From assembly GCA_902577875.1 (NCBI GenBank), contig CACHAX010000007.1:1-53428 (forward strand): a stretch of DNA of 53,428 bases, in the 5' to 3' direction. Below are positions 1 to 53,428 of the stretch, in pieces. This DNA is from an uncultured Pelagibacteraceae bacterium (GTDB lineage: Bacteria > Pseudomonadota > Alphaproteobacteria > Pelagibacterales > Pelagibacteraceae). Below the pieces are notes generated by a model. It worked only from the letters and a program-made list of their open reading frames with translations. It made no database searches and was not told where the DNA came from. Position 1 is the stretch's first letter. Each line of letters begins with the position of its first letter. The position numbers were made by a program, and so were the translations under genes.

Positions 1-1
1 A

Positions 2-1315
2 AACAATCCTAGAATTATAGTTGGCCAAGATTACAGATCATACAGCGAACATATCAAAGAAAAATTAAAAGAGGGTTTGGTTTCAACTGGGTGCAAAATC
101 GAGGATATAGGATTATCTTTATCACCAATGGTTTACTTCGCACAGTTTAATTTAAATTCAGATGCAATAGCTATGGTTACAGCTAGTCATAATGAAAATG
201 GTTGGACGGGTGTAAAAATGGGCATCAAAAAAGGATTAACTCATGCACCTGAAGAAATGAAAGAACTAAAAGATATTACTCTCAATCAAAAATTTATTAA
301 TGGTGAAGGTAATGTAAAAAAAATTGATGATTTTCAGGATGTTTATAAAAATGATTTGATAACAAAAAACCCATTAAATAAAAAAATTAAAGCGGTAGTT
401 GCTTGTGGCAATGGAACAGCAGGAATATTTGCGCCAGAAATTTTAAGAGGTATTGGGTGTGAAGTCATTGAACTTGATTGTAACCTGGATTGGACATTTC
501 CAAAATATAATCCAAATCCTGAAGATTTAGAAATGCTACATGCAATTTCAAAAGCTGTTAAAGAAAATAATGCTGATATTGGATTTGGTTTTGATGGAGA
601 TGGAGATAGAGTTGGGGTTATCGATGACAAAGGTAATGAAATTTTTTCAGATAAAATAGGACTATTAATTGCAAGAAATCTTTCAAAAGATCACAAAAAA
701 AGTAAATTTATTGTAGATGTAAAATCGACAGGACTTTATTCCAATGACAAGATATTAAATGAGAATAAATGTGAAACAATTTATTGGAAAACTGGTCATT
801 CTCATATCAAAAGAAAGGTAAATACCGATAACGCTTTAGCAGGATTTGAGAAAAGTGGTCATTTCTTTTTTAATAAACCTTTGGGATATGGCTATGATGA
901 TGGAATTAATTCAGCAATACAGGTCTGTAAGTTACTCGATAAAAATAACAAAAAAATGAGTGAAATACTTAGTGAATTACCAACAACTTATCAAAGCCCG
1001 ACTATGGCTCCTTATTGTAAAGACAGCGAAAAATATGAAGTAGTTGAGAATTTAGTTAAAGAAATAAAAAATATCAAAGAAAATAAAACTAAAGTAGATA
1101 ATCAAGAAATTAGAGAGGTATTGACTGTTAATGGGGTAAGATTTTCTTTTGATGATGGGTCTTGGGGATTAATTAGAGCATCTTCAAATAAACCCTCTTT
1201 AGTTGTAGTTACTGAAAGTCCAACCTCAGAAGATAGAAAAAAGAAGATTTTTGACTTTATTGATAATCTGCTTCAACAAACTGGTAAAGTTGGGGATTAT
1301 GATCAAAAAATTTAA
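2..1315 (+). CDS. Phosphomannomutase/phosphoglucomutase, 5'-truncated
   Basis: Alpha-D-phosphohexomutase that interconverts hexose 6- and 1-phosphates for nucleotide-sugar and envelope polysaccharide synthesis in the cytoplasm. The reading frame is open to the left edge, and residues before the first usable start (TTG at 77) are clearly homologous (NNPRIIVGQDYRSY), so the gene begins outside the window; compared with AlgC-type enzymes about 45 residues are missing. Visible landmarks are the phosphoserine loop TASHNENGWTGVK (Ser at visible residue 62), the metal-binding DGDGDR loop, the sugar-recognition FEKSGH loop and the C-terminal phosphate-binding region with RASSNKPSL. The family call is secure; preference for mannose or glucose phosphates cannot be decided from sequence. 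It converges on the TauE-like gene across an 88-base gap. Confidence 0.93.
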   Translation, partial: NNPRIIVGQDYRSYSEHIKEKLKEGLVSTGCKIEDIGLSLSPMVYFAQFNLNSDAIAMVTASHNENGWTGVKMGIKKGLTHAPEEMKELKDITLNQKFINGEGNVKKIDDFQDVYKNDLITKNPLNKKIKAVVACGNGTAGIFAPEILRGIGCEVIELDCNLDWTFPKYNPNPEDLEMLHAISKAVKENNADIGFGFDGDGDRVGVIDDKGNEIFSDKIGLLIARNLSKDHKKSKFIVDVKSTGLYSNDKILNENKCETIYWKTGHSHIKRKVNTDNALAGFEKSGHFFFNKPLGYGYDDGINSAIQVCKLLDKNNKKMSEILSELPTTYQSPTMAPYCKDSEKYEVVENLVKEIKNIKENKTKVDNQEIREVLTVNGVRFSFDDGSWGLIRASSNKPSLVVVTESPTSEDRKKKIFDFIDNLLQQTGKVGDYDQKI

Positions 1316-1368
1316 AATTCAACTATAAAGAGTTAAGAAAAAATTAGAGAATCGATTAATATGAAATT

Positions 1369-1404
1369 GAGGTGGCGGAGGGAGACTGAAACCACCTCGT
1401 CTCC
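1369..1404. other. GC-rich interlocking inverted repeats, possible structured RNA or bidirectional terminator
   Basis: Two perfect inverted repeats interlock in 36 bases: GAGGTGG (1369-1375) with CCACCTC (1392-1398), and GGAGAC (1381-1386) with GTCTCC (1399-1404). About 64% of the bases are G or C, in a region that is otherwise very A+T-rich. Either helix alone makes a hairpin; both together would be a pseudoknot topology, although no linker separates the last two arms, so simultaneous formation may be strained. No T-run follows on either strand, so it is not a textbook intrinsic terminator. The last base is also the first base of the complement of the TauE stop codon. Read on the minus strand, the stretch resembles a tRNA-Ser 3' end (CTCCGCCACC), but no complete tRNA is present. 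Confidence 0.5.
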
Positions 1405-2237
1405 TAAGTCACTAAAAATCTATAAAGAAATAAAGTACCAATAACATAAAGAAAAACACCAAATAACCTTTGTGTTTTAACTCTATCTAGATCTTGAACT
1501 GTTTTTGCTCCGATCCTTGCCATGAATGTTGTTATTGGAACAAATATTATAAATGCAGGTATATTAATAAACCCTATGCTTAATGGGATATCAGCTTTTA
1601 ACATCAAACCAGATGTAAAAAATCCAATTGATCCAAATAAAGCTATTATAAATCCAATAGCTGCAGAGCTTCCTATTGCTAAGTTAATAGGATAACCAAA
1701 GTACCTTAGTATAGGAACATTCATCATAGCTCCTGTTATACCCATGGGTGCAGAAATTAATCCTGACAAAAATCCGAATATTATTCTTGGGAAAATATTA
1801 AATTTTTTTTTAATTTTTTTTTTCTTTTCACTTTGTAACAACAAGTAAGCTCCAAAAAAGAAAACAACTGCAGAAAAAAAGAATAATAATGTTTTAGTAT
1901 TCATCAATGCTGCCATCAATGTTCCAGAGAAAACTCCAATTATTACAAATGTTCCATAATTTTTAATAATATTAAAATCAACAGCGTTGTATTTTCTATG
2001 AGTTAATACTGAAGCTGTAGCAGTTAAAATTGTTATTGAGAAAGCTGTCCCTACAGATAAATGCATCAAATAATCTTTATCCACGTTAAATGCTTCAAAT
2101 ACAAAAAATAAAAATGGAACTGAGATTAATCCTCCACCGATACCAAAAAAGCCTGCAAAAAAACCAACCGGAACAGCGGCTGCCATCATTAAAAAAATAA
2201 AATAAATATTATTAATCTCTAAAAGAGTATTATTCAA
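1404..2237 (-). CDS. Sulfite exporter TauE/SafE family membrane protein
   Basis: Integral membrane carrier of the TauE/SafE family, 277 aa with about eight hydrophobic segments. The two family half-repeats each show a Gly-rich loop: GFFGIGGGLISVPFLFF near residue 30 and, in the second half, GAMMNVPILRYFGYP followed by AIGSSAAIGF. A Lys-rich cytoplasmic loop (near residues 137-145) separates the halves. Members export sulfite or organosulfur anions or have unknown substrates; the substrate here is not evident. The start overlaps the end of dusA by 8 bases, so it is probably co-transcribed with malonyl-CoA decarboxylase and dusA. No sulfonate-degradation gene is adjacent, so a role in sulfite export is only a family-level guess. 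Confidence 0.88.
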   Translation of the reverse strand: MNNTLLEINNIYFIFLMMAAAVPVGFFAGFFGIGGGLISVPFLFFVFEAFNVDKDYLMHLSVGTAFSITILTATASVLTHRKYNAVDFNIIKNYGTFVIIGVFSGTLMAALMNTKTLLFFFSAVVFFFGAYLLLQSEKKKKIKKKFNIFPRIIFGFLSGLISAPMGITGAMMNVPILRYFGYPINLAIGSSAAIGFIIALFGSIGFFTSGLMLKADIPLSIGFINIPAFIIFVPITTFMARIGAKTVQDLDRVKTQRLFGVFLYVIGTLFLYRFLVT

Positions 2238-3231
2238 TTTGACCTGCCGATATACTTTGTGGATTAAATTTTACTTTATCCATTATGTGATCAATTTTCT
2301 TAACATCGGCATCTCTTACACACATATTTTCACTTAAATATCTTTTCCAAAAACTAGAACCTGTTTGTCCATGAAATAAACCAAGAGTATGTCTCATGAT
2401 TTGATTTAATCTTGTACCTTTTTTAATTTCTTCTTTTACATACTCAATTAGTTTCTCAACAACTTCTTGTCTTGTTAAAACTTCACTATTATTAAAAATT
2501 TGGTTCTCAATATCTGCTAACATGTAAGGGGAATGATAAATTGACCTTCCGATCATAACACCATCTACATTATCTAAATGTTCTTTGATTTGATCAGTAG
2601 ACGTTATGCCTCCATTAATTATTATTTCTAAATCTTTAAAATCTTTTTTTAATCTATTTACGTATTCATATTTCAGAGGTGGAATGTTTAAATTTTGTTT
2701 AGGTGTAAATTTTCCTAACATTGCTTTTCTGGCATGGATTATAAAGGTTTTAACACCTGTTTCTTTTAAAATATTCACAAAATTATATAAATTTTCGTAT
2801 TGATCAACATTGTCATATCCAATTCTAGTTTTAACTGTTACAGGAAGTGTTGTTTTTGAAATCATTTCACTTAGACAATCAGCAACAAGATTAGGTTCTT
2901 GAATTAAACAAGCCCCAAATCTATTTTTCTGAACTTTTTTACTTGGACAACCTAAATTTAAATTTATTTCATCATAACCAAATTCTTCACCTAAATATGC
3001 TGCATTTCCTAATAATTTTGGAGAAGAACCACCAAGTTGCAGAGCAACAGGTTTTTCTCTCATATCAAATTCTAATAGTTTCTTTTTATCTCCTCTATCA
3101 ATAGCTTCTGAAACAATCATTTCAGTATAGAGAAGAACGTTTTTACTAATAAGTCTTAAGAAAAATCTTTCATGTTTGTCTGTGCAGTCCATCATTGGAG
3201 CAACAGAAACAGTTCTATTTAGTCTAAACAT
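2230..3231 (-). CDS. dusA: tRNA-dihydrouridine(20/20a) synthase
   Basis: FMN- and NADPH-dependent enzyme that reduces uridines 20/20a in the tRNA D-loop. The 333 aa length matches DusA. The N-terminus SVAPMMDCTDKHERFF and LLYTEMIVSEAI is the DusA version of the Dus TIM barrel. The catalytic cysteine lies in NRFGACLIQEP, just after NLNLGCPSKKV, and the FMN phosphate region includes INGGIT and GVMIGRSIY. It overlaps the malonyl-CoA decarboxylase gene upstream and the TauE gene downstream by 8 bases each, giving a tight three-gene minus-strand run in which a tRNA-modification gene sits among metabolic genes without obvious functional linkage. Confidence 0.95.
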   Translation of the reverse strand: MFRLNRTVSVAPMMDCTDKHERFFLRLISKNVLLYTEMIVSEAIDRGDKKKLLEFDMREKPVALQLGGSSPKLLGNAAYLGEEFGYDEINLNLGCPSKKVQKNRFGACLIQEPNLVADCLSEMISKTTLPVTVKTRIGYDNVDQYENLYNFVNILKETGVKTFIIHARKAMLGKFTPKQNLNIPPLKYEYVNRLKKDFKDLEIIINGGITSTDQIKEHLDNVDGVMIGRSIYHSPYMLADIENQIFNNSEVLTRQEVVEKLIEYVKEEIKKGTRLNQIMRHTLGLFHGQTGSSFWKRYLSENMCVRDADVKKIDHIMDKVKFNPQSISAGQIE

Positions 3232-4531
3232 ATTTTTTGAGTTTGTTTGATATATTAATTTTTTTTTCGTTTACATACTCTTGATGATTTTGCTCAATTT
3301 TCCCAAGTTCATATTTGTAATTAACCATAATTCCAAATGATCTTTTAAATCCTACATCAGAAACGTTAGCATTAATTACAATATCATCAATTTCAGCTCC
3401 ATTTTTTAAATGAAACCTACAAACATCATTAATAGGAAAACCTAGATCATTTTTTTGTACAGCTAAGTAATTTAATGCAAGTTTTGTTAGTAAATCTTTA
3501 TTATCTATAAATTTTCTATCTCCAATTTTAAGATCTAATGATTTTAAAAACTCAACTTTTACAAAATTATCTTTTTGAACTATTTCACTAATTTTTTCAT
3601 TTTCTGATGATTTTACCCAATCAGCAAAACCTTGCATTGGTGATAGGGTTCCAAAATTTTTTACATCAGGTAGTTCTTCTTGCAATTCGTATACAACTCT
3701 TTTAATTAAAAAATTACCCAATGTAACTCTTGAAAGCCCTTCTTGACAGTTACTAATTGAATAAAAAGTAGCTGTATCATAATCTTCTTTTTTCCCATCA
3801 TTGGGTCTTGTTAATTCTTGTATCGATTTTGCTAGCCCTTTAGTTAGCGCAATCTCAACAAAAATTATTGGTTCATCTTCTAATGCTGGATGAAAATAAG
3901 CAAAAAATCTTCTATTTTCACCTAATCTAATTTTCAATTCATTCATATCTTTCATTGAATGAACTTTTTCATATTTTAATAATTTTTCTAATATTGCAGC
4001 TTTAGTATCCCAGGTTATTTTTCTTAATTTTAAAAATCCAGGATTGAACCAATTTTTAAAAATATCAATCAAATCATAATCTAATTCTTTTAATTCAGGA
4101 TTTTTTAATAAAAACATTTGTAGATCTTCTCTTAAAGAAACAATCTCAGCTGTTCCATTAGGAGCCATGTTTAATCTTATAAACAATTCTTTTCTAATAC
4201 CTGATGTAATTCTTGATAAATTTAAAATTGATCTACTATTTTTATTTTCTGTATAATCTTTAATGGCATTATCAATATTTGCTGTATCAGGTTTATATTT
4301 TTCATTTACTTGAAGTAAGAATTTTAATTTATCTTCATGAGATAAGTTATGATATCTAAAGAGAATATCCCTTGCTAATGTAATTCCAAATGCTGCTCCT
4401 TTAGATGATAGCAGGTCATCACATAGCTCAATTAAATCTCTTTTTTTAGAGAATTTTTTTAATGATTTTTTCTCTAAAATTTTTTGACCAGCATCAGCAA
4501 TGGTCTCGAATATTCTTTTTATATTTAACAT
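3224..4531 (-). CDS. Malonyl-CoA decarboxylase
   Basis: Converts malonyl-CoA to acetyl-CoA and CO2. The 435 aa protein has the two-part family architecture: a helical N-terminal domain (about 1-170) and a GNAT-fold catalytic domain. Signature blocks are AYFHPALEDEPIIFVEIALT, FYSISNCQEGLSRVTLGNF with the catalytic Ser, FGTLSPMQGF, and CRFHLKNGAEI with the catalytic His. There is no obvious peroxisomal or mitochondrial-type extension. It lies 15 bases downstream of the TRAP transporter and across the divergent promoter from a class III CoA-transferase, a set that would import, activate and decarboxylate malonate. It plays the role MatA has in rhizobial malonate use, though the gene order differs from mat operons. 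Confidence 0.93.
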   Translation of the reverse strand: MLNIKRIFETIADAGQKILEKKSLKKFSKKRDLIELCDDLLSSKGAAFGITLARDILFRYHNLSHEDKLKFLLQVNEKYKPDTANIDNAIKDYTENKNSRSILNLSRITSGIRKELFIRLNMAPNGTAEIVSLREDLQMFLLKNPELKELDYDLIDIFKNWFNPGFLKLRKITWDTKAAILEKLLKYEKVHSMKDMNELKIRLGENRRFFAYFHPALEDEPIIFVEIALTKGLAKSIQELTRPNDGKKEDYDTATFYSISNCQEGLSRVTLGNFLIKRVVYELQEELPDVKNFGTLSPMQGFADWVKSSENEKISEIVQKDNFVKVEFLKSLDLKIGDRKFIDNKDLLTKLALNYLAVQKNDLGFPINDVCRFHLKNGAEIDDIVINANVSDVGFKRSFGIMVNYKYELGKIEQNHQEYVNEKKINISNKLKKYV

Positions 4532-4546
4532 GGTGTTTTTTATATA

Positions 4547-5878
4547 TTAAAAACCTAAACTTTTACCCATTATTTTGTCAGGTAGCCAAGTTACAATCTC
4601 AGGAAAAATGCATAAAATAAGTATAGCTAAAGCCATAATTATCATAAATGGTATAGATCCCTTTAAAATTTCTGACAAACTAACATCTGGTGTTATACCT
4701 TTAATTATATAAAGGTTTAATCCAACAGGTGGAGTAATAAGACCAATTTCCATATTAATTGTAAATACAATTGCAAACCAGTAAGGATCAAATCCCAGTT
4801 GAGTTATAACTGGCAATAATATTGCTGAGGTCATAACAATCACAGCAACTGGAGGTAAAAAGAACCCTGCAATTAACAGAAATATATTTATTAAAATAAA
4901 CACTACCCATTTATTAGAGCTCATCTCCACCATGCTTTGAGCTAATGATTGAGTTACGTAAAGTTGTGATAATGTAAACGCAAAAAGATAAGAAGCTGCG
5001 ATGATAAACATTATCATCACACTTTCTTTCATGGAAACTTTAACAATGTTCCATATTTTTTTTGGCTGATAAATTTTGTAGACCACAGCAATCAAAACAA
5101 ATACTAAAAAAGCTCCAACTCCTGAAGCTTCTGATGGAGTAGCAACACCACCATATAAAACATATAAAACTCCAGCAATGATTGCCAAGAAAGGAAGTAT
5201 CCTTGGCAGAACTTCAATTTTTTCTTTGAAAGTTGGAGGTGTTCTATTCTTTAGAGCTTTAGCTGAGTCTTTATCAATAAAGTAACTGTGTATCAGTGCC
5301 CAGATAGCGAACATACCTGCAAGCATAAATCCAGGTATCAACCCGCTTAAAAATAATCTTCCAATTGATGTTCCAGTTGCAATTCCATATACAATTAAAA
5401 CAATACTTGGAGGAATTAATACTCCTAAAGTTCCACCAGCTGCTATAGTTCCTGTTGCAATTTGATCTGAATATCCTCTTTTTCTCATTTCAGGAATTCC
5501 CATAGTACCAATTGCAGCACAGGTTGCGGGACTTGATCCACTTAATGCAGCAAAGATTGAACAAGCTCCTATATTAGAAATAACTAAACCTCCAGGTACT
5601 CTCCATAGCCATCTATCCAATCCTGTATATAAATCTTTTCCTGCTGGAGAATTTGCAACTGCCATCCCCATTAATATAAACATTGGTATTGAGAGAAGAA
5701 CAAATGAATTTAAGCCTGCATAGAAAGTTTCAGCAAAAACATCTAACATTTGAAAACCTTCAAAAGCAACTAAAAGAGCGATTGATACAAAGCTTAAACC
5801 AAAAGCAATTGGTATACCGGAAAATAATACTATCAAAGTAAAAACAGCAACGATTATTGCAATTATTAATGGATCCAT
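4547..5878 (-). CDS. TRAP transporter large permease (DctM-type)
   Basis: Large membrane subunit of a tripartite ATP-independent periplasmic transporter, using an ion gradient to import the solute delivered by the binding protein. It is 443 aa with about 12-13 hydrophobic segments. DctM-family blocks include SIPMFILMGMAVANS, CSIFAALSGSSPATCAAIG and GTLGVLIPPSIVLIVYG, and the C-terminal IGLITPPVGLNLYIIKG. The start codon shares one base with the stop of the small permease (position 5878), so the two are translationally coupled. The substrate is inferred only from neighbours (malonyl-CoA decarboxylase, CoA-transferase): a dicarboxylate such as malonate is plausible but unproven. Confidence 0.95.
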   Translation of the reverse strand: MDPLIIAIIVAVFTLIVLFSGIPIAFGLSFVSIALLVAFEGFQMLDVFAETFYAGLNSFVLLSIPMFILMGMAVANSPAGKDLYTGLDRWLWRVPGGLVISNIGACSIFAALSGSSPATCAAIGTMGIPEMRKRGYSDQIATGTIAAGGTLGVLIPPSIVLIVYGIATGTSIGRLFLSGLIPGFMLAGMFAIWALIHSYFIDKDSAKALKNRTPPTFKEKIEVLPRILPFLAIIAGVLYVLYGGVATPSEASGVGAFLVFVLIAVVYKIYQPKKIWNIVKVSMKESVMIMFIIAASYLFAFTLSQLYVTQSLAQSMVEMSSNKWVVFILINIFLLIAGFFLPPVAVIVMTSAILLPVITQLGFDPYWFAIVFTINMEIGLITPPVGLNLYIIKGITPDVSLSEILKGSIPFMIIMALAILILCIFPEIVTWLPDKIMGKSLGF

Positions 5879-6372
5879 TAGTTAGTATCCTTTTCGTCTG
5901 TAAGCTTAATAATTTCTGCTATATATTGTAAAATCATTAATGCAGCACCTATCATCATTGACGAATATGGTACCCACAATGGAGGATCCCAAACCGTTCC
6001 TGTTGAGTAATTTTTAGTAAACGCTTCCTCAACCATTAAAAAACCAAAATAGAATAAAATTAAGAAGAATAATAAACTGACTAATGAGGTAAAAATTTTA
6101 AGTCTTAAAATATTTTTTTTTGATAAAAAATCGTAAATCCACTCCATGCTTACATGAGCTTTTTCACTTAAAACATATGCACTTCCAATAAATGTTGAAG
6201 CAACTAGAAGCATTGTAACTAGCTCAGTTTGCCATGTTATTGCTCTTTGAAAAAAATATCTTTCAAAAACTAATTCTACAATTACAAGAATTGATAACAG
6301 TAAAGCTAGAACAGCAAAAGCTCCACAAGCTCTTGCAACATAATCACAGAATTTTAAGTACTTTTCTTTCAT
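5878..6372 (-). CDS. TRAP transporter small permease (DctQ-type)
   Basis: Small four-helix membrane subunit of the TRAP transporter, 164 aa. Hydrophobic segments lie roughly at residues 13-35, 45-67, 90-112 and 130-152. Family features include VFERYFFQRAITWQTELVTMLLV and the VWDPPLWVPYSSMMIG segment before the last helix. The ATG follows directly on a run of seven Ts that ends a strong hairpin in the gap to dctP. The hairpin's 3' arm contains the only good Shine-Dalgarno sequence (AGGGG), so translation may depend on hairpin opening. Confidence 0.93.
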   Translation of the reverse strand: MKEKYLKFCDYVARACGAFAVLALLLSILVIVELVFERYFFQRAITWQTELVTMLLVASTFIGSAYVLSEKAHVSMEWIYDFLSKKNILRLKIFTSLVSLLFFLILFYFGFLMVEEAFTKNYSTGTVWDPPLWVPYSSMMIGAALMILQYIAEIIKLTDEKDTN

Positions 6373-6377
6373 AAAAA

Positions 6378-6408
6378 AACCCCTACTTACAGATAATAAA
6401 TAGGGGTT
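6378..6408 (-). terminator. Hairpin plus T-run between dctP and dctQ, likely attenuator
   Basis: On the minus strand AACCCCTA and TAGGGGTT form a perfect 8-bp stem with a 15-base loop, followed directly by seven Ts and the dctQ ATG. This has the form of an intrinsic terminator inside the operon and would let the binding protein be made in excess over the permeases. The 3' arm also holds the dctQ Shine-Dalgarno AGGGG, so the same structure could block translation. Confidence 0.75.
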
Positions 6409-6422
6409 CTTTATATATTATT

Positions 6423-7433
6423 TTATTTAACTGCTAAAGCCATTTCCATTAGCTTATCGCCACCTGGAACTTTTTCAGCAAAAGCTTTGTGAGATGATTT
6501 TATTGCAATATCAACCCATGCAGCATGATCATCAGCATCCATATACACTAATTTAACACCTGCAGCTTTGTATGCTTCCTCAAACTTTTTATCTAAGTTT
6601 TCTACTTGAGCTGTCATATATTTCTCAGCAACTTTTCCTGCTTTCATTAAAGCCACTTGCTGGCTTGAATTTAATGCATTGTAGCTTTTCTTAGACATTA
6701 AAATTGGCTCATACATAAACCATAAACCAAATTTTCCTGGAGGAGTTGCACATTTTACTTGTTCGTAAATTTTGTAACTTACAAAACTTCCTGAACTAGT
6801 ATTTGCACCTGTTAATACACCAGTTTGTAATCCAGTATAAATTTCAGATGACGGCATACTTTGAATACCTGCACCAGCAGCTTCTAACATTTGGTTGAAA
6901 GCTTTTCCTGCAGCTCTCATCACTTGTCCTTTAGCATCACTTGGATTTTTGATACATTTAGTTTTTGATGCGAAACCACCACCTAACCATGCATCAGATA
7001 GTACTACAACACCAGCATCACTGATTATTTTTTTAATCTCAGTCATCATTGGACCTTTATTAAATCTCAATGCATGCTCATGATTTTTTACAGTTCCTGG
7101 CATTAATGTAGCATCAAACTCTGGATGGAATTTTGATGCATAAGCTAATGGGAAAGCAGAAATATCTAATTGACCTGTAGTCATAGGTTTCCACTGTTCT
7201 TTTGGCTTATAAAGTGACTTAGCTGGATAAATTCTAATTTCTAAATCAACGTTTGCTTTTTTTACTTCATCAGCAATAATTTGTACCATTTCATGACGTG
7301 GATCAAAAGAGCCATCAGCTCTTGGTGTACCTGGCCATTGGTGACTTGCTTTTAATGTAACTGCGTATGCAGATCCTACTATTGAAAAAGCTATAATTAT
7401 TGAAGACAAATATAATGTTATTTTTCTTAACAT
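6423..7433 (-). CDS. TRAP transporter substrate-binding protein (DctP-type)
   Basis: Periplasmic solute receptor of the TRAP system, 336 aa. The start at 7433 is preferred because AGGGGA lies just upstream and the product opens with a typical signal peptide (MLRKITLYLSSIIIAFSI, cleavage near SAYA-VT). A longer frame to 7508 would run through the divergent promoter. DctP-fold features include the initial strand LKASHQWPG and the Arg of VMRAAGKAF, in the position of the conserved Arg that clamps the carboxylate of TRAP ligands. The tract after LSDAWLGGGFASKT carries hinge residues. An acid substrate is therefore likely, and the neighbouring malonyl-CoA decarboxylase suggests malonate or a close analogue. 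Confidence 0.94.
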   Translation of the reverse strand: MLRKITLYLSSIIIAFSIVGSAYAVTLKASHQWPGTPRADGSFDPRHEMVQIIADEVKKANVDLEIRIYPAKSLYKPKEQWKPMTTGQLDISAFPLAYASKFHPEFDATLMPGTVKNHEHALRFNKGPMMTEIKKIISDAGVVVLSDAWLGGGFASKTKCIKNPSDAKGQVMRAAGKAFNQMLEAAGAGIQSMPSSEIYTGLQTGVLTGANTSSGSFVSYKIYEQVKCATPPGKFGLWFMYEPILMSKKSYNALNSSQQVALMKAGKVAEKYMTAQVENLDKKFEEAYKAAGVKLVYMDADDHAAWVDIAIKSSHKAFAEKVPGGDKLMEMALAVK

Positions 7434-7463
7434 AGTTTTCCCCTTTTTATTTATAATGATGAT

Positions 7464-7498
7464 ATTAAATTGAACTTGAGCAGAAGAGTCAATATAAG
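7464..7498. promoter_or_regulatory. Overlapping face-to-face divergent promoters, dctP and CoA-transferase
   Basis: Plus strand: -35 TTGAAC (7470-7475), 17-base spacer, -10 TATAAG (7493-7498), placing transcription start about 14 bases before the CoA-transferase ATG. Minus strand: -35 TTGACT (7487-7492), 17-base spacer, -10 TTTAAT (7464-7469), serving dctP. Each -35 lies inside the spacer of the other promoter. Assignments are by eye against the sigma-70 consensus. Confidence 0.6.
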
Positions 7499-7518
7499 GA
7501 AATGACATACTTATTATT

Positions 7519-8661
7519 ATGGATGGTCCTTTAAAAAATTTATTAGTTGTTGATCTTACTAGGGTTTTAGTAGGTCCATACTGTACAATGATTTTATCTG
7601 ATCTCGGTGCACGTGTAATTAAAGTAGAAGCACCAGAAATTGGTGACGATTCAAGAAAGTTTGGGCCTTTTGTAAAAGACTATTCAGCATATTTTATGTC
7701 ATTGAATAGAGGAAAAGAAAGTATTGCTCTTAATCTAAAAAATGAAGATGATAAAAAAATCTTTGATAAAATTTTAGCAAAGGCAGATATTTTAGTAGAA
7801 AATTTTAAACCAGGTACTTTAGAAAAATGGGGATATGGTTGGAAAGATGTAAGCAAAAAATATCCAAAATTAATATATGCATCTGCATCTGGTTTCGGTC
7901 AAACCGGACCTTTAAAAGAATTACCCGCTTATGACATGGTTGTTCAGGGAATGGGTGGACTGATGAGTGTTACAGGTCATCCAAATAGTGAACCAACAAG
8001 AGTTGGAACATCAATTGGCGATATTACAGCGGGACTTTTTACTGCAATTGGAATTAATGCAGCTTTGTATGATAGACAAAAAACAGGCAAGGGAATGTTT
8101 ATAGATGTTTCAATGTTAGACTGCCAAATTGCGATTTTAGAAAATGCAATTGCAAGATATTTATCTAAAAATGAAATTCCTAAACCGATGGGATCTAGAC
8201 ATCCTTCAATCGCTCCGTTTGAGGCATTTAAAACAAAAGATAGTTATATAATTATTGCTGCAGGTAACGATAAATTATATGAAAAACTTTGTGAAGTATT
8301 AGGAATACCTGAAATGGTCAGTGATAAAAGATTTAATACCAATTCACTAAGATGTGAAAATATGAATGAACTAAAATCAATTTTTGAGGATAAACTTTCT
8401 TCAAAAAATACTTCTGAATGGATAAGTGAAATGGAAAAATTAAAGATACCTTGTGGACCGATATTTAATATTAAAGAAGCAGTAGAAAATCCTCAAGTCG
8501 AAGCAAGAAACATGATTGTTAAAGCCTATCATAAAGTGGTTGGTGATTTTAGATTAGCAGGTAATCCAATAAAAATGTCTTCATACGAAGATAAAAGTAC
8601 TAGAGGGGACATTCCTGATCTTGATGAACACAGGAAACAGATATTAAAAGAGTTTTCTTAA
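7519..8661 (+). CDS. Class III (CaiB/BaiF family) acyl-CoA transferase
   Basis: Transfers CoA between organic acids, 380 aa, the usual length for this interlocked-dimer family. The N-terminal CoA-binding motif reads VVDLTRVLVGPYCTMILSDLGA, followed by RGKESIALNLK and VENFKPG. The catalytic Asp is D168 in TSIGDITAGLF, equivalent to Asp169 of formyl-CoA transferase. The gene diverges from the TRAP operon through overlapping promoters and ends back to back with rpoZ without any gap. With the TRAP importer and malonyl-CoA decarboxylase opposite, it is a candidate to activate the imported acid to its CoA ester. Donor and acceptor cannot be read from sequence, and formyl/oxalyl, succinyl/mesaconyl or other pairs remain possible. 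Confidence 0.92.
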   Translation: MDGPLKNLLVVDLTRVLVGPYCTMILSDLGARVIKVEAPEIGDDSRKFGPFVKDYSAYFMSLNRGKESIALNLKNEDDKKIFDKILAKADILVENFKPGTLEKWGYGWKDVSKKYPKLIYASASGFGQTGPLKELPAYDMVVQGMGGLMSVTGHPNSEPTRVGTSIGDITAGLFTAIGINAALYDRQKTGKGMFIDVSMLDCQIAILENAIARYLSKNEIPKPMGSRHPSIAPFEAFKTKDSYIIIAAGNDKLYEKLCEVLGIPEMVSDKRFNTNSLRCENMNELKSIFEDKLSSKNTSEWISEMEKLKIPCGPIFNIKEAVENPQVEARNMIVKAYHKVVGDFRLAGNPIKMSSYEDKSTRGDIPDLDEHRKQILKEFS

Positions 8662-9189
8662 TTAAGAATTATTTTCTTCGTCGCTTGCGTTATCTGAAAC
8701 TTGTTCTTCTGCATCTGAAACTTGATCTAGTGAAACGTCATCATTCTCTTCAGCATCACTTGGAGCTTCTACATTAACATCAGTTTGAGCTGATGGTGAT
8801 AGTTCAGCAAGATCTTCTTTTGAAACTTGAATTTTTTCAGGGATTTTTCTAGCTCTTTTAGAAGGAAGAATTGGTACACCACTTTTTGATATTTCACCTT
8901 TGTACAAATTCTCGAAATCATCACCAATATCTTCATCTTCTTCAGCAGTATCATCAATTTGTTCTACATGTTTTCTTAGTTTGTAAACTGCAGCTTCAGT
9001 TAAATCTGGAACTTTAATTGTCTCTTCAGCTATTTCTCTTAAAGCAATAACTGTGTGCTTGTCGTTATCTCTATCTAATGTAGGTTCAATTCCTGAATTA
9101 AGTTGAGTAGCTCTTTCTTTAGCAACCAAAACTAATTCATAAGGGCTATCTACTTTGTCTATACAGTCTTCTACGGTAACTCTTGCCAT
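8662..9189 (-). CDS. rpoZ: RNA polymerase omega subunit with long acidic C-terminal extension
   Basis: Omega stabilises the beta' subunit during RNA polymerase assembly. Residues 1-75 carry the family pattern: [28 protein letters not shown] and [15 protein letters not shown]. At 175 aa the protein is longer than typical omega subunits (about 70-130 aa). From about residue 85 it runs into a low-complexity tail rich in Asp, Glu and Ser; the last 40 residues are mostly acidic or polar ([18 protein letters not shown] and on). A basic patch ([12 protein letters not shown]) divides core and tail. The gene stands alone between a convergent CoA-transferase and an MFS gene, with 42 bases upstream. Confidence 0.92.
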
Positions 9190-9231
9190 GGGCGATTAAA
9201 TATACTCCAAGATCAACAAAATCAAGTATTT

Positions 9232-10440
9232 TTACACTAAAATTGGATTTAATTTTTTTCTAACTAAAAAAAGAAGGATAAAAGAAATAAGTATATAAAG
9301 TGCGGATATTATAGCTATTTTCTCAATTGAAAATCCAATATCAATTAAAATTCCAAAAAGAGCTGTTCCAAAAGCTGTTGAAAAAACCATAAGAGCAGTG
9401 GTCAAAGCTTTAATAGATCCAATATGTTTTACTCCATAAACTTCAGCCCAAGTAGAAGAACCCAAAACGTTTGCTAAACCGTTTGATATTCCGATTAAAC
9501 CTAAAAATATAAATGCAGTAAATTGCGCATCAAAATAAATAATTACAAAAGTCGATAGAAATAAAGGAATATTCATAAAAATTAAAAGTTTTCGACTTGT
9601 GAATTTATCAATCAAAAAACCAGATATTAAAAGCGTAATTACTGAAAATACTGAATAAGACATAAAAGACTGAGCAATTACAAATGGTCCCCAGTTTTTT
9701 GACTCAGTAATAAATGATTGGTAAACAAATACACCAGTTGCAATCCAGGGCATGGCCAGCATATTCATGCTTACTATATAAAATTTATAATCTTTTATTA
9801 CTTCAATTCTTTTCCATTGCTTAATATTTTCCTCTTTAAATCCTTCACCTTCAGTGCTTTCTCTTGTATCAAGTTTAACAGTTCGAACTAAAAAGAATGA
9901 TGCTATCGGTAAAAATATTAAAATTAATATTGCAATAACAGTCCAAATATTTTGCCAGGTTGTTAATGACAACAAAAATACCATTAAAACAGGTAAAATA
10001 AATTCAGCACTAGATAAACCAAACCAGCAAATACTTAATGCTCTACCCCTAGATTTTGTAAAATATCTTGAAACTGTTGTTGTTGCAGTATGAGACATCA
10101 TTCCTTGACCTGAAAATCTCATTAAAAAAATTGCAATGAATAAAAAAACTATAGATGAAATTTTTGAAAAGAAAAAACAAGAAAACGATAAAAGTAATGT
10201 TACATAGATTGCAAATCGGAAAATATTTATATCATCAATTTTTTTTCCAACCCATATAAGTAGTAAACTACTGCACAATGTTGCTGATGCATATATTGAG
10301 CCAAATTGTCCATGAGTAATTGATAGTGACTCTCTTATACTTGTATTGAATATTCCAAGAAAAAAACTCTGTCCAAAACTTGAAAAAAATGTAAATATAA
10401 AACCAAATACAATTACTTTTAAACTTAAATTTTTAAACAT
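9232..10440 (-). CDS. Major facilitator superfamily transporter
   Basis: Inner-membrane secondary transporter, 402 aa, with about 12 hydrophobic segments and a central polar loop (about residues 188-210). The loop between helices 2 and 3 reads GKKIDDINIFR, and the matching loop of the second half is SGFLIDKFTSRKL. MRFSGQGMMSHTATTTVSRYF in the middle of the N-domain recalls oxalate/formate antiporter-like and monocarboxylate MFS members. The substrate is unknown. Its start codon is only 8 bases from the start of the divergent dehydrogenase gene, so the two may be regulated together and the carrier may bring in that enzyme's hydroxyacid substrate. Confidence 0.88.
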   Translation of the reverse strand: MFKNLSLKVIVFGFIFTFFSSFGQSFFLGIFNTSIRESLSITHGQFGSIYASATLCSSLLLIWVGKKIDDINIFRFAIYVTLLLSFSCFFFSKISSIVFLFIAIFLMRFSGQGMMSHTATTTVSRYFTKSRGRALSICWFGLSSAEFILPVLMVFLLSLTTWQNIWTVIAILILIFLPIASFFLVRTVKLDTRESTEGEGFKEENIKQWKRIEVIKDYKFYIVSMNMLAMPWIATGVFVYQSFITESKNWGPFVIAQSFMSYSVFSVITLLISGFLIDKFTSRKLLIFMNIPLFLSTFVIIYFDAQFTAFIFLGLIGISNGLANVLGSSTWAEVYGVKHIGSIKALTTALMVFSTAFGTALFGILIDIGFSIEKIAIISALYILISFILLFLVRKKLNPILV

Positions 10441-10448
10441 AAAAAAAT

Positions 10449-11324
10449 ATGACTTCTAAAGTTGCTTTCATAGGTCTTGGTGTAATGGGTTATCCAATGG
10501 CAGGATATATATCAAAAGCGGGACATAATGTAACTGTTTTTAACAGAACTAAATCAAAAGCAGAAAAGTGGATTGGTGAATACAAAGGTAATATGGCTGA
10601 TACACCATCTAAAGCTGCTGAAGATGCTGATTTTATTTTTACGTGTGTTGGGAATGATGATGATTTGAGACAAGTCTCTTTAGGTGATAATGGATTATTT
10701 CATAATGCCAAAAAAGGATGTGTATATATAGATAATTCAACAGTATCAGCTGAAATTTCTAGAGAACTTTATAAAGCTGCAAAAGATAAAGGATTTGGTT
10801 TTTTAGATGCTCCTATATCAGGAGGACAATCAGGCGCTGAAGGTGGGATATTAACTGTCATGGTTGGTGGCGATGAAAATGATTTTAAAAAAGCAGAGCC
10901 AATAATTGATTGTTATAGTAAAAAAGTAACTTTGATCGGACCATCAGGCAGTGGACAACTAACTAAGATGGTTAATCAAATGTGTATAGGAGGTTTGGTT
11001 CAAGGTTTATCGGAAGCTGTAAATTTTGGAATTAACGCAGGTTTAGATATGGATAAAGTTATGGAAACTATTTCTAAAGGTGCAGCTCAATCTTGGCAAA
11101 TGGAAAATAGATATAAAACTATGGTAGCAGATAAATTTGATTATGGTTTTGCTGTAGATTGGATGAGAAAAGATTTAAAAATTTGTATTGAAGAAGCAAA
11201 AAGAAATGGTTCACCTGTACCAGTAACTGAAATTGTTGATGGTTATTATGCAGAAGTTCAAAAAATGGGTGGAAACCGTTGGGATAGCTCAAGTTTAATA
11301 GCTAGATTAAAAAAGAAAAAGTAA
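10449..11324 (+). CDS. NAD(P)-dependent beta-hydroxyacid dehydrogenase (3-hydroxyisobutyrate dehydrogenase/GarR family)
   Basis: Oxidises or reduces a beta-hydroxyacid such as 3-hydroxyisobutyrate or tartronate semialdehyde. It is 291 aa with the expected two domains: an N-terminal Rossmann fold (VAFIGLGVMGYPMAGYI, then VFNRTKSKAEKW) and a helical C-domain. The substrate-binding signature DAPISGGQSGAEGG lies near residue 120, and the catalytic Lys is in GSGQLTKMVNQMC near residue 170. The NRT after the second strand suggests an NADP preference, a weak indication. It starts 8 bases from the divergent MFS gene and is followed after 2 bases by the PNPOx-like gene. Confidence 0.92.
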   Translation: MTSKVAFIGLGVMGYPMAGYISKAGHNVTVFNRTKSKAEKWIGEYKGNMADTPSKAAEDADFIFTCVGNDDDLRQVSLGDNGLFHNAKKGCVYIDNSTVSAEISRELYKAAKDKGFGFLDAPISGGQSGAEGGILTVMVGGDENDFKKAEPIIDCYSKKVTLIGPSGSGQLTKMVNQMCIGGLVQGLSEAVNFGINAGLDMDKVMETISKGAAQSWQMENRYKTMVADKFDYGFAVDWMRKDLKICIEEAKRNGSPVPVTEIVDGYYAEVQKMGGNRWDSSSLIARLKKKK

Positions 11325-11326
11325 CT

Positions 11327-11932
11327 GTGTCTACCACTGTTCCCTACTACGAGGATTTTTCAGAAATTAAAAAAAAAATTTGGTTAATGCTAACTGATGC
11401 GGTTACTAATAGATCATCTCCTTTTAGAATACCTGTTTTTTCGTGTGGAAGTGAGAACGATATCGAAAGTAGAATTGTTGTTCTTAGAAAATCAGATGAA
11501 CAAAATAATTTAGTACAATTCCACAGTGATATTAGATCTGATAAAATTAAAATCTTAGAAAAAAATCCTAATTCATCTTTGTTATTTTATGATAAAGATG
11601 AAAAAATTCAGGTTAGATTAAAAGTTGAAGCAATTATTAATCACAATAATTATATAACAAAACAATCTTGGGAAAAAACTCAACATATAAGTCGTAAATG
11701 TTATTTAGTAGATAATGGACCAGGTACAGAGACTGATATTCCAACATCTGGTTTAAAACCTGAATTAGATAATTTTGATTACACAAAAGAACAAAGTGAA
11801 GAAGGATATAAAAACTTTACTGTTATACAGTGTAAAATTAAATCTATGGAATGGCTATATTTAGCTGCAAAAGGTCATAGAAGAGCTAGATTTGATATTA
11901 ATAGTAGTAAAGATACTTGGTTGGTACCGTAA
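11327..11932 (+). CDS. Pyridoxamine 5'-phosphate oxidase-like flavoprotein
   Basis: FMN-binding split-barrel protein, 201 aa, starting at a GTG two bases after the upstream stop. The barrel core is seen in ESRIVVLRKSDEQNNLVQFH, SDKIKILEKNPNSSLLFYD and IQVRLKVEA, as in the PNPOx-like family whose members include true pyridoxamine phosphate oxidases and many heme- or flavin-binding proteins. The C-terminus (MEWLYLAAKGHRRARFD) is the dimerisation end common in these proteins. It is not a standard PdxH, so a role in vitamin B6 metabolism should not be assumed. Its stop overlaps the start of the next gene (TAATG). Confidence 0.82.
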   Translation: MSTTVPYYEDFSEIKKKIWLMLTDAVTNRSSPFRIPVFSCGSENDIESRIVVLRKSDEQNNLVQFHSDIRSDKIKILEKNPNSSLLFYDKDEKIQVRLKVEAIINHNNYITKQSWEKTQHISRKCYLVDNGPGTETDIPTSGLKPELDNFDYTKEQSEEGYKNFTVIQCKIKSMEWLYLAAKGHRRARFDINSSKDTWLVP

Positions 11933-12330
11933 TGAAAAAATATGAAGCTATGGTTTTGTCATGTATGGATCCAAGGTTTCAGCTAAAAGTTTTTAATTAT
12001 TTAAAAAAAAAGAAATTAACTGGAAAATATAGCTCATTTACTATTGCTGGAGCAGCCGTTGGTGTAACTTCTAAAAAATTTAAAAAATGGCAATCAACCT
12101 TTTTGGATAATTTATCAACTTCAATAAAGTTACATAATATAAGTAAATTAATAGTAATTAATCACGAAGATTGTGGTGCAGCTAAAATAGTAAATGGAAA
12201 AAAAGAATTTAGTTCGCTTGTAGAAAATAAAATTCATAAAGACTCATTTCAAAAAATTAAAGCAATTTTAAACAAAAGATTTCCTAAATTAAAACTATCT
12301 TTTAAAATATTAAAACTAAGTGATAAATAA
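11932..12330 (+). CDS. Short beta-carbonic-anhydrase-like zinc protein
   Basis: A 132 aa protein keeping the complete beta-carbonic anhydrase metal site: Cys11 and the Asp13-Arg15 dyad in LSCMDPRF, then His78 and Cys81 in INHEDCGAAK. It is much shorter than canonical beta-CAs (about 190-230 aa): the N-terminal arm and much of the C-terminal region are absent. I chose the ATG at 11932, which overlaps the previous stop (TAATG), over one five codons upstream inside the preceding gene. It could hydrate CO2 or be one of the small CA-like proteins with another activity. It ends 15 bases before a convergent gene. Confidence 0.82.
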   Translation: MKKYEAMVLSCMDPRFQLKVFNYLKKKKLTGKYSSFTIAGAAVGVTSKKFKKWQSTFLDNLSTSIKLHNISKLIVINHEDCGAAKIVNGKKEFSSLVENKIHKDSFQKIKAILNKRFPKLKLSFKILKLSDK

Positions 12331-12345
12331 TAAATTTTTACAAGA

Positions 12346-13212
12346 TTATTCTTTCCATTTTTTAAACCAATCTTCTTTGGCATACTCAGTTAATTTATAA
12401 GTACACCATTCATTTTTTCGTCCTTTATGCAATTTTTTATGAGTATATCTTTCTGGAATTTGATAATTTCCAGGAGGATTGCCTCTTTTCTTTTGACCTA
12501 AAGCACATGCAATTTGAAGTGGATCAAATGGATTATCTGAGGTTGGAGTTAAATAAACAGAGTCTTTTAAATCTGGACAAGTTGGATCATTATGATCGTA
12601 AACTCCTTTTCCAAATTTTTTTGAAAGATTTTGACTAAGAATACCAGTACTTAAATGTGCTCCATTTTTAACTCCTTTAGTACAAGGCATAGCAAAACCA
12701 TTGCCATGAAGTAATTCATGAATTGAAATTTTAGTAATTTGACCTGATGCTCTTTTTATAAACAAGTATCCATGATGAGGCCCCATTTGACCTCCATCTC
12801 CGCTTGCCGCATCTGTAAATGAGAAATATAATTTTTTTGGATTATTAAATCCTTGTTTTTGCAAGTAATAATCTGGATAATTAACATTCCATCCACCTTT
12901 TCTAGCTTTACGATCCATTCTTACAAATGAGATATCTAGTTTGCCATCTTGTCGATAATCAAATTTTAATCTTTGATTATTGCCAGTCATTTTAAAAAAT
13001 AAATCATCTATTTTTTTGACTTCTTTTTCTATCCAGCCATTTATGTCTCTTTCATTATCTTTTGTTTTTTTTGCAAGAAAATAAATAAAATGAATTTGAT
13101 AATCATCATTTACATCTGGTTGATCTTCAAAGAATCTTCCTGGTTTTTCATCTGATGCTAATAATGACGAACTAAATAATGTGATTAATAATACTAAGAA
13201 TATTTTCCTCAT
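12346..13212 (-). CDS. Secreted zincin-like protein with HELLH motif
   Basis: I do not recognise a named family. The 288 aa product begins with a clear signal peptide (MRKIFLVLLITLFSSSLLA, cleavage before SDEKPG), so it is exported. It holds an HExxH zinc-binding motif (HELLH, residues 165-169) inside ISIHELLHGNGFAMP, preceded by a Gly/Asp-rich stretch (FTDAASGDGGQMGPHHGYLF). That arrangement resembles a metallopeptidase active site; a third ligand cannot be fixed by eye. Several Cys (PCTKG, DPTCPDL, IACALG, EWCTY) could form disulfides. It lies downstream on the same strand of a beta-barrel candidate and near a second HExxH protein. Confidence 0.72.
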   Translation of the reverse strand: MRKIFLVLLITLFSSSLLASDEKPGRFFEDQPDVNDDYQIHFIYFLAKKTKDNERDINGWIEKEVKKIDDLFFKMTGNNQRLKFDYRQDGKLDISFVRMDRKARKGGWNVNYPDYYLQKQGFNNPKKLYFSFTDAASGDGGQMGPHHGYLFIKRASGQITKISIHELLHGNGFAMPCTKGVKNGAHLSTGILSQNLSKKFGKGVYDHNDPTCPDLKDSVYLTPTSDNPFDPLQIACALGQKKRGNPPGNYQIPERYTHKKLHKGRKNEWCTYKLTEYAKEDWFKKWKE

Positions 13213-13367
13213 AATTCTATTAATTATATTAAGCCCTTAAAAATTATCTAGTTTAATTATTTCTTATTTATAAATATAAAGTAGGTTAATAAAATTGTAT
13301 TAAGAATACAATAAAATATAATTAAAATTTGAGAAAAGTCTGCTTAAACACATTAATTTAAAAATAT
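13213..13367. other. Longest intergenic gap; one short inverted repeat
   Basis: About 155 A+T-rich bases between two minus-strand genes. No open frame of credible length was found. The only structure seen is ATTGTATT-AAG-AATACAAT at 13294-13312 (8-bp arms), without a T-run on the minus strand. It may be an operator or a weak terminator, and presumably the gap includes the promoter for the HELLH protein. Confidence 0.4.
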
Positions 13368-14096
13368 TCAAAAAGGTATTCTATAATCAATTCTATATTG
13401 AATAATATTAAAGTCAGCTTCATACCCTTCAGTCATGCTTCTATTATGATCGTTATCACAACCTAAAATTAAATTTTCAATTGAGAAACCATATCCTTTA
13501 AATAATCCAGAGTTAACAAAAAAACCTAAGTTCGGTGTAACACCAAAGCATTTAACAAAAGTTTCAGCACCCCCTACTCCATATGTTCCTGAAGATTGAG
13601 CATAGTTTGTATCGGATTGTAAACCTAAAAAAGTAGATGCATTTATTCCTATGTAAGGTGTAAAATGACTTATTTTATCAAATCTATAACTTGGCCCTAT
13701 CTCCAAGGCTATACCTCTAAAATTTATGTCTGGAAAATCAGAGACTGAACCGCCATCAAAAGTAATACTTGTATCCACTGTATAATGACGAGCAAAAGAA
13801 ATACCTGAATTTAAATATAAATTATCATTTAAGTATTTATTAAAATCAATGCTGAAGGAGTAGATTGTATTTAAACTATCATCATTTAAAACTAGTCCTT
13901 TTACGTTAGTGCCTGGATTGCCCACCACAGGAGTGTGCATTCCACTAACATTTTCCATAAAACCATTACCACCAGCAATACCTATAGAAATTTCATTTTT
14001 TCCTTCAGCAAAGACAAAGTAATGGTTGATGAAAAATATTAAAATAATTTTAAAAAATATTTTATTTAATTTATTTATTTTTATGCAACTAATCAT
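13368..14096 (-). CDS. Putative outer-membrane beta-barrel protein
   Basis: An exported 242 aa protein not assigned to a named family. A signal peptide with a long basic N-region (KINKLNKIFFK, then hydrophobic ILIFFINHYFVFA) is followed by alternating amphipathic strands: NEISIGIAGG, TIYSFSIDFNKYL, LYLNSGISFA, FRGIALEIGPSYRF, FTPYIGINAS and a final strand, IIQYRIDYRIPF. The last residue is Phe, as in substrates of the BAM complex. The pattern fits a small eight-strand barrel of the OmpW/opacity type. Two Cys near the C-terminus (FVKCFG, ILGCDND) could pair. It sits 14 bases downstream of a DUF1330 gene. Confidence 0.7.
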   Translation of the reverse strand: MISCIKINKLNKIFFKIILIFFINHYFVFAEGKNEISIGIAGGNGFMENVSGMHTPVVGNPGTNVKGLVLNDDSLNTIYSFSIDFNKYLNDNLYLNSGISFARHYTVDTSITFDGGSVSDFPDINFRGIALEIGPSYRFDKISHFTPYIGINASTFLGLQSDTNYAQSSGTYGVGGAETFVKCFGVTPNLGFFVNSGLFKGYGFSIENLILGCDNDHNRSMTEGYEADFNIIQYRIDYRIPF

Positions 14097-14110
14097 TTAT
14101 AATTAAATAT

Positions 14111-14401
14111 TCAGAGTCCCTTAATTATTATATTTGTTCCTTCAGAATTATCGAGTCTAATCTGTTTGATAGGTTTGTATTCTTCTGAATTATACCATTC
14201 CAAAGCTCTCTCATAACTTGGAAATTTTAAAATGATTATTCTTGGAAATTTAGTTTCACCATCAAATATTTGATATTCACCGTTTCTTACTAGAAACTCT
14301 CCATCAAATTTTTTTACAATTGGATTAACTTTTTCAATGTACTCTTTGTAATTCTCAGGATTAGTTATTTTTAATTGAGCTATCACATAACCTGAGGGCA
14401 T
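14111..14401 (-). CDS. DUF1330 family protein
   Basis: A 96 aa dimeric alpha/beta-barrel (ferredoxin-like) protein of the DUF1330 family, function unknown. The family pattern is complete: GYVIAQLKITNPENYKEYIE, a central FLVRNGEYQIFDGE, then RIIILKFPSYERALEWYNSEEY and a C-terminal strand. It lies 19 bases downstream of the MORN-repeat protein and upstream of the beta-barrel gene, all on the minus strand. There is no signal peptide, so it is cytoplasmic, unlike its neighbours. A good SD (GGAG) precedes the ATG. Confidence 0.88.
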   Translation of the reverse strand: MPSGYVIAQLKITNPENYKEYIEKVNPIVKKFDGEFLVRNGEYQIFDGETKFPRIIILKFPSYERALEWYNSEEYKPIKQIRLDNSEGTNIIIKGL

Positions 14402-14420
14402 TTATTCTCCTTTAATCTTT

Positions 14421-16046
14421 CTAATTAATACAGTTAGATGGATATGTTTCATAATTTTGATCATCTAAGTATTTGAAACGATTAGTTAAAAATTTATTAA
14501 TTTTTTCATTATTTTTTTTGGAAATTCTATCTACTTTACACCTTGATGCATACCACCATAATACAGTTTCAGCTAAGTCTTCATTTCCTGGTAATTCCCA
14601 AGCATATTCTGAAATATAATACTTATCAGTACTAACAGCATTTAACCATTTTTTCTCGTTAACAGATCCACCCCACCACCAATCGAGTGAAGCGTGAGTT
14701 AATTCATGAAACATTAACTCCTCAGTATATTTTTTATTTTCATTTGTAAGATAATCTGTGTGAATTACTACAGTACCTTTTCCTCCTGCCCAGCCTACTT
14801 TGCCTTTATGTATAAATATTTCTTTAACATTTTTTTTTAAAAATTTTGGCATTTGCCCGTATATTTTTGCCCATTTAATTGCTTGTTTTTTTGCCTTTTT
14901 ATTTGTTTTAAATTCATCATTAACATTTATTAATATATCCTTACTATTTTCAAAACTTGCGTTAAAGACAAAAACTGTAAAACTACTTTTACCCCAACCA
15001 TCTTTCGTGTATTTGTTTGATAAGGTTCTCTTATCGTAACCCAGTACTTTTTTTTTCTCTAAAAATGATAAATTTATAAAATTACTAGGGTCTTTTTTAT
15101 TTATTATGTCTCCATCTTTCCACTCACTACCACCTTTAAAAATAAAATTTTTGCTTAAACTTATAGTTTTTACAGGTTTGTCCATATCCCATATTGCAAC
15201 TTGTTTTACACCATCGTTCCAAATCATTGTTCCTTCACCATGTCTATTATTATTTTTCCATTCACCGGTATAAACACCTCCGCCACTACTATAAAAATAT
15301 TTACCTTGTCCAGTTCTTTGACCATTTGACCAATCACCTTCATATTTATCCCCATTAGGCCATTTAAAAGTTCCTTTTCCATTATCACAATTACCTTCAA
15401 CACAACCTATTGCAATTCCACTCGAGTCTCTCTCGATTAAATTTCCATTTTTCCACTCTCCAGATTGTGTTGTGCCGTTTGCGAATATAAAGGTTCCTTG
15501 CCCATCAGCTTGTCCATTTTTTCTTCCACCTATGTATTTATCTCCATTTGCCCAAGTAACTGTTCCTTGACCATCCTGTAAACCAAACTTCCAATCACCA
15601 ATATATTTTGTTCCATCAACCCATTTAAAAGTACCTAAACCATGAGGTTTTTCATTTTTCCATTCTCCATTGTATTGATCTCCATTTGGCCATTTAAAAG
15701 TTCCTTTTCCATTGATGCAATTACCTTTTATGCAGCCAGTCTTTAGTGCTGTTTTATTTTCTAAAAATTTTTTTTTGCCAATTGCAAAGAGTTTACACTC
15801 ACCATTTATTTCTTTTTCTTTTCTGTGTTTTTCACAATCATTAAATCCATCTTGCTTCTCTGTTCCACGTCCATACTCACATCTTCCATCATTCCCAACT
15901 ACTACAAAAAGATGATCATTAGAACCTTGATTTAAAAGGTCTGTATAAACTTCATCAACAATCCAATCACATATTTTTTGATTTTCTGCATTAGAAGTTT
16001 CGCACCATATAAAAATAAAAAATATGGTTGCTAATATTTTTTTCAT
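14421..16046 (-). CDS. Exported MORN-repeat protein with C-terminal HELTH zincin-like domain
   Basis: A 541 aa exported protein (signal peptide MKKILATIFFIFIWCETSNA). After a Cys-containing N-terminal region come about seven MORN-type repeats, residues roughly 110-295, of the form GKGTFKWPNGDxYxGEWKNG. A C-terminal domain follows with an HExxH motif (HELTH, 447-451, in LMFHELTHASLDWWWGG). Further downstream DLAETVLWWYASRC supplies an acidic residue that could be a third zinc ligand, as in gluzincin-like peptidases. MORN repeats usually act in lipid or protein binding; joined to a putative peptidase they suggest an envelope-targeted enzyme. Catalysis and substrate are not established. Its ATG lies directly after the gamma-CA stop. 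Confidence 0.78.
   Translation of the reverse strand: MKKILATIFFIFIWCETSNAENQKICDWIVDEVYTDLLNQGSNDHLFVVVGNDGRCEYGRGTEKQDGFNDCEKHRKEKEINGECKLFAIGKKKFLENKTALKTGCIKGNCINGKGTFKWPNGDQYNGEWKNEKPHGLGTFKWVDGTKYIGDWKFGLQDGQGTVTWANGDKYIGGRKNGQADGQGTFIFANGTTQSGEWKNGNLIERDSSGIAIGCVEGNCDNGKGTFKWPNGDKYEGDWSNGQRTGQGKYFYSSGGGVYTGEWKNNNRHGEGTMIWNDGVKQVAIWDMDKPVKTISLSKNFIFKGGSEWKDGDIINKKDPSNFINLSFLEKKKVLGYDKRTLSNKYTKDGWGKSSFTVFVFNASFENSKDILINVNDEFKTNKKAKKQAIKWAKIYGQMPKFLKKNVKEIFIHKGKVGWAGGKGTVVIHTDYLTNENKKYTEELMFHELTHASLDWWWGGSVNEKKWLNAVSTDKYYISEYAWELPGNEDLAETVLWWYASRCKVDRISKKNNEKINKFLTNRFKYLDDQNYETYPSNCIN
15358..15713. repeat. Internal duplication in the MORN-repeat gene
   Basis: A 26-base stretch (15358-15383) recurs exactly at 15688-15713, 330 bases (110 codons) away. 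It encodes the start of two blocks with the shared pattern GNCxNGKGTFKWPNGD, indicating duplication of a multi-MORN unit inside the gene. Confidence 0.85.
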
Positions 16047-16559
16047 TTAAAATATTGATTTTGAATATCGTTTCCAATTATCTTGGTAATGTTTAGCGTT
16101 TTCTGTTATTTTTCCTATCTCCTCATCAGTAAGTTTTCTAACTACTCTTCCTGGTGCTCCTACTACTAGTGAGTTATCTGGAATTTCTTTGTTTTCAGTT
16201 ATTAATGCTTTAGCACCAATGATGCAGTTTTTGCCAATTTTCGCATTATTTAAAATGACAGCCCCAATACCAATTAAACTATTATCTCCAATCGTACATC
16301 CATGAAGCATAACGATATGACCAATTGTTACGTCTTTACCTATTCTTAATGGGCAGCCTGGGTCAGTATGTAGAACGCTACCATCTTGAACATTTGAACC
16401 TTCTCCAACATAAATATTTTCATTATCCCCTCTAATTACAGCATTAAACCAAACGCTAGAGTTTTTTTCTAGAGTGACATCTCCTATTATAGTTGCATTT
16501 GGTGCTACCCAATTTTCGCCAGAGTTTTTTGGTTTTTTATCTTTTAAATCATAAAACAT
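16047..16559 (-). CDS. Gamma-carbonic anhydrase family protein
   Basis: A 170 aa left-handed beta-helix protein built of hexapeptide repeats, forming trimers with metal bound between subunits. The three metal-ligand His are present: His64 (VLHTDPGCP), His81 and His86 (TIGHIVMLHGC). The structural Arg is in VIRGD (residue 43). Members (YrdA, PaaY, CaiE-like) range from active carbonic anhydrases to thioesterases and proteins of unknown role. It lacks the acidic loop of the archaeal Cam enzyme, so in-vivo activity is uncertain. It diverges from the thioredoxin-like gene with 20 bases between starts. Confidence 0.92.
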   Translation of the reverse strand: MFYDLKDKKPKNSGENWVAPNATIIGDVTLEKNSSVWFNAVIRGDNENIYVGEGSNVQDGSVLHTDPGCPLRIGKDVTIGHIVMLHGCTIGDNSLIGIGAVILNNAKIGKNCIIGAKALITENKEIPDNSLVVGAPGRVVRKLTDEEIGKITENAKHYQDNWKRYSKSIF

Positions 16560-16579
16560 AATTTATATATTATTACATT

Positions 16580-17134
16580 ATGCCTATTAAAACACCAGTA
16601 TGTGATTTTGGAAAAAAAGCAGAAAACTTTGAATTAGAATCTACAGAGAACAAATTAATATCATTAAATGATATCAAAGGTGAAAATGGGACGTTGATAA
16701 TGTTTATCTGTAATCATTGTCCTTATGTAAAAGCAATTATAAAAGATGTGGTGGAGGATTGTGCTAAGCTTAATGATTTAGGAGTAAATTCAGTTGCAAT
16801 ATGCTCTAATGATCCAGTCAATTATCCAGAAGACTCATTTGAAAAAATGATTGAATTTGCAATTAAACATAAATTTAATTTTCCTTATCTGGTTGATGAA
16901 ACACAAGACATTGCAAGAAAATATGATGCTGTATGTACTCCTGATTTTTTTGGTTATGATAAAGATTTTGGTCTTCAATATAGAGGAAGAATAAGAGAAT
17001 TAAGGGAACTAAAACCTGTAAGATCTGGAGATAGTGATTTATTTATTGCTATGAAACAAATTTCAGAGACAGGTAAAGGTCCTGAAGAACAATTCCCAAG
17101 TATGGGTTGTGGTATAAAGTGGACATCTAATTAA
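16580..17134 (+). CDS. Thioredoxin-fold family protein (AhpC/TSA-like)
   Basis: A 184 aa cytoplasmic protein with a thioredoxin fold. The active-site stretch MFICNHCPYVKAIIKD gives a CxxC pair (CNHC) followed by the conserved Pro. Other family landmarks are FELESTENKLISLNDIKG, the NDPVNYPEDSFEKM segment and the cis-Pro region VCTPDFFGYD. This is the group common in marine and soil bacteria annotated as thioredoxin family or redoxin, with reductase or peroxidase activity not assigned. Its stop shares a base with the start of the glycosyltransferase gene (TAATG). Confidence 0.88.
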   Translation: MPIKTPVCDFGKKAENFELESTENKLISLNDIKGENGTLIMFICNHCPYVKAIIKDVVEDCAKLNDLGVNSVAICSNDPVNYPEDSFEKMIEFAIKHKFNFPYLVDETQDIARKYDAVCTPDFFGYDKDFGLQYRGRIRELRELKPVRSGDSDLFIAMKQISETGKGPEEQFPSMGCGIKWTSN

Positions 17135-18216
17135 TGTATTTAATATTAACTAGAACTTTCCCTCCTGAAGTTGGTGGTATGCAAAATCTAATGTGGGGAT
17201 TGGCAAGATCTTTATCAAAAATTGATATGATTAAAGTTTTTGCTGATTATCACGAAGATCATAAAAAATTTGATGATAAAGTTTCATTCACAATTGAAAG
17301 AGTTAGTGGAGTTAAATTATTAAGAAAATATAGAAAATCTCTACTAATAAATGAATATTTAAATGAAAACAAAAATGTAAATTGTATCATTGCAGATCAC
17401 TGGAAAAGCTTGGAACTTATAAAATCCCCAAAAAAGAGAATATGTTTAATTCATTCTAAAGAAATTAATCACCCTAAAGGATCTAGATTAAACAAAAAAG
17501 TTTTAGAAGTTTTAAATAATGTTGACCATGTGGTGGCAAACTCAAACTTTACGAAAAGTTTAGCGGTTAGTCTTGGAGTTGAAGAAAAAAGATTAATAGT
17601 CATAAATCCAGGTGTAGATCCCGTTGAGGAAATTCCAAAAGATGACCTTAAACAAGCAGAAGAAATACTAAAAGGAAAAAAACAAAGGCTAATTACTGTT
17701 TCTAGATTTGACAAAAGAAAAAATCACGAAAAAGTTATAATGGCTATTCGGAATTTAAAAGAGAAATATCCTGATATTACTTACACTTGTATAGGATACG
17801 GAGATGAAGAAGAAAATTTGAAAAAATTAGTTATAGAACTAAATCTTGATAAATATGTAGTTTTTTTAAGTGATATCTCTAATGAATTAAAAAATGCACT
17901 AATAGCAAAATCCAATATTTTTATTATGCCATCTGTAATTCACAAAACTTCAGTTGAGGGCTTTGGTATTTCTTTCATTGAGGCTGCACAATATGGGATA
18001 CCGTCTATTGGTGGCAAAGATGGTGGAGCTTCTGATGCAATTGTTCATAATAAAACGGGGTTACTTTGCGATGGCAACAGTCTAGATGAAATTTATTCAA
18101 GTATAGATAATTTATTTGAGGGAAATAAATATATTGAATTTGGAAAAGAGTGCAAAATACATTCTGAAAATTTTCTTTGGGATAAGATAATTGAAAACTA
18201 CAAAAGAATCCTATAA
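17134..18216 (+). CDS. Glycosyltransferase family 4 protein
   Basis: GT-B fold, retaining sugar transferase of 360 aa, probably acting on a cell-surface glycan at the cytoplasmic face of the membrane. The N-domain starts LTRTFPPEVGGMQNLMWGLA, with the Gly-rich acceptor loop typical of GT4. The donor-binding C-domain shows ITVSRFDKRKNHEKVIMA, then PSVIHKTSVEGFGISFIEA, the family's E-x7-E site, and GGKDGGASDAI. The start overlaps the previous stop. No other polysaccharide gene is adjacent, so sugar and acceptor are unknown. Confidence 0.92.
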   Translation: MYLILTRTFPPEVGGMQNLMWGLARSLSKIDMIKVFADYHEDHKKFDDKVSFTIERVSGVKLLRKYRKSLLINEYLNENKNVNCIIADHWKSLELIKSPKKRICLIHSKEINHPKGSRLNKKVLEVLNNVDHVVANSNFTKSLAVSLGVEEKRLIVINPGVDPVEEIPKDDLKQAEEILKGKKQRLITVSRFDKRKNHEKVIMAIRNLKEKYPDITYTCIGYGDEEENLKKLVIELNLDKYVVFLSDISNELKNALIAKSNIFIMPSVIHKTSVEGFGISFIEAAQYGIPSIGGKDGGASDAIVHNKTGLLCDGNSLDEIYSSIDNLFEGNKYIEFGKECKIHSENFLWDKIIENYKRIL

Positions 18217-18225
18217 AATTGGCTT

Positions 18226-18642
18226 ATGCTCGATAAATTTAATGGAATAATTTATTTAAGTATTTTTATCGTTCATTTTATCGTTTATGCCGTTTACGCT
18301 TTTAGAACAGTAGTTGCAACAAAATCATTTTTAGATCAATACAATATAGATCATTCTGCAGCTGTGATGGTTAGATTTTTTGGGGCACCGTTTATTGCAT
18401 CAATTTTAGTGGCACTTTACATAATGTTAATCAAAGCGGATGGTTTAGCAGGAACATGGGGTTTCTTTACACTAATTTTTGCACAAAACGTTTTATATTT
18501 CCTTATTGGAATATATACAATTTATGTCAATAAGCTTGGACATAACGAAAAAACAAATAGTGAAGGTGTTATAGCATCGGGAATTTTAACAGTGCTAAGT
18601 GGAATTCTTTGCTACGGTCTAGCTGATAAGATATATATTTAA
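18226..18642 (+). CDS. Small integral membrane protein, function unknown
   Basis: Not recognised. The 138 aa product is very hydrophobic, with four predicted membrane spans near residues 6-26, 44-66, 78-98 and 112-134. Short polar loops include TVVATKSFLDQYN and NKLGHNEKTNSEG. It follows the GT4 gene by 9 bases and is likely co-transcribed. Its 3' end overlaps the convergent tctA by 4 bases. Confidence 0.75.
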   Translation: MLDKFNGIIYLSIFIVHFIVYAVYAFRTVVATKSFLDQYNIDHSAAVMVRFFGAPFIASILVALYIMLIKADGLAGTWGFFTLIFAQNVLYFLIGIYTIYVNKLGHNEKTNSEGVIASGILTVLSGILCYGLADKIYI

Positions 18643-20138
18643 TTTTTTTTTCTAAAAGTTGAAAAAATTTGCCAACCAACAATTGTTACTGTTATCAATA
18701 ATATTATTAGTGTTATAGGCCTATCCCATAAAAAATTAGGTGACCCATCACTTATTAGAAGTGATCTTCTCAATGTTTCCTCCATTAATCCCCCAAGTAC
18801 AAAAGCTAATATTAAAGGTGGCATGGGAAAATCATAGAGCCTTAAAAAAGTTGCAACTACAGCAATACCTATCATTAAAAAAATATCAAAATTGTTAAAT
18901 GACATTAAATATATTCCTGTTACTGAAAAAAATAAAATTAAAGGAATTAAGTAATTTCTAGGCACTGCTAAAATTCTAGCGATATAAGGTATCAAAGGTA
19001 AATTTAAAATCAAAAGCACTACCATACCGATGTACATTGACATGATAACTGACCAGAAAATTTCAGGGTTAGTTTGATATAGTCTTGGGCCTGGCTGAAT
19101 ACCAAATCCTAAAAGAGCTCCAAGCATAACTGCAGTTGTACCACTTCCAGGAATTCCTAATGTTAGCAATGGAACAAAAGATCCAGAGCAAGCCGCATTA
19201 TTTGCTGTCTCTGGTGCTGATAAACCATGAACGCTGCCTTTTCCAAACTTTTGTTTTTCTTCTTCATTTACATAATTTCTTTCCATTCCATATGCTAAGA
19301 AAGATGCAATAGTTGCACCTGCTCCAGGTAAAACACCAATTAAGAAACCAAGTATTGAGGACCTAGGTATTGTTTTGGCCATTTTGATGGTTTCTTCTTT
19401 ATTTACTTTAATCGAACCTAGTTCTGTTAATGAGATTTGTTTAGCAGCTCTGTTTGGATCTTTCCCTCTAAAAATAATCGTTAAAGCTTCACTCATTGCA
19501 AATGTGGCCATGACAATTAATACAAAGCTTATTCCGTCAGTTAAGTTCATATTGTTAAAGGTAAATCTTGTTATATCTGATAATGAGTCTTGACCAACTG
19601 TTGCTAACATTAATCCTAAAACTACCATCATCATTGCTTTTAAAAATTGTCCTTTAGATGAAAATGCAGAAATTGCAGTTAAACCTAAAATCATTAGTGC
19701 AAAATAGTCAGGAGACCTAAAAGCTAAACTTACTTTTGACAAACTAGGGGCTGCAACTAATAAAAATATTGCAGAAATTGTTCCACCTGCAAATGAACTA
19801 TATGCTGCTATCGCTAAAGCTTTACCAGCTTTACCTTGTTGTGCCATTGGATAACCATCAAAAGCAGTAGCAACAGTTCCTGGAATGCCAGGAGCATTTA
19901 ATAAAATAGAAGATGTAGATCCTCCAAATACTGCACCGTAGTAAACACCAGCCATTAATATTAAACCCGTTGATGGATCAAAGCCATAAGTAATTGGTAT
20001 CATTAAAGCAATTGCAGTCATTGGACCAAGTCCAGGTAACATTCCAATTATTGTTCCAGCAAAACAACCCACCATCACCATTAAAATATTCGTTAATGAT
20101 AGCGCAGTTGATAATCCAATTAGTATTCCTTCGATCAT
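18639..20138 (-). CDS. tctA: Tripartite tricarboxylate transporter large permease TctA
   Basis: Main transport subunit of a TTT-family importer, 499 aa with about 11-12 hydrophobic segments. Hallmarks of the family are CFAGTIIGMLPGLGPMTAIAL at the N-terminus, GGSTSSILLNAPGIPGTVATA, and the second-half signature HGLSAPETANNAACSGSF followed by TLGIPGSGTTAVMLGAL. It overlaps tctB by 4 bases. TTT systems import carboxylates such as citrate, tartrate or aromatic acids; the ligand here is not evident. Confidence 0.95.
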   Translation of the reverse strand: MIEGILIGLSTALSLTNILMVMVGCFAGTIIGMLPGLGPMTAIALMIPITYGFDPSTGLILMAGVYYGAVFGGSTSSILLNAPGIPGTVATAFDGYPMAQQGKAGKALAIAAYSSFAGGTISAIFLLVAAPSLSKVSLAFRSPDYFALMILGLTAISAFSSKGQFLKAMMMVVLGLMLATVGQDSLSDITRFTFNNMNLTDGISFVLIVMATFAMSEALTIIFRGKDPNRAAKQISLTELGSIKVNKEETIKMAKTIPRSSILGFLIGVLPGAGATIASFLAYGMERNYVNEEEKQKFGKGSVHGLSAPETANNAACSGSFVPLLTLGIPGSGTTAVMLGALLGFGIQPGPRLYQTNPEIFWSVIMSMYIGMVVLLILNLPLIPYIARILAVPRNYLIPLILFFSVTGIYLMSFNNFDIFLMIGIAVVATFLRLYDFPMPPLILAFVLGGLMEETLRRSLLISDGSPNFLWDRPITLIILLITVTIVGWQIFSTFRKKN

Positions 20139-20605
20139 CCCATAACTCCAATGTATTTTAAAAACGGATCACGAAGGTAAATATTTAGTAAACCATGTAA
20201 CAAATACATAAATGCAGCCACAAATGGGAAAGATAAAATAAACATCAACCCCCATCTTCTCTCACCTAAGAAATAGTAAGACGCAAAAAGAAATAAAGAA
20301 GTTGATATAAAATATCCAATTTTTAAAATTACAGCTGCATATATTAGTGAGATAATTATTAGATAGATAATGCTTTTATAATCTAAGTGTTTATGATTTA
20401 CCTCTGTAGTAGCTTTATCAGGTAAAATTATTTTTAAACTCGATAAAATTATTCCTGCCCAACCTAAGTATATTGGAAAAGTCCTAGCATTAAATGGTGC
20501 ATTCTCATCAAATGCAAATACTTGAATGTTGTAAGCTGTGTATAGATAAAATACCGATAAAACAAAAAAAAGCAGTGAGATAAATTTTGTAGGACTTATT
20601 CTCAC
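20135..20605 (-). CDS. tctB: Tripartite tricarboxylate transporter small permease TctB
   Basis: Small four-helix membrane subunit of the TTT system, 156 aa, poorly conserved as usual for TctB. Hydrophobic spans lie near residues 8-25, 43-60, 77-115 (likely two) and 122-145. The start is GTG at 20605; an upstream ATG is followed at once by a stop. It sits between tctC (30-base gap) and tctA (4-base overlap), and the assignment rests largely on this position. Confidence 0.88.
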   Translation of the reverse strand: MRISPTKFISLLFFVLSVFYLYTAYNIQVFAFDENAPFNARTFPIYLGWAGIILSSLKIILPDKATTEVNHKHLDYKSIIYLIIISLIYAAVILKIGYFISTSLFLFASYYFLGERRWGLMFILSFPFVAAFMYLLHGLLNIYLRDPFLKYIGVMG

Positions 20606-20635
20606 TGCTTTACATTCTTTAATAATCTATAAAGA

Positions 20636-21610
20636 TTATATTACTCCAAGTTTTTTCATCAGAGCTGTCATTTCAACCGTTTGTTTTTCTAAGAACGCAT
20701 CAAATTTAGAACCTGGGTTATAAATATTTACCCATGCATTTCTTTTTCTAACAGCTTCCCACTCTGGTGTCTTTTGAACATCACCAAGCATTTTAGAGAT
20801 TTTGTTGTAGTCACTCATACTCATGCTTTTTGGCGCAAAGAAACCTCTCCAGTTAACAAACTGAACATCATATCCTTGCTCTTTTAATGTTGGAGCTTCT
20901 GGTGCATCACCTACTCTCTCAGGAGCAGTGATACCAATTATTCTTACTTGATCTCTAGCACCCATTACTTCACCTAAACCAGTTGAAAGTATTTGAGTTT
21001 CTCCAGATAAAAGTCCAGCAAGTGCTTTTCCACCAGCATCATATGGAACATAAATCACATCGTTTGGATTTGCTCCAGCTGCTTGGAAAGCTAACGCACC
21101 AATTAAGTGGTCCATGCTTCCTCTTACAGATCCACCAGCCATTTTAATTGATTTTGGATCTTTTTGATATTGATCAACTGCATCTTTGAAGTTTTTGATT
21201 GTTGAATTTTTTGCTACAACTATTGCACCATAATCTCCAATTACACCTGCAATTGGTTTAACATCTTTATAAGATAATGTACCAGTTCCTTTAACATAAC
21301 CTTTGTGTCTTGTAATAGATCTTAACACCAATGGTGTTGACTGAACTAAAACTGTATCTTTTGGAGCGTTATTGATTAGGTAAGCTAAAGCTTTACCACC
21401 CCCACCACCTGACATATTTTCAAATGATGCACTTTTCAAAAAACCAGCTTTTGTTAATGCTTCTCCAGTACCTCTAGCAGTTCCATCCCAACCACCACCA
21501 GCACCGCCGCCAATTAAAAAATGTAATTTTTCAACTGCGAATGAACTTGTTGATGAAAACAGAAGGAAAGCAGAGAATAAAACTGAAATAAAAGTTTTAA
21601 TTAGTTTCAT
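20636..21610 (-). CDS. tctC: Tripartite tricarboxylate transporter substrate-binding protein TctC
   Basis: Periplasmic receptor of the TTT importer, 324 aa from the preferred start at 21610, which has AGAGGA upstream and opens a signal peptide (MKLIKTFISVLFSAFLLFSS, cleavage near SFA-VE). A frame 14 codons longer has no export signal at its end. TctC-family features include LHFLIGGGAGGGWDGTARG near the N-terminus, KMAGGSVRGSMDHL and YVPYDAGGKALAGLLSGE, the water-mediated carboxylate-binding region. The unusual Gly-rich loop GGGAGGGWDGT marks a TctC subgroup, so the ligand may differ from citrate. Confidence 0.93.
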   Translation of the reverse strand: MKLIKTFISVLFSAFLLFSSTSSFAVEKLHFLIGGGAGGGWDGTARGTGEALTKAGFLKSASFENMSGGGGGKALAYLINNAPKDTVLVQSTPLVLRSITRHKGYVKGTGTLSYKDVKPIAGVIGDYGAIVVAKNSTIKNFKDAVDQYQKDPKSIKMAGGSVRGSMDHLIGALAFQAAGANPNDVIYVPYDAGGKALAGLLSGETQILSTGLGEVMGARDQVRIIGITAPERVGDAPEAPTLKEQGYDVQFVNWRGFFAPKSMSMSDYNKISKMLGDVQKTPEWEAVRKRNAWVNIYNPGSKFDAFLEKQTVEMTALMKKLGVI

Positions 21611-21671
21611 TATTTCCTCTCTTATTATATTTATGAATTCATCATTAAACATAAGTTATAAATTTTAGTCA

Positions 21672-22751
21672 ATGCTCAAATATAATCTTTCAAAAAATAT
21701 TAAAGAATATTTCTTAGCTTTAATAGGTAGTTATAGGGCTCTTTTTATAGGACTTATCGGTGGATACCTAGGCACATTAATTAATTTACCTTTACCATGG
21801 TTATTGGGCTCTTTAGGTTTGAATTTATGTTTTGCTTTCACTAATTTTAAAATAATATTTCCAACTAAATTATTAAATCCTATATTTTTGATAGTTGGTA
21901 TAATTCTTGGTGGAACTTTAAACGTAACACTTTTGTATAAAATTCATTTATGGATTTTTTCATCTTTAGCGATGTTAATCTGTACAATAGTCAGCACTAT
22001 TCTTGCCAGTTATTATTTTTTTAAAGTTTGTAAATTTAGTAAATTCATTTCAGTTTTGGCAGCTCTTCCAGGTGCATTTGTTCCAATATCTGCTGCATTA
22101 TTAGAATTTGGTAAAAGTAAAAATGATAAAGGTGTTTTGATCCCTCAGGCTACTAGAGTTATATTTATCGTAAGTTTTGTTCCTATTTTTTTTATAAATA
22201 ATTTAGGGTTCTCTGAAATGGCAGGTTACAATTATCAAAATATCTATAACGGAAGATATTTTTTAGAAATATTATTTTTATTAATAATCTGTTTCATTTT
22301 TGCAAACATTTTAAAAAATTATAAAATTCCATCACCTACTTTAGTTGGTGCGATGGCTTTATCTGGTACTTTTTATACGTTTGAAATAATTAATGCTAGA
22401 TTCCCAGATGCATTTATAAATATTGCATTTATATTTCTTGGAACAGCTTTGGGCACAAGATTAAATGGATTAAAAATTAAAGAATTATTATTTTTTATAT
22501 TTCATGGAATAATTGTTAGTTCAATTTTAGTTGTTGTTGCAATGATAACTGCTTATTTACTCACTTATATAGGGTTTGAATTTATCCCAACTTTTTTAGG
22601 TTTTGCTCCTGGAGGAATTCATGAAATGGTTGTTATTAGTGTTGCTTACAACATTGATCCAATATTTGTGAGCTACCATCATTTTTTAAGAATTTTTATA
22701 ATAGTTTTATTTTTACCTTTTTTATTATCAAAATTTAGAAAAACTAATTAA
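21672..22751 (+). CDS. AbrB-family integral membrane protein
   Basis: A 359 aa polytopic membrane protein with two internal halves, each containing the AbrB duplication motif (LPLPWLLGSLGLNL near residue 40, and IPSPTLVGAMALSGTFY in the second half). PFAM-type names for the family (ammonia monooxygenase, transcriptional regulator) are historical and not functional assignments. About ten helices are visible. The gene diverges from tctC with 61 bases between starts; AbrB-type proteins often neighbour TTT transporters, suggesting an accessory or alternative carboxylate permease. Its end overlaps the convergent GT9 gene by 8 bases. Confidence 0.85.
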   Translation: MLKYNLSKNIKEYFLALIGSYRALFIGLIGGYLGTLINLPLPWLLGSLGLNLCFAFTNFKIIFPTKLLNPIFLIVGIILGGTLNVTLLYKIHLWIFSSLAMLICTIVSTILASYYFFKVCKFSKFISVLAALPGAFVPISAALLEFGKSKNDKGVLIPQATRVIFIVSFVPIFFINNLGFSEMAGYNYQNIYNGRYFLEILFLLIICFIFANILKNYKIPSPTLVGAMALSGTFYTFEIINARFPDAFINIAFIFLGTALGTRLNGLKIKELLFFIFHGIIVSSILVVVAMITAYLLTYIGFEFIPTFLGFAPGGIHEMVVISVAYNIDPIFVSYHHFLRIFIIVLFLPFLLSKFRKTN

Positions 22752-23685
22752 TTGCTTCTTGCATTCTTTGGAATACTTTATCTGCTGAAAGTTTAGTTAA
22801 ATCCGAAACTTGAATTGCTTTAAAATGTTCTCGTTCAATACTTACCTTTTGGGCAGTAGTGTGGGATCCAAATAAAACTAACCCTTTTACATTTAAATGT
22901 GCTGCCATATGTGCTGGGCCAGTATCATTTGATATAACAAAATAACTATCTTTTATTAATGATGAAAGTTGTGAAATATTGAGAGCTTTATCATTATCTA
23001 AAATAATATTAGCATCAATATTATTAGCTAATTTGATTTCATTTGGGCCTGGAGCAATTAAAATTTGGATTTCATCTTTAAAATAAGATTTAATTTTTTT
23101 TATCAATTCATTGTAATACGGCCATCTTTTTACAGTTAAATGAGATGATGAAAAAGGGAATAAAATTATATATTTGTTTAAATTATAATTTTTTTTGATT
23201 TCTGAAATATTTTCGCAGCTCCAAGAAAAGTCTGGTTTAGTTACTTTATTGGTTTTAATTCCAGAAACATTCAATTGATGTTCAAAACGATTTAGGACTG
23301 TATCTTTATCATAATCATTCTTACTAGTTCCTTCGGGAAGTGTTGTTTCTGTTGACGACCAAACATCTGATGTAGCTTTTGGAAAGAGAACTTTTTTATA
23401 AAAACCAGTTCTTTTAGAATTTTGAAGGTCATATACTTTAACAAATTTATGTTTTTTTATTTTTCTCATTAACAAATATAAATAAATTAAGTTAAATCGA
23501 GAGAGACGTTTATCTAAAATAACATCAGTTATATTTGGATTTTTTTTTAATAAATCATAATAAGGTTTGGTTGATAATATATAAAGATCATCATTTGGAT
23601 GATTATCAGATATATCTTGAATTGCACCACTTGCCTGGGCTATATCACCTAAAGATCCATGTTTTATAATAAGTATATTAGACAT
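22744..23685 (-). CDS. Glycosyltransferase family 9 (heptosyltransferase-like)
   Basis: A GT-B transferase of 313 aa that probably adds a heptose or related sugar to lipopolysaccharide core at the inner membrane. The N-terminal strand and loop ILIIKHGSLGDIAQASG correspond to the acceptor side of WaaC/WaaF. The donor-site signature near residue 250 is YFVISNDTGPAHMAAHLN, followed by VLFGSHT. The following small gene (DUF6165) is on the opposite strand, with 32 bases between starts. Confidence 0.9.
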   Translation of the reverse strand: MSNILIIKHGSLGDIAQASGAIQDISDNHPNDDLYILSTKPYYDLLKKNPNITDVILDKRLSRFNLIYLYLLMRKIKKHKFVKVYDLQNSKRTGFYKKVLFPKATSDVWSSTETTLPEGTSKNDYDKDTVLNRFEHQLNVSGIKTNKVTKPDFSWSCENISEIKKNYNLNKYIILFPFSSSHLTVKRWPYYNELIKKIKSYFKDEIQILIAPGPNEIKLANNIDANIILDNDKALNISQLSSLIKDSYFVISNDTGPAHMAAHLNVKGLVLFGSHTTAQKVSIEREHFKAIQVSDLTKLSADKVFQRMQEAIN

Positions 23686-23717
23686 ATTTTTAACAACTTA
23701 ACATAATATTAATTTAT

Positions 23718-24107
23718 ATGAATAAAATTTTAGTAGAAGTATCAGTTGGAGAATTGCTGGATAAAATTTCAATTTTAGAAATTAAATCAGAAAAAATTAA
23801 AGATCCTGAGAAACTAAACTTTATAAATGATGAATATAAAATTTTAAAAAATCAATTAAATACAAATATTAAAAATTACAGTGAAATCGAAAGTTTATAT
23901 AACTCACTAAAAGAAATTAATTCAAAGCTTTGGATAATAGAAGATGATAAAAGATTATGTGAAAAAAATTCTGATTTTGGTGAAAAATTCATAAAATTAT
24001 CAAGAGATGTTCACTTCCTGAATGACGAAAGGGCAAAATTAAAATTAGAAATTAATAATAAAACTGGTTCTAAAATTAAAGAAATTAAAGAATACACCAA
24101 ATATTAG
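23718..24107 (+). CDS. DUF6165-type small protein
   Basis: A 129 aa soluble protein without signal peptide, predicted largely helical and likely coiled coil. It has the pattern VEVSVGELLDKISILEIKSEKI and a charged middle, then LNDERAKLKLEIN near the C-terminus. This resembles the family often called DUF6165, commonly found beside glycosyltransferases and LPS genes; here the GT9 gene is divergent next to it. The family name is from memory of the pattern; function is unknown. It ends 2 bases from the convergent Anbu gene. Confidence 0.7.
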   Translation: MNKILVEVSVGELLDKISILEIKSEKIKDPEKLNFINDEYKILKNQLNTNIKNYSEIESLYNSLKEINSKLWIIEDDKRLCEKNSDFGEKFIKLSRDVHFLNDERAKLKLEINNKTGSKIKEIKEYTKY

Positions 24108-24109
24108 TT

Positions 24110-24832
24110 TTATTCCCAGTCAAATCTCTGAAAAGAGTCAAATATCTTGAAAATACCTTGTGACCATTGATTACAAACTTTTGAAAATTCAGGGTCATTC
24201 ATATTTAGACATTTAAGTGATGCTATTTTGATTTCATCTTTTTTGATAACAGCAAAGTCTATTGGTGGACCGACTGTTAAATCACTTTTTAATGTTGAGT
24301 CCATTGATATCAGTGCACATCTTGATGCATCACCAATTGAAACTTTTGGTGTGATTACTCTATCTAAAATAGGTTTTCCATATTTCACTTCACCTATAAC
24401 TAAATATGGTTTGCTATCTGCTGGACGAATGTAATTGCCCTGAGGATAAACTAAATATAATTCAGGAGGTTGATCTTTTATTTGACCACCAACAATAAAT
24501 GTTGAACCAAGTAAAACACTATCAGTATTTATTCCTTGTGGAGATGAATGTTCAATATTGAGAGACCCTATGTAGGATGCAATTTGCTCAAAATCACTAC
24601 AGGTATTTAAATTCATAATACCTGTTTCGCTTTTTAAATCTTTTTTTATTGAATTATAAACTGCTTGAGAAGTTCCAAGATTTCCTGATGTAACAATTAC
24701 TATTGTTCTATCTCCAACATCGTGCGTTAACATTTTAGAATATATATTTACATTGTCCAATCCAGCATTTGTTCTGGAGTCTGATGCAAAAACTAGTCCT
24801 GTCTCAGTTTTAATGCCAATACAATAAGTCAT
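24110..24832 (-). CDS. Proteasome-type protease (Anbu/BPH family)
   Basis: A 240 aa Ntn-hydrolase-fold protein of the bacterial proteasome-like Anbu family, forming ring or helical assemblies in the cytoplasm. The N-terminus MTYCIGIKTETGLVFASDSR matches Anbu, with the putative nucleophile Thr2 exposed by removal of Met rather than by a long propeptide. Later SIGDASRCALISMDSTLKSDLTVGPP is a further family block. It diverges from a circularly permuted ATP-grasp gene across 114 bases, the usual Anbu partner, though the other common partners (alpha-E domain and transglutaminase-like proteins) are not in the window. Substrates are unknown. Confidence 0.88.
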   Translation of the reverse strand: MTYCIGIKTETGLVFASDSRTNAGLDNVNIYSKMLTHDVGDRTIVIVTSGNLGTSQAVYNSIKKDLKSETGIMNLNTCSDFEQIASYIGSLNIEHSSPQGINTDSVLLGSTFIVGGQIKDQPPELYLVYPQGNYIRPADSKPYLVIGEVKYGKPILDRVITPKVSIGDASRCALISMDSTLKSDLTVGPPIDFAVIKKDEIKIASLKCLNMNDPEFSKVCNQWSQGIFKIFDSFQRFDWE

Positions 24833-24946
24833 AATAAGTTAAATGTTTAAATTATATGTGATTACAATAAAACCCATTTATTTCATATCAGATATCGAAT
24901 TTAATCATTTGCTTATTTAACTCTTATGTAAAAAAATTAAGTTAAT
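24833..24946. promoter_or_regulatory. Divergent promoter region, Anbu and ATP-grasp
   Basis: A 114-base A+T-rich gap between two divergently oriented starts. It must hold both promoters, but I could not fix convincing -35/-10 pairs. A 25-codon frame in it has no ribosome-binding site and is taken as chance. Confidence 0.5.
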
Positions 24947-26395
24947 ATGTCTGATTTCTGGAAAAATTATGATTCAAAATCAACTTTTGATGGATATATC
25001 AGTAAAGAGAAGAAGTTGAGAAGTCATGCTAAAATCATTGCAGGTATACTTGAAAAATATGGAAAAAAAAAATTACAAGAAATAGAAAAAAATTGTCAAA
25101 GCACAATAAGCGCTAGAGGAATAAATTTTAGAGTTTATGCTGCAAACAATAGAGCTGAAGAGAAAAAATGGCCTTTAGACATCATTCCTAGAATTATACC
25201 AAAAAGTCAGTGGTTAAAGGTTGCAAAAGGACTTGCACAAAGAGTTAAGGCACTAAATTTATTTATCGATGACGTCTACAATGCAAAAAAAATATTTAAA
25301 GACAAAGTAATACCTAAAGAATTAATTTTTAATTCTCCTTTATATTTAAAAGAATGTGAAGGTTTCTCCCCAAAACACAAAGCATGGTCAAATATATCTG
25401 GTATTGATCTTATAAAAAATATTGATGGGGATTTTTTAGTTCTTGAAGATAACTTAAGAGTTCCGTCTGGAGTTTCATATATGCTGGAAAATAGAATGGT
25501 AATGAGAGATATTTTTCCAGAACTATTTACAAGGTATAAAGTTTCTTCAGTTCATCAATATGCAAATAAATTATATAATTGTATGACAGAGTGTATTCCA
25601 AAGAAAACTAATAACCCACACATGGTGTTATTAACACCTGGTATTTATAATTCAGCTTATTTTGAACACTCTTTTTTAGCGGAACAAATGGGAATAGCCT
25701 TGGTGGAGGGAAAAGATTTATTTGTTGAAAACGATCATGTTTACATGAAAACCGTCAAAGGTCCCTTGAAGGTAGATTGTATTTATAGACGAATAGATGA
25801 CAATTTTATGGATCCAAAAGTTTTTTTTAAAGGATCCTTATTAGGTGTGCCTGGTGTTTTCAAATGTTGGAGAAAAGGAAATGTTGGAATAATAAATGCT
25901 TTAGGAACTGGAGTTGCAGATGATAAAGCAGTTTATTCTTATGTTAATAAAATGATCATTTACTATTTAGGAGAACAACCAATTATTGATCAAGTTGAAA
26001 CTCTTCTATGTGGAGATAAAAAAAATAGAGAACACGTTATAGATAATATCTCTAAGTATGTGGTTAAACCTTCAAATGCATCAGGTGGTTACGGAATTAT
26101 GATTGGTCCAAAAGCCTCTAAAGCTGAAAAAGAAGAAATGATAAAAAATATCAAAAAAAATCCTAGAAATTACATTGCACAACCACTAGAAATTCTTTCT
26201 ACTGTTCCAACAATCACACCTGAAAACATTGAACCAAGACATTTAGATTTAAGACCTTTTATTTTAACAGGTAAATCAACTTATGTTACAACTGGTGGAT
26301 TAACTAGAGTTGCTCTAAAAAAAGGTAGTACAATAGTTAATAGTTCTCAAGGTGGTGGATCTAAAGACACATTGATTGTCGATAGTAGGAATTAA
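24947..26395 (+). CDS. Circularly permuted type 2 ATP-grasp protein
   Basis: A 482 aa ATP-dependent ligase-like protein of the circularly permuted ATP-grasp family (old DUF404/DUF407). Conserved blocks include ISARGINFRVYA, then DGDFLVLEDNLRVPSGVSYML, the ATP-grasp core VDCIYRRIDDNFMDP, ALGTGVADDKAVYSYV, KPSNASGGYGIMIG and RHLDLRPFILTG near the C-terminus. These proteins usually accompany alpha-E, transglutaminase-like and Anbu genes in a predicted peptide- or isopeptide-forming system; here only Anbu is adjacent and divergent. Length is normal, with no sign of decay. It overlaps the convergent amidase gene by 4 bases. Confidence 0.92.
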   Translation: MSDFWKNYDSKSTFDGYISKEKKLRSHAKIIAGILEKYGKKKLQEIEKNCQSTISARGINFRVYAANNRAEEKKWPLDIIPRIIPKSQWLKVAKGLAQRVKALNLFIDDVYNAKKIFKDKVIPKELIFNSPLYLKECEGFSPKHKAWSNISGIDLIKNIDGDFLVLEDNLRVPSGVSYMLENRMVMRDIFPELFTRYKVSSVHQYANKLYNCMTECIPKKTNNPHMVLLTPGIYNSAYFEHSFLAEQMGIALVEGKDLFVENDHVYMKTVKGPLKVDCIYRRIDDNFMDPKVFFKGSLLGVPGVFKCWRKGNVGIINALGTGVADDKAVYSYVNKMIIYYLGEQPIIDQVETLLCGDKKNREHVIDNISKYVVKPSNASGGYGIMIGPKASKAEKEEMIKNIKKNPRNYIAQPLEILSTVPTITPENIEPRHLDLRPFILTGKSTYVTTGGLTRVALKKGSTIVNSSQGGGSKDTLIVDSRN

Positions 26396-27177
26396 ATTAA
26401 ACTTGGAATTATTTTTCTTAAATCCATAGAGAGCTTGGGGTTAATTTTTGAATAAATTATACCCTTTCCTAATTTTTTTAATGCCAAAACTTTCCCATCT
26501 GGAGAAATAATCGTTGTATGACCAAACGTTTCTCTTTTAGGGGTGTTTTTACCAGTTTGAGCTGGTGCAAAAATATAACAAAAATTTTCAATCGCTCTTG
26601 CTCTTAAAAGTGGTAACCAATGTTTTTGTCCCGTAAACTTTGTGAAAGCTGATGGAACCGCTATAAAACTTAAATTTTTTTTTGATAAATTCCTATAAAG
26701 TTCAGGAAACCTCAGATCAAAACAGATTGTAAAACCTATTTTGCCCCAAGGTAAATTGGCAGTGACCAATTTATTTCCTGCTTTAAAAGTTTTACTTTCT
26801 TTATGTTGTTCTTTATTTGGAATTTTAACATCAAACATATTAATTTTATCATAATATTTGACAATTTTTCCATTTGGTCCAACCAGTATAGATCTATTTC
26901 TGAGTTTATTTTTAACTTTAACGCAAATTGATCCGAGTAAAATCCATTTCTTATATTTTTTTGAAACTTCCCTAATTTTCTTCAAAATTGGATCTTTATT
27001 CATTTCATATGAATATTTAAAAAGTGTTTCTCTACTACTAGACATCAAAGAAGAGGTTTCAGGTGTAATAATTAAATCAGATTTATTTTTTATAGCTTGA
27101 TTTACATATTTAAGAATATCTTTAAAATTATCTTTATAATTTTCTCCACTAGATAATTGTATGCAGGCTATTTTCAT
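26392..27177 (-). CDS. Carbon-nitrogen hydrolase (nitrilase superfamily, Nit1-like)
   Basis: Amidase of 261 aa with the Glu-Lys-Cys triad: Glu in ITPETSSL (about 41), Lys in YYDKINMFDV (about 112) and Cys in GFTICFDLRFPELYR (about 152). The tract KHWLPLLRARAIENFCYI and FGHTTIISPDGKVLA is most like Nit1-type deaminated-glutathione amidases, so metabolite repair is a fair guess. Its start overlaps the last ABC permease gene by 4 bases, so it is co-translated with an amino-acid importer, which leaves open an amide substrate brought in by that importer. Confidence 0.9.
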   Translation of the reverse strand: MKIACIQLSSGENYKDNFKDILKYVNQAIKNKSDLIITPETSSLMSSSRETLFKYSYEMNKDPILKKIREVSKKYKKWILLGSICVKVKNKLRNRSILVGPNGKIVKYYDKINMFDVKIPNKEQHKESKTFKAGNKLVTANLPWGKIGFTICFDLRFPELYRNLSKKNLSFIAVPSAFTKFTGQKHWLPLLRARAIENFCYIFAPAQTGKNTPKRETFGHTTIISPDGKVLALKKLGKGIIYSKINPKLSMDLRKIIPSLI

Positions 27178-27851
27178 GTTTGAAATCCATATTTTTTTTC
27201 TAAAAATTTAATAACATTATGAATTATAAAAGTCATAAACAAGTAAATACCTCCTGCCACAATAAATACCTCTACTGGCTTAAACGTTGTTGAAATTATA
27301 TATTTAGCAACACCAGTTAAGTCCATAAGTGTGACTGTGCTTGCTAGAGATGTTCCTTTAAGCATCAAAATAATTTCATTTCCATAAGCTGGTAAAGATT
27401 GTTTTATTGCAATAGGAATTTGTATTTTTGTAAAAATAATTTTTGAAGGTATTCCTAGGCTTCTTCCAGCTTCTAAATATCCAGGTTTTATTGTTTGAAA
27501 AGCTGATCTTAATATTTCTGAAGTATAAGCCCCAGTATTTAATGAAAATGCAATTATCGCACACCAGTATGGTTCTTTTAATACTACCCATAAAATTGTT
27601 GTTCTTAGGTATTCAATTTGACCTAATCCAAAATATATTATGAAGATTTGTACCAATAGAGGTGTTCCTCTAAAAATATATGAGTATCCATAAGCAAATT
27701 TATTAATCAACTTATTATTATTCATTCTCAAGATTGCAAAACCTAATCCAATAAAAAGACCAAGAATTAGAGATACAGATAATAGTTTAAGAGTAATCAA
27801 AGTTGCGTTTAACAACTTAGGAAAACTATTAATCATTAATTCAATATCCAT
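27174..27851 (-). CDS. Polar amino-acid ABC transporter permease (HisM-like)
   Basis: Inner-membrane subunit of a polar amino-acid importer, 225 aa, about five helices. The binding-protein-dependent transport loop reads EAGRSLGIPSKIIFTKIQIP, the EAA motif that docks the ATPase. YIFRGTPLLVQIFIIYFGLG is the typical N-terminal family block. The start shares a base with the stop of the paralogous permease (27851). No ATPase gene follows; an amidase takes that place. Confidence 0.93.
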   Translation of the reverse strand: MDIELMINSFPKLLNATLITLKLLSVSLILGLFIGLGFAILRMNNNKLINKFAYGYSYIFRGTPLLVQIFIIYFGLGQIEYLRTTILWVVLKEPYWCAIIAFSLNTGAYTSEILRSAFQTIKPGYLEAGRSLGIPSKIIFTKIQIPIAIKQSLPAYGNEIILMLKGTSLASTVTLMDLTGVAKYIISTTFKPVEVFIVAGGIYLFMTFIIHNVIKFLEKKYGFQT

Positions 27852-28543
27852 TAATAACCTTTGCTATATTTTGTTTCTAATTTGTTTAACAATTGCATAC
27901 TTAAAAATGTTAGTATTAAGTATAAAACTGCTGCAAACGAGTAAAAAAATAATGGATCTCTAGTTGAGCCAGCCGCAATATAGGATTGTCTCATTATTTC
28001 AACCAAACCCGTTACAGATATAAGAGAAGTATCTTTTAATGTAATTTGCCAAACATTACTTAAGTTTGGAATTGCTAGTCTTAGCATTTGAGGCAAAATT
28101 ATTTTAACGAAGTAAATATATTTATTAAAACCTAAAACTTTAGCAGCTTCGAACTGACCCTTATCAATTGATTGTAGGGCTCCTCTAAATACTTCAGTCG
28201 AGTACGCTCCCGATATTATCCCTATTGAAAATGAACCAGTTAAAAAAGCATTAATTTCGATGTAATCATTATAACCAAATATTGAAGCAACAAACATAAT
28301 TGCTCCACTTCCACCAAAGAAAAATAAATAAATTACTAGTAGCTCAGGTACACCTCTAATAACAGTGGTGTAAGCATTACCAATAGAATTAAGAAATTTG
28401 TTATTAGATAATTTTAATGGAGTAAATAAAGCTGCAAATATAAAGCCTATTATCATTGCGGTTATTGAAACCGCAATTGTCATTAAGGTTGCAAAGAATA
28501 ACTCGTCTCCCCAACCTTTATCACCAAAATATAGAAGTTCCAT
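27851..28543 (-). CDS. Polar amino-acid ABC transporter permease (HisQ-like)
   Basis: Second membrane subunit of the same importer, 230 aa. It contains the EAA loop FEAAKVLGFNKYIYFVKIILP and the family block YTTVIRGVPELLVIYLFFFG, with about five hydrophobic spans. It is paired by a 1-base overlap with the HisM-like gene and separated from the binding-protein gene by a short gap that carries a perfect hairpin. Confidence 0.93.
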   Translation of the reverse strand: MELLYFGDKGWGDELFFATLMTIAVSITAMIIGFIFAALFTPLKLSNNKFLNSIGNAYTTVIRGVPELLVIYLFFFGGSGAIMFVASIFGYNDYIEINAFLTGSFSIGIISGAYSTEVFRGALQSIDKGQFEAAKVLGFNKYIYFVKIILPQMLRLAIPNLSNVWQITLKDTSLISVTGLVEIMRQSYIAAGSTRDPLFFYSFAAVLYLILTFLSMQLLNKLETKYSKGY

Positions 28544-28549
28544 AATATA

Positions 28550-28569
28550 GGTGGCTAATTATAGCCACC
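28550..28569 (-). terminator. Intra-operon hairpin after the binding-protein gene
   Basis: GGTGGCTA and TAGCCACC form a perfect 8-bp stem with a four-base loop between the binding-protein stop and the first permease ATG. No T-run follows, so it more likely acts as an RNA-stability or processing element favouring the binding-protein message than as a full terminator. Confidence 0.6.
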
Positions 28570-28582
28570 CATAAATAATTTA

Positions 28583-29410
28583 TTACATAGAAGCGTCAAA
28601 ACCAAAATGTTTTATAGCAAGCTTACTGATAATACCATCGTCTCTAGCTTTATCAATTGCTGCATTAAAATCATTTAAAAGTTTAGAGTCACCTTTTCTA
28701 ATACCTACGCCAACACCATTACCAAAATCTCCACCTGCAAATGTTGGTCCAGTTAATACAACTCCTTTACCAGATTTTTCTGCATAATCTGTAAAAGCAA
28801 CTGCTGCAGCTAGTGCTGCATCTATTCTACCAGCAGATAAATCCAAGTTAACTTCATCTTGAGTTTTGTAAGTTCTTATTTTTACATTACCCATTAAACC
28901 AGACTCTAGGAAGTTCTGGTGAATTGTTGCAGTTTGTACACCAATGGTTTTACCTTTAAATGCTTTAGTCAAAACATCTAGTGTTGCTTGTTCATCAGCA
29001 CTTACGTCAGATAAATTTATAGCTGACATTGTTTTAAGACCTTCGTTTTTTGATCCTTTCATAACAGCTAATGATGCAACTTCATCAGCATAACCTTGAG
29101 AAAAGTTTATTGTTTTCATTCTCTCACCAGTTATTGACATTCCAGCCATGATGGCATCAAATTTTCTTGAGACTAAAGCTGGTATCATTCCATCCCAGTC
29201 TTGCTCTACAATTGTGCAATCATGATTCATAATTTTGCATAATTCATTTGCTAATTCGACTTCAAAGCCAATCAAATTTCCAGCTGAATCTTTAGAATTC
29301 CAAGGCGGATATGCACCTTCAGTTCCTATTTTAATTTGATCTGCAATTGAAGAAATTGTTAGAAATGATGATATTAAAATACCAAGTCCTAATACTTTTA
29401 ATTTTTTCAT
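28583..29410 (-). CDS. Basic amino-acid ABC transporter substrate-binding protein
   Basis: Periplasmic receptor of 275 aa with signal peptide MKKLKVLGLGILISSFLTIS (cleavage near IA-DQ). It aligns by eye with HisJ/ArgT: IKIGTEGAYPPWNSKD, IGFEVELANELC, FDAIMAGMSITGERMKTINF and DLSAGRIDAALA, with Cys residues in ELCKIMNHDC placed like the HisJ disulfide. A lysine/arginine/ornithine-type ligand is therefore likely. That fits the SpeD-SpeE gene directly upstream, since arginine or ornithine feed polyamine synthesis. GGAGG lies 7 bases before the ATG, a strong ribosome-binding site for this genome. Confidence 0.92.
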   Translation of the reverse strand: MKKLKVLGLGILISSFLTISSIADQIKIGTEGAYPPWNSKDSAGNLIGFEVELANELCKIMNHDCTIVEQDWDGMIPALVSRKFDAIMAGMSITGERMKTINFSQGYADEVASLAVMKGSKNEGLKTMSAINLSDVSADEQATLDVLTKAFKGKTIGVQTATIHQNFLESGLMGNVKIRTYKTQDEVNLDLSAGRIDAALAAAVAFTDYAEKSGKGVVLTGPTFAGGDFGNGVGVGIRKGDSKLLNDFNAAIDKARDDGIISKLAIKHFGFDASM

Positions 29411-29469
29411 TTTTTTCCTCCAAAAATTTTGAAGATTATTTCATAAAATTATTGTTTTAAAAAGAAAAA

Positions 29470-30510
29470 TTAATGATTTATTGACGAGGAAAAATTCCAA
29501 GAACAATCAAAACTCGGTATATAAACTCTTGAAAGTTTTGTATTTCCAAAATTTTTGTTAAAAACATTTAACCAATTTTCAACTTGTTTTGGTTTTTTGT
29601 CTTGGCTTCCTACTTGAGCAGTAATTACACCTTTGGGTTTTAAAATTCTTTCTAAAGATGACATATTTTTTGCAGCCAAATCTATACAAAATTGATCATC
29701 ATTTAGATCTACAAATATTTGATCATAAGTGTTGTCTTTGACAGATTTAATACTTTCAAAAGCATCTCCCCAAACACATTTAACTGAATTTTTTTCTGTG
29801 GCCTTCTCACCAATTTTACTTAGGTGTTTATCACATACATCCACAACTTCAGGATCTAATTCATACCAATCTATAAAGCCAAAGTTTTGTGAAATGCATT
29901 CTCTTGCAACACCACCGTCACCTCCACCAATAATTGCAGCTTTCTCTTTATTCGAATTCAAATTAAGTCCAGAGTTTACAAAAGTTGAACTATATAAATG
30001 TTCATCACTTTCAGCTACTTGTATTTCATTATCGATAAATAAAGCTTTTCCAAATTGTTCTAAATCAAGTATTTCAATATATTGACCTACTTTAGATTTA
30101 AAATTTTCTAGCACTTTGTTTACGACATATGATTTTTTTAAACCTGGAGAGCTATAATTATCATGATAAAGATCAATAGTATCTCTATTAAATTCTTTAA
30201 TTATGATATTTGTATGTTCCATCTCGTCTTTTATTATATCTAGAGAAACTTTTGGTGATACTTTTCCACATGTAAAAAAATCAAAGCTTACAATTTCTTT
30301 TTCTGGGAAAGTATGAAAACTAATGTGGCTTTCAGCAAGCAAAGCAACCAATGTAAATCCTTGTGGCTCGAATTTATATTTAGAAATTTTTAAAACTGTT
30401 ACTTTTGCTGCTTTAGCAATTTTATAAACTAACTTTTCATAAAATTCGGGAGTATATTCCTTTTTAGTTCCAACTATATCCAGTGTTATATGTTCCCCAA
30501 CTTTTTCCAT
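29470..30510 (-). CDS. SpeD-SpeE fusion: S-adenosylmethionine decarboxylase-like and aminopropyltransferase-like domains
   Basis: A 346 aa two-domain polyamine enzyme. Residues 1-115 are a pyruvoyl decarboxylase of the bacterial SpeD type: self-cleavage site Glu60-Ser61 in LLAESHISFHTFPE, with His66 and Cys81 (FFTCG) in place. Residues 118-346 are a spermidine-synthase Rossmann fold with the nucleotide loop IIGGGDGGVARE (195-200), the acidic strand end WYELDPEVVDV and catalytic-region Asp residues in YDQIFVDLNDD. The usual YHE of spermidine synthases is YSS here (SDEHLYSS) and the usual DP after the second Asp is DD, so the amine acceptor may be atypical. Some SpeD homologues decarboxylate arginine or ornithine, so the first domain's substrate is not certain. 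Confidence 0.88.
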   Translation of the reverse strand: MEKVGEHITLDIVGTKKEYTPEFYEKLVYKIAKAAKVTVLKISKYKFEPQGFTLVALLAESHISFHTFPEKEIVSFDFFTCGKVSPKVSLDIIKDEMEHTNIIIKEFNRDTIDLYHDNYSSPGLKKSYVVNKVLENFKSKVGQYIEILDLEQFGKALFIDNEIQVAESDEHLYSSTFVNSGLNLNSNKEKAAIIGGGDGGVARECISQNFGFIDWYELDPEVVDVCDKHLSKIGEKATEKNSVKCVWGDAFESIKSVKDNTYDQIFVDLNDDQFCIDLAAKNMSSLERILKPKGVITAQVGSQDKKPKQVENWLNVFNKNFGNTKLSRVYIPSFDCSWNFSSSINH

Positions 30511-30574
30511 AAGAATCTAATATATATCTTTTTTAACTAACGAAATTTTTTACTTCTTTCAAACAAAAAACTAT

Positions 30575-30599
30575 TATAATAATTTATCGAGGATAAACA
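30575..30599 (+). promoter_or_regulatory. -10 element and ribosome-binding site of the aldolase/SDR gene
   Basis: A perfect TATAAT (30575-30580) and GAGGA (30589-30593), six bases before the TTG start, fix the start of the aldolase/SDR gene. No good -35 box is visible at the expected distance. Confidence 0.6.
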
Positions 30600-32633
30600 T
30601 TGAAAAACAATTGGTCAGAAAACGAAGCTAAAAAATATATTAAAAAGTATAAGAAATTAGGTCATTCTGAAGATATGGCTTTAAGAGTTTATACAACCAG
30701 GCTTCTAGGAAGAAATCCAGAATTGGTCTTGCATGGTGGTGGCAATACTTCAGTTAAAACCAAAATTAAAGATATAGATGGTAAATATTACGATGTCCTT
30801 TGCGTAAAAGGCAGCGGATGGGATATGGCTGAAATTGAACCAGCAGGTTTACCAGCTGTTAAATTAAATCCATTGCTAACTATGAAAAAAAAGAAAACTC
30901 TCTCTGATGATGACATGGTTGCTTTTCAAAAAAAAAATTTAATAGATACAAAATCTCCCAATCCATCAGTTGAAACTTTTTTACACGCATTTTTACCGTT
31001 TAAATTTGTTGATCACACTCATTCTGATGCAATTATGAAAATCACTAATAGACCAAATGGAGAAATCTTATCAAAAAAAATATTTGGTAAAAAAACTGCA
31101 ATAGTGCCATATGTAATGCCAGGATTTAAATTAGCACAAAAAATAAATGAAGTTTATTCTAAAAATCCAAATATAAATTGTTTGATTTTATTAAACCACG
31201 GCATTTTCACATTTGCTGATAATGCAAAAGATGCTTACGGTTTAATGATAAAGTATATATCTGATGCTGAAAAAACTTTAACCAAACTAAAAAAGAAAAA
31301 AATAAAACAGATAAAGAAAACTAAATTTAATTTCTCAACTGCAGATATAGCTCCTATATTGAGAGGTCTTTTATCTGAAAAAAATGATAACAAATTTATC
31401 TTAAATTTTAAAAAAAATAGTAAGTTAGATTATTTTATTAATGGTAAAGATATAAATAGATACTCAAATGAAGGTACAGCTACCCCTGATCATGTTATAA
31501 GAGTTAAACCATTTCCTTTAGTAATATCACCAAAAGTAAACTGTACTTTAGATGAATTTAAAAATTTAGCTGAAAAAAAATTCAAAGAATATCGAAAAAA
31601 ATATAAAAATTATTTTGAAGCCAATAAGAAAAAAACTAAAGAAAAAAAAGTAATGCTTGATACGTCTCCTAGAGTAATTCTAATTCAGAATTTTGGTTTA
31701 TTTACAGTAGGAGATACCTTAAAAGCTGCAAAGATTGCAGGAGATTTAACTCAAACAAATGCCAATGTAATTTCAAGTGTTGAAGAGACGTCCAGATATA
31801 AATTCTTATCAAAAAAAGACTTATTTGATGTCGAGTATTGGTCCTTAGAACAAGCAAAATTGAACAAAGCAAAAAAAGAATTGCAAGGCAACGTTGTTGT
31901 TATCACTGGTAGCACTGGTGAAATTGGTATAGCAACTTATAAATTATTTAAAAAATATGGAGCTGAGGTTGTTTTGCTTGATATTAATAAAAGTAAGATA
32001 AATGATTTAAAGAATAAAATAAGCGATCTTTGTATTCAATGTGATGTAACTGACAAACAAAGTGTAAAAAAAGCATTTAGTAAAATTTTGGAAATATACG
32101 GAGGTGTAGATATTTTAATATCTAATGCAGGTACTGCTATAGGTGGATCAATTGCAGAAGTTAATGATGAAATACTTCGGAAAAGTTTTGAAGATAATTT
32201 TTTCTCACATCAAAATTGTGCTTCAGAGGCTGTAAAAATTATGAAAAAACAAAATATAAATGGATGTTTGTTATTTAATATATCTAAGCAATCAGTTAAT
32301 CCTGGTAAAAATTTTGGACCATATGGATTGCCTAAGTCTGCGCTTTTAAATTTGTGTAAACAATATGCAGTTGATTATGGACACCTTGGTATTAGATCAA
32401 ATGGTGTTAATGCTGATAGAATTAGAAGTGGTTTATTAAATGATAAAATGATTAAACAAAGAGCAAAGGCAAGAGAAGTAACCACGGATCAATATATGAG
32501 TGGTAATCTACTATTAAGCGAAGTTAAAGCAGATGATGTGGCCAAAGCTTTTTATCATCTTGCAATATCAAAAAAATCAACTGGAGCAGTATTAACCGTA
32601 GACGGTGGAAATATTGCAGCTTCTTTAAGATAA
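30600..32633 (+). CDS. Bifunctional class II aldolase/short-chain dehydrogenase (RhaD-like fusion)
   Basis: A 677 aa fusion starting at TTG, preceded by GAGGA. The N-terminal two-thirds is a class II (zinc) aldolase: Glu125 in PSVETFLHAF, zinc ligands His139 and His141 in DHTHSDAI, His200 in LLNHGIFTF, and the phosphate-binding GGGNTSVK near residue 46. The C-terminal third is a classical SDR: TGSTGEIG near residue 435, SNAG, and the catalytic pair Tyr575/Lys579 in YGLPK. Homologues include rhamnulose-1-phosphate aldolase/lactaldehyde dehydrogenase fusions, but no rhamnose gene is present. It lies between speDE and mtnA-mtnP-apt, and MtnA makes methylthioribulose-1-phosphate, a substrate for class II aldolases in the DHAP shunt. 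I infer that this aldolase may cleave it and the SDR may process the aldehyde. Confidence 0.9.
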   Translation: MKNNWSENEAKKYIKKYKKLGHSEDMALRVYTTRLLGRNPELVLHGGGNTSVKTKIKDIDGKYYDVLCVKGSGWDMAEIEPAGLPAVKLNPLLTMKKKKTLSDDDMVAFQKKNLIDTKSPNPSVETFLHAFLPFKFVDHTHSDAIMKITNRPNGEILSKKIFGKKTAIVPYVMPGFKLAQKINEVYSKNPNINCLILLNHGIFTFADNAKDAYGLMIKYISDAEKTLTKLKKKKIKQIKKTKFNFSTADIAPILRGLLSEKNDNKFILNFKKNSKLDYFINGKDINRYSNEGTATPDHVIRVKPFPLVISPKVNCTLDEFKNLAEKKFKEYRKKYKNYFEANKKKTKEKKVMLDTSPRVILIQNFGLFTVGDTLKAAKIAGDLTQTNANVISSVEETSRYKFLSKKDLFDVEYWSLEQAKLNKAKKELQGNVVVITGSTGEIGIATYKLFKKYGAEVVLLDINKSKINDLKNKISDLCIQCDVTDKQSVKKAFSKILEIYGGVDILISNAGTAIGGSIAEVNDEILRKSFEDNFFSHQNCASEAVKIMKKQNINGCLLFNISKQSVNPGKNFGPYGLPKSALLNLCKQYAVDYGHLGIRSNGVNADRIRSGLLNDKMIKQRAKAREVTTDQYMSGNLLLSEVKADDVAKAFYHLAISKKSTGAVLTVDGGNIAASLR

Positions 32634-33710
32634 TTAATTAAATAACTTTTTTAAGCCCTCAGAAGAAGCATCACAAATTCCTTTTTCTGTTATTAATGCA
32701 GTAACATATTTAGCAGGTGTTACATCAAAGGCTAAATTTAATGATTTGCTTTTTTTAGGATAAATTAAAACTTTATCAACTTTATTATCTTTGTTAATTC
32801 CATCTACATGAGAAAGTTCTTTTGGATCTCTTTCTTCTATTGGAATATCTTTAGAGTTTTTTAAATTCCAATCTATAGTTGAACTTGGTAAAGCAACATA
32901 AAAAGGTACCTTATTATCGTGAGCTGCAAGAGCTTTTAAATATGTACCGATTTTATTGCACACATCTCCGTTAGATAATGTCCTATCTGTTCCAACAATA
33001 CACATATCGACCTGTCCTCTTTGCATTAATATTCCACCTGTATTATCTGCTATAATTGTATTTGGAATTTCTTCTTCATTAAGTTCATATGATGTAAGGT
33101 TTGCCCCTTGATTTCTTGGTCTAGTTTCATCTACCCAAACATGTATTGGTATTCCTTTTTTATGCGCATGATAAATAGGAGAAGTTGCTGTTCCCCAATC
33201 TATTGTAGCTAACCAACCTGCATTACAATGTGTGAGAATATTTACGGTATCTTTCTTTTTATTATATATATCTTCAATAATATTTAATCCATTTTTACCA
33301 ATACTTTCACAAAATCCCTCATCTTCTTTACAAATTTCTTTGGCTTCATTGAGCACAACATTAAATAAATCTTCCGGCTCAACAAATGACAACTTGTTAT
33401 TCATTCTATGAACTGCCCACTGAAGATTTATAGCCGTAGGCCTAGAAGCAACTAATTCTTCCGAACTTTTTTTTATAAAATCTAAACTATTATTTTCTTT
33501 TACAGCTAGAACTAATCCAAATGCAGCTGTGCCTCCGATTAATGGAGCACCTCGAACTTCCATTGTTTTGATAGCATTTATGGCATCTTTAACTGAATTT
33601 AATTCTTTTATTATAAATTTATGTGGAAGCTTTGTCTGATCTATAATTTTTACAACTTGTTTTTCTTCATCGAACCAAATTGTTTTATATTTAATACCAT
33701 TAATTTTCAT
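32634..33710 (-). CDS. mtnA: S-methyl-5-thioribose-1-phosphate isomerase
   Basis: Converts 5-methylthioribose-1-phosphate to methylthioribulose-1-phosphate in methylthioadenosine salvage. The 358 aa protein has EVRGAPLIGGTAAFG near the N-terminus, the catalytic Cys in ILTHCNAGWLATIDWGTA, and the catalytic Asp in VGTDRTLSNGDVCNKIGTY, which separates it from eIF2B-type relatives. The C-terminus FDVTPAKYVTALITEKG is typical. Its start shares a base with the mtnP stop, and its stop directly abuts the convergent aldolase/SDR stop. Confidence 0.95.
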   Translation of the reverse strand: MKINGIKYKTIWFDEEKQVVKIIDQTKLPHKFIIKELNSVKDAINAIKTMEVRGAPLIGGTAAFGLVLAVKENNSLDFIKKSSEELVASRPTAINLQWAVHRMNNKLSFVEPEDLFNVVLNEAKEICKEDEGFCESIGKNGLNIIEDIYNKKKDTVNILTHCNAGWLATIDWGTATSPIYHAHKKGIPIHVWVDETRPRNQGANLTSYELNEEEIPNTIIADNTGGILMQRGQVDMCIVGTDRTLSNGDVCNKIGTYLKALAAHDNKVPFYVALPSSTIDWNLKNSKDIPIEERDPKELSHVDGINKDNKVDKVLIYPKKSKSLNLAFDVTPAKYVTALITEKGICDASSEGLKKLFN

Positions 33711-34579
33711 TAAGTAAGAACTCTTCCTGCAATTGTTTTTAATTTATCTTTAGTTTTTTGAGTTCTTTTTTCTGGAGCGGTAATTATTGCTACATCTAAA
33801 CAATTATTAGTTGGATCATTTGGATCAATGTGATTTTCAAAGTTCTCTATCAGATTTTTAATCATATTTTTAGCTTTTGCTGCATTATCTAAAAGTACTT
33901 TTACAACTTGTTGAACATCTACATTTTCATGATCTGGATGCCAACAATCATAATCTGTTACCATCGATACTGAAGCATATCTGATTTCAGCTTCTCTTGC
34001 TAGCTTAGCTTCTGGCATATTTGTCATTCCAATAACATCTGCTTTCCAAGATCTATATAGATTTGACTCTGCTAATGTAGAGAATTGTGGGCCTTCCATT
34101 ACAACATAAGTTCCACCTCTTTGATAAGGTATATTTTCTTTTTTAATGGCATCTTCGCAAGCACTCATCAGCCCACTTGAAGTTGGATGCGCCATTGATA
34201 CATGCGCAACAATTTCATCATCAAAAAAAGATTTGTTTCTTGCAAAAGTTCTATCAATGAACTGATCAACGATAACAAATTTACCTGGAGGTAGATCTTC
34301 TTTTAGAGATCCTACAGCTGAAACAGAAACTATGTCAGTAATACCAAGTTGCTTAAGTGCATCAATATTTGCTCTAAAATTTATTTTTGATGGAGAAATA
34401 AAATGACCTTTTCCGTGTCTTGGTAAAAAATAAATTTCTTTATTATTGTATTTAGCTTTTAATATTAAATCTGAGGGTTTTCCCCATGGAGTATTTAAAT
34501 CTAAAGTTTCTCTATCTTTAAACTCTTCAACGTCATATAAGCCGCTTCCACCAATAATTGCTAATTTATTATTTGCCAT
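33710..34579 (-). CDS. mtnP: S-methyl-5'-thioadenosine phosphorylase
   Basis: Splits methylthioadenosine with phosphate into adenine and methylthioribose-1-phosphate. The 289 aa protein has the trimeric purine phosphorylase pattern: AIIGGSGLYDVEEF, LPRHGKGHFISPS, VSAVGSLKEDLPPGKF and the base-binding VVMEGPQFSTLAESNLYR, then IGMTNMPEAKLAREAEI and VTDYDCWH. It diverges from apt with 28 bases between starts, so adenine is released next to the enzyme gene that would recycle it. Confidence 0.95.
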   Translation of the reverse strand: MANNKLAIIGGSGLYDVEEFKDRETLDLNTPWGKPSDLILKAKYNNKEIYFLPRHGKGHFISPSKINFRANIDALKQLGITDIVSVSAVGSLKEDLPPGKFVIVDQFIDRTFARNKSFFDDEIVAHVSMAHPTSSGLMSACEDAIKKENIPYQRGGTYVVMEGPQFSTLAESNLYRSWKADVIGMTNMPEAKLAREAEIRYASVSMVTDYDCWHPDHENVDVQQVVKVLLDNAAKAKNMIKNLIENFENHIDPNDPTNNCLDVAIITAPEKRTQKTKDKLKTIAGRVLT

Positions 34580-34607
34580 AAAATTATTTTGATTATATTT
34601 AAGATTT

Positions 34608-35135
34608 ATGGATTTAAAAGAATATATTAGATCAATTCAAGACTATCCTAAAAAGGGAATTCTTTTCAGAGATATAACAACACTTATTAAAAATGAAAAA
34701 GCTTTCAAAAAATGTATAGATCAAATTGTTGAAAGATCCAAAAAGTTCCAATTTGATAAAATAGCAGCTGTAGAATCTAGAGGTTTTGTATTTGCTTCTG
34801 CTATCTCATACATCTTAGATAAGCCATTTATAATGTTAAGAAAAAAAAATAAACTACCTGCTGAGGTACATTCTGTTGATTTTGAACTAGAATATGGAAC
34901 AGCTACAATTGAAGTTCACAAAGACTCGTTTAATAAAAACGATAATGTATTAATTATTGATGACTTAATTGCAACAGGAGGTACTGCTGAAGCTGCAGCT
35001 AAACTAATAGAAATATCAAAAAGTAATGTTGCGGGATTTATATTTGTAATTAATTTATTTGACCTTAAAGGTACTGATAATCTTTTAAAAAAAGGTTATA
35101 AAGTGGAAAATCTTTTGGATTTTCCAGGTCATTGA
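34608..35135 (+). CDS. apt: Adenine phosphoribosyltransferase
   Basis: Makes AMP from adenine and PRPP. The 175 aa length and pattern are canonical: DYPKKGILFRDITTL at the N-terminus, AVESRGFVFAS, LRKKNKLPAEV (hood/flexible loop) and the PRPP motif VLIIDDLIATGGTAEAA. It is divergent from mtnP. Its stop codon directly abuts the encoded CCA end of the tRNA on the other strand (35136). Confidence 0.95.
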   Translation: MDLKEYIRSIQDYPKKGILFRDITTLIKNEKAFKKCIDQIVERSKKFQFDKIAAVESRGFVFASAISYILDKPFIMLRKKNKLPAEVHSVDFELEYGTATIEVHKDSFNKNDNVLIIDDLIATGGTAEAAAKLIEISKSNVAGFIFVINLFDLKGTDNLLKKGYKVENLLDFPGH

Positions 35136-35212
35136 TGGTAGCGGGAAGTGGGATCGAACCACTGACCTCGGGCTTATGAGTCCCGCGCTCTAACCAACTG
35201 AGCTACCCCGCC
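35136..35212 (-). tRNA. tRNA with CAU anticodon, probably elongator tRNA-Met
   Basis: A 77-base cloverleaf with 3' CCA encoded. The acceptor arm is GGCGGGG against TCCCGCT with G-U pairs at both ends, then discriminator A. The D arm is GCTC-AGTTGGTTA-GAGC, the anticodon loop is CTCATAA (CAU), and the T loop is TTCGATC with stem AGTGG/CCACT. The initiator is unlikely, as position 1 pairs with 72 and the anticodon stem lacks the three-GC pattern. tRNA-Ile with lysidine-modified CAU is the main alternative. The anticodon stem's loop-closing pair is A·G. Confidence 0.93.
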
Positions 35213-35228
35213 TTAAAATAATTGTTGA

Positions 35229-35256
35229 TTTATACTACTTTTATTTTTTGATGCAA
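35229..35256 (-). promoter_or_regulatory. Candidate promoter of the CAU tRNA
   Basis: On the minus strand TTGCAT (35251-35256) is separated by 16 bases from TATAAA (35229-35234), about 17 bases before the mature 5' end of the tRNA. It lies just past the stop of the 37-codon small ORF. Confidence 0.5.
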
Positions 35257-35264
35257 ACAAGATT

Positions 35265-35378
35265 TCACTTGCTCTTTTTCTTATCTTTTTTAATTTTTCT
35301 TTTTTCCTTCAAAGAAAGTTTGGCTTTTTTCATAACACTAGAGTCTTTAAATGATTTTCCACTATATCTTTTTGACAT
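35265..35378 (-). CDS. 37-aa highly basic small protein
   Basis: A small frame of 37 codons whose ATG follows the stop of the upstream secreted-protein gene without a gap. The product begins MSKRYSGKSFKDSSVMKK and continues almost entirely as Lys/Arg residues with a few Glu, Ser and Leu (about 18 of 37 residues basic). That would suit a nucleic-acid- or ribosome-associated peptide, but no family is recognised. Coupled position and a normal start and stop argue for a gene; A-rich composition makes Lys-rich chance frames common, so certainty is moderate. Confidence 0.5.
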   Translation of the reverse strand: MSKRYSGKSFKDSSVMKKAKLSLKEKRKIKKDKKKSK

Positions 35379-35828
35379 TTAATTTATTTGTTCAAAGAAC
35401 TTATCTTTTAATTGATAGGTAAAAGGATATTCTTTTCCAAGTGGTTGGAATTTAGTTTTAATTACTATTACGTTTTGCTTATCAAGTTTAAATTTCCATG
35501 TTAATTTAATGTCTCCTGAAAAAACTCTTAATTTACCTAAGTTTGTAAATCTCCATCCATCTTCTGAAATGACATTTCCATCTTGGTATCTTTTATAATT
35601 TCTTTCATCAAATATATAAGTTACAACACCTTGATTTCTCTCATCCTCCAATGTTATTGCATAATTATTTAAAAATTCAGCCGTTTGGGATTTATTCAAA
35701 CTTTTCTTAGATATAGATTTCAAAAAGTCAGTAGTTTTATCAATAGTTTCATCTAATTTATCTTTTGCTATTGAAATGGATGATAAAAAAAAAGAAATGA
35801 TAAGAATGCTAAATATTTTTTTAGACAT
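35379..35828 (-). CDS. Small exported protein, function unknown
   Basis: Not recognised. The 149 aa product has a signal peptide (MSKKIFSILIISFFLSSISIA, cleavage before KDK). A charged helical part to about residue 60 is followed by short strands rich in aromatic and basic residues (VTYIFDERNYKRY, LTWKFKLDKQNVIVIKTKF). There are no cysteines and no membrane span after the signal, so it is probably periplasmic. It follows the AEC carrier gene by 6 bases and precedes the 37-codon frame without a gap. Confidence 0.75.
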   Translation of the reverse strand: MSKKIFSILIISFFLSSISIAKDKLDETIDKTTDFLKSISKKSLNKSQTAEFLNNYAITLEDERNQGVVTYIFDERNYKRYQDGNVISEDGWRFTNLGKLRVFSGDIKLTWKFKLDKQNVIVIKTKFQPLGKEYPFTYQLKDKFFEQIN

Positions 35829-35834
35829 GATTTT

Positions 35835-36758
35835 CTAATTTAATAAATTTATAGTAAATAAAAAAGTAAATATTGACGCAAATGTTGAAATTAATATTGC
35901 TTTAATAAAGTTTTTTGGACTAATATTATAAGCAGAACACATAAAAATCGCTGAGGCACCACAAGGACCAACACTAACCATCAAAGCTCCACTAATATTA
36001 ATGGGATTAGAAATATTGAATAATGTAGAACTAAAAATTAGAAGTACAACTGGAGATATTATTAATTTTAATATTGAAATAGTAATTGTAAGTTTATTGA
36101 ATATTTTATCTGAATAGTAAGATAGAATTATGCCAATAGCAAATAAACCTACTGGCATAGCACATGCTGAAAGTTTAATAAGAATGTATTCAAATGGACT
36201 TTCATTAATATTAATATTCAATATTTTTATTATCAACCCAATAAAAATTGATAAAATTAACGGGTTTAAAATTAAACTTTTTAAAAATTCAAATAGTTTA
36301 ATTTTTTTTTTTGCTGTTAGTTCAAGAAAAAAACTTACTATTGATATTATAATTACACTATCCATTAAAATAATATTCGATATTTGTGTGATTGTATTTC
36401 GGCCAAAAAAAATCTCAGATACTGGCAAAACAAGAATAACATGGTTTGATAAACCCGCGGTTAGTGACCATATTACTGACTCTTGTGTAGGTCTTTTAAA
36501 AACTCTGTTTGTTAACAAAAAAGCCAAAAAACCACATGATAATTGCATTAATAAATAAGATGATATCTGAGAGATATCAATTTCACTAATATCACTTTGA
36601 GCTATTAGTTTGATAATCAATGCTGGAATAGCTACGTAAAAACAAAATAAGTTTAATATTTTAGCTTTTTGTAAGTCAAAAGTTTTAATTTTACCTAAAA
36701 AAAAACCAATTAGAGTAATACCTATAAAAGGTGTTAATCCTAAAAATATTTGAAACAT
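35835..36758 (-). CDS. AEC family transporter
   Basis: Auxin-efflux-carrier-family membrane protein, 307 aa with about ten hydrophobic segments in two five-helix halves. Family landmarks include LTPFIGITLIGFFLGK at the N-terminus and VSVGPCGASAIFMCSAYN near the end. Members move organic acids such as malate or malonate. It shares a base with the TauD-like gene (36758), so they form one operon with the upstream hydrolase; it could carry the acid used or produced by those enzymes. Confidence 0.86.
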   Translation of the reverse strand: MFQIFLGLTPFIGITLIGFFLGKIKTFDLQKAKILNLFCFYVAIPALIIKLIAQSDISEIDISQISSYLLMQLSCGFLAFLLTNRVFKRPTQESVIWSLTAGLSNHVILVLPVSEIFFGRNTITQISNIILMDSVIIISIVSFFLELTAKKKIKLFEFLKSLILNPLILSIFIGLIIKILNININESPFEYILIKLSACAMPVGLFAIGIILSYYSDKIFNKLTITISILKLIISPVVLLIFSSTLFNISNPINISGALMVSVGPCGASAIFMCSAYNISPKNFIKAILISTFASIFTFLFTINLLN

Positions 36759-37546
36759 TATTGGACTGTAATTCTATGCATAATTCTATCTCCTTTAAAG
36801 GCGGTTGCTTGGTGAAGCATAGATCTGTTGTCCCAAATTGCTAATTGATTTTTTTCCCACTCTAAAGAATATTGAAATTTTTTCTTAACTTGATGCTTAA
36901 ATAGATAATCCTTGAATTTTTTTTCAATTTTATCATTGTTAAAACGTATAAAGTGTCCTGGACTACAATATAAAGTATATTTACTTTTTATTTTTCTTAT
37001 TAATTTATGTTTTGAAATAAGTTCTTTTGCTTTTTTCCCTTTTTCTTTCTCTCTTTCTAATCTTGTTACAGAAATAGGTCCTTCTGATGAAAATACACAT
37101 TTTTCATTTTTAAACTTTCTTTTAAAGTTGGCTGGTAATTTTTCATAAGCTAAATATTGGGAACAGAAATCTGTGTTAGCCTGACCTTTTTTTGGAACTA
37201 ATTTAGATAGTAACATAGTAAATCTAGGTGGCTTTTTAGTATAAATGGAGTCTGTATGAAACTGTTCTCCAAAACTAGGGCCTTTATCACTAGATTTTCT
37301 TTGAACGACAGTTATTTGAGGATATTTTTTATTCAATCCTTTTAGCCTTGGATAGTTTGCGAGTTTTCCAAATTTTTTTGCAAATTTTACATAATGATCA
37401 GAATTTAATTTTTGGTTTCTAAAATAAATCATCCCATATTTTGAGAGAGCAGATTTTATTTTTTTTAATGTAGAATTATTAATTTTATTTAAATCACAGA
37501 CTATTTCTGCACCTATATTTTTTTTATTAGGAATAATTTTAAGCAT
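36758..37546 (-). CDS. TauD/TfdA family Fe(II)/2-oxoglutarate dioxygenase
   Basis: Non-heme iron dioxygenase of 262 aa. The facial triad is visible: His97 and Asp99 in EQFHTDSIYTKKPPRF and His245 in WDNRSMLHQATAF. An Arg in GDRIMHRIT (254 or 258) would bind 2-oxoglutarate. Substrates in the family range from taurine to herbicides and gamma-butyrobetaine; the Lys-rich middle gives no clue. It overlaps the haloacetate-dehalogenase-like gene by 8 bases and the AEC gene by one. Confidence 0.9.
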   Translation of the reverse strand: MLKIIPNKKNIGAEIVCDLNKINNSTLKKIKSALSKYGMIYFRNQKLNSDHYVKFAKKFGKLANYPRLKGLNKKYPQITVVQRKSSDKGPSFGEQFHTDSIYTKKPPRFTMLLSKLVPKKGQANTDFCSQYLAYEKLPANFKRKFKNEKCVFSSEGPISVTRLEREKEKGKKAKELISKHKLIRKIKSKYTLYCSPGHFIRFNNDKIEKKFKDYLFKHQVKKKFQYSLEWEKNQLAIWDNRSMLHQATAFKGDRIMHRITVQ

Positions 37547-38414
37547 TTTTTAAAAAGAAACTTTTTAATTGTTTAATTGTTTCTTTGGGATTTTGCTCTG
37601 GTATAAAATGTCCAGATTTAACAGCAACTCCTAAGACTTTTTTATTTGAATAATTTTGCCAAATTTTGATTGGTTTAAATTGTTTGCCTATAACTCCATT
37701 TTTTCCCCATAAAACTTGAACAGGAATATTTAATTTTTTCTTTCGATCGTATCTGTCATGATCAAGATCGATAGTAGCAGATGCTCTATAATCCTCACAT
37801 GATCCATGAATTCTCTTTGGTTGCTTAAAGCATTTTAGGTAGCCCTCTTCAACTTTTCCAAATTTATGATTACCTGACCATTTATCTAAGCAATTCTTCA
37901 TCCATTTTCTTGGATCACTCATTATCATTCTTTCAGGTAACCATTTTGGCTGAATTAAAAAAAACCAATGGAAGTAAGCTGTTGCAAAATCTCTAGTTGT
38001 CAATTCGTACATATCTAAAGTTGGACAAATATCTAAAACGCTAAGAGCAAGTACGTTTTTTCTGTAGTCTCTTGCCAATCTATGAGCAACTCTTCCACCT
38101 CTATCATGGCCTGCAACAAAAAATTTTGGATATCCCAATTTTACCATCATTTGTTTCATGTCACTCGCCATTTCTCTTTTCGAATAATTAAAATGCTTAT
38201 TATCAGACGGTGGTACCAAACTGTCTCCATAACCTCTTAAGTCTGCTGCTACAACTGTGAAGTTTTTTGATAACTCTGGAGCTGTTTTATGCCACATCAA
38301 ATGTGTTTGAGGGTAACCATGAAGTAATAATAAAGGAGGACCATCTCCTTTAACCTTGCAAAAGACTTTCCCTTTTTTTACTTTTACGTATCTGCTCTTA
38401 AAACCTTCAAACAT
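37539..38414 (-). CDS. Alpha/beta hydrolase with haloacetate dehalogenase residues
   Basis: A 291 aa alpha/beta-hydrolase. The nucleophile is Asp104 in AGHDRGGRVAHRLA, not Ser. With Arg105, Arg108, Asp128 (LDICPT), His149 and Trp150 (YFHWFFL) and a C-terminal His269 (SGHFIPEQNP), it reproduces the set known from fluoroacetate dehalogenase (Asp110, Arg111, Arg114, Asp134, His155, Trp156, His280). The first six share a constant offset of six. The oxyanion loop is LLLHGYPQTHLMWH. It therefore probably hydrolyses a haloacetate or another short halo-acid, though epoxide-hydrolase relatives share part of the pattern. It heads a minus-strand operon with TauD and AEC genes. Confidence 0.87.
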   Translation of the reverse strand: MFEGFKSRYVKVKKGKVFCKVKGDGPPLLLLHGYPQTHLMWHKTAPELSKNFTVVAADLRGYGDSLVPPSDNKHFNYSKREMASDMKQMMVKLGYPKFFVAGHDRGGRVAHRLARDYRKNVLALSVLDICPTLDMYELTTRDFATAYFHWFFLIQPKWLPERMIMSDPRKWMKNCLDKWSGNHKFGKVEEGYLKCFKQPKRIHGSCEDYRASATIDLDHDRYDRKKKLNIPVQVLWGKNGVIGKQFKPIKIWQNYSNKKVLGVAVKSGHFIPEQNPKETIKQLKSFFLKNA

Positions 38415-38536
38415 TTATTTAATTTAATTTATATATTAATAATTCAATCAATAATTTTAAAATTGTTCAAATACAACGTTAATAAGGTCAATTATTAAAT
38501 TGAATTATCATTCATTGAATGTATACCTTCATTTTT
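38415..38536. promoter_or_regulatory. Divergent control region upstream of guaC and the hydrolase operon
   Basis: About 120 A+T-rich bases between divergent starts. The clearest feature is TCAATT-ATTA-AATTGA (38488-38503), a perfect 6-bp inverted repeat suited to a dimeric regulator. No unambiguous promoter hexamers were found. Confidence 0.4.
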
Positions 38537-39571
38537 GTGAGAATTGAAGAAGAGCTAAAACTAGATTATTCAGACGTACTTTTTAGACCTAAAAGAAGCA
38601 CTCTTAAAAGTAGAAAAGATGTTAATTTAAAAAGAACTTATCGTTTTAAATACAGTAAAAACGAATGGTCTGGAATTCCTATAATGGCTGCTAACATGGA
38701 TGGTGTAGGTGTACTTGGTGTTGCCGAAAAATTATCAGAATATGGAATGATTACATGTTTAACAAAACAACATGATGTAAAAAAAATTAAACAATTCAAA
38801 AAAATTAAATCAATATATCTAAATGTAGCTTTAAGTATTGGAACAAAAAAAGAAGATTTTCAAAATTTAGATAAAGTTTTAAAAGAATTTAGTTTCATTA
38901 AATTTATATGCATTGATGTTGCAAACGGTTATTCAGAGCATTTTAGTAAATTTTTAAAATCTGTTAGAGATAAATATCCAACGAAAACAATCATAGCAGG
39001 TAACGTTGTTACTGCTGATATGACTCAAGAATTAATTTTATCAGGTGCAGATATTGTTAAAGTTGGAATTGGACCAGGTAGTGTCTGTACCACACGAATA
39101 CAAACAGGAGTTGGCTATCCACAGTTAAGTGCAGTGATAGAATGTGCTGATGCTGCTCATGGATTAGGTGCACATATAATTGCAGATGGCGGATGTACAT
39201 GTCCAGGTGATGTTGCTAAAGCATTTGGCGGAGGAGCTGATTTTGTTATGCTTGGAGGAATGTTTGCAGGGCATGATGAAGGTAAAGGAAAATTAGTAAA
39301 ATCTAATGGCTCAAAGTATGTTGAATTTTACGGATCAAGTTCTGAAACTGCAAATAACAAACATTATGGTGGACTATCAGACTACAGAAGTAGCGAAGGC
39401 AGAACAGTAAGAGTTAAGTACCGTGGCAAAATTAATGATACTATTTTAAATATTTTAGGTGGTGTGAGAAGCAGTTGTACATATGTTGGAGCACCCTCTT
39501 TAAAACAATTAAGTAAGTGCACAACTTTTGTAAGAGTTACTAAGCAATTTAACGATACTTTTACTAAATAA
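38537..39571 (+). CDS. guaC: GMP reductase
   Basis: Deaminates GMP to IMP with NADPH. From GTG at 38537 the product is 344 aa and starts [20 protein letters not shown], closely matching E. coli GuaC from its first residue, so I prefer this over an ATG six codons upstream (38519). Conserved parts are [23 protein letters not shown], the catalytic loop [12 protein letters not shown] with the nucleophilic Cys, [19 protein letters not shown] and the C-terminal [12 protein letters not shown]. It is the GuaC type rather than an IMP dehydrogenase because it lacks CBS domains. The next gene begins directly after its stop. Confidence 0.95.
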
Positions 39572-40645
39572 ATGAAAGAGTATTCTATAGCTTCAATTGC
39601 TGGTGACGGCATTGGTAAAGAAGTTGTACCTGAAGCACAAAAAATTTTAAAAGAAATTTCTCAGCAACATCAATTCAAATTAAAGATAGAGGATTATGAT
39701 TTCGCATCATGTGATTATTATGAAAAGCACGGAAAAATGATGCCCGATGACTGGAAAGATAAATTAACTAAACATGATGCAATTTTTTTTGGTGCAGTTG
39801 GCATGCCAGATAAATACCCTGACCATATTACACTTTGGGGTTCTTTATTAAAATTTAGAAGAGAGTTTGATCAGTTTATTAATTTAAGACCTGTAAAGCT
39901 TTTTGAAGGTGTTAATGCACCATTAGCTAAAAAAAAACCTGGTGATATTGATATGATAATTGTAAGAGAAAATACTGAAGGAGAGTACTCATCAGTCGGT
40001 GGAAGAATGTATCAGGGAACTGATAGAGAGGTTGTTATTCAAGAAACAGTAATGTCAAAATATGGAATAGATAGAGTTCAACGATTTGCTTTTGAATTGG
40101 CTAAAAAAAGAAAAAGAAAAAAATTAACAAGTGCAACAAAATCAAATGGAATATCTATTACAATGCCTTATTGGGATGAAAGATTTAATGAAAATAAAAA
40201 AAATTATCCTGATGTTGAAACTGATCAGTACCATATTGATATATTAGCTGCTCGATTTGTTCTAAGTCCTGAACGTTTTGATGTTATAGTCGCATCAAAC
40301 CTTTTTGGAGATATTTTATCAGATCTAGGACCGGCTTGTACTGGAACAATTGGAATTGCACCGTCTGGAAATATAAATCCAACGAATAAGTATCCATCAT
40401 TATTTGAACCTGTACATGGATCTGCGCCAGATATTGCGGGGCAAGGGATAGCTAATCCAGTTGGACAAATTTGGTCAGCTGCAATGATGTTGGACTATCT
40501 AGGTGAAAAAGAAGCTTCTGATAGAATAGTAAAATCAATTGAATTAACTCTTAAAGATAAAGACAGTCGAACAAAAGATCTTCAAGGCTCTAGTAATACA
40601 GAACAGTGTTCAAAAAAAATTTTAGATAATCTTAGTTCAGTCTAA
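39572..40645 (+). CDS. Tartrate/D-malate dehydrogenase family protein
   Basis: NAD-dependent beta-hydroxyacid oxidative decarboxylase of the isocitrate/isopropylmalate dehydrogenase family, 357 aa. SIASIAGDGIGKEVVPEA, FFGAVGMPDKYPDHITLWG, LRPVKLFEGV, VRENTEGEYSSVGG, IVASNLFGDILSDLGP and EPVHGSAPDIAGQG mark the tartrate dehydrogenase (TtuC) and D-malate dehydrogenase (DmlA) subgroup rather than LeuB. Metal-binding Asp residues are in the NLFGDILSD block. D-malate, tartrate or a related hydroxyacid is the likely substrate. The ATG follows the guaC stop with no gap, and an EamA carrier gene comes 15 bases later. Confidence 0.9.
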   Translation: MKEYSIASIAGDGIGKEVVPEAQKILKEISQQHQFKLKIEDYDFASCDYYEKHGKMMPDDWKDKLTKHDAIFFGAVGMPDKYPDHITLWGSLLKFRREFDQFINLRPVKLFEGVNAPLAKKKPGDIDMIIVRENTEGEYSSVGGRMYQGTDREVVIQETVMSKYGIDRVQRFAFELAKKRKRKKLTSATKSNGISITMPYWDERFNENKKNYPDVETDQYHIDILAARFVLSPERFDVIVASNLFGDILSDLGPACTGTIGIAPSGNINPTNKYPSLFEPVHGSAPDIAGQGIANPVGQIWSAAMMLDYLGEKEASDRIVKSIELTLKDKDSRTKDLQGSSNTEQCSKKILDNLSSV

Positions 40646-40660
40646 AATTTAATCAAAATT

Positions 40661-41542
40661 ATGAATTTACTTAAAAATAAATCTATTACTAAAGTCATAA
40701 TTTTATCTATATCGGGATTTTTTATTTTAGTTTGCCAGGATTCAACTGCAAAATATCTTGGAACATTAATGCCATTAAATCAAGTAATTTGGGGTAGATT
40801 TTTTTTTCACTTTGTTATTATTTTAATTTTATTTGCAATATTAAAACCTAAGTTAAACTTAAAAAGCAATTTTAAAATTAATATTATTAGATCTATATTA
40901 ATGGTTTTTGCTACTTTTTTTTTCATTCATTCTTTACAAAAATTTGACCTTGTGGATATCTATGTGGTTTTCTTCTCAGCTCCATTAATAGTATCAATTC
41001 TGACAGCATTGTTTTTAAAAGATATTCTTTCTCCTAAAGGTATAATTTTAATGTTGTTAAGCTTTGGATGTATAATTTATTCAATGAGTCCAAGTATGAA
41101 AGTTTTAAGTTTAGACTTAATTTTTCCTTTGGTACCACCGGTATGTTGGGCTTTATATCAATTTTTTACAAAATTTATTTCTGGTAATAATGATCCTTTA
41201 GTGGCGTTATTTTATGCTGCTGTAGTAGGGGCTATTGTTTTCTCTATTTATGTAATGTTAGACTGGACACCAATTGAGAATAAAAGTTTGTGGATTTGGC
41301 TAGTGTTTCTAGGCGTATTAGGTTTTACAAGTCATCTTTTAATTATATTTGCAATTCAGCTATCAAATTTATCTTTTGTAACTAATTTTCAATATTCACA
41401 ATTAATTTGGTCAACATTAATCAATTTTTATATATTCGGAGTACCTTTTGATTTTAATAAAACTTTTGGAGTTATTGGAATAATAGTTTTTGGAGTTTTA
41501 TTTGTGCAGGCCGAAAGTAGAAAAAAGAAAATTAGTTCTTAA
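40661..41542 (+). CDS. DMT superfamily (EamA) transporter
   Basis: Ten-helix drug/metabolite-type membrane carrier, 293 aa. Two EamA halves are seen: the first includes DSTAKYLGTLMPLNQVIWGRF with the loop HSLQKFDLVDIYVVFFSAPL, the second PPVCWALYQFFTKFISG and LVFLGVLGFTSHLLIIFAIQ. The substrate is unknown. Position after the tartrate/malate dehydrogenase suggests a related export or uptake role, but that is weak. It overlaps the convergent dimethylglycine dehydrogenase gene by 11 bases. Confidence 0.9.
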   Translation: MNLLKNKSITKVIILSISGFFILVCQDSTAKYLGTLMPLNQVIWGRFFFHFVIILILFAILKPKLNLKSNFKINIIRSILMVFATFFFIHSLQKFDLVDIYVVFFSAPLIVSILTALFLKDILSPKGIILMLLSFGCIIYSMSPSMKVLSLDLIFPLVPPVCWALYQFFTKFISGNNDPLVALFYAAVVGAIVFSIYVMLDWTPIENKSLWIWLVFLGVLGFTSHLLIIFAIQLSNLSFVTNFQYSQLIWSTLINFYIFGVPFDFNKTFGVIGIIVFGVLFVQAESRKKKISS

Positions 41543-43970
41543 AATCCTTATTGTTTAAAGGTTTTTCTAATACCTCTGCTGGATATTTTTGTTTTTCTAT
41601 TTCGATATATATATTTTTATCTTTTAATGTTTCAACTGTATTTCCAGAATTGACATATCCAAATGAAAGATTTTTATCATAACAAAAAGAATAATTTCCT
41701 GAAGTTGTTCTGCCAATTATTTTGTCATCCATATAAATAGGTTCTTCATGTAGTAAAAGTGGCTCACCTGGTTTACTGTCTTTAAGAGTAAACATCATCA
41801 TCCTTTTATCTAATTTTTGGTCTTTAATTTTTAATAGAGCATCTTTTCCAATAAAGTTTACATTTTTCCTATAACTAATTGCAAATTTTAAACCTGCTTG
41901 ATACTGATTTTCTTCTGGTGAAATATCATGTCCCCAGTGCACAAATCCACTTTCCATTCTCATAATATCCATTGCATGCATTCCACAATGAGACATTTCA
42001 AAGTTTTTCCCCTCTTCAATCAGAATTTCATATAAATCCTTAGCTAAACTTGAGTCAACGTAAAGCTCAAATCCTAATTCACCAACGTAAGAAAGTCGTT
42101 GAGCCCAAATTTTGAAACCATTTATCATTATAAACTTTCCAGTTCCAAACTTAAATTTATCATTACTAAAATCATCATTACTTATTTTCGAAATCATCTC
42201 TCTACTCTTTGGACCAAATAATCCTAGACAACAAATATCTTCTGTTACATCTGTAAAAGAAACATCTTCATCCAAATACTTTAAGATATGATGTTTATCA
42301 TGCTCTCTTGTTGCTGCTGAGCTTACAACTCTAAAAAAGTTTTTATCCTTACATACAACAGTTAAATCTGTTTCTATTCCTCCATCTTCATTTAGCATAT
42401 GAGTGTAAGTTGTTTTTCCAATTTCATTTTTAATATTTGCAGTACATAACTTTTGTAATTCTTGATGAGTTTTTTCACCTTTCAAATCAAATTTTGAAAA
42501 TGTTGAAAAATCAAATAGACCAACATTTTTTCTTGCATTTAAAGTCTCGTGTTTTACTGATGGGTACCAATTTTGATAATTAAAACTATATTCGTATTTA
42601 GGCTCCTTACCATTTAATGAATACCACATTGGTCTTTCAAAACCTCCTGCAACTCCAAAACAAGCTCCAGCATTTTTTAATTCCTCGTGGTAAGGTAAAA
42701 GTTTTTGATTTCTTGATGTATTGTGCTGTTTAAATGGCCAATGCATTCCATAAAGATCACCAAGAGTTTCTGTTACTCTTTCCATAATAAAGTTTTTTGA
42801 TGAATGGAATTTTTGAAACCTTTTAATATCCACTGAAAATAAATCTTCATTAATATGTCCATTCATCATCCATTCAGCAGTAACTCTACCCGCTCCTCCT
42901 GAGCTAGCAATCCCGATACTATTAAAGCCACAACATGTATATAGATTTTTAACTTCAGGAGTTTCTCCTAACAAATATTGAGTATCTGGAGTAAAAGACT
43001 CGGGACCAGAGAAAAATTTTCTTATTCCTGCACTTTCTAACATTGGTAATCTATGAAATGATTTTTCTAAGTAAGGTTCAAAGTGATCAAAATCATCTGG
43101 GAGTTCACCAAATGAAAAATTATCTGGAACTCTTCCTGTATCTTTAAATGCTGGTTTTGCATTTGGTTCAAAAATACCTACAAGCATTTTTCCTGCATCT
43201 TCTTTTAAATATAAACAAGCATTATAATCTCTCAGCACTGGAAGATTTTGAGGTAAATCTTTTATTGGTTCTGTGATGATATAGAAATGCTCGTTTGGAT
43301 ATAATGGAATACTTACATTTATTTCTTCACCTAATTGTCTTGACCACATTCCTGTTGCCATAACAACATATTCACAATCGATGATACCTTTATCAGTTTC
43401 TACCCCACTAATTCTAGAATTTTTAATTAAAATTTTTTTAACAGGTGTCTTTTCAAAAATCTTTGCACCCTCCATTCTTGCAGCTTTTGCAAGCACATTG
43501 GTTACTCCAACTGGATCTGCTTGACCATCTTTCGGCATGTAAACACCACCTAGAATATCTTCACTATGTAATACGGGATACAATTCCTTTAAACGTTTTT
43601 TATTAAGAACTTCTACTTCAACATCTGATAATTGAGCAGCTGTTGCTTGTCTTAGTAGTTCTTGCATTCTTTCTTTGGTAGATGCAACTGTTATTGCACC
43701 ATTTTGCTTCATTCCAGTTGATAGACCTGTAGTCTTTTCTAAAGCTTTATAAAGATCTAAAGAATATTTTCTTATTTTTGTAATTGTAGATGATGCACCT
43801 AATTGACCTAGAAGACCTGCTGCATGCCAAGTAGTTCCTGAAGTAAGTAAATCTCTTTCAAGTAAAACAACATCTTTCCATCCAAATTTTGCTAGATGAT
43901 AAGCGCATGATGTTCCAGCAACACCACCTCCAATAACAACAACTCTAGTGCTTTTAGGTAACTCTTTCAT
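41532..43970 (-). CDS. FAD-dependent dimethylglycine/sarcosine dehydrogenase-like protein
   Basis: An 812 aa two-part enzyme that would demethylate an N-methylated glycine (dimethylglycine or sarcosine) in glycine-betaine breakdown. The N-terminal half is a D-amino-acid-oxidase-type FAD domain: VVVIGGGVAGTSCAYHLA, ERDLLTSGTTWHAAG with His49 at the position of covalent FAD attachment in dimethylglycine dehydrogenase, then an FAO-type middle domain. The C-terminal half is a GcvT-like tetrahydrofolate domain (LFDFSTFSKFDLKG, GELGFELYVDSS, MHAMDIMRMESGF) that captures the one-carbon unit. It starts 26 bases after the iron-transporter ATPase stop. The precise substrate within the family is uncertain. 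Confidence 0.92.
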   Translation of the reverse strand: MKELPKSTRVVVIGGGVAGTSCAYHLAKFGWKDVVLLERDLLTSGTTWHAAGLLGQLGASSTITKIRKYSLDLYKALEKTTGLSTGMKQNGAITVASTKERMQELLRQATAAQLSDVEVEVLNKKRLKELYPVLHSEDILGGVYMPKDGQADPVGVTNVLAKAARMEGAKIFEKTPVKKILIKNSRISGVETDKGIIDCEYVVMATGMWSRQLGEEINVSIPLYPNEHFYIITEPIKDLPQNLPVLRDYNACLYLKEDAGKMLVGIFEPNAKPAFKDTGRVPDNFSFGELPDDFDHFEPYLEKSFHRLPMLESAGIRKFFSGPESFTPDTQYLLGETPEVKNLYTCCGFNSIGIASSGGAGRVTAEWMMNGHINEDLFSVDIKRFQKFHSSKNFIMERVTETLGDLYGMHWPFKQHNTSRNQKLLPYHEELKNAGACFGVAGGFERPMWYSLNGKEPKYEYSFNYQNWYPSVKHETLNARKNVGLFDFSTFSKFDLKGEKTHQELQKLCTANIKNEIGKTTYTHMLNEDGGIETDLTVVCKDKNFFRVVSSAATREHDKHHILKYLDEDVSFTDVTEDICCLGLFGPKSREMISKISNDDFSNDKFKFGTGKFIMINGFKIWAQRLSYVGELGFELYVDSSLAKDLYEILIEEGKNFEMSHCGMHAMDIMRMESGFVHWGHDISPEENQYQAGLKFAISYRKNVNFIGKDALLKIKDQKLDKRMMMFTLKDSKPGEPLLLHEEPIYMDDKIIGRTTSGNYSFCYDKNLSFGYVNSGNTVETLKDKNIYIEIEKQKYPAEVLEKPLNNKDFKN

Positions 43971-43996
43971 GCGTATTTAGATTTATATAATTAAAT

Positions 43997-45052
43997 TTAA
44001 AAGCAAACAATATGATCAATATGGATGGGTCTTTTTATGCCAAATTTTTCATCAACTTCGTGTTGATGAATATGATGAGAATGCACAAAAACTGGTATTA
44101 ATTTATTACTTAATGTTTTTAATGTATAAATAAAATTTGAACCTCGGAATTTTCTATCTACGACTTCCAGTTTAAGATTGCTTGTATCATCATGTTGTAA
44201 GTCCTCTGGCTGTATTAAAAGTTTTACTTTAGATCCTATTGGAAATGGTCTAGCAAAATTTCCTGTTATTGTTCCTAAATCCTCATTTTCCAGACTTTTG
44301 GGACTAGTAACCTCAGCAGGTATTAAAATTCCTCTATTTAGAAAATTAACTACTTCAACTGAATTTGGTAAATGGTAGACATTATATGGATCATCATATT
44401 GCTTTAACTCACCGTCTAAAATTATTCCACATTTGCTACCTAAGTAAAAAGCTTCATATGAGTCATGGGTAACAATAATTGTTGTGATTTTAGAATTTGT
44501 TAAAATTTGTTTTAATTCAACTTGAATTTCCTCTTTAAAACTTTGGTCTACATTTGATAACGGCTCATCAAGCATTAATAAATCTGGTTGAGAGACCAAT
44601 GACCTTGCTAAAGAAGCTCTTTGGGCTTCACCAGCACTTATCTCATGCGGAAATTTATTTAATATTTTATTTAAATTTAAAAAATTAATTATTTCTTTAG
44701 TTTCTATTTTCTTTTCATTTTTCACTCTATCAGAGCCAAGATTTATATTTTTTTCTATATTGTAATGAGGAAATAAACTGTTTTCTTGAAATGATAGAGC
44801 AATATTACGATTTTCCGGTTCAATATGGATATTTTCAGAAGAAAGTGTTCTGCCTTTTAAATTAATTTTACCTTTATTAATTTTTTCTAGACCCGCAATA
44901 GTTCTTAATATTGTAGTTTTGCCTATACCCGATGGACCAAGTAAACAAACAATATCTCCTTCATTTTCAATATTTAAAGTAACATTATTAACTTTATTTT
45001 TTCCACCAGCAGCAAAAGATACATTTTCAATTTCAAAAAAATTATTAGCCAT
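43997..45052 (-). CDS. Fe(III) ABC transporter ATP-binding protein (FbpC-like)
   Basis: Cytoplasmic ATPase of the iron importer, 351 aa. Walker A is GPSGIGKTT, the signature loop is ISAGEAQRASLARSL (a departure from LSGGQ, as in several iron importers), Walker B is LLMLDEPLS, followed by the switch His in IIVTHDS. After about residue 240 comes a TOBE-type regulatory domain typical of FbpC/CysA/MalK-like subunits. It shares a base with the permease stop (45052). Confidence 0.92.
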   Translation of the reverse strand: MANNFFEIENVSFAAGGKNKVNNVTLNIENEGDIVCLLGPSGIGKTTILRTIAGLEKINKGKINLKGRTLSSENIHIEPENRNIALSFQENSLFPHYNIEKNINLGSDRVKNEKKIETKEIINFLNLNKILNKFPHEISAGEAQRASLARSLVSQPDLLMLDEPLSNVDQSFKEEIQVELKQILTNSKITTIIVTHDSYEAFYLGSKCGIILDGELKQYDDPYNVYHLPNSVEVVNFLNRGILIPAEVTSPKSLENEDLGTITGNFARPFPIGSKVKLLIQPEDLQHDDTSNLKLEVVDRKFRGSNFIYTLKTLSNKLIPVFVHSHHIHQHEVDEKFGIKRPIHIDHIVCF

Positions 45053-46662
45053 CAGTCTTTCAAAATAAATTTAGATGTGATCAAAATAAATGTACTTGCA
45101 ATTAATATCAAGAATAATGATGGAACCGCTGCTGCTTCTAAAAGATCTTGAGATGCGAATATATATGCTGTCGTAGCAAAAGTTTCAAAGTTAAATGGTC
45201 TCAATATTAAAGTTATAGGTAATTCTTTTATTACTTCTATAGTAATCAATATTCCTATTAGAAATACTGAATTTTTTAAATAAGGAACGTGAATTCCTAA
45301 GAAAGTTTTTAATTTAGAGTAACCAAGAAGATAAGAACTTTCATCAATTGACCTATTTATTCTTTCGTAGCCAGTTTTCAATCCGTTATAAGCTAGTGAA
45401 TAAAATCTTATAAAATAAACTATCACTAAACCAAAAATAGATCCTATAAATATTTTCTTTATCGAATTAAATTCAAAGGCTTTGACAAAAGTATTGTCAA
45501 ACCAAGCAATAAAAGTGATGAATGCTACAGCTAAAATTACACCTGGGATTGCATATCCTGTAATTGAAAATGTCGTAAGAAAGTTTAAAAATTTACTTTT
45601 AGTTACTCTATTTCCATAATTTGAAATAAATGAAAAAACTACTAATACGATACTAGATAAAAAAACTAGATAAATAGTGTTTGAAAACAATTGAAAGGTA
45701 TTTAAATCAAATAAATTTTTTGGAAAAATTATTGTCCAATAAAACATTTGTAAAACAGGAAATAGAAAACTTATAAAAAATACTAAAAAACAAAACCCAA
45801 AAGCCAAAGTTCCTTTAGAAAAATTTAGTTTAATTTTCTTCTTTTCTTTAATACCACCTTTAATTGGAGAGTGATATTGAGCACGCTTTCTTGAGATATT
45901 TTCAATAAAAAAAAGTCCTAAAATAAATAACAGCAAAAAAAATGAAAGCTGGTTTGCAAAAGCTAAATCATCAAATGATATCCATGAATCATAAATTCCG
46001 GTAGTAAGAGTTGCTATTCCAAAAAACGATACTGCACCAAAATCAGATAATGTTTCCATTGCAACTAAGGCCAATCCTGCAACAATAGCTGGTCTAGCTG
46101 ATGGTAAAATAATCTTAAAAAAAGATTTATATTTCGAAAAACCTAGATTTTGTCCTAGTTCTATTAAATTTTGAGATTGATAATGAAAAGATGCTCTAGT
46201 TAGAACGTATACGTATCCAAATAGAGAAAAAGAAACTGATAAGATAGCACCAAGCATACCATCAAATTTTGGGATGGATTGATTATATTCACCAGGTCCA
46301 AATAAAGATTTTAAAATTGAATACAGTGTTCCAAAGTTTTCAAAAAAAGCTGTTAACGAATAAGCATAAATGTAAGCAGGTACCGCAAAAGATAAAATTA
46401 AGGCCCATTTAAAAAATTTAACACCTGGAAAATCATAAAATGAAACTACATAAGCACATCCAACACCTAAAAATAAAGTAAGTATTAATACTCCAATAAG
46501 TAAAGTTATAGAGTTATAGATGTACTCGATTAGAAAAGTATTTTTTAATATATCGTAGTAATTTGTTGTTTCTTCAAAGAAACTTGCAAACACAGTTAAA
46601 ATTGGGATTGCAACAATAAATGAAACTATAAAAGATGATACGTACCAGGAATTAAATTTCAT
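45052..46662 (-). CDS. Fe(III) ABC transporter permease (FbpB-like, fused double permease)
   Basis: A 536 aa inner-membrane protein with two permease domains in one chain, about 12 helices. Each half has an EAA-type loop: LGQNLGFSKYKSFFKIILP in the first and DESSYLLGYSKLKTFLGIHVP in the second. This layout is characteristic of FbpB/SfuB ferric-iron permeases. It is separated from the binding-protein gene by a small Cys-motif gene and a strong hairpin, so expression is probably lower than that of FbpA. Confidence 0.92.
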   Translation of the reverse strand: MKFNSWYVSSFIVSFIVAIPILTVFASFFEETTNYYDILKNTFLIEYIYNSITLLIGVLILTLFLGVGCAYVVSFYDFPGVKFFKWALILSFAVPAYIYAYSLTAFFENFGTLYSILKSLFGPGEYNQSIPKFDGMLGAILSVSFSLFGYVYVLTRASFHYQSQNLIELGQNLGFSKYKSFFKIILPSARPAIVAGLALVAMETLSDFGAVSFFGIATLTTGIYDSWISFDDLAFANQLSFFLLLFILGLFFIENISRKRAQYHSPIKGGIKEKKKIKLNFSKGTLAFGFCFLVFFISFLFPVLQMFYWTIIFPKNLFDLNTFQLFSNTIYLVFLSSIVLVVFSFISNYGNRVTKSKFLNFLTTFSITGYAIPGVILAVAFITFIAWFDNTFVKAFEFNSIKKIFIGSIFGLVIVYFIRFYSLAYNGLKTGYERINRSIDESSYLLGYSKLKTFLGIHVPYLKNSVFLIGILITIEVIKELPITLILRPFNFETFATTAYIFASQDLLEAAAVPSLFLILIASTFILITSKFILKD

Positions 46663-46698
46663 ATATTATAATCCGCCTTATAATCATGAAAATCAAAA

Positions 46699-46732
46699 GT
46701 GCCCATGGTTTAGGAGACCAAACCATAGGCAC
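46699..46732 (-). terminator. Strong hairpin upstream of the iron permease gene
   Basis: Arms 46699-46711 and 46720-46732 pair over 13 positions with one C·A mismatch (as read on the plus strand), with an 8-base loop. On the minus strand the stem is followed by TTTTGATT, giving an imperfect intrinsic terminator. It lies between the 57-codon gene and the permease, so it could limit read-through and set the binding-protein to permease ratio. Confidence 0.75.
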
Positions 46733-46745
46733 AAACTTTAGAAAA

Positions 46746-46919
46746 TCAAAAATTAAATACCTTTAGGATATGCGGAACCTCCTTAGTTTTAATTTCAGAC
46801 AATTTTCTATTATTTACACGTTTATTGATTTTTTCACACTCCGAAGCACATGCAGGACAGGCTTTGGTAGATTTATTATAATCAACTTCCGTAGTAAATT
46901 TTTTTTTAACAGCTGTCAT
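46746..46919 (-). CDS. 57-aa small protein with CxxCxxxC motif in the iron operon
   Basis: A frame of 57 codons whose ATG directly follows the binding-protein stop (TAA then ATG). The product is basic (many Lys), lacks signal peptide or membrane span, and has a compact cysteine motif, ACPACASEC (residues 20-28), able to bind a metal ion or an iron-sulfur cluster. No known family comes to mind. Position inside the Fe(III) operon, before the hairpin, argues that it is a real coupled gene and suggests a role in handling or sensing iron. Confidence 0.6.
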   Translation of the reverse strand: MTAVKKKFTTEVDYNKSTKACPACASECEKINKRVNNRKLSEIKTKEVPHILKVFNF

Positions 46920-47942
46920 TTACTTCCAACCAGCAGCTAACATTACTTCTAATGCATCTGCTTGTTTTGCACCGTATGACTTAACACTTGTTTTAGTATC
47001 CATTACAAAGTTCATCTCTTTGCCTGGAACTAAATCATTAGGTGTTACACCACCTATCATTGGATACTCAAAAGTATTATTTACAATGTGATTTTGAGCC
47101 TCTGTTGATAATAAAAACTCAACTAATTTTACAGCATTAGCTTTGTTTGGTGCATGTTTAAGCATACCAGCTCCACTAATATTAATGTGCGTTCCTCTAT
47201 CTTGTTGATTAGGGAAAAAAGGCATTACTTTTTTTGCTGCTTCTTGTTGTTCAGCACCTTTTTTTCCAGATAACATCAACGCATGATAGTATGTGTTTGC
47301 AACAGCAATATCAGCTTCTCCTGCAGCAACAGCCATGATTTGAGCACGGTCATTACCTTTTGGAGTTCTAGCCATGTTTGCTACAACAGCTTTAGACCAT
47401 TCTGCAGTTTTAGCTTTACCATTATTCTTAACAAGTGAAGCAACTAAAGATTGGTTATAAATGTTGTTAGATTTTCTTATTACTAATCTACCTTTCCATT
47501 TTGGATCAGCTAGACCTTCGTAAGTCATGCCATTAAGTTCGTTTGCATTTACTCTTTCAGGTGAATAATAAATTATTCTTGCTCTTTTAGCTATTCCAGT
47601 CCATTTTGCAGATCTAAATTGTGCAGGTACGGCATCCTTAATAGCTTTTGACCAACCTGCATTTTGCATCATTCCTTTTGCTGCAAATGCACCTAGTCTT
47701 CCAGCATCAGCTGTGATGTATAAATCTCCAACACAGTCTGCTCCCTCTTCAGTAATTCTTTTTTGAAGAGCTTTGTCTTTTCCTGAAACTACGTTTACTT
47801 TAATTCCTGTTGCTGCTGTAAACTTTTCATATAATTGAATGTCAGAATCATAGTGTCTAGCACTAAAAATATTGACCTCAGCTGCAATCGTAAAACTTGA
47901 AATTAAAGCAAAAAACAATGAAATTATTGTTATTTTTCTCAA
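46920..47942 (-). CDS. Fe(III) ABC transporter substrate-binding protein (FbpA/FutA-like)
   Basis: Periplasmic ferric-iron receptor, 340 aa, with signal peptide MRKITIISLFFALISSFTIA (cleavage near AA-EV). The paired iron-ligand tyrosines are Tyr218-Tyr219 in VANTYYHALM; an N-terminal FSARHYDSDIQLYEKF block and RIIYYSPERVN are typical of the FutA/FbpA group. The start is TTG at 47942, with AAGGAG four bases before it. A Fur-like box and a long inverted repeat lie upstream, so iron-repressed expression is likely. Confidence 0.94.
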   Translation of the reverse strand: MRKITIISLFFALISSFTIAAEVNIFSARHYDSDIQLYEKFTAATGIKVNVVSGKDKALQKRITEEGADCVGDLYITADAGRLGAFAAKGMMQNAGWSKAIKDAVPAQFRSAKWTGIAKRARIIYYSPERVNANELNGMTYEGLADPKWKGRLVIRKSNNIYNQSLVASLVKNNGKAKTAEWSKAVVANMARTPKGNDRAQIMAVAAGEADIAVANTYYHALMLSGKKGAEQQEAAKKVMPFFPNQQDRGTHINISGAGMLKHAPNKANAVKLVEFLLSTEAQNHIVNNTFEYPMIGGVTPNDLVPGKEMNFVMDTKTSVKSYGAKQADALEVMLAAGWK

Positions 47943-47995
47943 TCTACTCCTTAAATTAATATATTAATTAAACGTTATTTGTCCTGCACTGCGGA

Positions 47996-48010
47996 TGATA
48001 ACTATTCTCA
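47996..48010. promoter_or_regulatory. Fur-like box upstream of the iron operon
   Basis: TGATAACTATTCTCA matches the 7-1-7 Fur consensus TGATAATnATTATCA at 12 of 14 specified positions. It lies 54 bases before the fbpA-like start. Binding by a Fur-family protein is inferred from sequence and context. Confidence 0.65.
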
Positions 48011-48017
48011 ATGTAAA

Positions 48018-48054
48018 TGATTATCAATTGCAATAATGTCGCAATTGATAATCA
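48018..48054. promoter_or_regulatory. 14-bp perfect inverted repeat, probable operator
   Basis: TGATTATCAATTGC (48018-48031) and GCAATTGATAATCA (48041-48054) are perfect inverted copies around a 9-base spacer. The right part, TGATAATCAATCGCA, also matches the Fur 7-1-7 consensus at 11 of 14 positions. No T-run follows on the minus strand, so an operator for the iron operon is preferred over a LysR terminator. Confidence 0.6.
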
Positions 48055-48087
48055 ATCGCAATTAGTGCTGTTTTTTGAAAAATTTTA

Positions 48088-48978
48088 TTAAAATTCCCAC
48101 TCAGAAATTTTACTATAAAGGAAGTTTCTAAAAGCTTGAACTCTCGCAACATTTTTGAGTGATTGTGGATATACAAAGTGTGCCTCAGTAGTTGGACCTT
48201 GAACGCTTGGTAAAACTTTAACAATATTTGGTTGTTTGACAGTCAAGTAATCTGGTATTGCAGCTAACCCTACACCACTTTGAACAGCTAATAGTAAACC
48301 ATAAACACTATTCACTCTCATTACAGTTTTTCTTTTTTTATTATCTTTCATTCCAAGTTTTAATGCCCAATCTGGATTATAAACTGGAGATGGAGCTCCT
48401 CTACCAAATGAAATAAAGTTGTGCTTATTTAAATCATTAACTGTCTTAGGATATCCATGTTTTTCTAGGTATTTTGGTGATCCGTAAATGTGATAATTGA
48501 TATCTATAAGCTTTTTTTGGATATAATTAAGTTGTTTTGGTCTTCTCATAAATATTCCAATATCCGCTTGTCTTGTGCTTAAATCTAGCTCTCTATCATC
48601 AAATATGAGTTCAACTTCAATCTCAGGATTTAGCTGCATAAATTCTTGTATTCTTGGTGTTAACCATGTTGTTCCAAAACTTACTACAGTTGTTACTGAT
48701 AATTTTCCAGAAGGTTTGGTTTTTTTGTCTCCTAAAGTTGTTTCTACCTCTTTTAATTTTGAGATTACCTCGTGAGCCGTTTTAAATACATATTCTCCAT
48801 TTTCTGTAAGAGTTAATCCTCTAGCATGTCTCTCAAACAATTTTACTTTTAAGTCTTCTTCTAAAGATTGAATTTGTCTACTTATTGCCGATTGACTAAG
48901 ATTTAGAATTACTGTAGCGCTTGTAAAACTACCTGCCTCAGCAACTGCATGAAAAATTTTTAATTTATCCCAATCCAT
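48088..48978 (-). CDS. LysR family transcriptional regulator
   Basis: DNA-binding regulator of 296 aa. The N-terminal winged helix-turn-helix is MDWDKLKIFHAVAEAGSFTS followed by SQSAISRQIQSLEEDLKVKLFERHARGL and LTENG. The C-terminal two-lobed effector domain spans about residues 90-290. The start shares a base with the acuI-like stop, so it is translated from the same message and may regulate that gene or a distant target such as DMSP or acrylate genes. The effector is unknown. Confidence 0.93.
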   Translation of the reverse strand: MDWDKLKIFHAVAEAGSFTSATVILNLSQSAISRQIQSLEEDLKVKLFERHARGLTLTENGEYVFKTAHEVISKLKEVETTLGDKKTKPSGKLSVTTVVSFGTTWLTPRIQEFMQLNPEIEVELIFDDRELDLSTRQADIGIFMRRPKQLNYIQKKLIDINYHIYGSPKYLEKHGYPKTVNDLNKHNFISFGRGAPSPVYNPDWALKLGMKDNKKRKTVMRVNSVYGLLLAVQSGVGLAAIPDYLTVKQPNIVKVLPSVQGPTTEAHFVYPQSLKNVARVQAFRNFLYSKISEWEF

Positions 48979-49979
48979 TATTTATTTACATCTACTACAA
49001 TTTTATTTTTTAAATTACCTTTTAATATATCAGGATAGACATTTAATAATTCATCTAATCCAATGGTATTTACTGATTTTTCTAAAATATTAAAATCTAG
49101 CAAAGCAGGAAATTCTCCCCATACAAACTCTTTTCTTTTTTTACTAATATTAACCGAGTCTACTCCCCATAATTTGACTGCTCTTAAAATAAATGGAATT
49201 ACTGATGTATTTAATTTATTGCCACTAGCATTTCCACATATGGCAACAATTCCTTTTGGTTTAGTTTGAGCTATTGCATTAGATAAAATGTTACCACCCA
49301 CGGTATCTACAACACCATCCCATGTTCCTTTATCTATTAATCTTGCTTCACCCTCAAATTCTTTACGATCTATAACGTTTTTAGCACCAAGTTCTTTTAA
49401 ATAATCTGCTTTATCTGGTTTACCAGTTATTGCTGTTACATTAATTCCCATTTTAGCAAGAACCATTACTGCTACCATACCAACACCACCAGTAGAACCT
49501 GTTACCAATACATCATTTACTTTTGATTGCATCAATAGTTCCTCTCTTGCTTTAACTGCAAAGGCGCATAACAAACCTGTAAGACCAGCTGTTCCTAAAA
49601 TCATAGCTTGTTTATTTGTCATTCCCTCAGGTGTTTTTGTAATATGATCTTTCTTAACTTTTGCATATTGAGAATATCCACCATCAAAAAGTTCACCCGC
49701 CCTACAACCTGTTAATATAACTCTGTCTCCTTCTTTAAATTCTTCACCATCTCCTTGTGCAACAGTTCCAGAAAAATCAATGCCCGGTATTCTTGGATAC
49801 TCTTTTACTAATTTACCACCATCTTTTAGTATCATTGCATCTTTCCAATTAAGATCAGAATAATCTATCTTAACTAACACCTCACCATCTTTAAAATGGT
49901 CTAAACTTAATTCTTTGACTTCTCTTGTAAAATGTTCGTTCTGATTGTTTATTACAACTGCTTTAAATGAGTCCGCCAT
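48978..49979 (-). CDS. acuI: Acrylyl-CoA reductase, YhdH/AcuI family
   Basis: NADPH-dependent MDR-family reductase, 333 aa, that would reduce acryloyl-CoA to propionyl-CoA. AcuI/YhdH markers are the N-terminal FKAVVINNQN, SDLNWKDAMILKDGGKLVK, PRIPGIDFSGTV, the loop VILTGCRAGELFDGGYSQYA, and the nucleotide-binding VLVTGSTGGVGMVAVMVLAKMG. Zinc ligands of alcohol dehydrogenases are absent, as expected. In marine bacteria this enzyme detoxifies acryloyl-CoA arising from DMSP breakdown. The gene is coupled to a LysR regulator and lies 15 bases downstream of folE. Confidence 0.9.
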   Translation of the reverse strand: MADSFKAVVINNQNEHFTREVKELSLDHFKDGEVLVKIDYSDLNWKDAMILKDGGKLVKEYPRIPGIDFSGTVAQGDGEEFKEGDRVILTGCRAGELFDGGYSQYAKVKKDHITKTPEGMTNKQAMILGTAGLTGLLCAFAVKAREELLMQSKVNDVLVTGSTGGVGMVAVMVLAKMGINVTAITGKPDKADYLKELGAKNVIDRKEFEGEARLIDKGTWDGVVDTVGGNILSNAIAQTKPKGIVAICGNASGNKLNTSVIPFILRAVKLWGVDSVNISKKRKEFVWGEFPALLDFNILEKSVNTIGLDELLNVYPDILKGNLKNKIVVDVNK

Positions 49980-49994
49980 GTTTATCAGTAAATA

Positions 49995-50597
49995 TTATTT
50001 TGCAATAAATCGCAAATATCTATTTTGATAACTTAAATCGTTTTTAAACTGTCCAAGATAAAAATTTGTAACTGTGGTAGCTTGCTCTTTTTTTATACCT
50101 CTCATAGTCATACACTGATGAGTTGAATCTATTGTTACCGCAACACCTTTTGCATCCAACGACTCCATTAAAGTATTAGCGATCTGAACAGTTAATCTTT
50201 CTTGTGTTTGTAATCTTTTAGAAAATACTTCTACCACTCTTGCTATTTTACTTAATCCTACAACTCTTTGATTTGGAATATATGCTACATGAGCAATTCC
50301 TATAATTGGTGCCATGTGATGTTCGCAATGACTTTGGACTGAAATATTTTTTTGAACAACCATATCGCTATAGCCTTCAACATCACCAAATGTTTTATCT
50401 AGAACTGCTTTAGGATCTTCTTTATATCCCTTGAAATATTCTTTAAATGCTTTTGTAACTCTTTTTGGAGTTTCCAATAAACCTTCTCTAGTAGGATCTT
50501 CACCTAACCATTTAAGGATTTTGACAAAAGCTTCTTCAGCTTCTTTGTCAGTTACTTCATTAATTTTTTTTTCGTTTTCGTTTTTTACTAATTTCAT
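49995..50597 (-). CDS. folE: GTP cyclohydrolase I
   Basis: First enzyme of tetrahydrofolate synthesis, making dihydroneopterin triphosphate from GTP. The 200 aa protein has WLGEDPTREGLLETPKRV, the zinc ligands Cys91 and His94 (SHCEHHMAPI) with Cys162 (QCMTMRG), and VGLSKIARVVEVFSKRLQTQE. It is the zinc-dependent FolE type (not FolE2). It diverges from hisI with 57 bases between starts, and folate supply fits the tetrahydrofolate-linked demethylase elsewhere in the window, although no operon joins them. Confidence 0.96.
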   Translation of the reverse strand: MKLVKNENEKKINEVTDKEAEEAFVKILKWLGEDPTREGLLETPKRVTKAFKEYFKGYKEDPKAVLDKTFGDVEGYSDMVVQKNISVQSHCEHHMAPIIGIAHVAYIPNQRVVGLSKIARVVEVFSKRLQTQERLTVQIANTLMESLDAKGVAVTIDSTHQCMTMRGIKKEQATTVTNFYLGQFKNDLSYQNRYLRFIAK

Positions 50598-50654
50598 GAC
50601 GTGCTTTTATATATATAAAACCTTAATTTTAAAATATTTAATATATTTATTATT

Positions 50655-51143
50655 ATGTTAGATAATTCCACATATATGTTTAAAAAAAGAGAAAATGTAG
50701 CAGAAATAGAAGAAGGTAAGCTTTTATCTCCAAAATTCGACAATGATGGATTGATTCCAGTCATTACAACATGCTCAAAAACAAAAGAAATATTAATGCA
50801 TGGGTATATGAATGTCGAAGCCTTCAAGTTAACTATTGAAACTAAAGAAGCTCATTACTGGAGCAGATCAAGACAATCAATTTGGCATAAAGGAAAAACA
50901 AGTGGGTTTGTTCAAAAAGTAAAGGAGATTCGAATTGATGATGATCAAGATGCAGTTTGGATGACTGTAGATATTGGCGAAGGCTCTAGTTGCCACGTTG
51001 GTTACAGATCCTGTTTTTATAGATCTGTTCCTTTGGGTAAAATTGATAATGCAAGACAAATCGAAATGAAATTTGAAGAAGAAGAAAAAAAATTTGATCC
51101 AGATGTTGTTTATAAAGGACAACCTAATCCAACAAAAATATAA
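50655..51143 (+). CDS. hisI: Phosphoribosyl-AMP cyclohydrolase
   Basis: Third step of histidine biosynthesis, opening the purine ring of PR-AMP. It is the single-domain form (162 aa, no HisE fusion). Conserved parts are ILMHGYMNVEAFKLTIET, AHYWSRSRQSIWHKGKTSG, the metal-binding DDDQDAVWMTVD and SSCHVGYRSCFYR with Cys ligands for zinc. An extra 25-30 residues at each end relative to minimal HisI carry mostly charged residues. The next gene starts 7 bases after the stop. It stands apart from any his operon. Confidence 0.95.
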   Translation: MLDNSTYMFKKRENVAEIEEGKLLSPKFDNDGLIPVITTCSKTKEILMHGYMNVEAFKLTIETKEAHYWSRSRQSIWHKGKTSGFVQKVKEIRIDDDQDAVWMTVDIGEGSSCHVGYRSCFYRSVPLGKIDNARQIEMKFEEEEKKFDPDVVYKGQPNPTKI

Positions 51144-51150
51144 AAAATTA

Positions 51151-51759
51151 ATGAAAGTTTTAAGTCCATTTGGACCAAAAATTGCTGTTGTTAAAATTCC
51201 GTTAAACTTGGTAAAAAAAATTAATGACGAAGTTGAAAGTATTATTAAAGATAAAAAAAAATTGAAATCAAATGACTATTCAAAAAAGTTAGTAGGTCAA
51301 GTTGAGCAAGAAATTGAATTAAAAAATAAATTTGTTAAAAAAAATTTAAAAAGTTTTATTTCTAAAAGTGTAAATCAATATTTAAAAAAAAATCTTAATA
51401 AGAAGTCAAAAAATATTAAAATTAAGAATTTATGGGTCGTAAGACAATTTAAAAATGATTATAACCCTGTACATTTTCATGATGGCAATGTTTCTGGAGT
51501 TGGTTATTTAAAAATTCCAAACAATTTAACAAAGGGACATAAAAAAATCAAAACTAACGGAACAATTGATTTTATTTATGGTTCTAAATCTTTTTTAAAT
51601 AATTCTATATTTAATCATAAACCAAGAGTTGGTGATCTTATCTTATTCCCAAATAATTTAATGCATACTGCATATCCATTTAAATCTGATGGTGAAAGAA
51701 GATCATTTTCTTTTAACATAGATATTGATAAAAAATTAACAAGATTGTTTCATGGCTGA
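51151..51759 (+). CDS. Putative 2OG-Fe(II) oxygenase
   Basis: A 202 aa protein resembling the 2OG-Fe(II) oxygenase group related to prolyl hydroxylases. The likely iron site is in YNPVHFHDGNVSGVGYLKIP (His and Asp) and MHTAYPFKSDGERRSFSFN, where the His is the distal ligand and an Arg would hold 2-oxoglutarate; GDLILFPNNL lies just before. The start at 51151 is preferred; a longer frame would overlap the 3' end of hisI. Its end overlaps the DUF2237 gene by 8 bases. The substrate, perhaps a protein or small metabolite, is unknown. Confidence 0.8.
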   Translation: MKVLSPFGPKIAVVKIPLNLVKKINDEVESIIKDKKKLKSNDYSKKLVGQVEQEIELKNKFVKKNLKSFISKSVNQYLKKNLNKKSKNIKIKNLWVVRQFKNDYNPVHFHDGNVSGVGYLKIPNNLTKGHKKIKTNGTIDFIYGSKSFLNNSIFNHKPRVGDLILFPNNLMHTAYPFKSDGERRSFSFNIDIDKKLTRLFHG

Positions 51760-52126
51760 TAAACAAAAAAACGTTTTAGACGAAGACTTGGAGTTATGTT
51801 CAAATGATCCTTTAACAGGATGGTATAGAGACGGATGTTGCAATACAGATGAAAATGATCATGGTGTGCACACTGTTTGTGCAAAAGTAAATACTGAATT
51901 TTTAGAATGGTGTAAAGAAGCAGGCAATGATTTAATTACACCTCATACTGAGTTTGGTTTTCCGGGTTTAAAAGATGGAGATAGTTGGTGTGTGTGTGCA
52001 GGCTGGTATGCTCGAGCTTTAGAAGCGGGAAAAGGATGTCCAATTTATTTAAAGAAAACTCATAAAAACACTTTGAAACTTATTCCAATTGAAACTTTAA
52101 AAAAGTTTGCAATCGATTTATCCTAA
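51752..52126 (+). CDS. DUF2237 family protein
   Basis: A 124 aa cytoplasmic protein of unknown function with the DUF2237 pattern NVLDEDLELCSNDPLTGWYRDG, CCNTDENDHGVHTVCAKV, FLEWCKEAGNDL, then DSWCVCAGWYARALEAG. It is rich in conserved Cys (eight) and a few His, suggesting metal binding, though none has been shown here. It overlaps the oxygenase gene and ends directly against the ETF-QO stop. Co-occurrence with an Fe(II) oxygenase may reflect a shared pathway, which is a guess. Confidence 0.9.
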   Translation: MADKQKNVLDEDLELCSNDPLTGWYRDGCCNTDENDHGVHTVCAKVNTEFLEWCKEAGNDLITPHTEFGFPGLKDGDSWCVCAGWYARALEAGKGCPIYLKKTHKNTLKLIPIETLKKFAIDLS

Positions 52127-53428
52127 CTACATATTTCCATATTTAGGTCCACCCCCACCTTCTGGAGTGACCCAAGTAATATTTTGAGATGGCTCTTTAA
52201 TATCACAAGTTTTACAATGTATGCAATTTTGTGCATTTATTACAAATTTTTGAACAGAATTTACTTCTTGAACTTCATAAACTCCTGCTGGACAATATCT
52301 TTGTGCAGGCTCATCAAATTTTTCTAAAGTATATTTTATTGGCAAATCTGGATCTTTAAGTTTTAAGTGGACTGGCTGATTATCGTCATGAATTGTACCT
52401 GTTAAATAAACCGAACTAGTTTTATCAAAAGTAATAATGTTATCAGGCTTAGGATAATCAATTTTTGGCATTTTATCTGCTGGTTTTAAAGCTTCATGAT
52501 CAGCGTGTTTATGCTTTAATGTGAAAGGAAGCTTTCCTCTAAATAAAATCTGGTCAATTCCAGTAAATAATATACCCAGAATTAAACCCCAAGAGAAACT
52601 TGGTTTTACATTTCTTGCCTCATATAATTCTTTGTAAACCCAACTTTCTTTAAATTTTTGTTCATATGTAGATAAATTTATATTTTTTGTAAGATGCTCA
52701 TAAATTGTTTCAGCAGCGATCATTCCACTCTTCATTGCAGTATGAGACCCTTTTATTTTAGGCATATTTAATGTTCCCGCATCACATCCAACTAACAAAG
52801 CACCTGGCATAAACATCTGAGGTAAACTCTGTATACCTCCCTCAATTAAAGCTCTTGCGCCATAAGAAATTCTTTTTCCACCTTCAATTATTTTTTTTAT
52901 ATCTGGATGAGTTTTAAATCTTTGGAATTCATCGAAAGGTGAGAGATGAGGATTTTGGTAATCTAATCCAATTACGTAACCAAGAAAAACTTGCTTATTT
53001 TCTCCATGATACATAAAACTTCCACCGTAAGTGTTATTGTCTAAAGGCCATCCAGCAGTATGCATTACTAAACCTTCTGTATGATTTTTTTCATCTATCT
53101 CCCAAATTTCTTTAAAACCAATTCCATATTGTTGAGGATTTTTACCTTTGTCTAATTCAAACTTTTTTATTAATTCTTTTCCTAAGTGACCTCTGCATCC
53201 TTCTGCAAATACCGTAACTTTTGCATGTAATTCCATTCCTGGTTCATAAGTATCTTTTTTATTTCCCTCTTTGTCTATACCCATATCTTGGGTTGCAATA
53301 CCTTTAACTGATCCATCATTATTATATAAAACTTCACTTGCTGGAAATCCTGGGAATATTTCAACTCCTAATCCCTCAGCCTGCTCTGCTAACCATCTAC
53401 AAAGATTTGCAAGACTTATAATATAATT
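52127..53428 (-). CDS. Electron-transfer flavoprotein:ubiquinone oxidoreductase, N-terminally truncated by the window
   Basis: Membrane-associated flavo-iron-sulfur protein that passes electrons from ETF (fed by acyl-CoA and dimethylglycine/sarcosine dehydrogenases) to ubiquinone. The frame runs through the right edge; residues ahead of the first internal ATG at 53284 (IISLANLCRWLAEQAEGLG) match the family, so the start is outside the window and 433 aa are visible of about 540. Visible features are VFAEGCRGHLGKEL, GYVIGLDYQNPHLSPF, LVGCDAGTLNMPKIKGSH and the C-terminal [4Fe-4S] ligands in CPAGVYE and NCIHCKTCDI, then a GGGGPKYGNM end. It suits the dimethylglycine-dehydrogenase-type enzyme nearby. 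Confidence 0.95.
   Translation of the reverse strand, partial: NYIISLANLCRWLAEQAEGLGVEIFPGFPASEVLYNNDGSVKGIATQDMGIDKEGNKKDTYEPGMELHAKVTVFAEGCRGHLGKELIKKFELDKGKNPQQYGIGFKEIWEIDEKNHTEGLVMHTAGWPLDNNTYGGSFMYHGENKQVFLGYVIGLDYQNPHLSPFDEFQRFKTHPDIKKIIEGGKRISYGARALIEGGIQSLPQMFMPGALLVGCDAGTLNMPKIKGSHTAMKSGMIAAETIYEHLTKNINLSTYEQKFKESWVYKELYEARNVKPSFSWGLILGILFTGIDQILFRGKLPFTLKHKHADHEALKPADKMPKIDYPKPDNIITFDKTSSVYLTGTIHDDNQPVHLKLKDPDLPIKYTLEKFDEPAQRYCPAGVYEVQEVNSVQKFVINAQNCIHCKTCDIKEPSQNITWVTPEGGGGPKYGNM

Follow-up and report, generated by a model that had tools for sequence, protein, structure and literature searches.

A fused aldolase–short-chain dehydrogenase linked to mtn genes in SAR11 and other Alphaproteobacteria, a candidate methylthioribulose-1-phosphate aldolase

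In a Pelagibacteraceae genome, a class II aldolase fused to a short-chain dehydrogenase (SDR) is encoded among genes for spermidine synthesis and methylthioadenosine (MTA) breakdown, and comparison with related genomes suggests that this one fused two-enzyme protein very probably handles a polyamine-derived waste sugar. In particular, we consider it likely that the fusion would perform the aldolase step and the next redox step of a variant of the DHAP shunt. This proposal offers a concrete step for a family that NCBI names just "bifunctional aldolase/short-chain dehydrogenase", and for SAR11, whose genomes showed no MtnD over cut-off, it would complete the path that leads from polyamine waste to DHAP. 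In the open-licence PMC literature, we found no account of an aldolase-SDR fusion tied to mtn genes, nor of SAR11 mtnA or its aldolase.

The salvage island and its fusion protein

The window, a stretch of 53,428 nucleotides (contig CACHAX010000007.1 of assembly GCA_902577875.1), holds the following island, in which open reading frames and family matches agreed with the gene order that an earlier note had read from the bare sequence.

29470-30510, minus strand: speD-speE, a single fused ORF (346 aa; TIGR03330 92.8 bits over 75.65, plus Pfam Spermine_synth)
30600-32633, plus strand: aldolase-SDR fusion (677 aa; NCBIfam NF006192, PRK08324.1-6, 906 bits, cut-off 639)
32634-33710, minus strand: mtnA, methylthioribose-1-P isomerase (TIGR00512 414.9 over 279)
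33710-34579, minus strand: mtnP, MTA phosphorylase (NF006492 445.1 over 437; TIGR01694 308.1 over 274.85)
34608-35135, plus strand: apt, adenine phosphoribosyltransferase (TIGR01090 203.9 over 185.85)

The predicted role of speDE is that of an S-adenosylmethionine decarboxylase and aminopropyltransferase, the MTA-releasing step, and its matches to NCBIfam spermidine synthase models stay below cut-off in the family search; SAR11 SpeE is described as a gene-fusion protein in passages of PMC8437039. The aldolase-SDR gene starts with TTG just downstream of a GAGGA site, and its product aligns with 12 relatives from residue 1 onward. The single Aldolase_II match in the window genome, which is 66.7% complete, is the fusion itself; three genomes of 96–97% completeness (G052, G058, and G068), with fusions 97–98% identical, likewise hold one Aldolase_II match each. 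A search of the window for riboswitches with Rfam at gathering scores returned one tRNA and nothing else.

The fusion comprises three domains, modelled by AF2 with a mean pLDDT of 85.1 and a pTM of 0.86.

30600-31295, plus strand: class II aldolase domain, residues 1-232 (Pfam Aldolase_II at residues 31-217)
30972-30974, 31014-31016, 31020-31022, and 31197-31199, plus strand: aldolase ligands Glu125, His139, His141, and His200
31296-31877, plus strand: middle domain, residues 233-426, in the model a further, degenerate class II aldolase fold
31878-32630, plus strand: classical SDR domain, residues 427-677 (Pfam adh_short 431-613, adh_short_C2 442-670)

The nearest solved chain to the aldolase domain was 3m4r (6.7e-48, TMt 0.87), with pLDDT below 50 at residues 38-47 and 73-82 of the model. 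The SDR domain gave VIA-align Z scores of about 28–29 against classical SDRs, with pLDDT below 50 at residues 565-576, beside the catalytic Tyr; these SDR matches took up the entire VIA-align list of the full-length model, which is thus uninformative on the other domains. Key residues of the SDR domain are Asp461, Asn533, Ser562, Tyr575, and Lys579, of which Asp461 presumably marks an NAD(H)-type enzyme by the usual SDR rule. The aldolase ligands and the SDR Tyr/Lys pair had been called intact, and they proved invariant in 13 of 13 fusion sequences, together with Asn533 and Ser562. The middle domain, modelled separately (pLDDT 85.7), matched L-fuculose-1-P aldolase 2opi best in Foldseek (E 1.1e-4, TMq 0.57, 12% identity); this fold, taken alone, supports a putative second aldolase copy, and profile comparison gave no support for an internal aldolase duplication (hhalign probability 2%; Pfam E 0.03).

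Two aldolases in one slot of Pelagibacterales genomes

The gene mtnA is present in 55 of 117 Pelagibacterales genomes, and the slot between speDE and mtnA is occupied in 42 of these by a class II aldolase that is short and single-domain and in 13 by the fusion; no genome has both, and none lacks both. The order apt-mtnP-mtnA-X-speDE is common to both aldolase kinds; in G074 and G088, nine shared gene clusters lie in the same order between the slot and mtnA, and only X differs. The island arrangement is not due to chance, given a conserved slot in which one kind of aldolase excludes the other. The fusion is the less common solution in SAR11, where the single-domain aldolase predominates, and the SDR-fused step is dispensable there, the slot being filled so often by an aldolase without SDR.

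On a tree of mtnA from 50 of the 55 genomes (G070, G100, and G114 are truncated; G072 and G099 were left out), the aldolase state changes eight times, six of these changes being forced by starred branches, a count that could be too high if mtnA itself recombines. The fusion and the single aldolase thus appear to have been swapped at least six times on this tree, which would make X a slot where two unlike aldolases replace each other repeatedly.

In profile scans of 4 of 20 such proteins, and in a PDB comparison of one, the single aldolase resembles FucA more than MtnB. It scored 66–76 bits on TIGR03328 mtnB (cut-off 137), about 191–212 on fuculose-P aldolase models (below their cut-offs of 264), and 163–180 on the haloarchaeal ribulose-1-P aldolase model (cut-off 300). 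It also resembles the 5'-deoxyadenosine-disposal aldolase of Bacillus thuringiensis, DrdA (PDB 6btd/6btg), at 135 bits, below the 160 bits that it reaches against E. coli FucA. The B. thuringiensis enzyme has no SDR and lies outside the family of the fusion.

The fusion family in other Alphaproteobacteria

Linkage with mtn genes, the lack of which the earlier note would have counted against its reading, is kept in SAR11 and well beyond. Of 289 sampled Alphaproteobacteria, 50 passed the NF006192 cut-off, and mtnA was found in 47 of these 50 fusion genomes versus 82 of the 239 without the fusion (Fisher p 7e-16), where weak mtnA-like matches in G230, G290, G320, and G385 were counted as absence and counting them gives 86 of 239. 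The fusion lies within 2.5 kb of mtnA in 28 of the 50 genomes; the other 22 have no mtnA within that distance, and two of these loci (L268 and L271) have mtnP nearby. Three fusion genomes depart from the association: G227 and G400 gave no mtnA match, and G146, which lacks mtnA, has its fusion gene clustered with those for an FGGY kinase, a UgpC-like ABC ATPase, and a G3P-dehydrogenase-like protein. Neighborhoods were examined at 29 of the 50 class-set fusion loci (20 mtnA-adjacent, 8 not, and G146) and in the window.

Of the 23 non-Pelagibacteraceae loci, 22 entered the 80-row fusion set, as did 5 of the 57 from Pelagibacteraceae; alignment A2 has 38 rows, and A3 has 31 of those 38. In the stretch examined, 10 of 57 Pelagibacteraceae loci and 7 of 23 others showed neither mtnA nor mtnP. 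When the whole genomes behind these 17 loci were searched, mtnA was matched in 16, over cut-off in 15; the match in G682 was one short fragment of 40 bits, and G690 (L200, a MAG) gave none.

The association also extends to a second entry into the pathway, so that mtnA linkage occurs by both mtnP and mtnK routes. Rhizobial fusion copies cluster with a sugar ABC transporter, mtnK, and mtnA on all three annotated plasmids examined, which were chosen for their annotation from at least 15 plasmid matches; a fourth plasmid match, from Tistrella, is a record without annotation. The same mtnK-mtnA-sugar ABC-fusion cluster was seen in three of three genomes examined from one genus, eight members of which score over cut-off. 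Six of the 13 over-cut-off genomes in this further set were examined: three have mtnK-mtnA, L285 is truncated, and L286 and L287 show no mtn gene.

Proposed pathway and competing substrates

We infer the substrate of the fusion, the direction of its SDR step, and the fate of the methylthio group as follows. SpeDE would make spermidine and release MTA; MtnP would split MTA into adenine, recycled by Apt, and 5-methylthioribose-1-P, which MtnA would convert to 5-methylthioribulose-1-P. The N-terminal metal-dependent aldolase domain would cleave the latter to DHAP and 2-(methylthio)acetaldehyde, and the C-terminal SDR would convert the aldehyde with NAD(H), to the acid more probably than to the alcohol, as RhaW does with lactaldehyde. 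5'-Deoxyadenosine would probably use the same entry, with 5-deoxyribulose-1-P yielding DHAP and acetaldehyde. Comparative evidence supports the candidacy of the fusion as a methylthioribulose-1-P aldolase, as had been suggested: MtnA and MtnP score over cut-off (with the MtnK route in rhizobia), a class II aldolase is co-encoded, and no competing MtnC/MtnD route was found over cut-off.

According to passages of PMC5893883 and PMC10986504, Ald2 cleaves methylthioribulose-1-P to DHAP and methylthioacetaldehyde, in a DHAP shunt of R. rubrum, R. palustris, and E. coli ATCC 25922. Like the island, that shunt runs from MtnP (or MtnK) through MtnA to a class II aldolase, and the island genomes have no MtnC or MtnD over cut-off. 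However, that shunt as described relies on a separate, putative alcohol dehydrogenase to reduce its aldehyde (same passages), whereas here the oxidoreductase is fused; Ald2/FucA-type enzymes are single-domain proteins of about 210–220 aa, whereas the fusion has 677 aa and three domains, and its aldolase belongs to another subfamily than Ald2. It is possible, though somewhat doubtful, that the three-part enzyme (active aldolase, degenerate aldolase, and SDR) represents a distinct and widespread alphaproteobacterial branch of MTA metabolism, in which methylthioacetaldehyde would be oxidized within the protein to methylthioacetate without release of the aldehyde, giving a product unlike the methylthioethanol of known shunts, and that exchange with the single aldolase would change the sulfur product of SAR11.

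The domain layout is that of RhaEW (YuxG), a class II aldolase joined to an SDR that was assayed as an L-rhamnulose-1-P aldolase and NAD-dependent L-lactaldehyde dehydrogenase, with Asp replacing the catalytic Glu in RhaE (passages of PMC3870299). The idea that such a covalent union was undescribed therefore does not hold for the layout, which was on record; a link to MTA or 5-deoxyribose metabolism was not found in the open-licence PMC literature. Like the proposed fusion, RhaEW turns a 1-phospho-ketose into DHAP and an aldehyde that its SDR converts, and the fusion reaches 440.7 bits on TIGR02632 RhaD_aldol-ADH, so that a RhaEW-type L-rhamnulose-1-P enzyme had to be considered; we rejected it as highly improbable. 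The score lies below the cut-off of 567.75; the fusion is 29.5–31.5% identical to nine sampled rha-locus proteins, which form a separate clade (in a quick, midpoint-rooted tree flagged for long branches and unusual composition) and all nine of which carry Asp125 and Leu533, whereas the fusion has Glu and Asn, Glu125 occurring in 69 of 69 NF006192-type rows. RhaEW-like genes adjoin rhamnose isomerase, whereas the fusion adjoins mtn genes; as the earlier note had observed for the island, the isomerase is missing, TIGR02629 (searched without an over-cut-off control genome) and RhaA (PF06134) being found in 0 of 13 fusion genomes and the rha isomerase query matching in 0 of 80 fusion loci. Moreover, some genomes hold one NF006192-type fusion and a second fusion scoring in the rha-type range. 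As marks of substrate, Glu125 and Asn533 are weakened, since a third, non-alphaproteobacterial group and two "OTHER" proteins, all without mtn neighbors, carry both. A comparably slim chance attaches to an MtnB-like dehydratase in methionine salvage with unrecognized replacements for MtnC and MtnD. MtnB shares the class II aldolase fold and presumably the substrate, and MtnA and MtnP are present, but MtnB needs MtnC and MtnD. None of mtnB, mtnC, and mtnD lies in the island, as first noted from its sequence; no ARD (MtnD) match among the 117 Pelagibacterales genomes and no MtnC match among the 13 fusion genomes passed cut-off, with one and five weak matches, respectively. TIGR03328 mtnB was not among the best 25 of 220 families for the fusion, and the single aldolase in the slot scores far lower on mtnB than on fuculose-P aldolase, all below cut-off. 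On the absence of ARD and MtnC and on the scores of the single aldolase, the dehydratase was rejected.

Two other substrates would leave the enzyme an aldolase. The main one could be 5-deoxyribulose-1-P from 5'-deoxyadenosine, a radical SAM waste product, with MTA secondary, MtnP, MtnA, and the aldolase acting on both; we regard this as rather unlikely. DHAP shunts handle both compounds (passages of PMC10986504), in SAR11 family f2 the fusion accompanies mtnA-mtnP-apt without speDE in both loci long enough, and the 20 fusion loci of other Alphaproteobacteria with mtnA adjacent yielded no SAR11-like speDE; against this, 53 of 57 Pelagibacteraceae fusion loci have speDE no more than 1 kb away, and speDE stands beside both aldolase kinds. 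It is improbable that the enzyme is a ribulose-1-P aldolase of nucleoside catabolism, with a broad phosphorylase and MtnA leading to ribulose-1-P; its cleavage would yield DHAP plus glycolaldehyde, and the SDR would oxidize the latter to glycolate. The below-cut-off match of the single aldolase to the haloarchaeal model and the argument that MTAP is broad in marine cyanobacteria (passages of PMC11698098) would fit, but MtnA and MtnP pass MTA-pathway models, speDE adjoins, and the gene annotated mtnK in rhizobial clusters points to a 5-substituted ribose.

If methylthioribulose-1-P is indeed the substrate, the questions raised are which sulfur product SAR11 makes and whether the fusion shields cells from methylthioacetaldehyde. 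Ocean bacteria of the SAR11 kind are sulfur-needy. In Tistrella mobilis and Ensifer, named strains, the fusion gene adjoins mtn genes, which makes the proposal genetically testable. Carriers of the fusion include bacteria that are among the most abundant in the ocean, along with many of their relatives on land.

The aldolase slot between speDE and mtnA in SAR11

The five island genes were found as the earlier note had described them, with open reading frames in place and family models fitted; speD and speE form a single protein in the window. The island adjoins two further features.

27174-29410, minus strand: polar amino-acid type ABC transporter (binding protein and two permeases), adjoining speDE
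35139-35212, minus strand: tRNA gene (RF00005, 62.6 bits), four bases past apt at the island edge

The best model for the transporter binding protein was lysine/arginine/ornithine (under cut-off), and what the transporter carries may be connected with polyamine metabolism. Relatives differ in which genes follow apt, a pattern like that of a tRNA insertion site. Genes from named Pelagibacteraceae single-cell genomes match the aldolase-SDR fusion of the window at up to 98% identity, placing the window in SAR11 (Pelagibacteraceae). Because the window assembly is incomplete (48 contigs, 939,742 bases, completeness 66.7%), absences rest on the genomes of relatives.

Among 117 Pelagibacterales genomes surveyed, Aldolase_II was present in 101, mtnA in 55 and the full-length fusion in 13. 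Each of the 55 mtnA genomes had one aldolase kind and never both: the single-domain aldolase, near mtnA, in 42 and the fusion in 13. The single-domain aldolase lay within 5 kb of mtnA in 41 of 42 genomes (9 kb in the other), and the fusion at about 1.5 kb or less in 12 of 13 (9 kb in G088). We compared 20 single-aldolase loci, 12 fusion loci and the window. The gene order in one SAR11 family (f1) was apt-mtnP-mtnA-X-speDE, where X is the aldolase gene, sometimes with inserts, and the same ABC transporter followed speDE in 25 of 30 f1 loci, whichever kind of aldolase was present. In a second family (f2), two long loci read apt-mtnP-mtnA-fusion, without speDE, and the third was a short contig. 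Between X and mtnA, genomes G074 and G088 have the same nine gene clusters in identical order; X itself differs. Mapped on a tree of mtnA from 50 of the 55 genomes, the aldolase kind changes eight times, with at least six changes forced by well-supported branches. Since two unlike kinds alternate in one slot, there is strong evidence that the fusion and the single aldolase do the same job.

Family models run on four of the 20 single aldolases gave 191-212 bits for the two best fuculose-P aldolase models, both under cut-off, and 66-76 bits for mtnB (cut-off 137). Compared with the PDB, one of the four gave FucA (160 bits) and 6btd (135 bits). Of the canonical salvage enzymes, ARD (MtnD) exceeded its cut-off in none of the 117 genomes, with one weak match, and MtnC in none of the 13 fusion genomes, with five weak matches; the rhamnose isomerases TIGR02629 and RhaA were found in none of these 13. 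In 14 control genomes, ARD exceeded its cut-off in two, MtnC in one, RhaA in three and TIGR02629 in none.

The nine-gene block (L118, L097), present in one aldolase and one fusion genome, includes a 3-keto-5-aminohexanoate cleavage enzyme-like protein and hints that the slot-mtnA junction takes up inserts.

Association of the fusion with mtnA in other lineages

The family model NF006192 was matched over cut-off in 50 of 289 Alphaproteobacteria, and mtnA hits of any strength were seen in 133 (126 over cut-off). mtnA occurred in 47 of the 50 fusion genomes versus 82 of the 239 others (Fisher p 7e-16, which overstates independence as the genomes are related), and the fusion lay within 2.5 kb of it in 28 of the 50. 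In 20 mtnA-adjacent loci, mtnP was also present in 11 and bc1-complex cytochrome c1 adjoined in eight; the fullest order was Rieske-cyt b-cyt c1-mtnP-apt-mtnA-fusion. A scan of genome contigs found mtnA or mtnP in 47 of 57 Pelagibacteraceae fusion loci, 53 of which had speDE within 1 kb, and in 16 of 23 fusion loci from elsewhere. For the 17 loci with neither gene, mtnA lay elsewhere in 16 of the 17 genomes (15 over cut-off) and was absent in one. On three rhizobial plasmids (Pararhizobium, Shinella, Ensifer), the fusion stands beside a sugar-binding regulator, a sugar ABC transporter, mtnK and mtnA; this type of cluster recurred in all three genomes fetched, of eight, from one genus, each with a second fusion at 421-444 bits, the range of fusions near rhamnose isomerase (rha type). 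Since both mtnP-linked and mtnK-linked loci occur, the fusion accompanies mtnA under either feed, MtnP acting on the cell's own methylthioadenosine (MTA) or MtnK on a presumably imported sugar. On sequence comparison, the earlier note's candidate, by which the fusion would be the aldolase of a DHAP shunt, is well supported.

Exceptions to the mtnA association were G146, G227, G400 and the MAG of locus L200. G146, without mtnA, carries an NF006192-type fusion (L265, 5674-7704; 789 bits) neighboured by an FGGY kinase, a UgpC-like ABC ATPase, a binding protein and G3P-dehydrogenase-like genes; here the enzyme may have been redirected to a different phospho-sugar. A MAG labelled Gammaproteobacteria (L176) has the order fusion-mtnA-mtnP-apt; its fusion, 64% identical to that of the window, is sister to the Pelagibacteraceae clade, pointing to transfer or misbinning. 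In Shinella, a VapBC-type toxin-antitoxin pair lies just behind the fusion gene (L275, 8062-8720), and the antitoxin is also present in Pararhizobium (L274).

Separation from RhaEW and other fusions

The aldolase-SDR layout, of which the earlier note knew no description, is already known from RhaEW of rhamnose catabolism, whose NAD-dependent SDR activity oxidizes lactaldehyde to lactate (PMC3870299). The fusion was judged not to be a RhaEW, on its separate clade and differing residues. Nine rha-type fusions have a rhamnose-isomerase cluster in their neighbourhood, the isomerase being called by model in L254 (TIGR02629, 671 bits) and by sequence similarity in the other eight. They form their own clade (support 100), joined by long branches to 69 NF006192-type rows (support 99). 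Position 125 is Asp in all nine and Glu in all 69, and position 533 is Leu and Asn, respectively; 52 positions, one a gap, differ consistently between 68 NF006192-type and the nine rha-type rows. The Asp-for-Glu change is stated in the RhaEW paper, as is that RhaEW orthologues always lie in rha loci (PMC3870299), a statement outside which the mtn-linked branch falls. In the open-licence PMC literature searched, neither this branch nor the repeated exchange of fusion and single aldolase in SAR11 seems to have been described.

A third group (485-590 bits on NF006192), from genomes in the phylum outside the class, has Glu125 and Asn533 with other SDR residues, Asn564 and Pro605. In the 11 loci read (L288-L298), no mtnA, mtnP, mtnK or rha isomerase neighbours were found, and one had apt; therefore, Glu125 and Asn533 are not sufficient to assign a substrate. 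Second aldolase-SDR fusions in G309 and G401 (L255, 5677-7632, and L260; 453 and 437 bits) adjoin a PRK02399 protein and another Aldolase_II gene, and lie far from the mtn and rha clades.

Domain structure and proposed reaction

The fusion comprises three domains.

Residues 1-232: active-looking class II aldolase domain
Residues 233-426: middle domain
Residues 427-677: classical SDR domain

An AlphaFold2 model from 38 sequences (mean pLDDT 85.1, pTM 0.86; weak at residues 38-47, 73-82 and 565-576) matched the N-terminal aldolase domain of the Thermoplasma protein 3m4r (TMt 0.87) and also classical SDRs in Foldseek. Modelled separately (pLDDT 85.7), the middle domain had 2opi, a fuculose-1-P aldolase, as its best structural match (E 1.1e-4, TMq 0.57, identity 12%), so the predicted fold looks like a tandem of a working and a degenerate aldolase followed by an SDR, an arrangement that sequence comparison alone did not reveal. 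If tetrameric class II aldolases are a guide, the degenerate copy may be a built-in subunit partner.

In the proposed pathway, MtnP would convert MTA to methylthioribose-1-P and MtnA would convert this to methylthioribulose-1-P, which the aldolase domain (His triad, Glu125) would cleave to DHAP and methylthioacetaldehyde for conversion by the SDR domain. An Asp after the second strand marks NAD(H) as an SDR cofactor, and Asp461 at that place suggests that the fusion uses it. With RhaEW, neither DHAP nor lactate was observed without NAD+, which its authors took to mean that the aldolase requires the SDR activity (PMC3870299). In known DHAP shunts, a putative separate alcohol dehydrogenase reduces the aldehyde to methylthioethanol (PMC5893883, PMC10986504). 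Because the SDR tetrad of the window fusion differs from that of RhaW, we consider oxidation only somewhat more probable than reduction.

In four loci (L242, L245, L246 and L247), a Glyoxalase_3-domain protein directly adjoins the fusion and may have the aldehyde, or what it is converted to, as substrate; one example is as follows.

L246, 4661-5512, minus strand: Glyoxalase_3-domain protein beside the fusion
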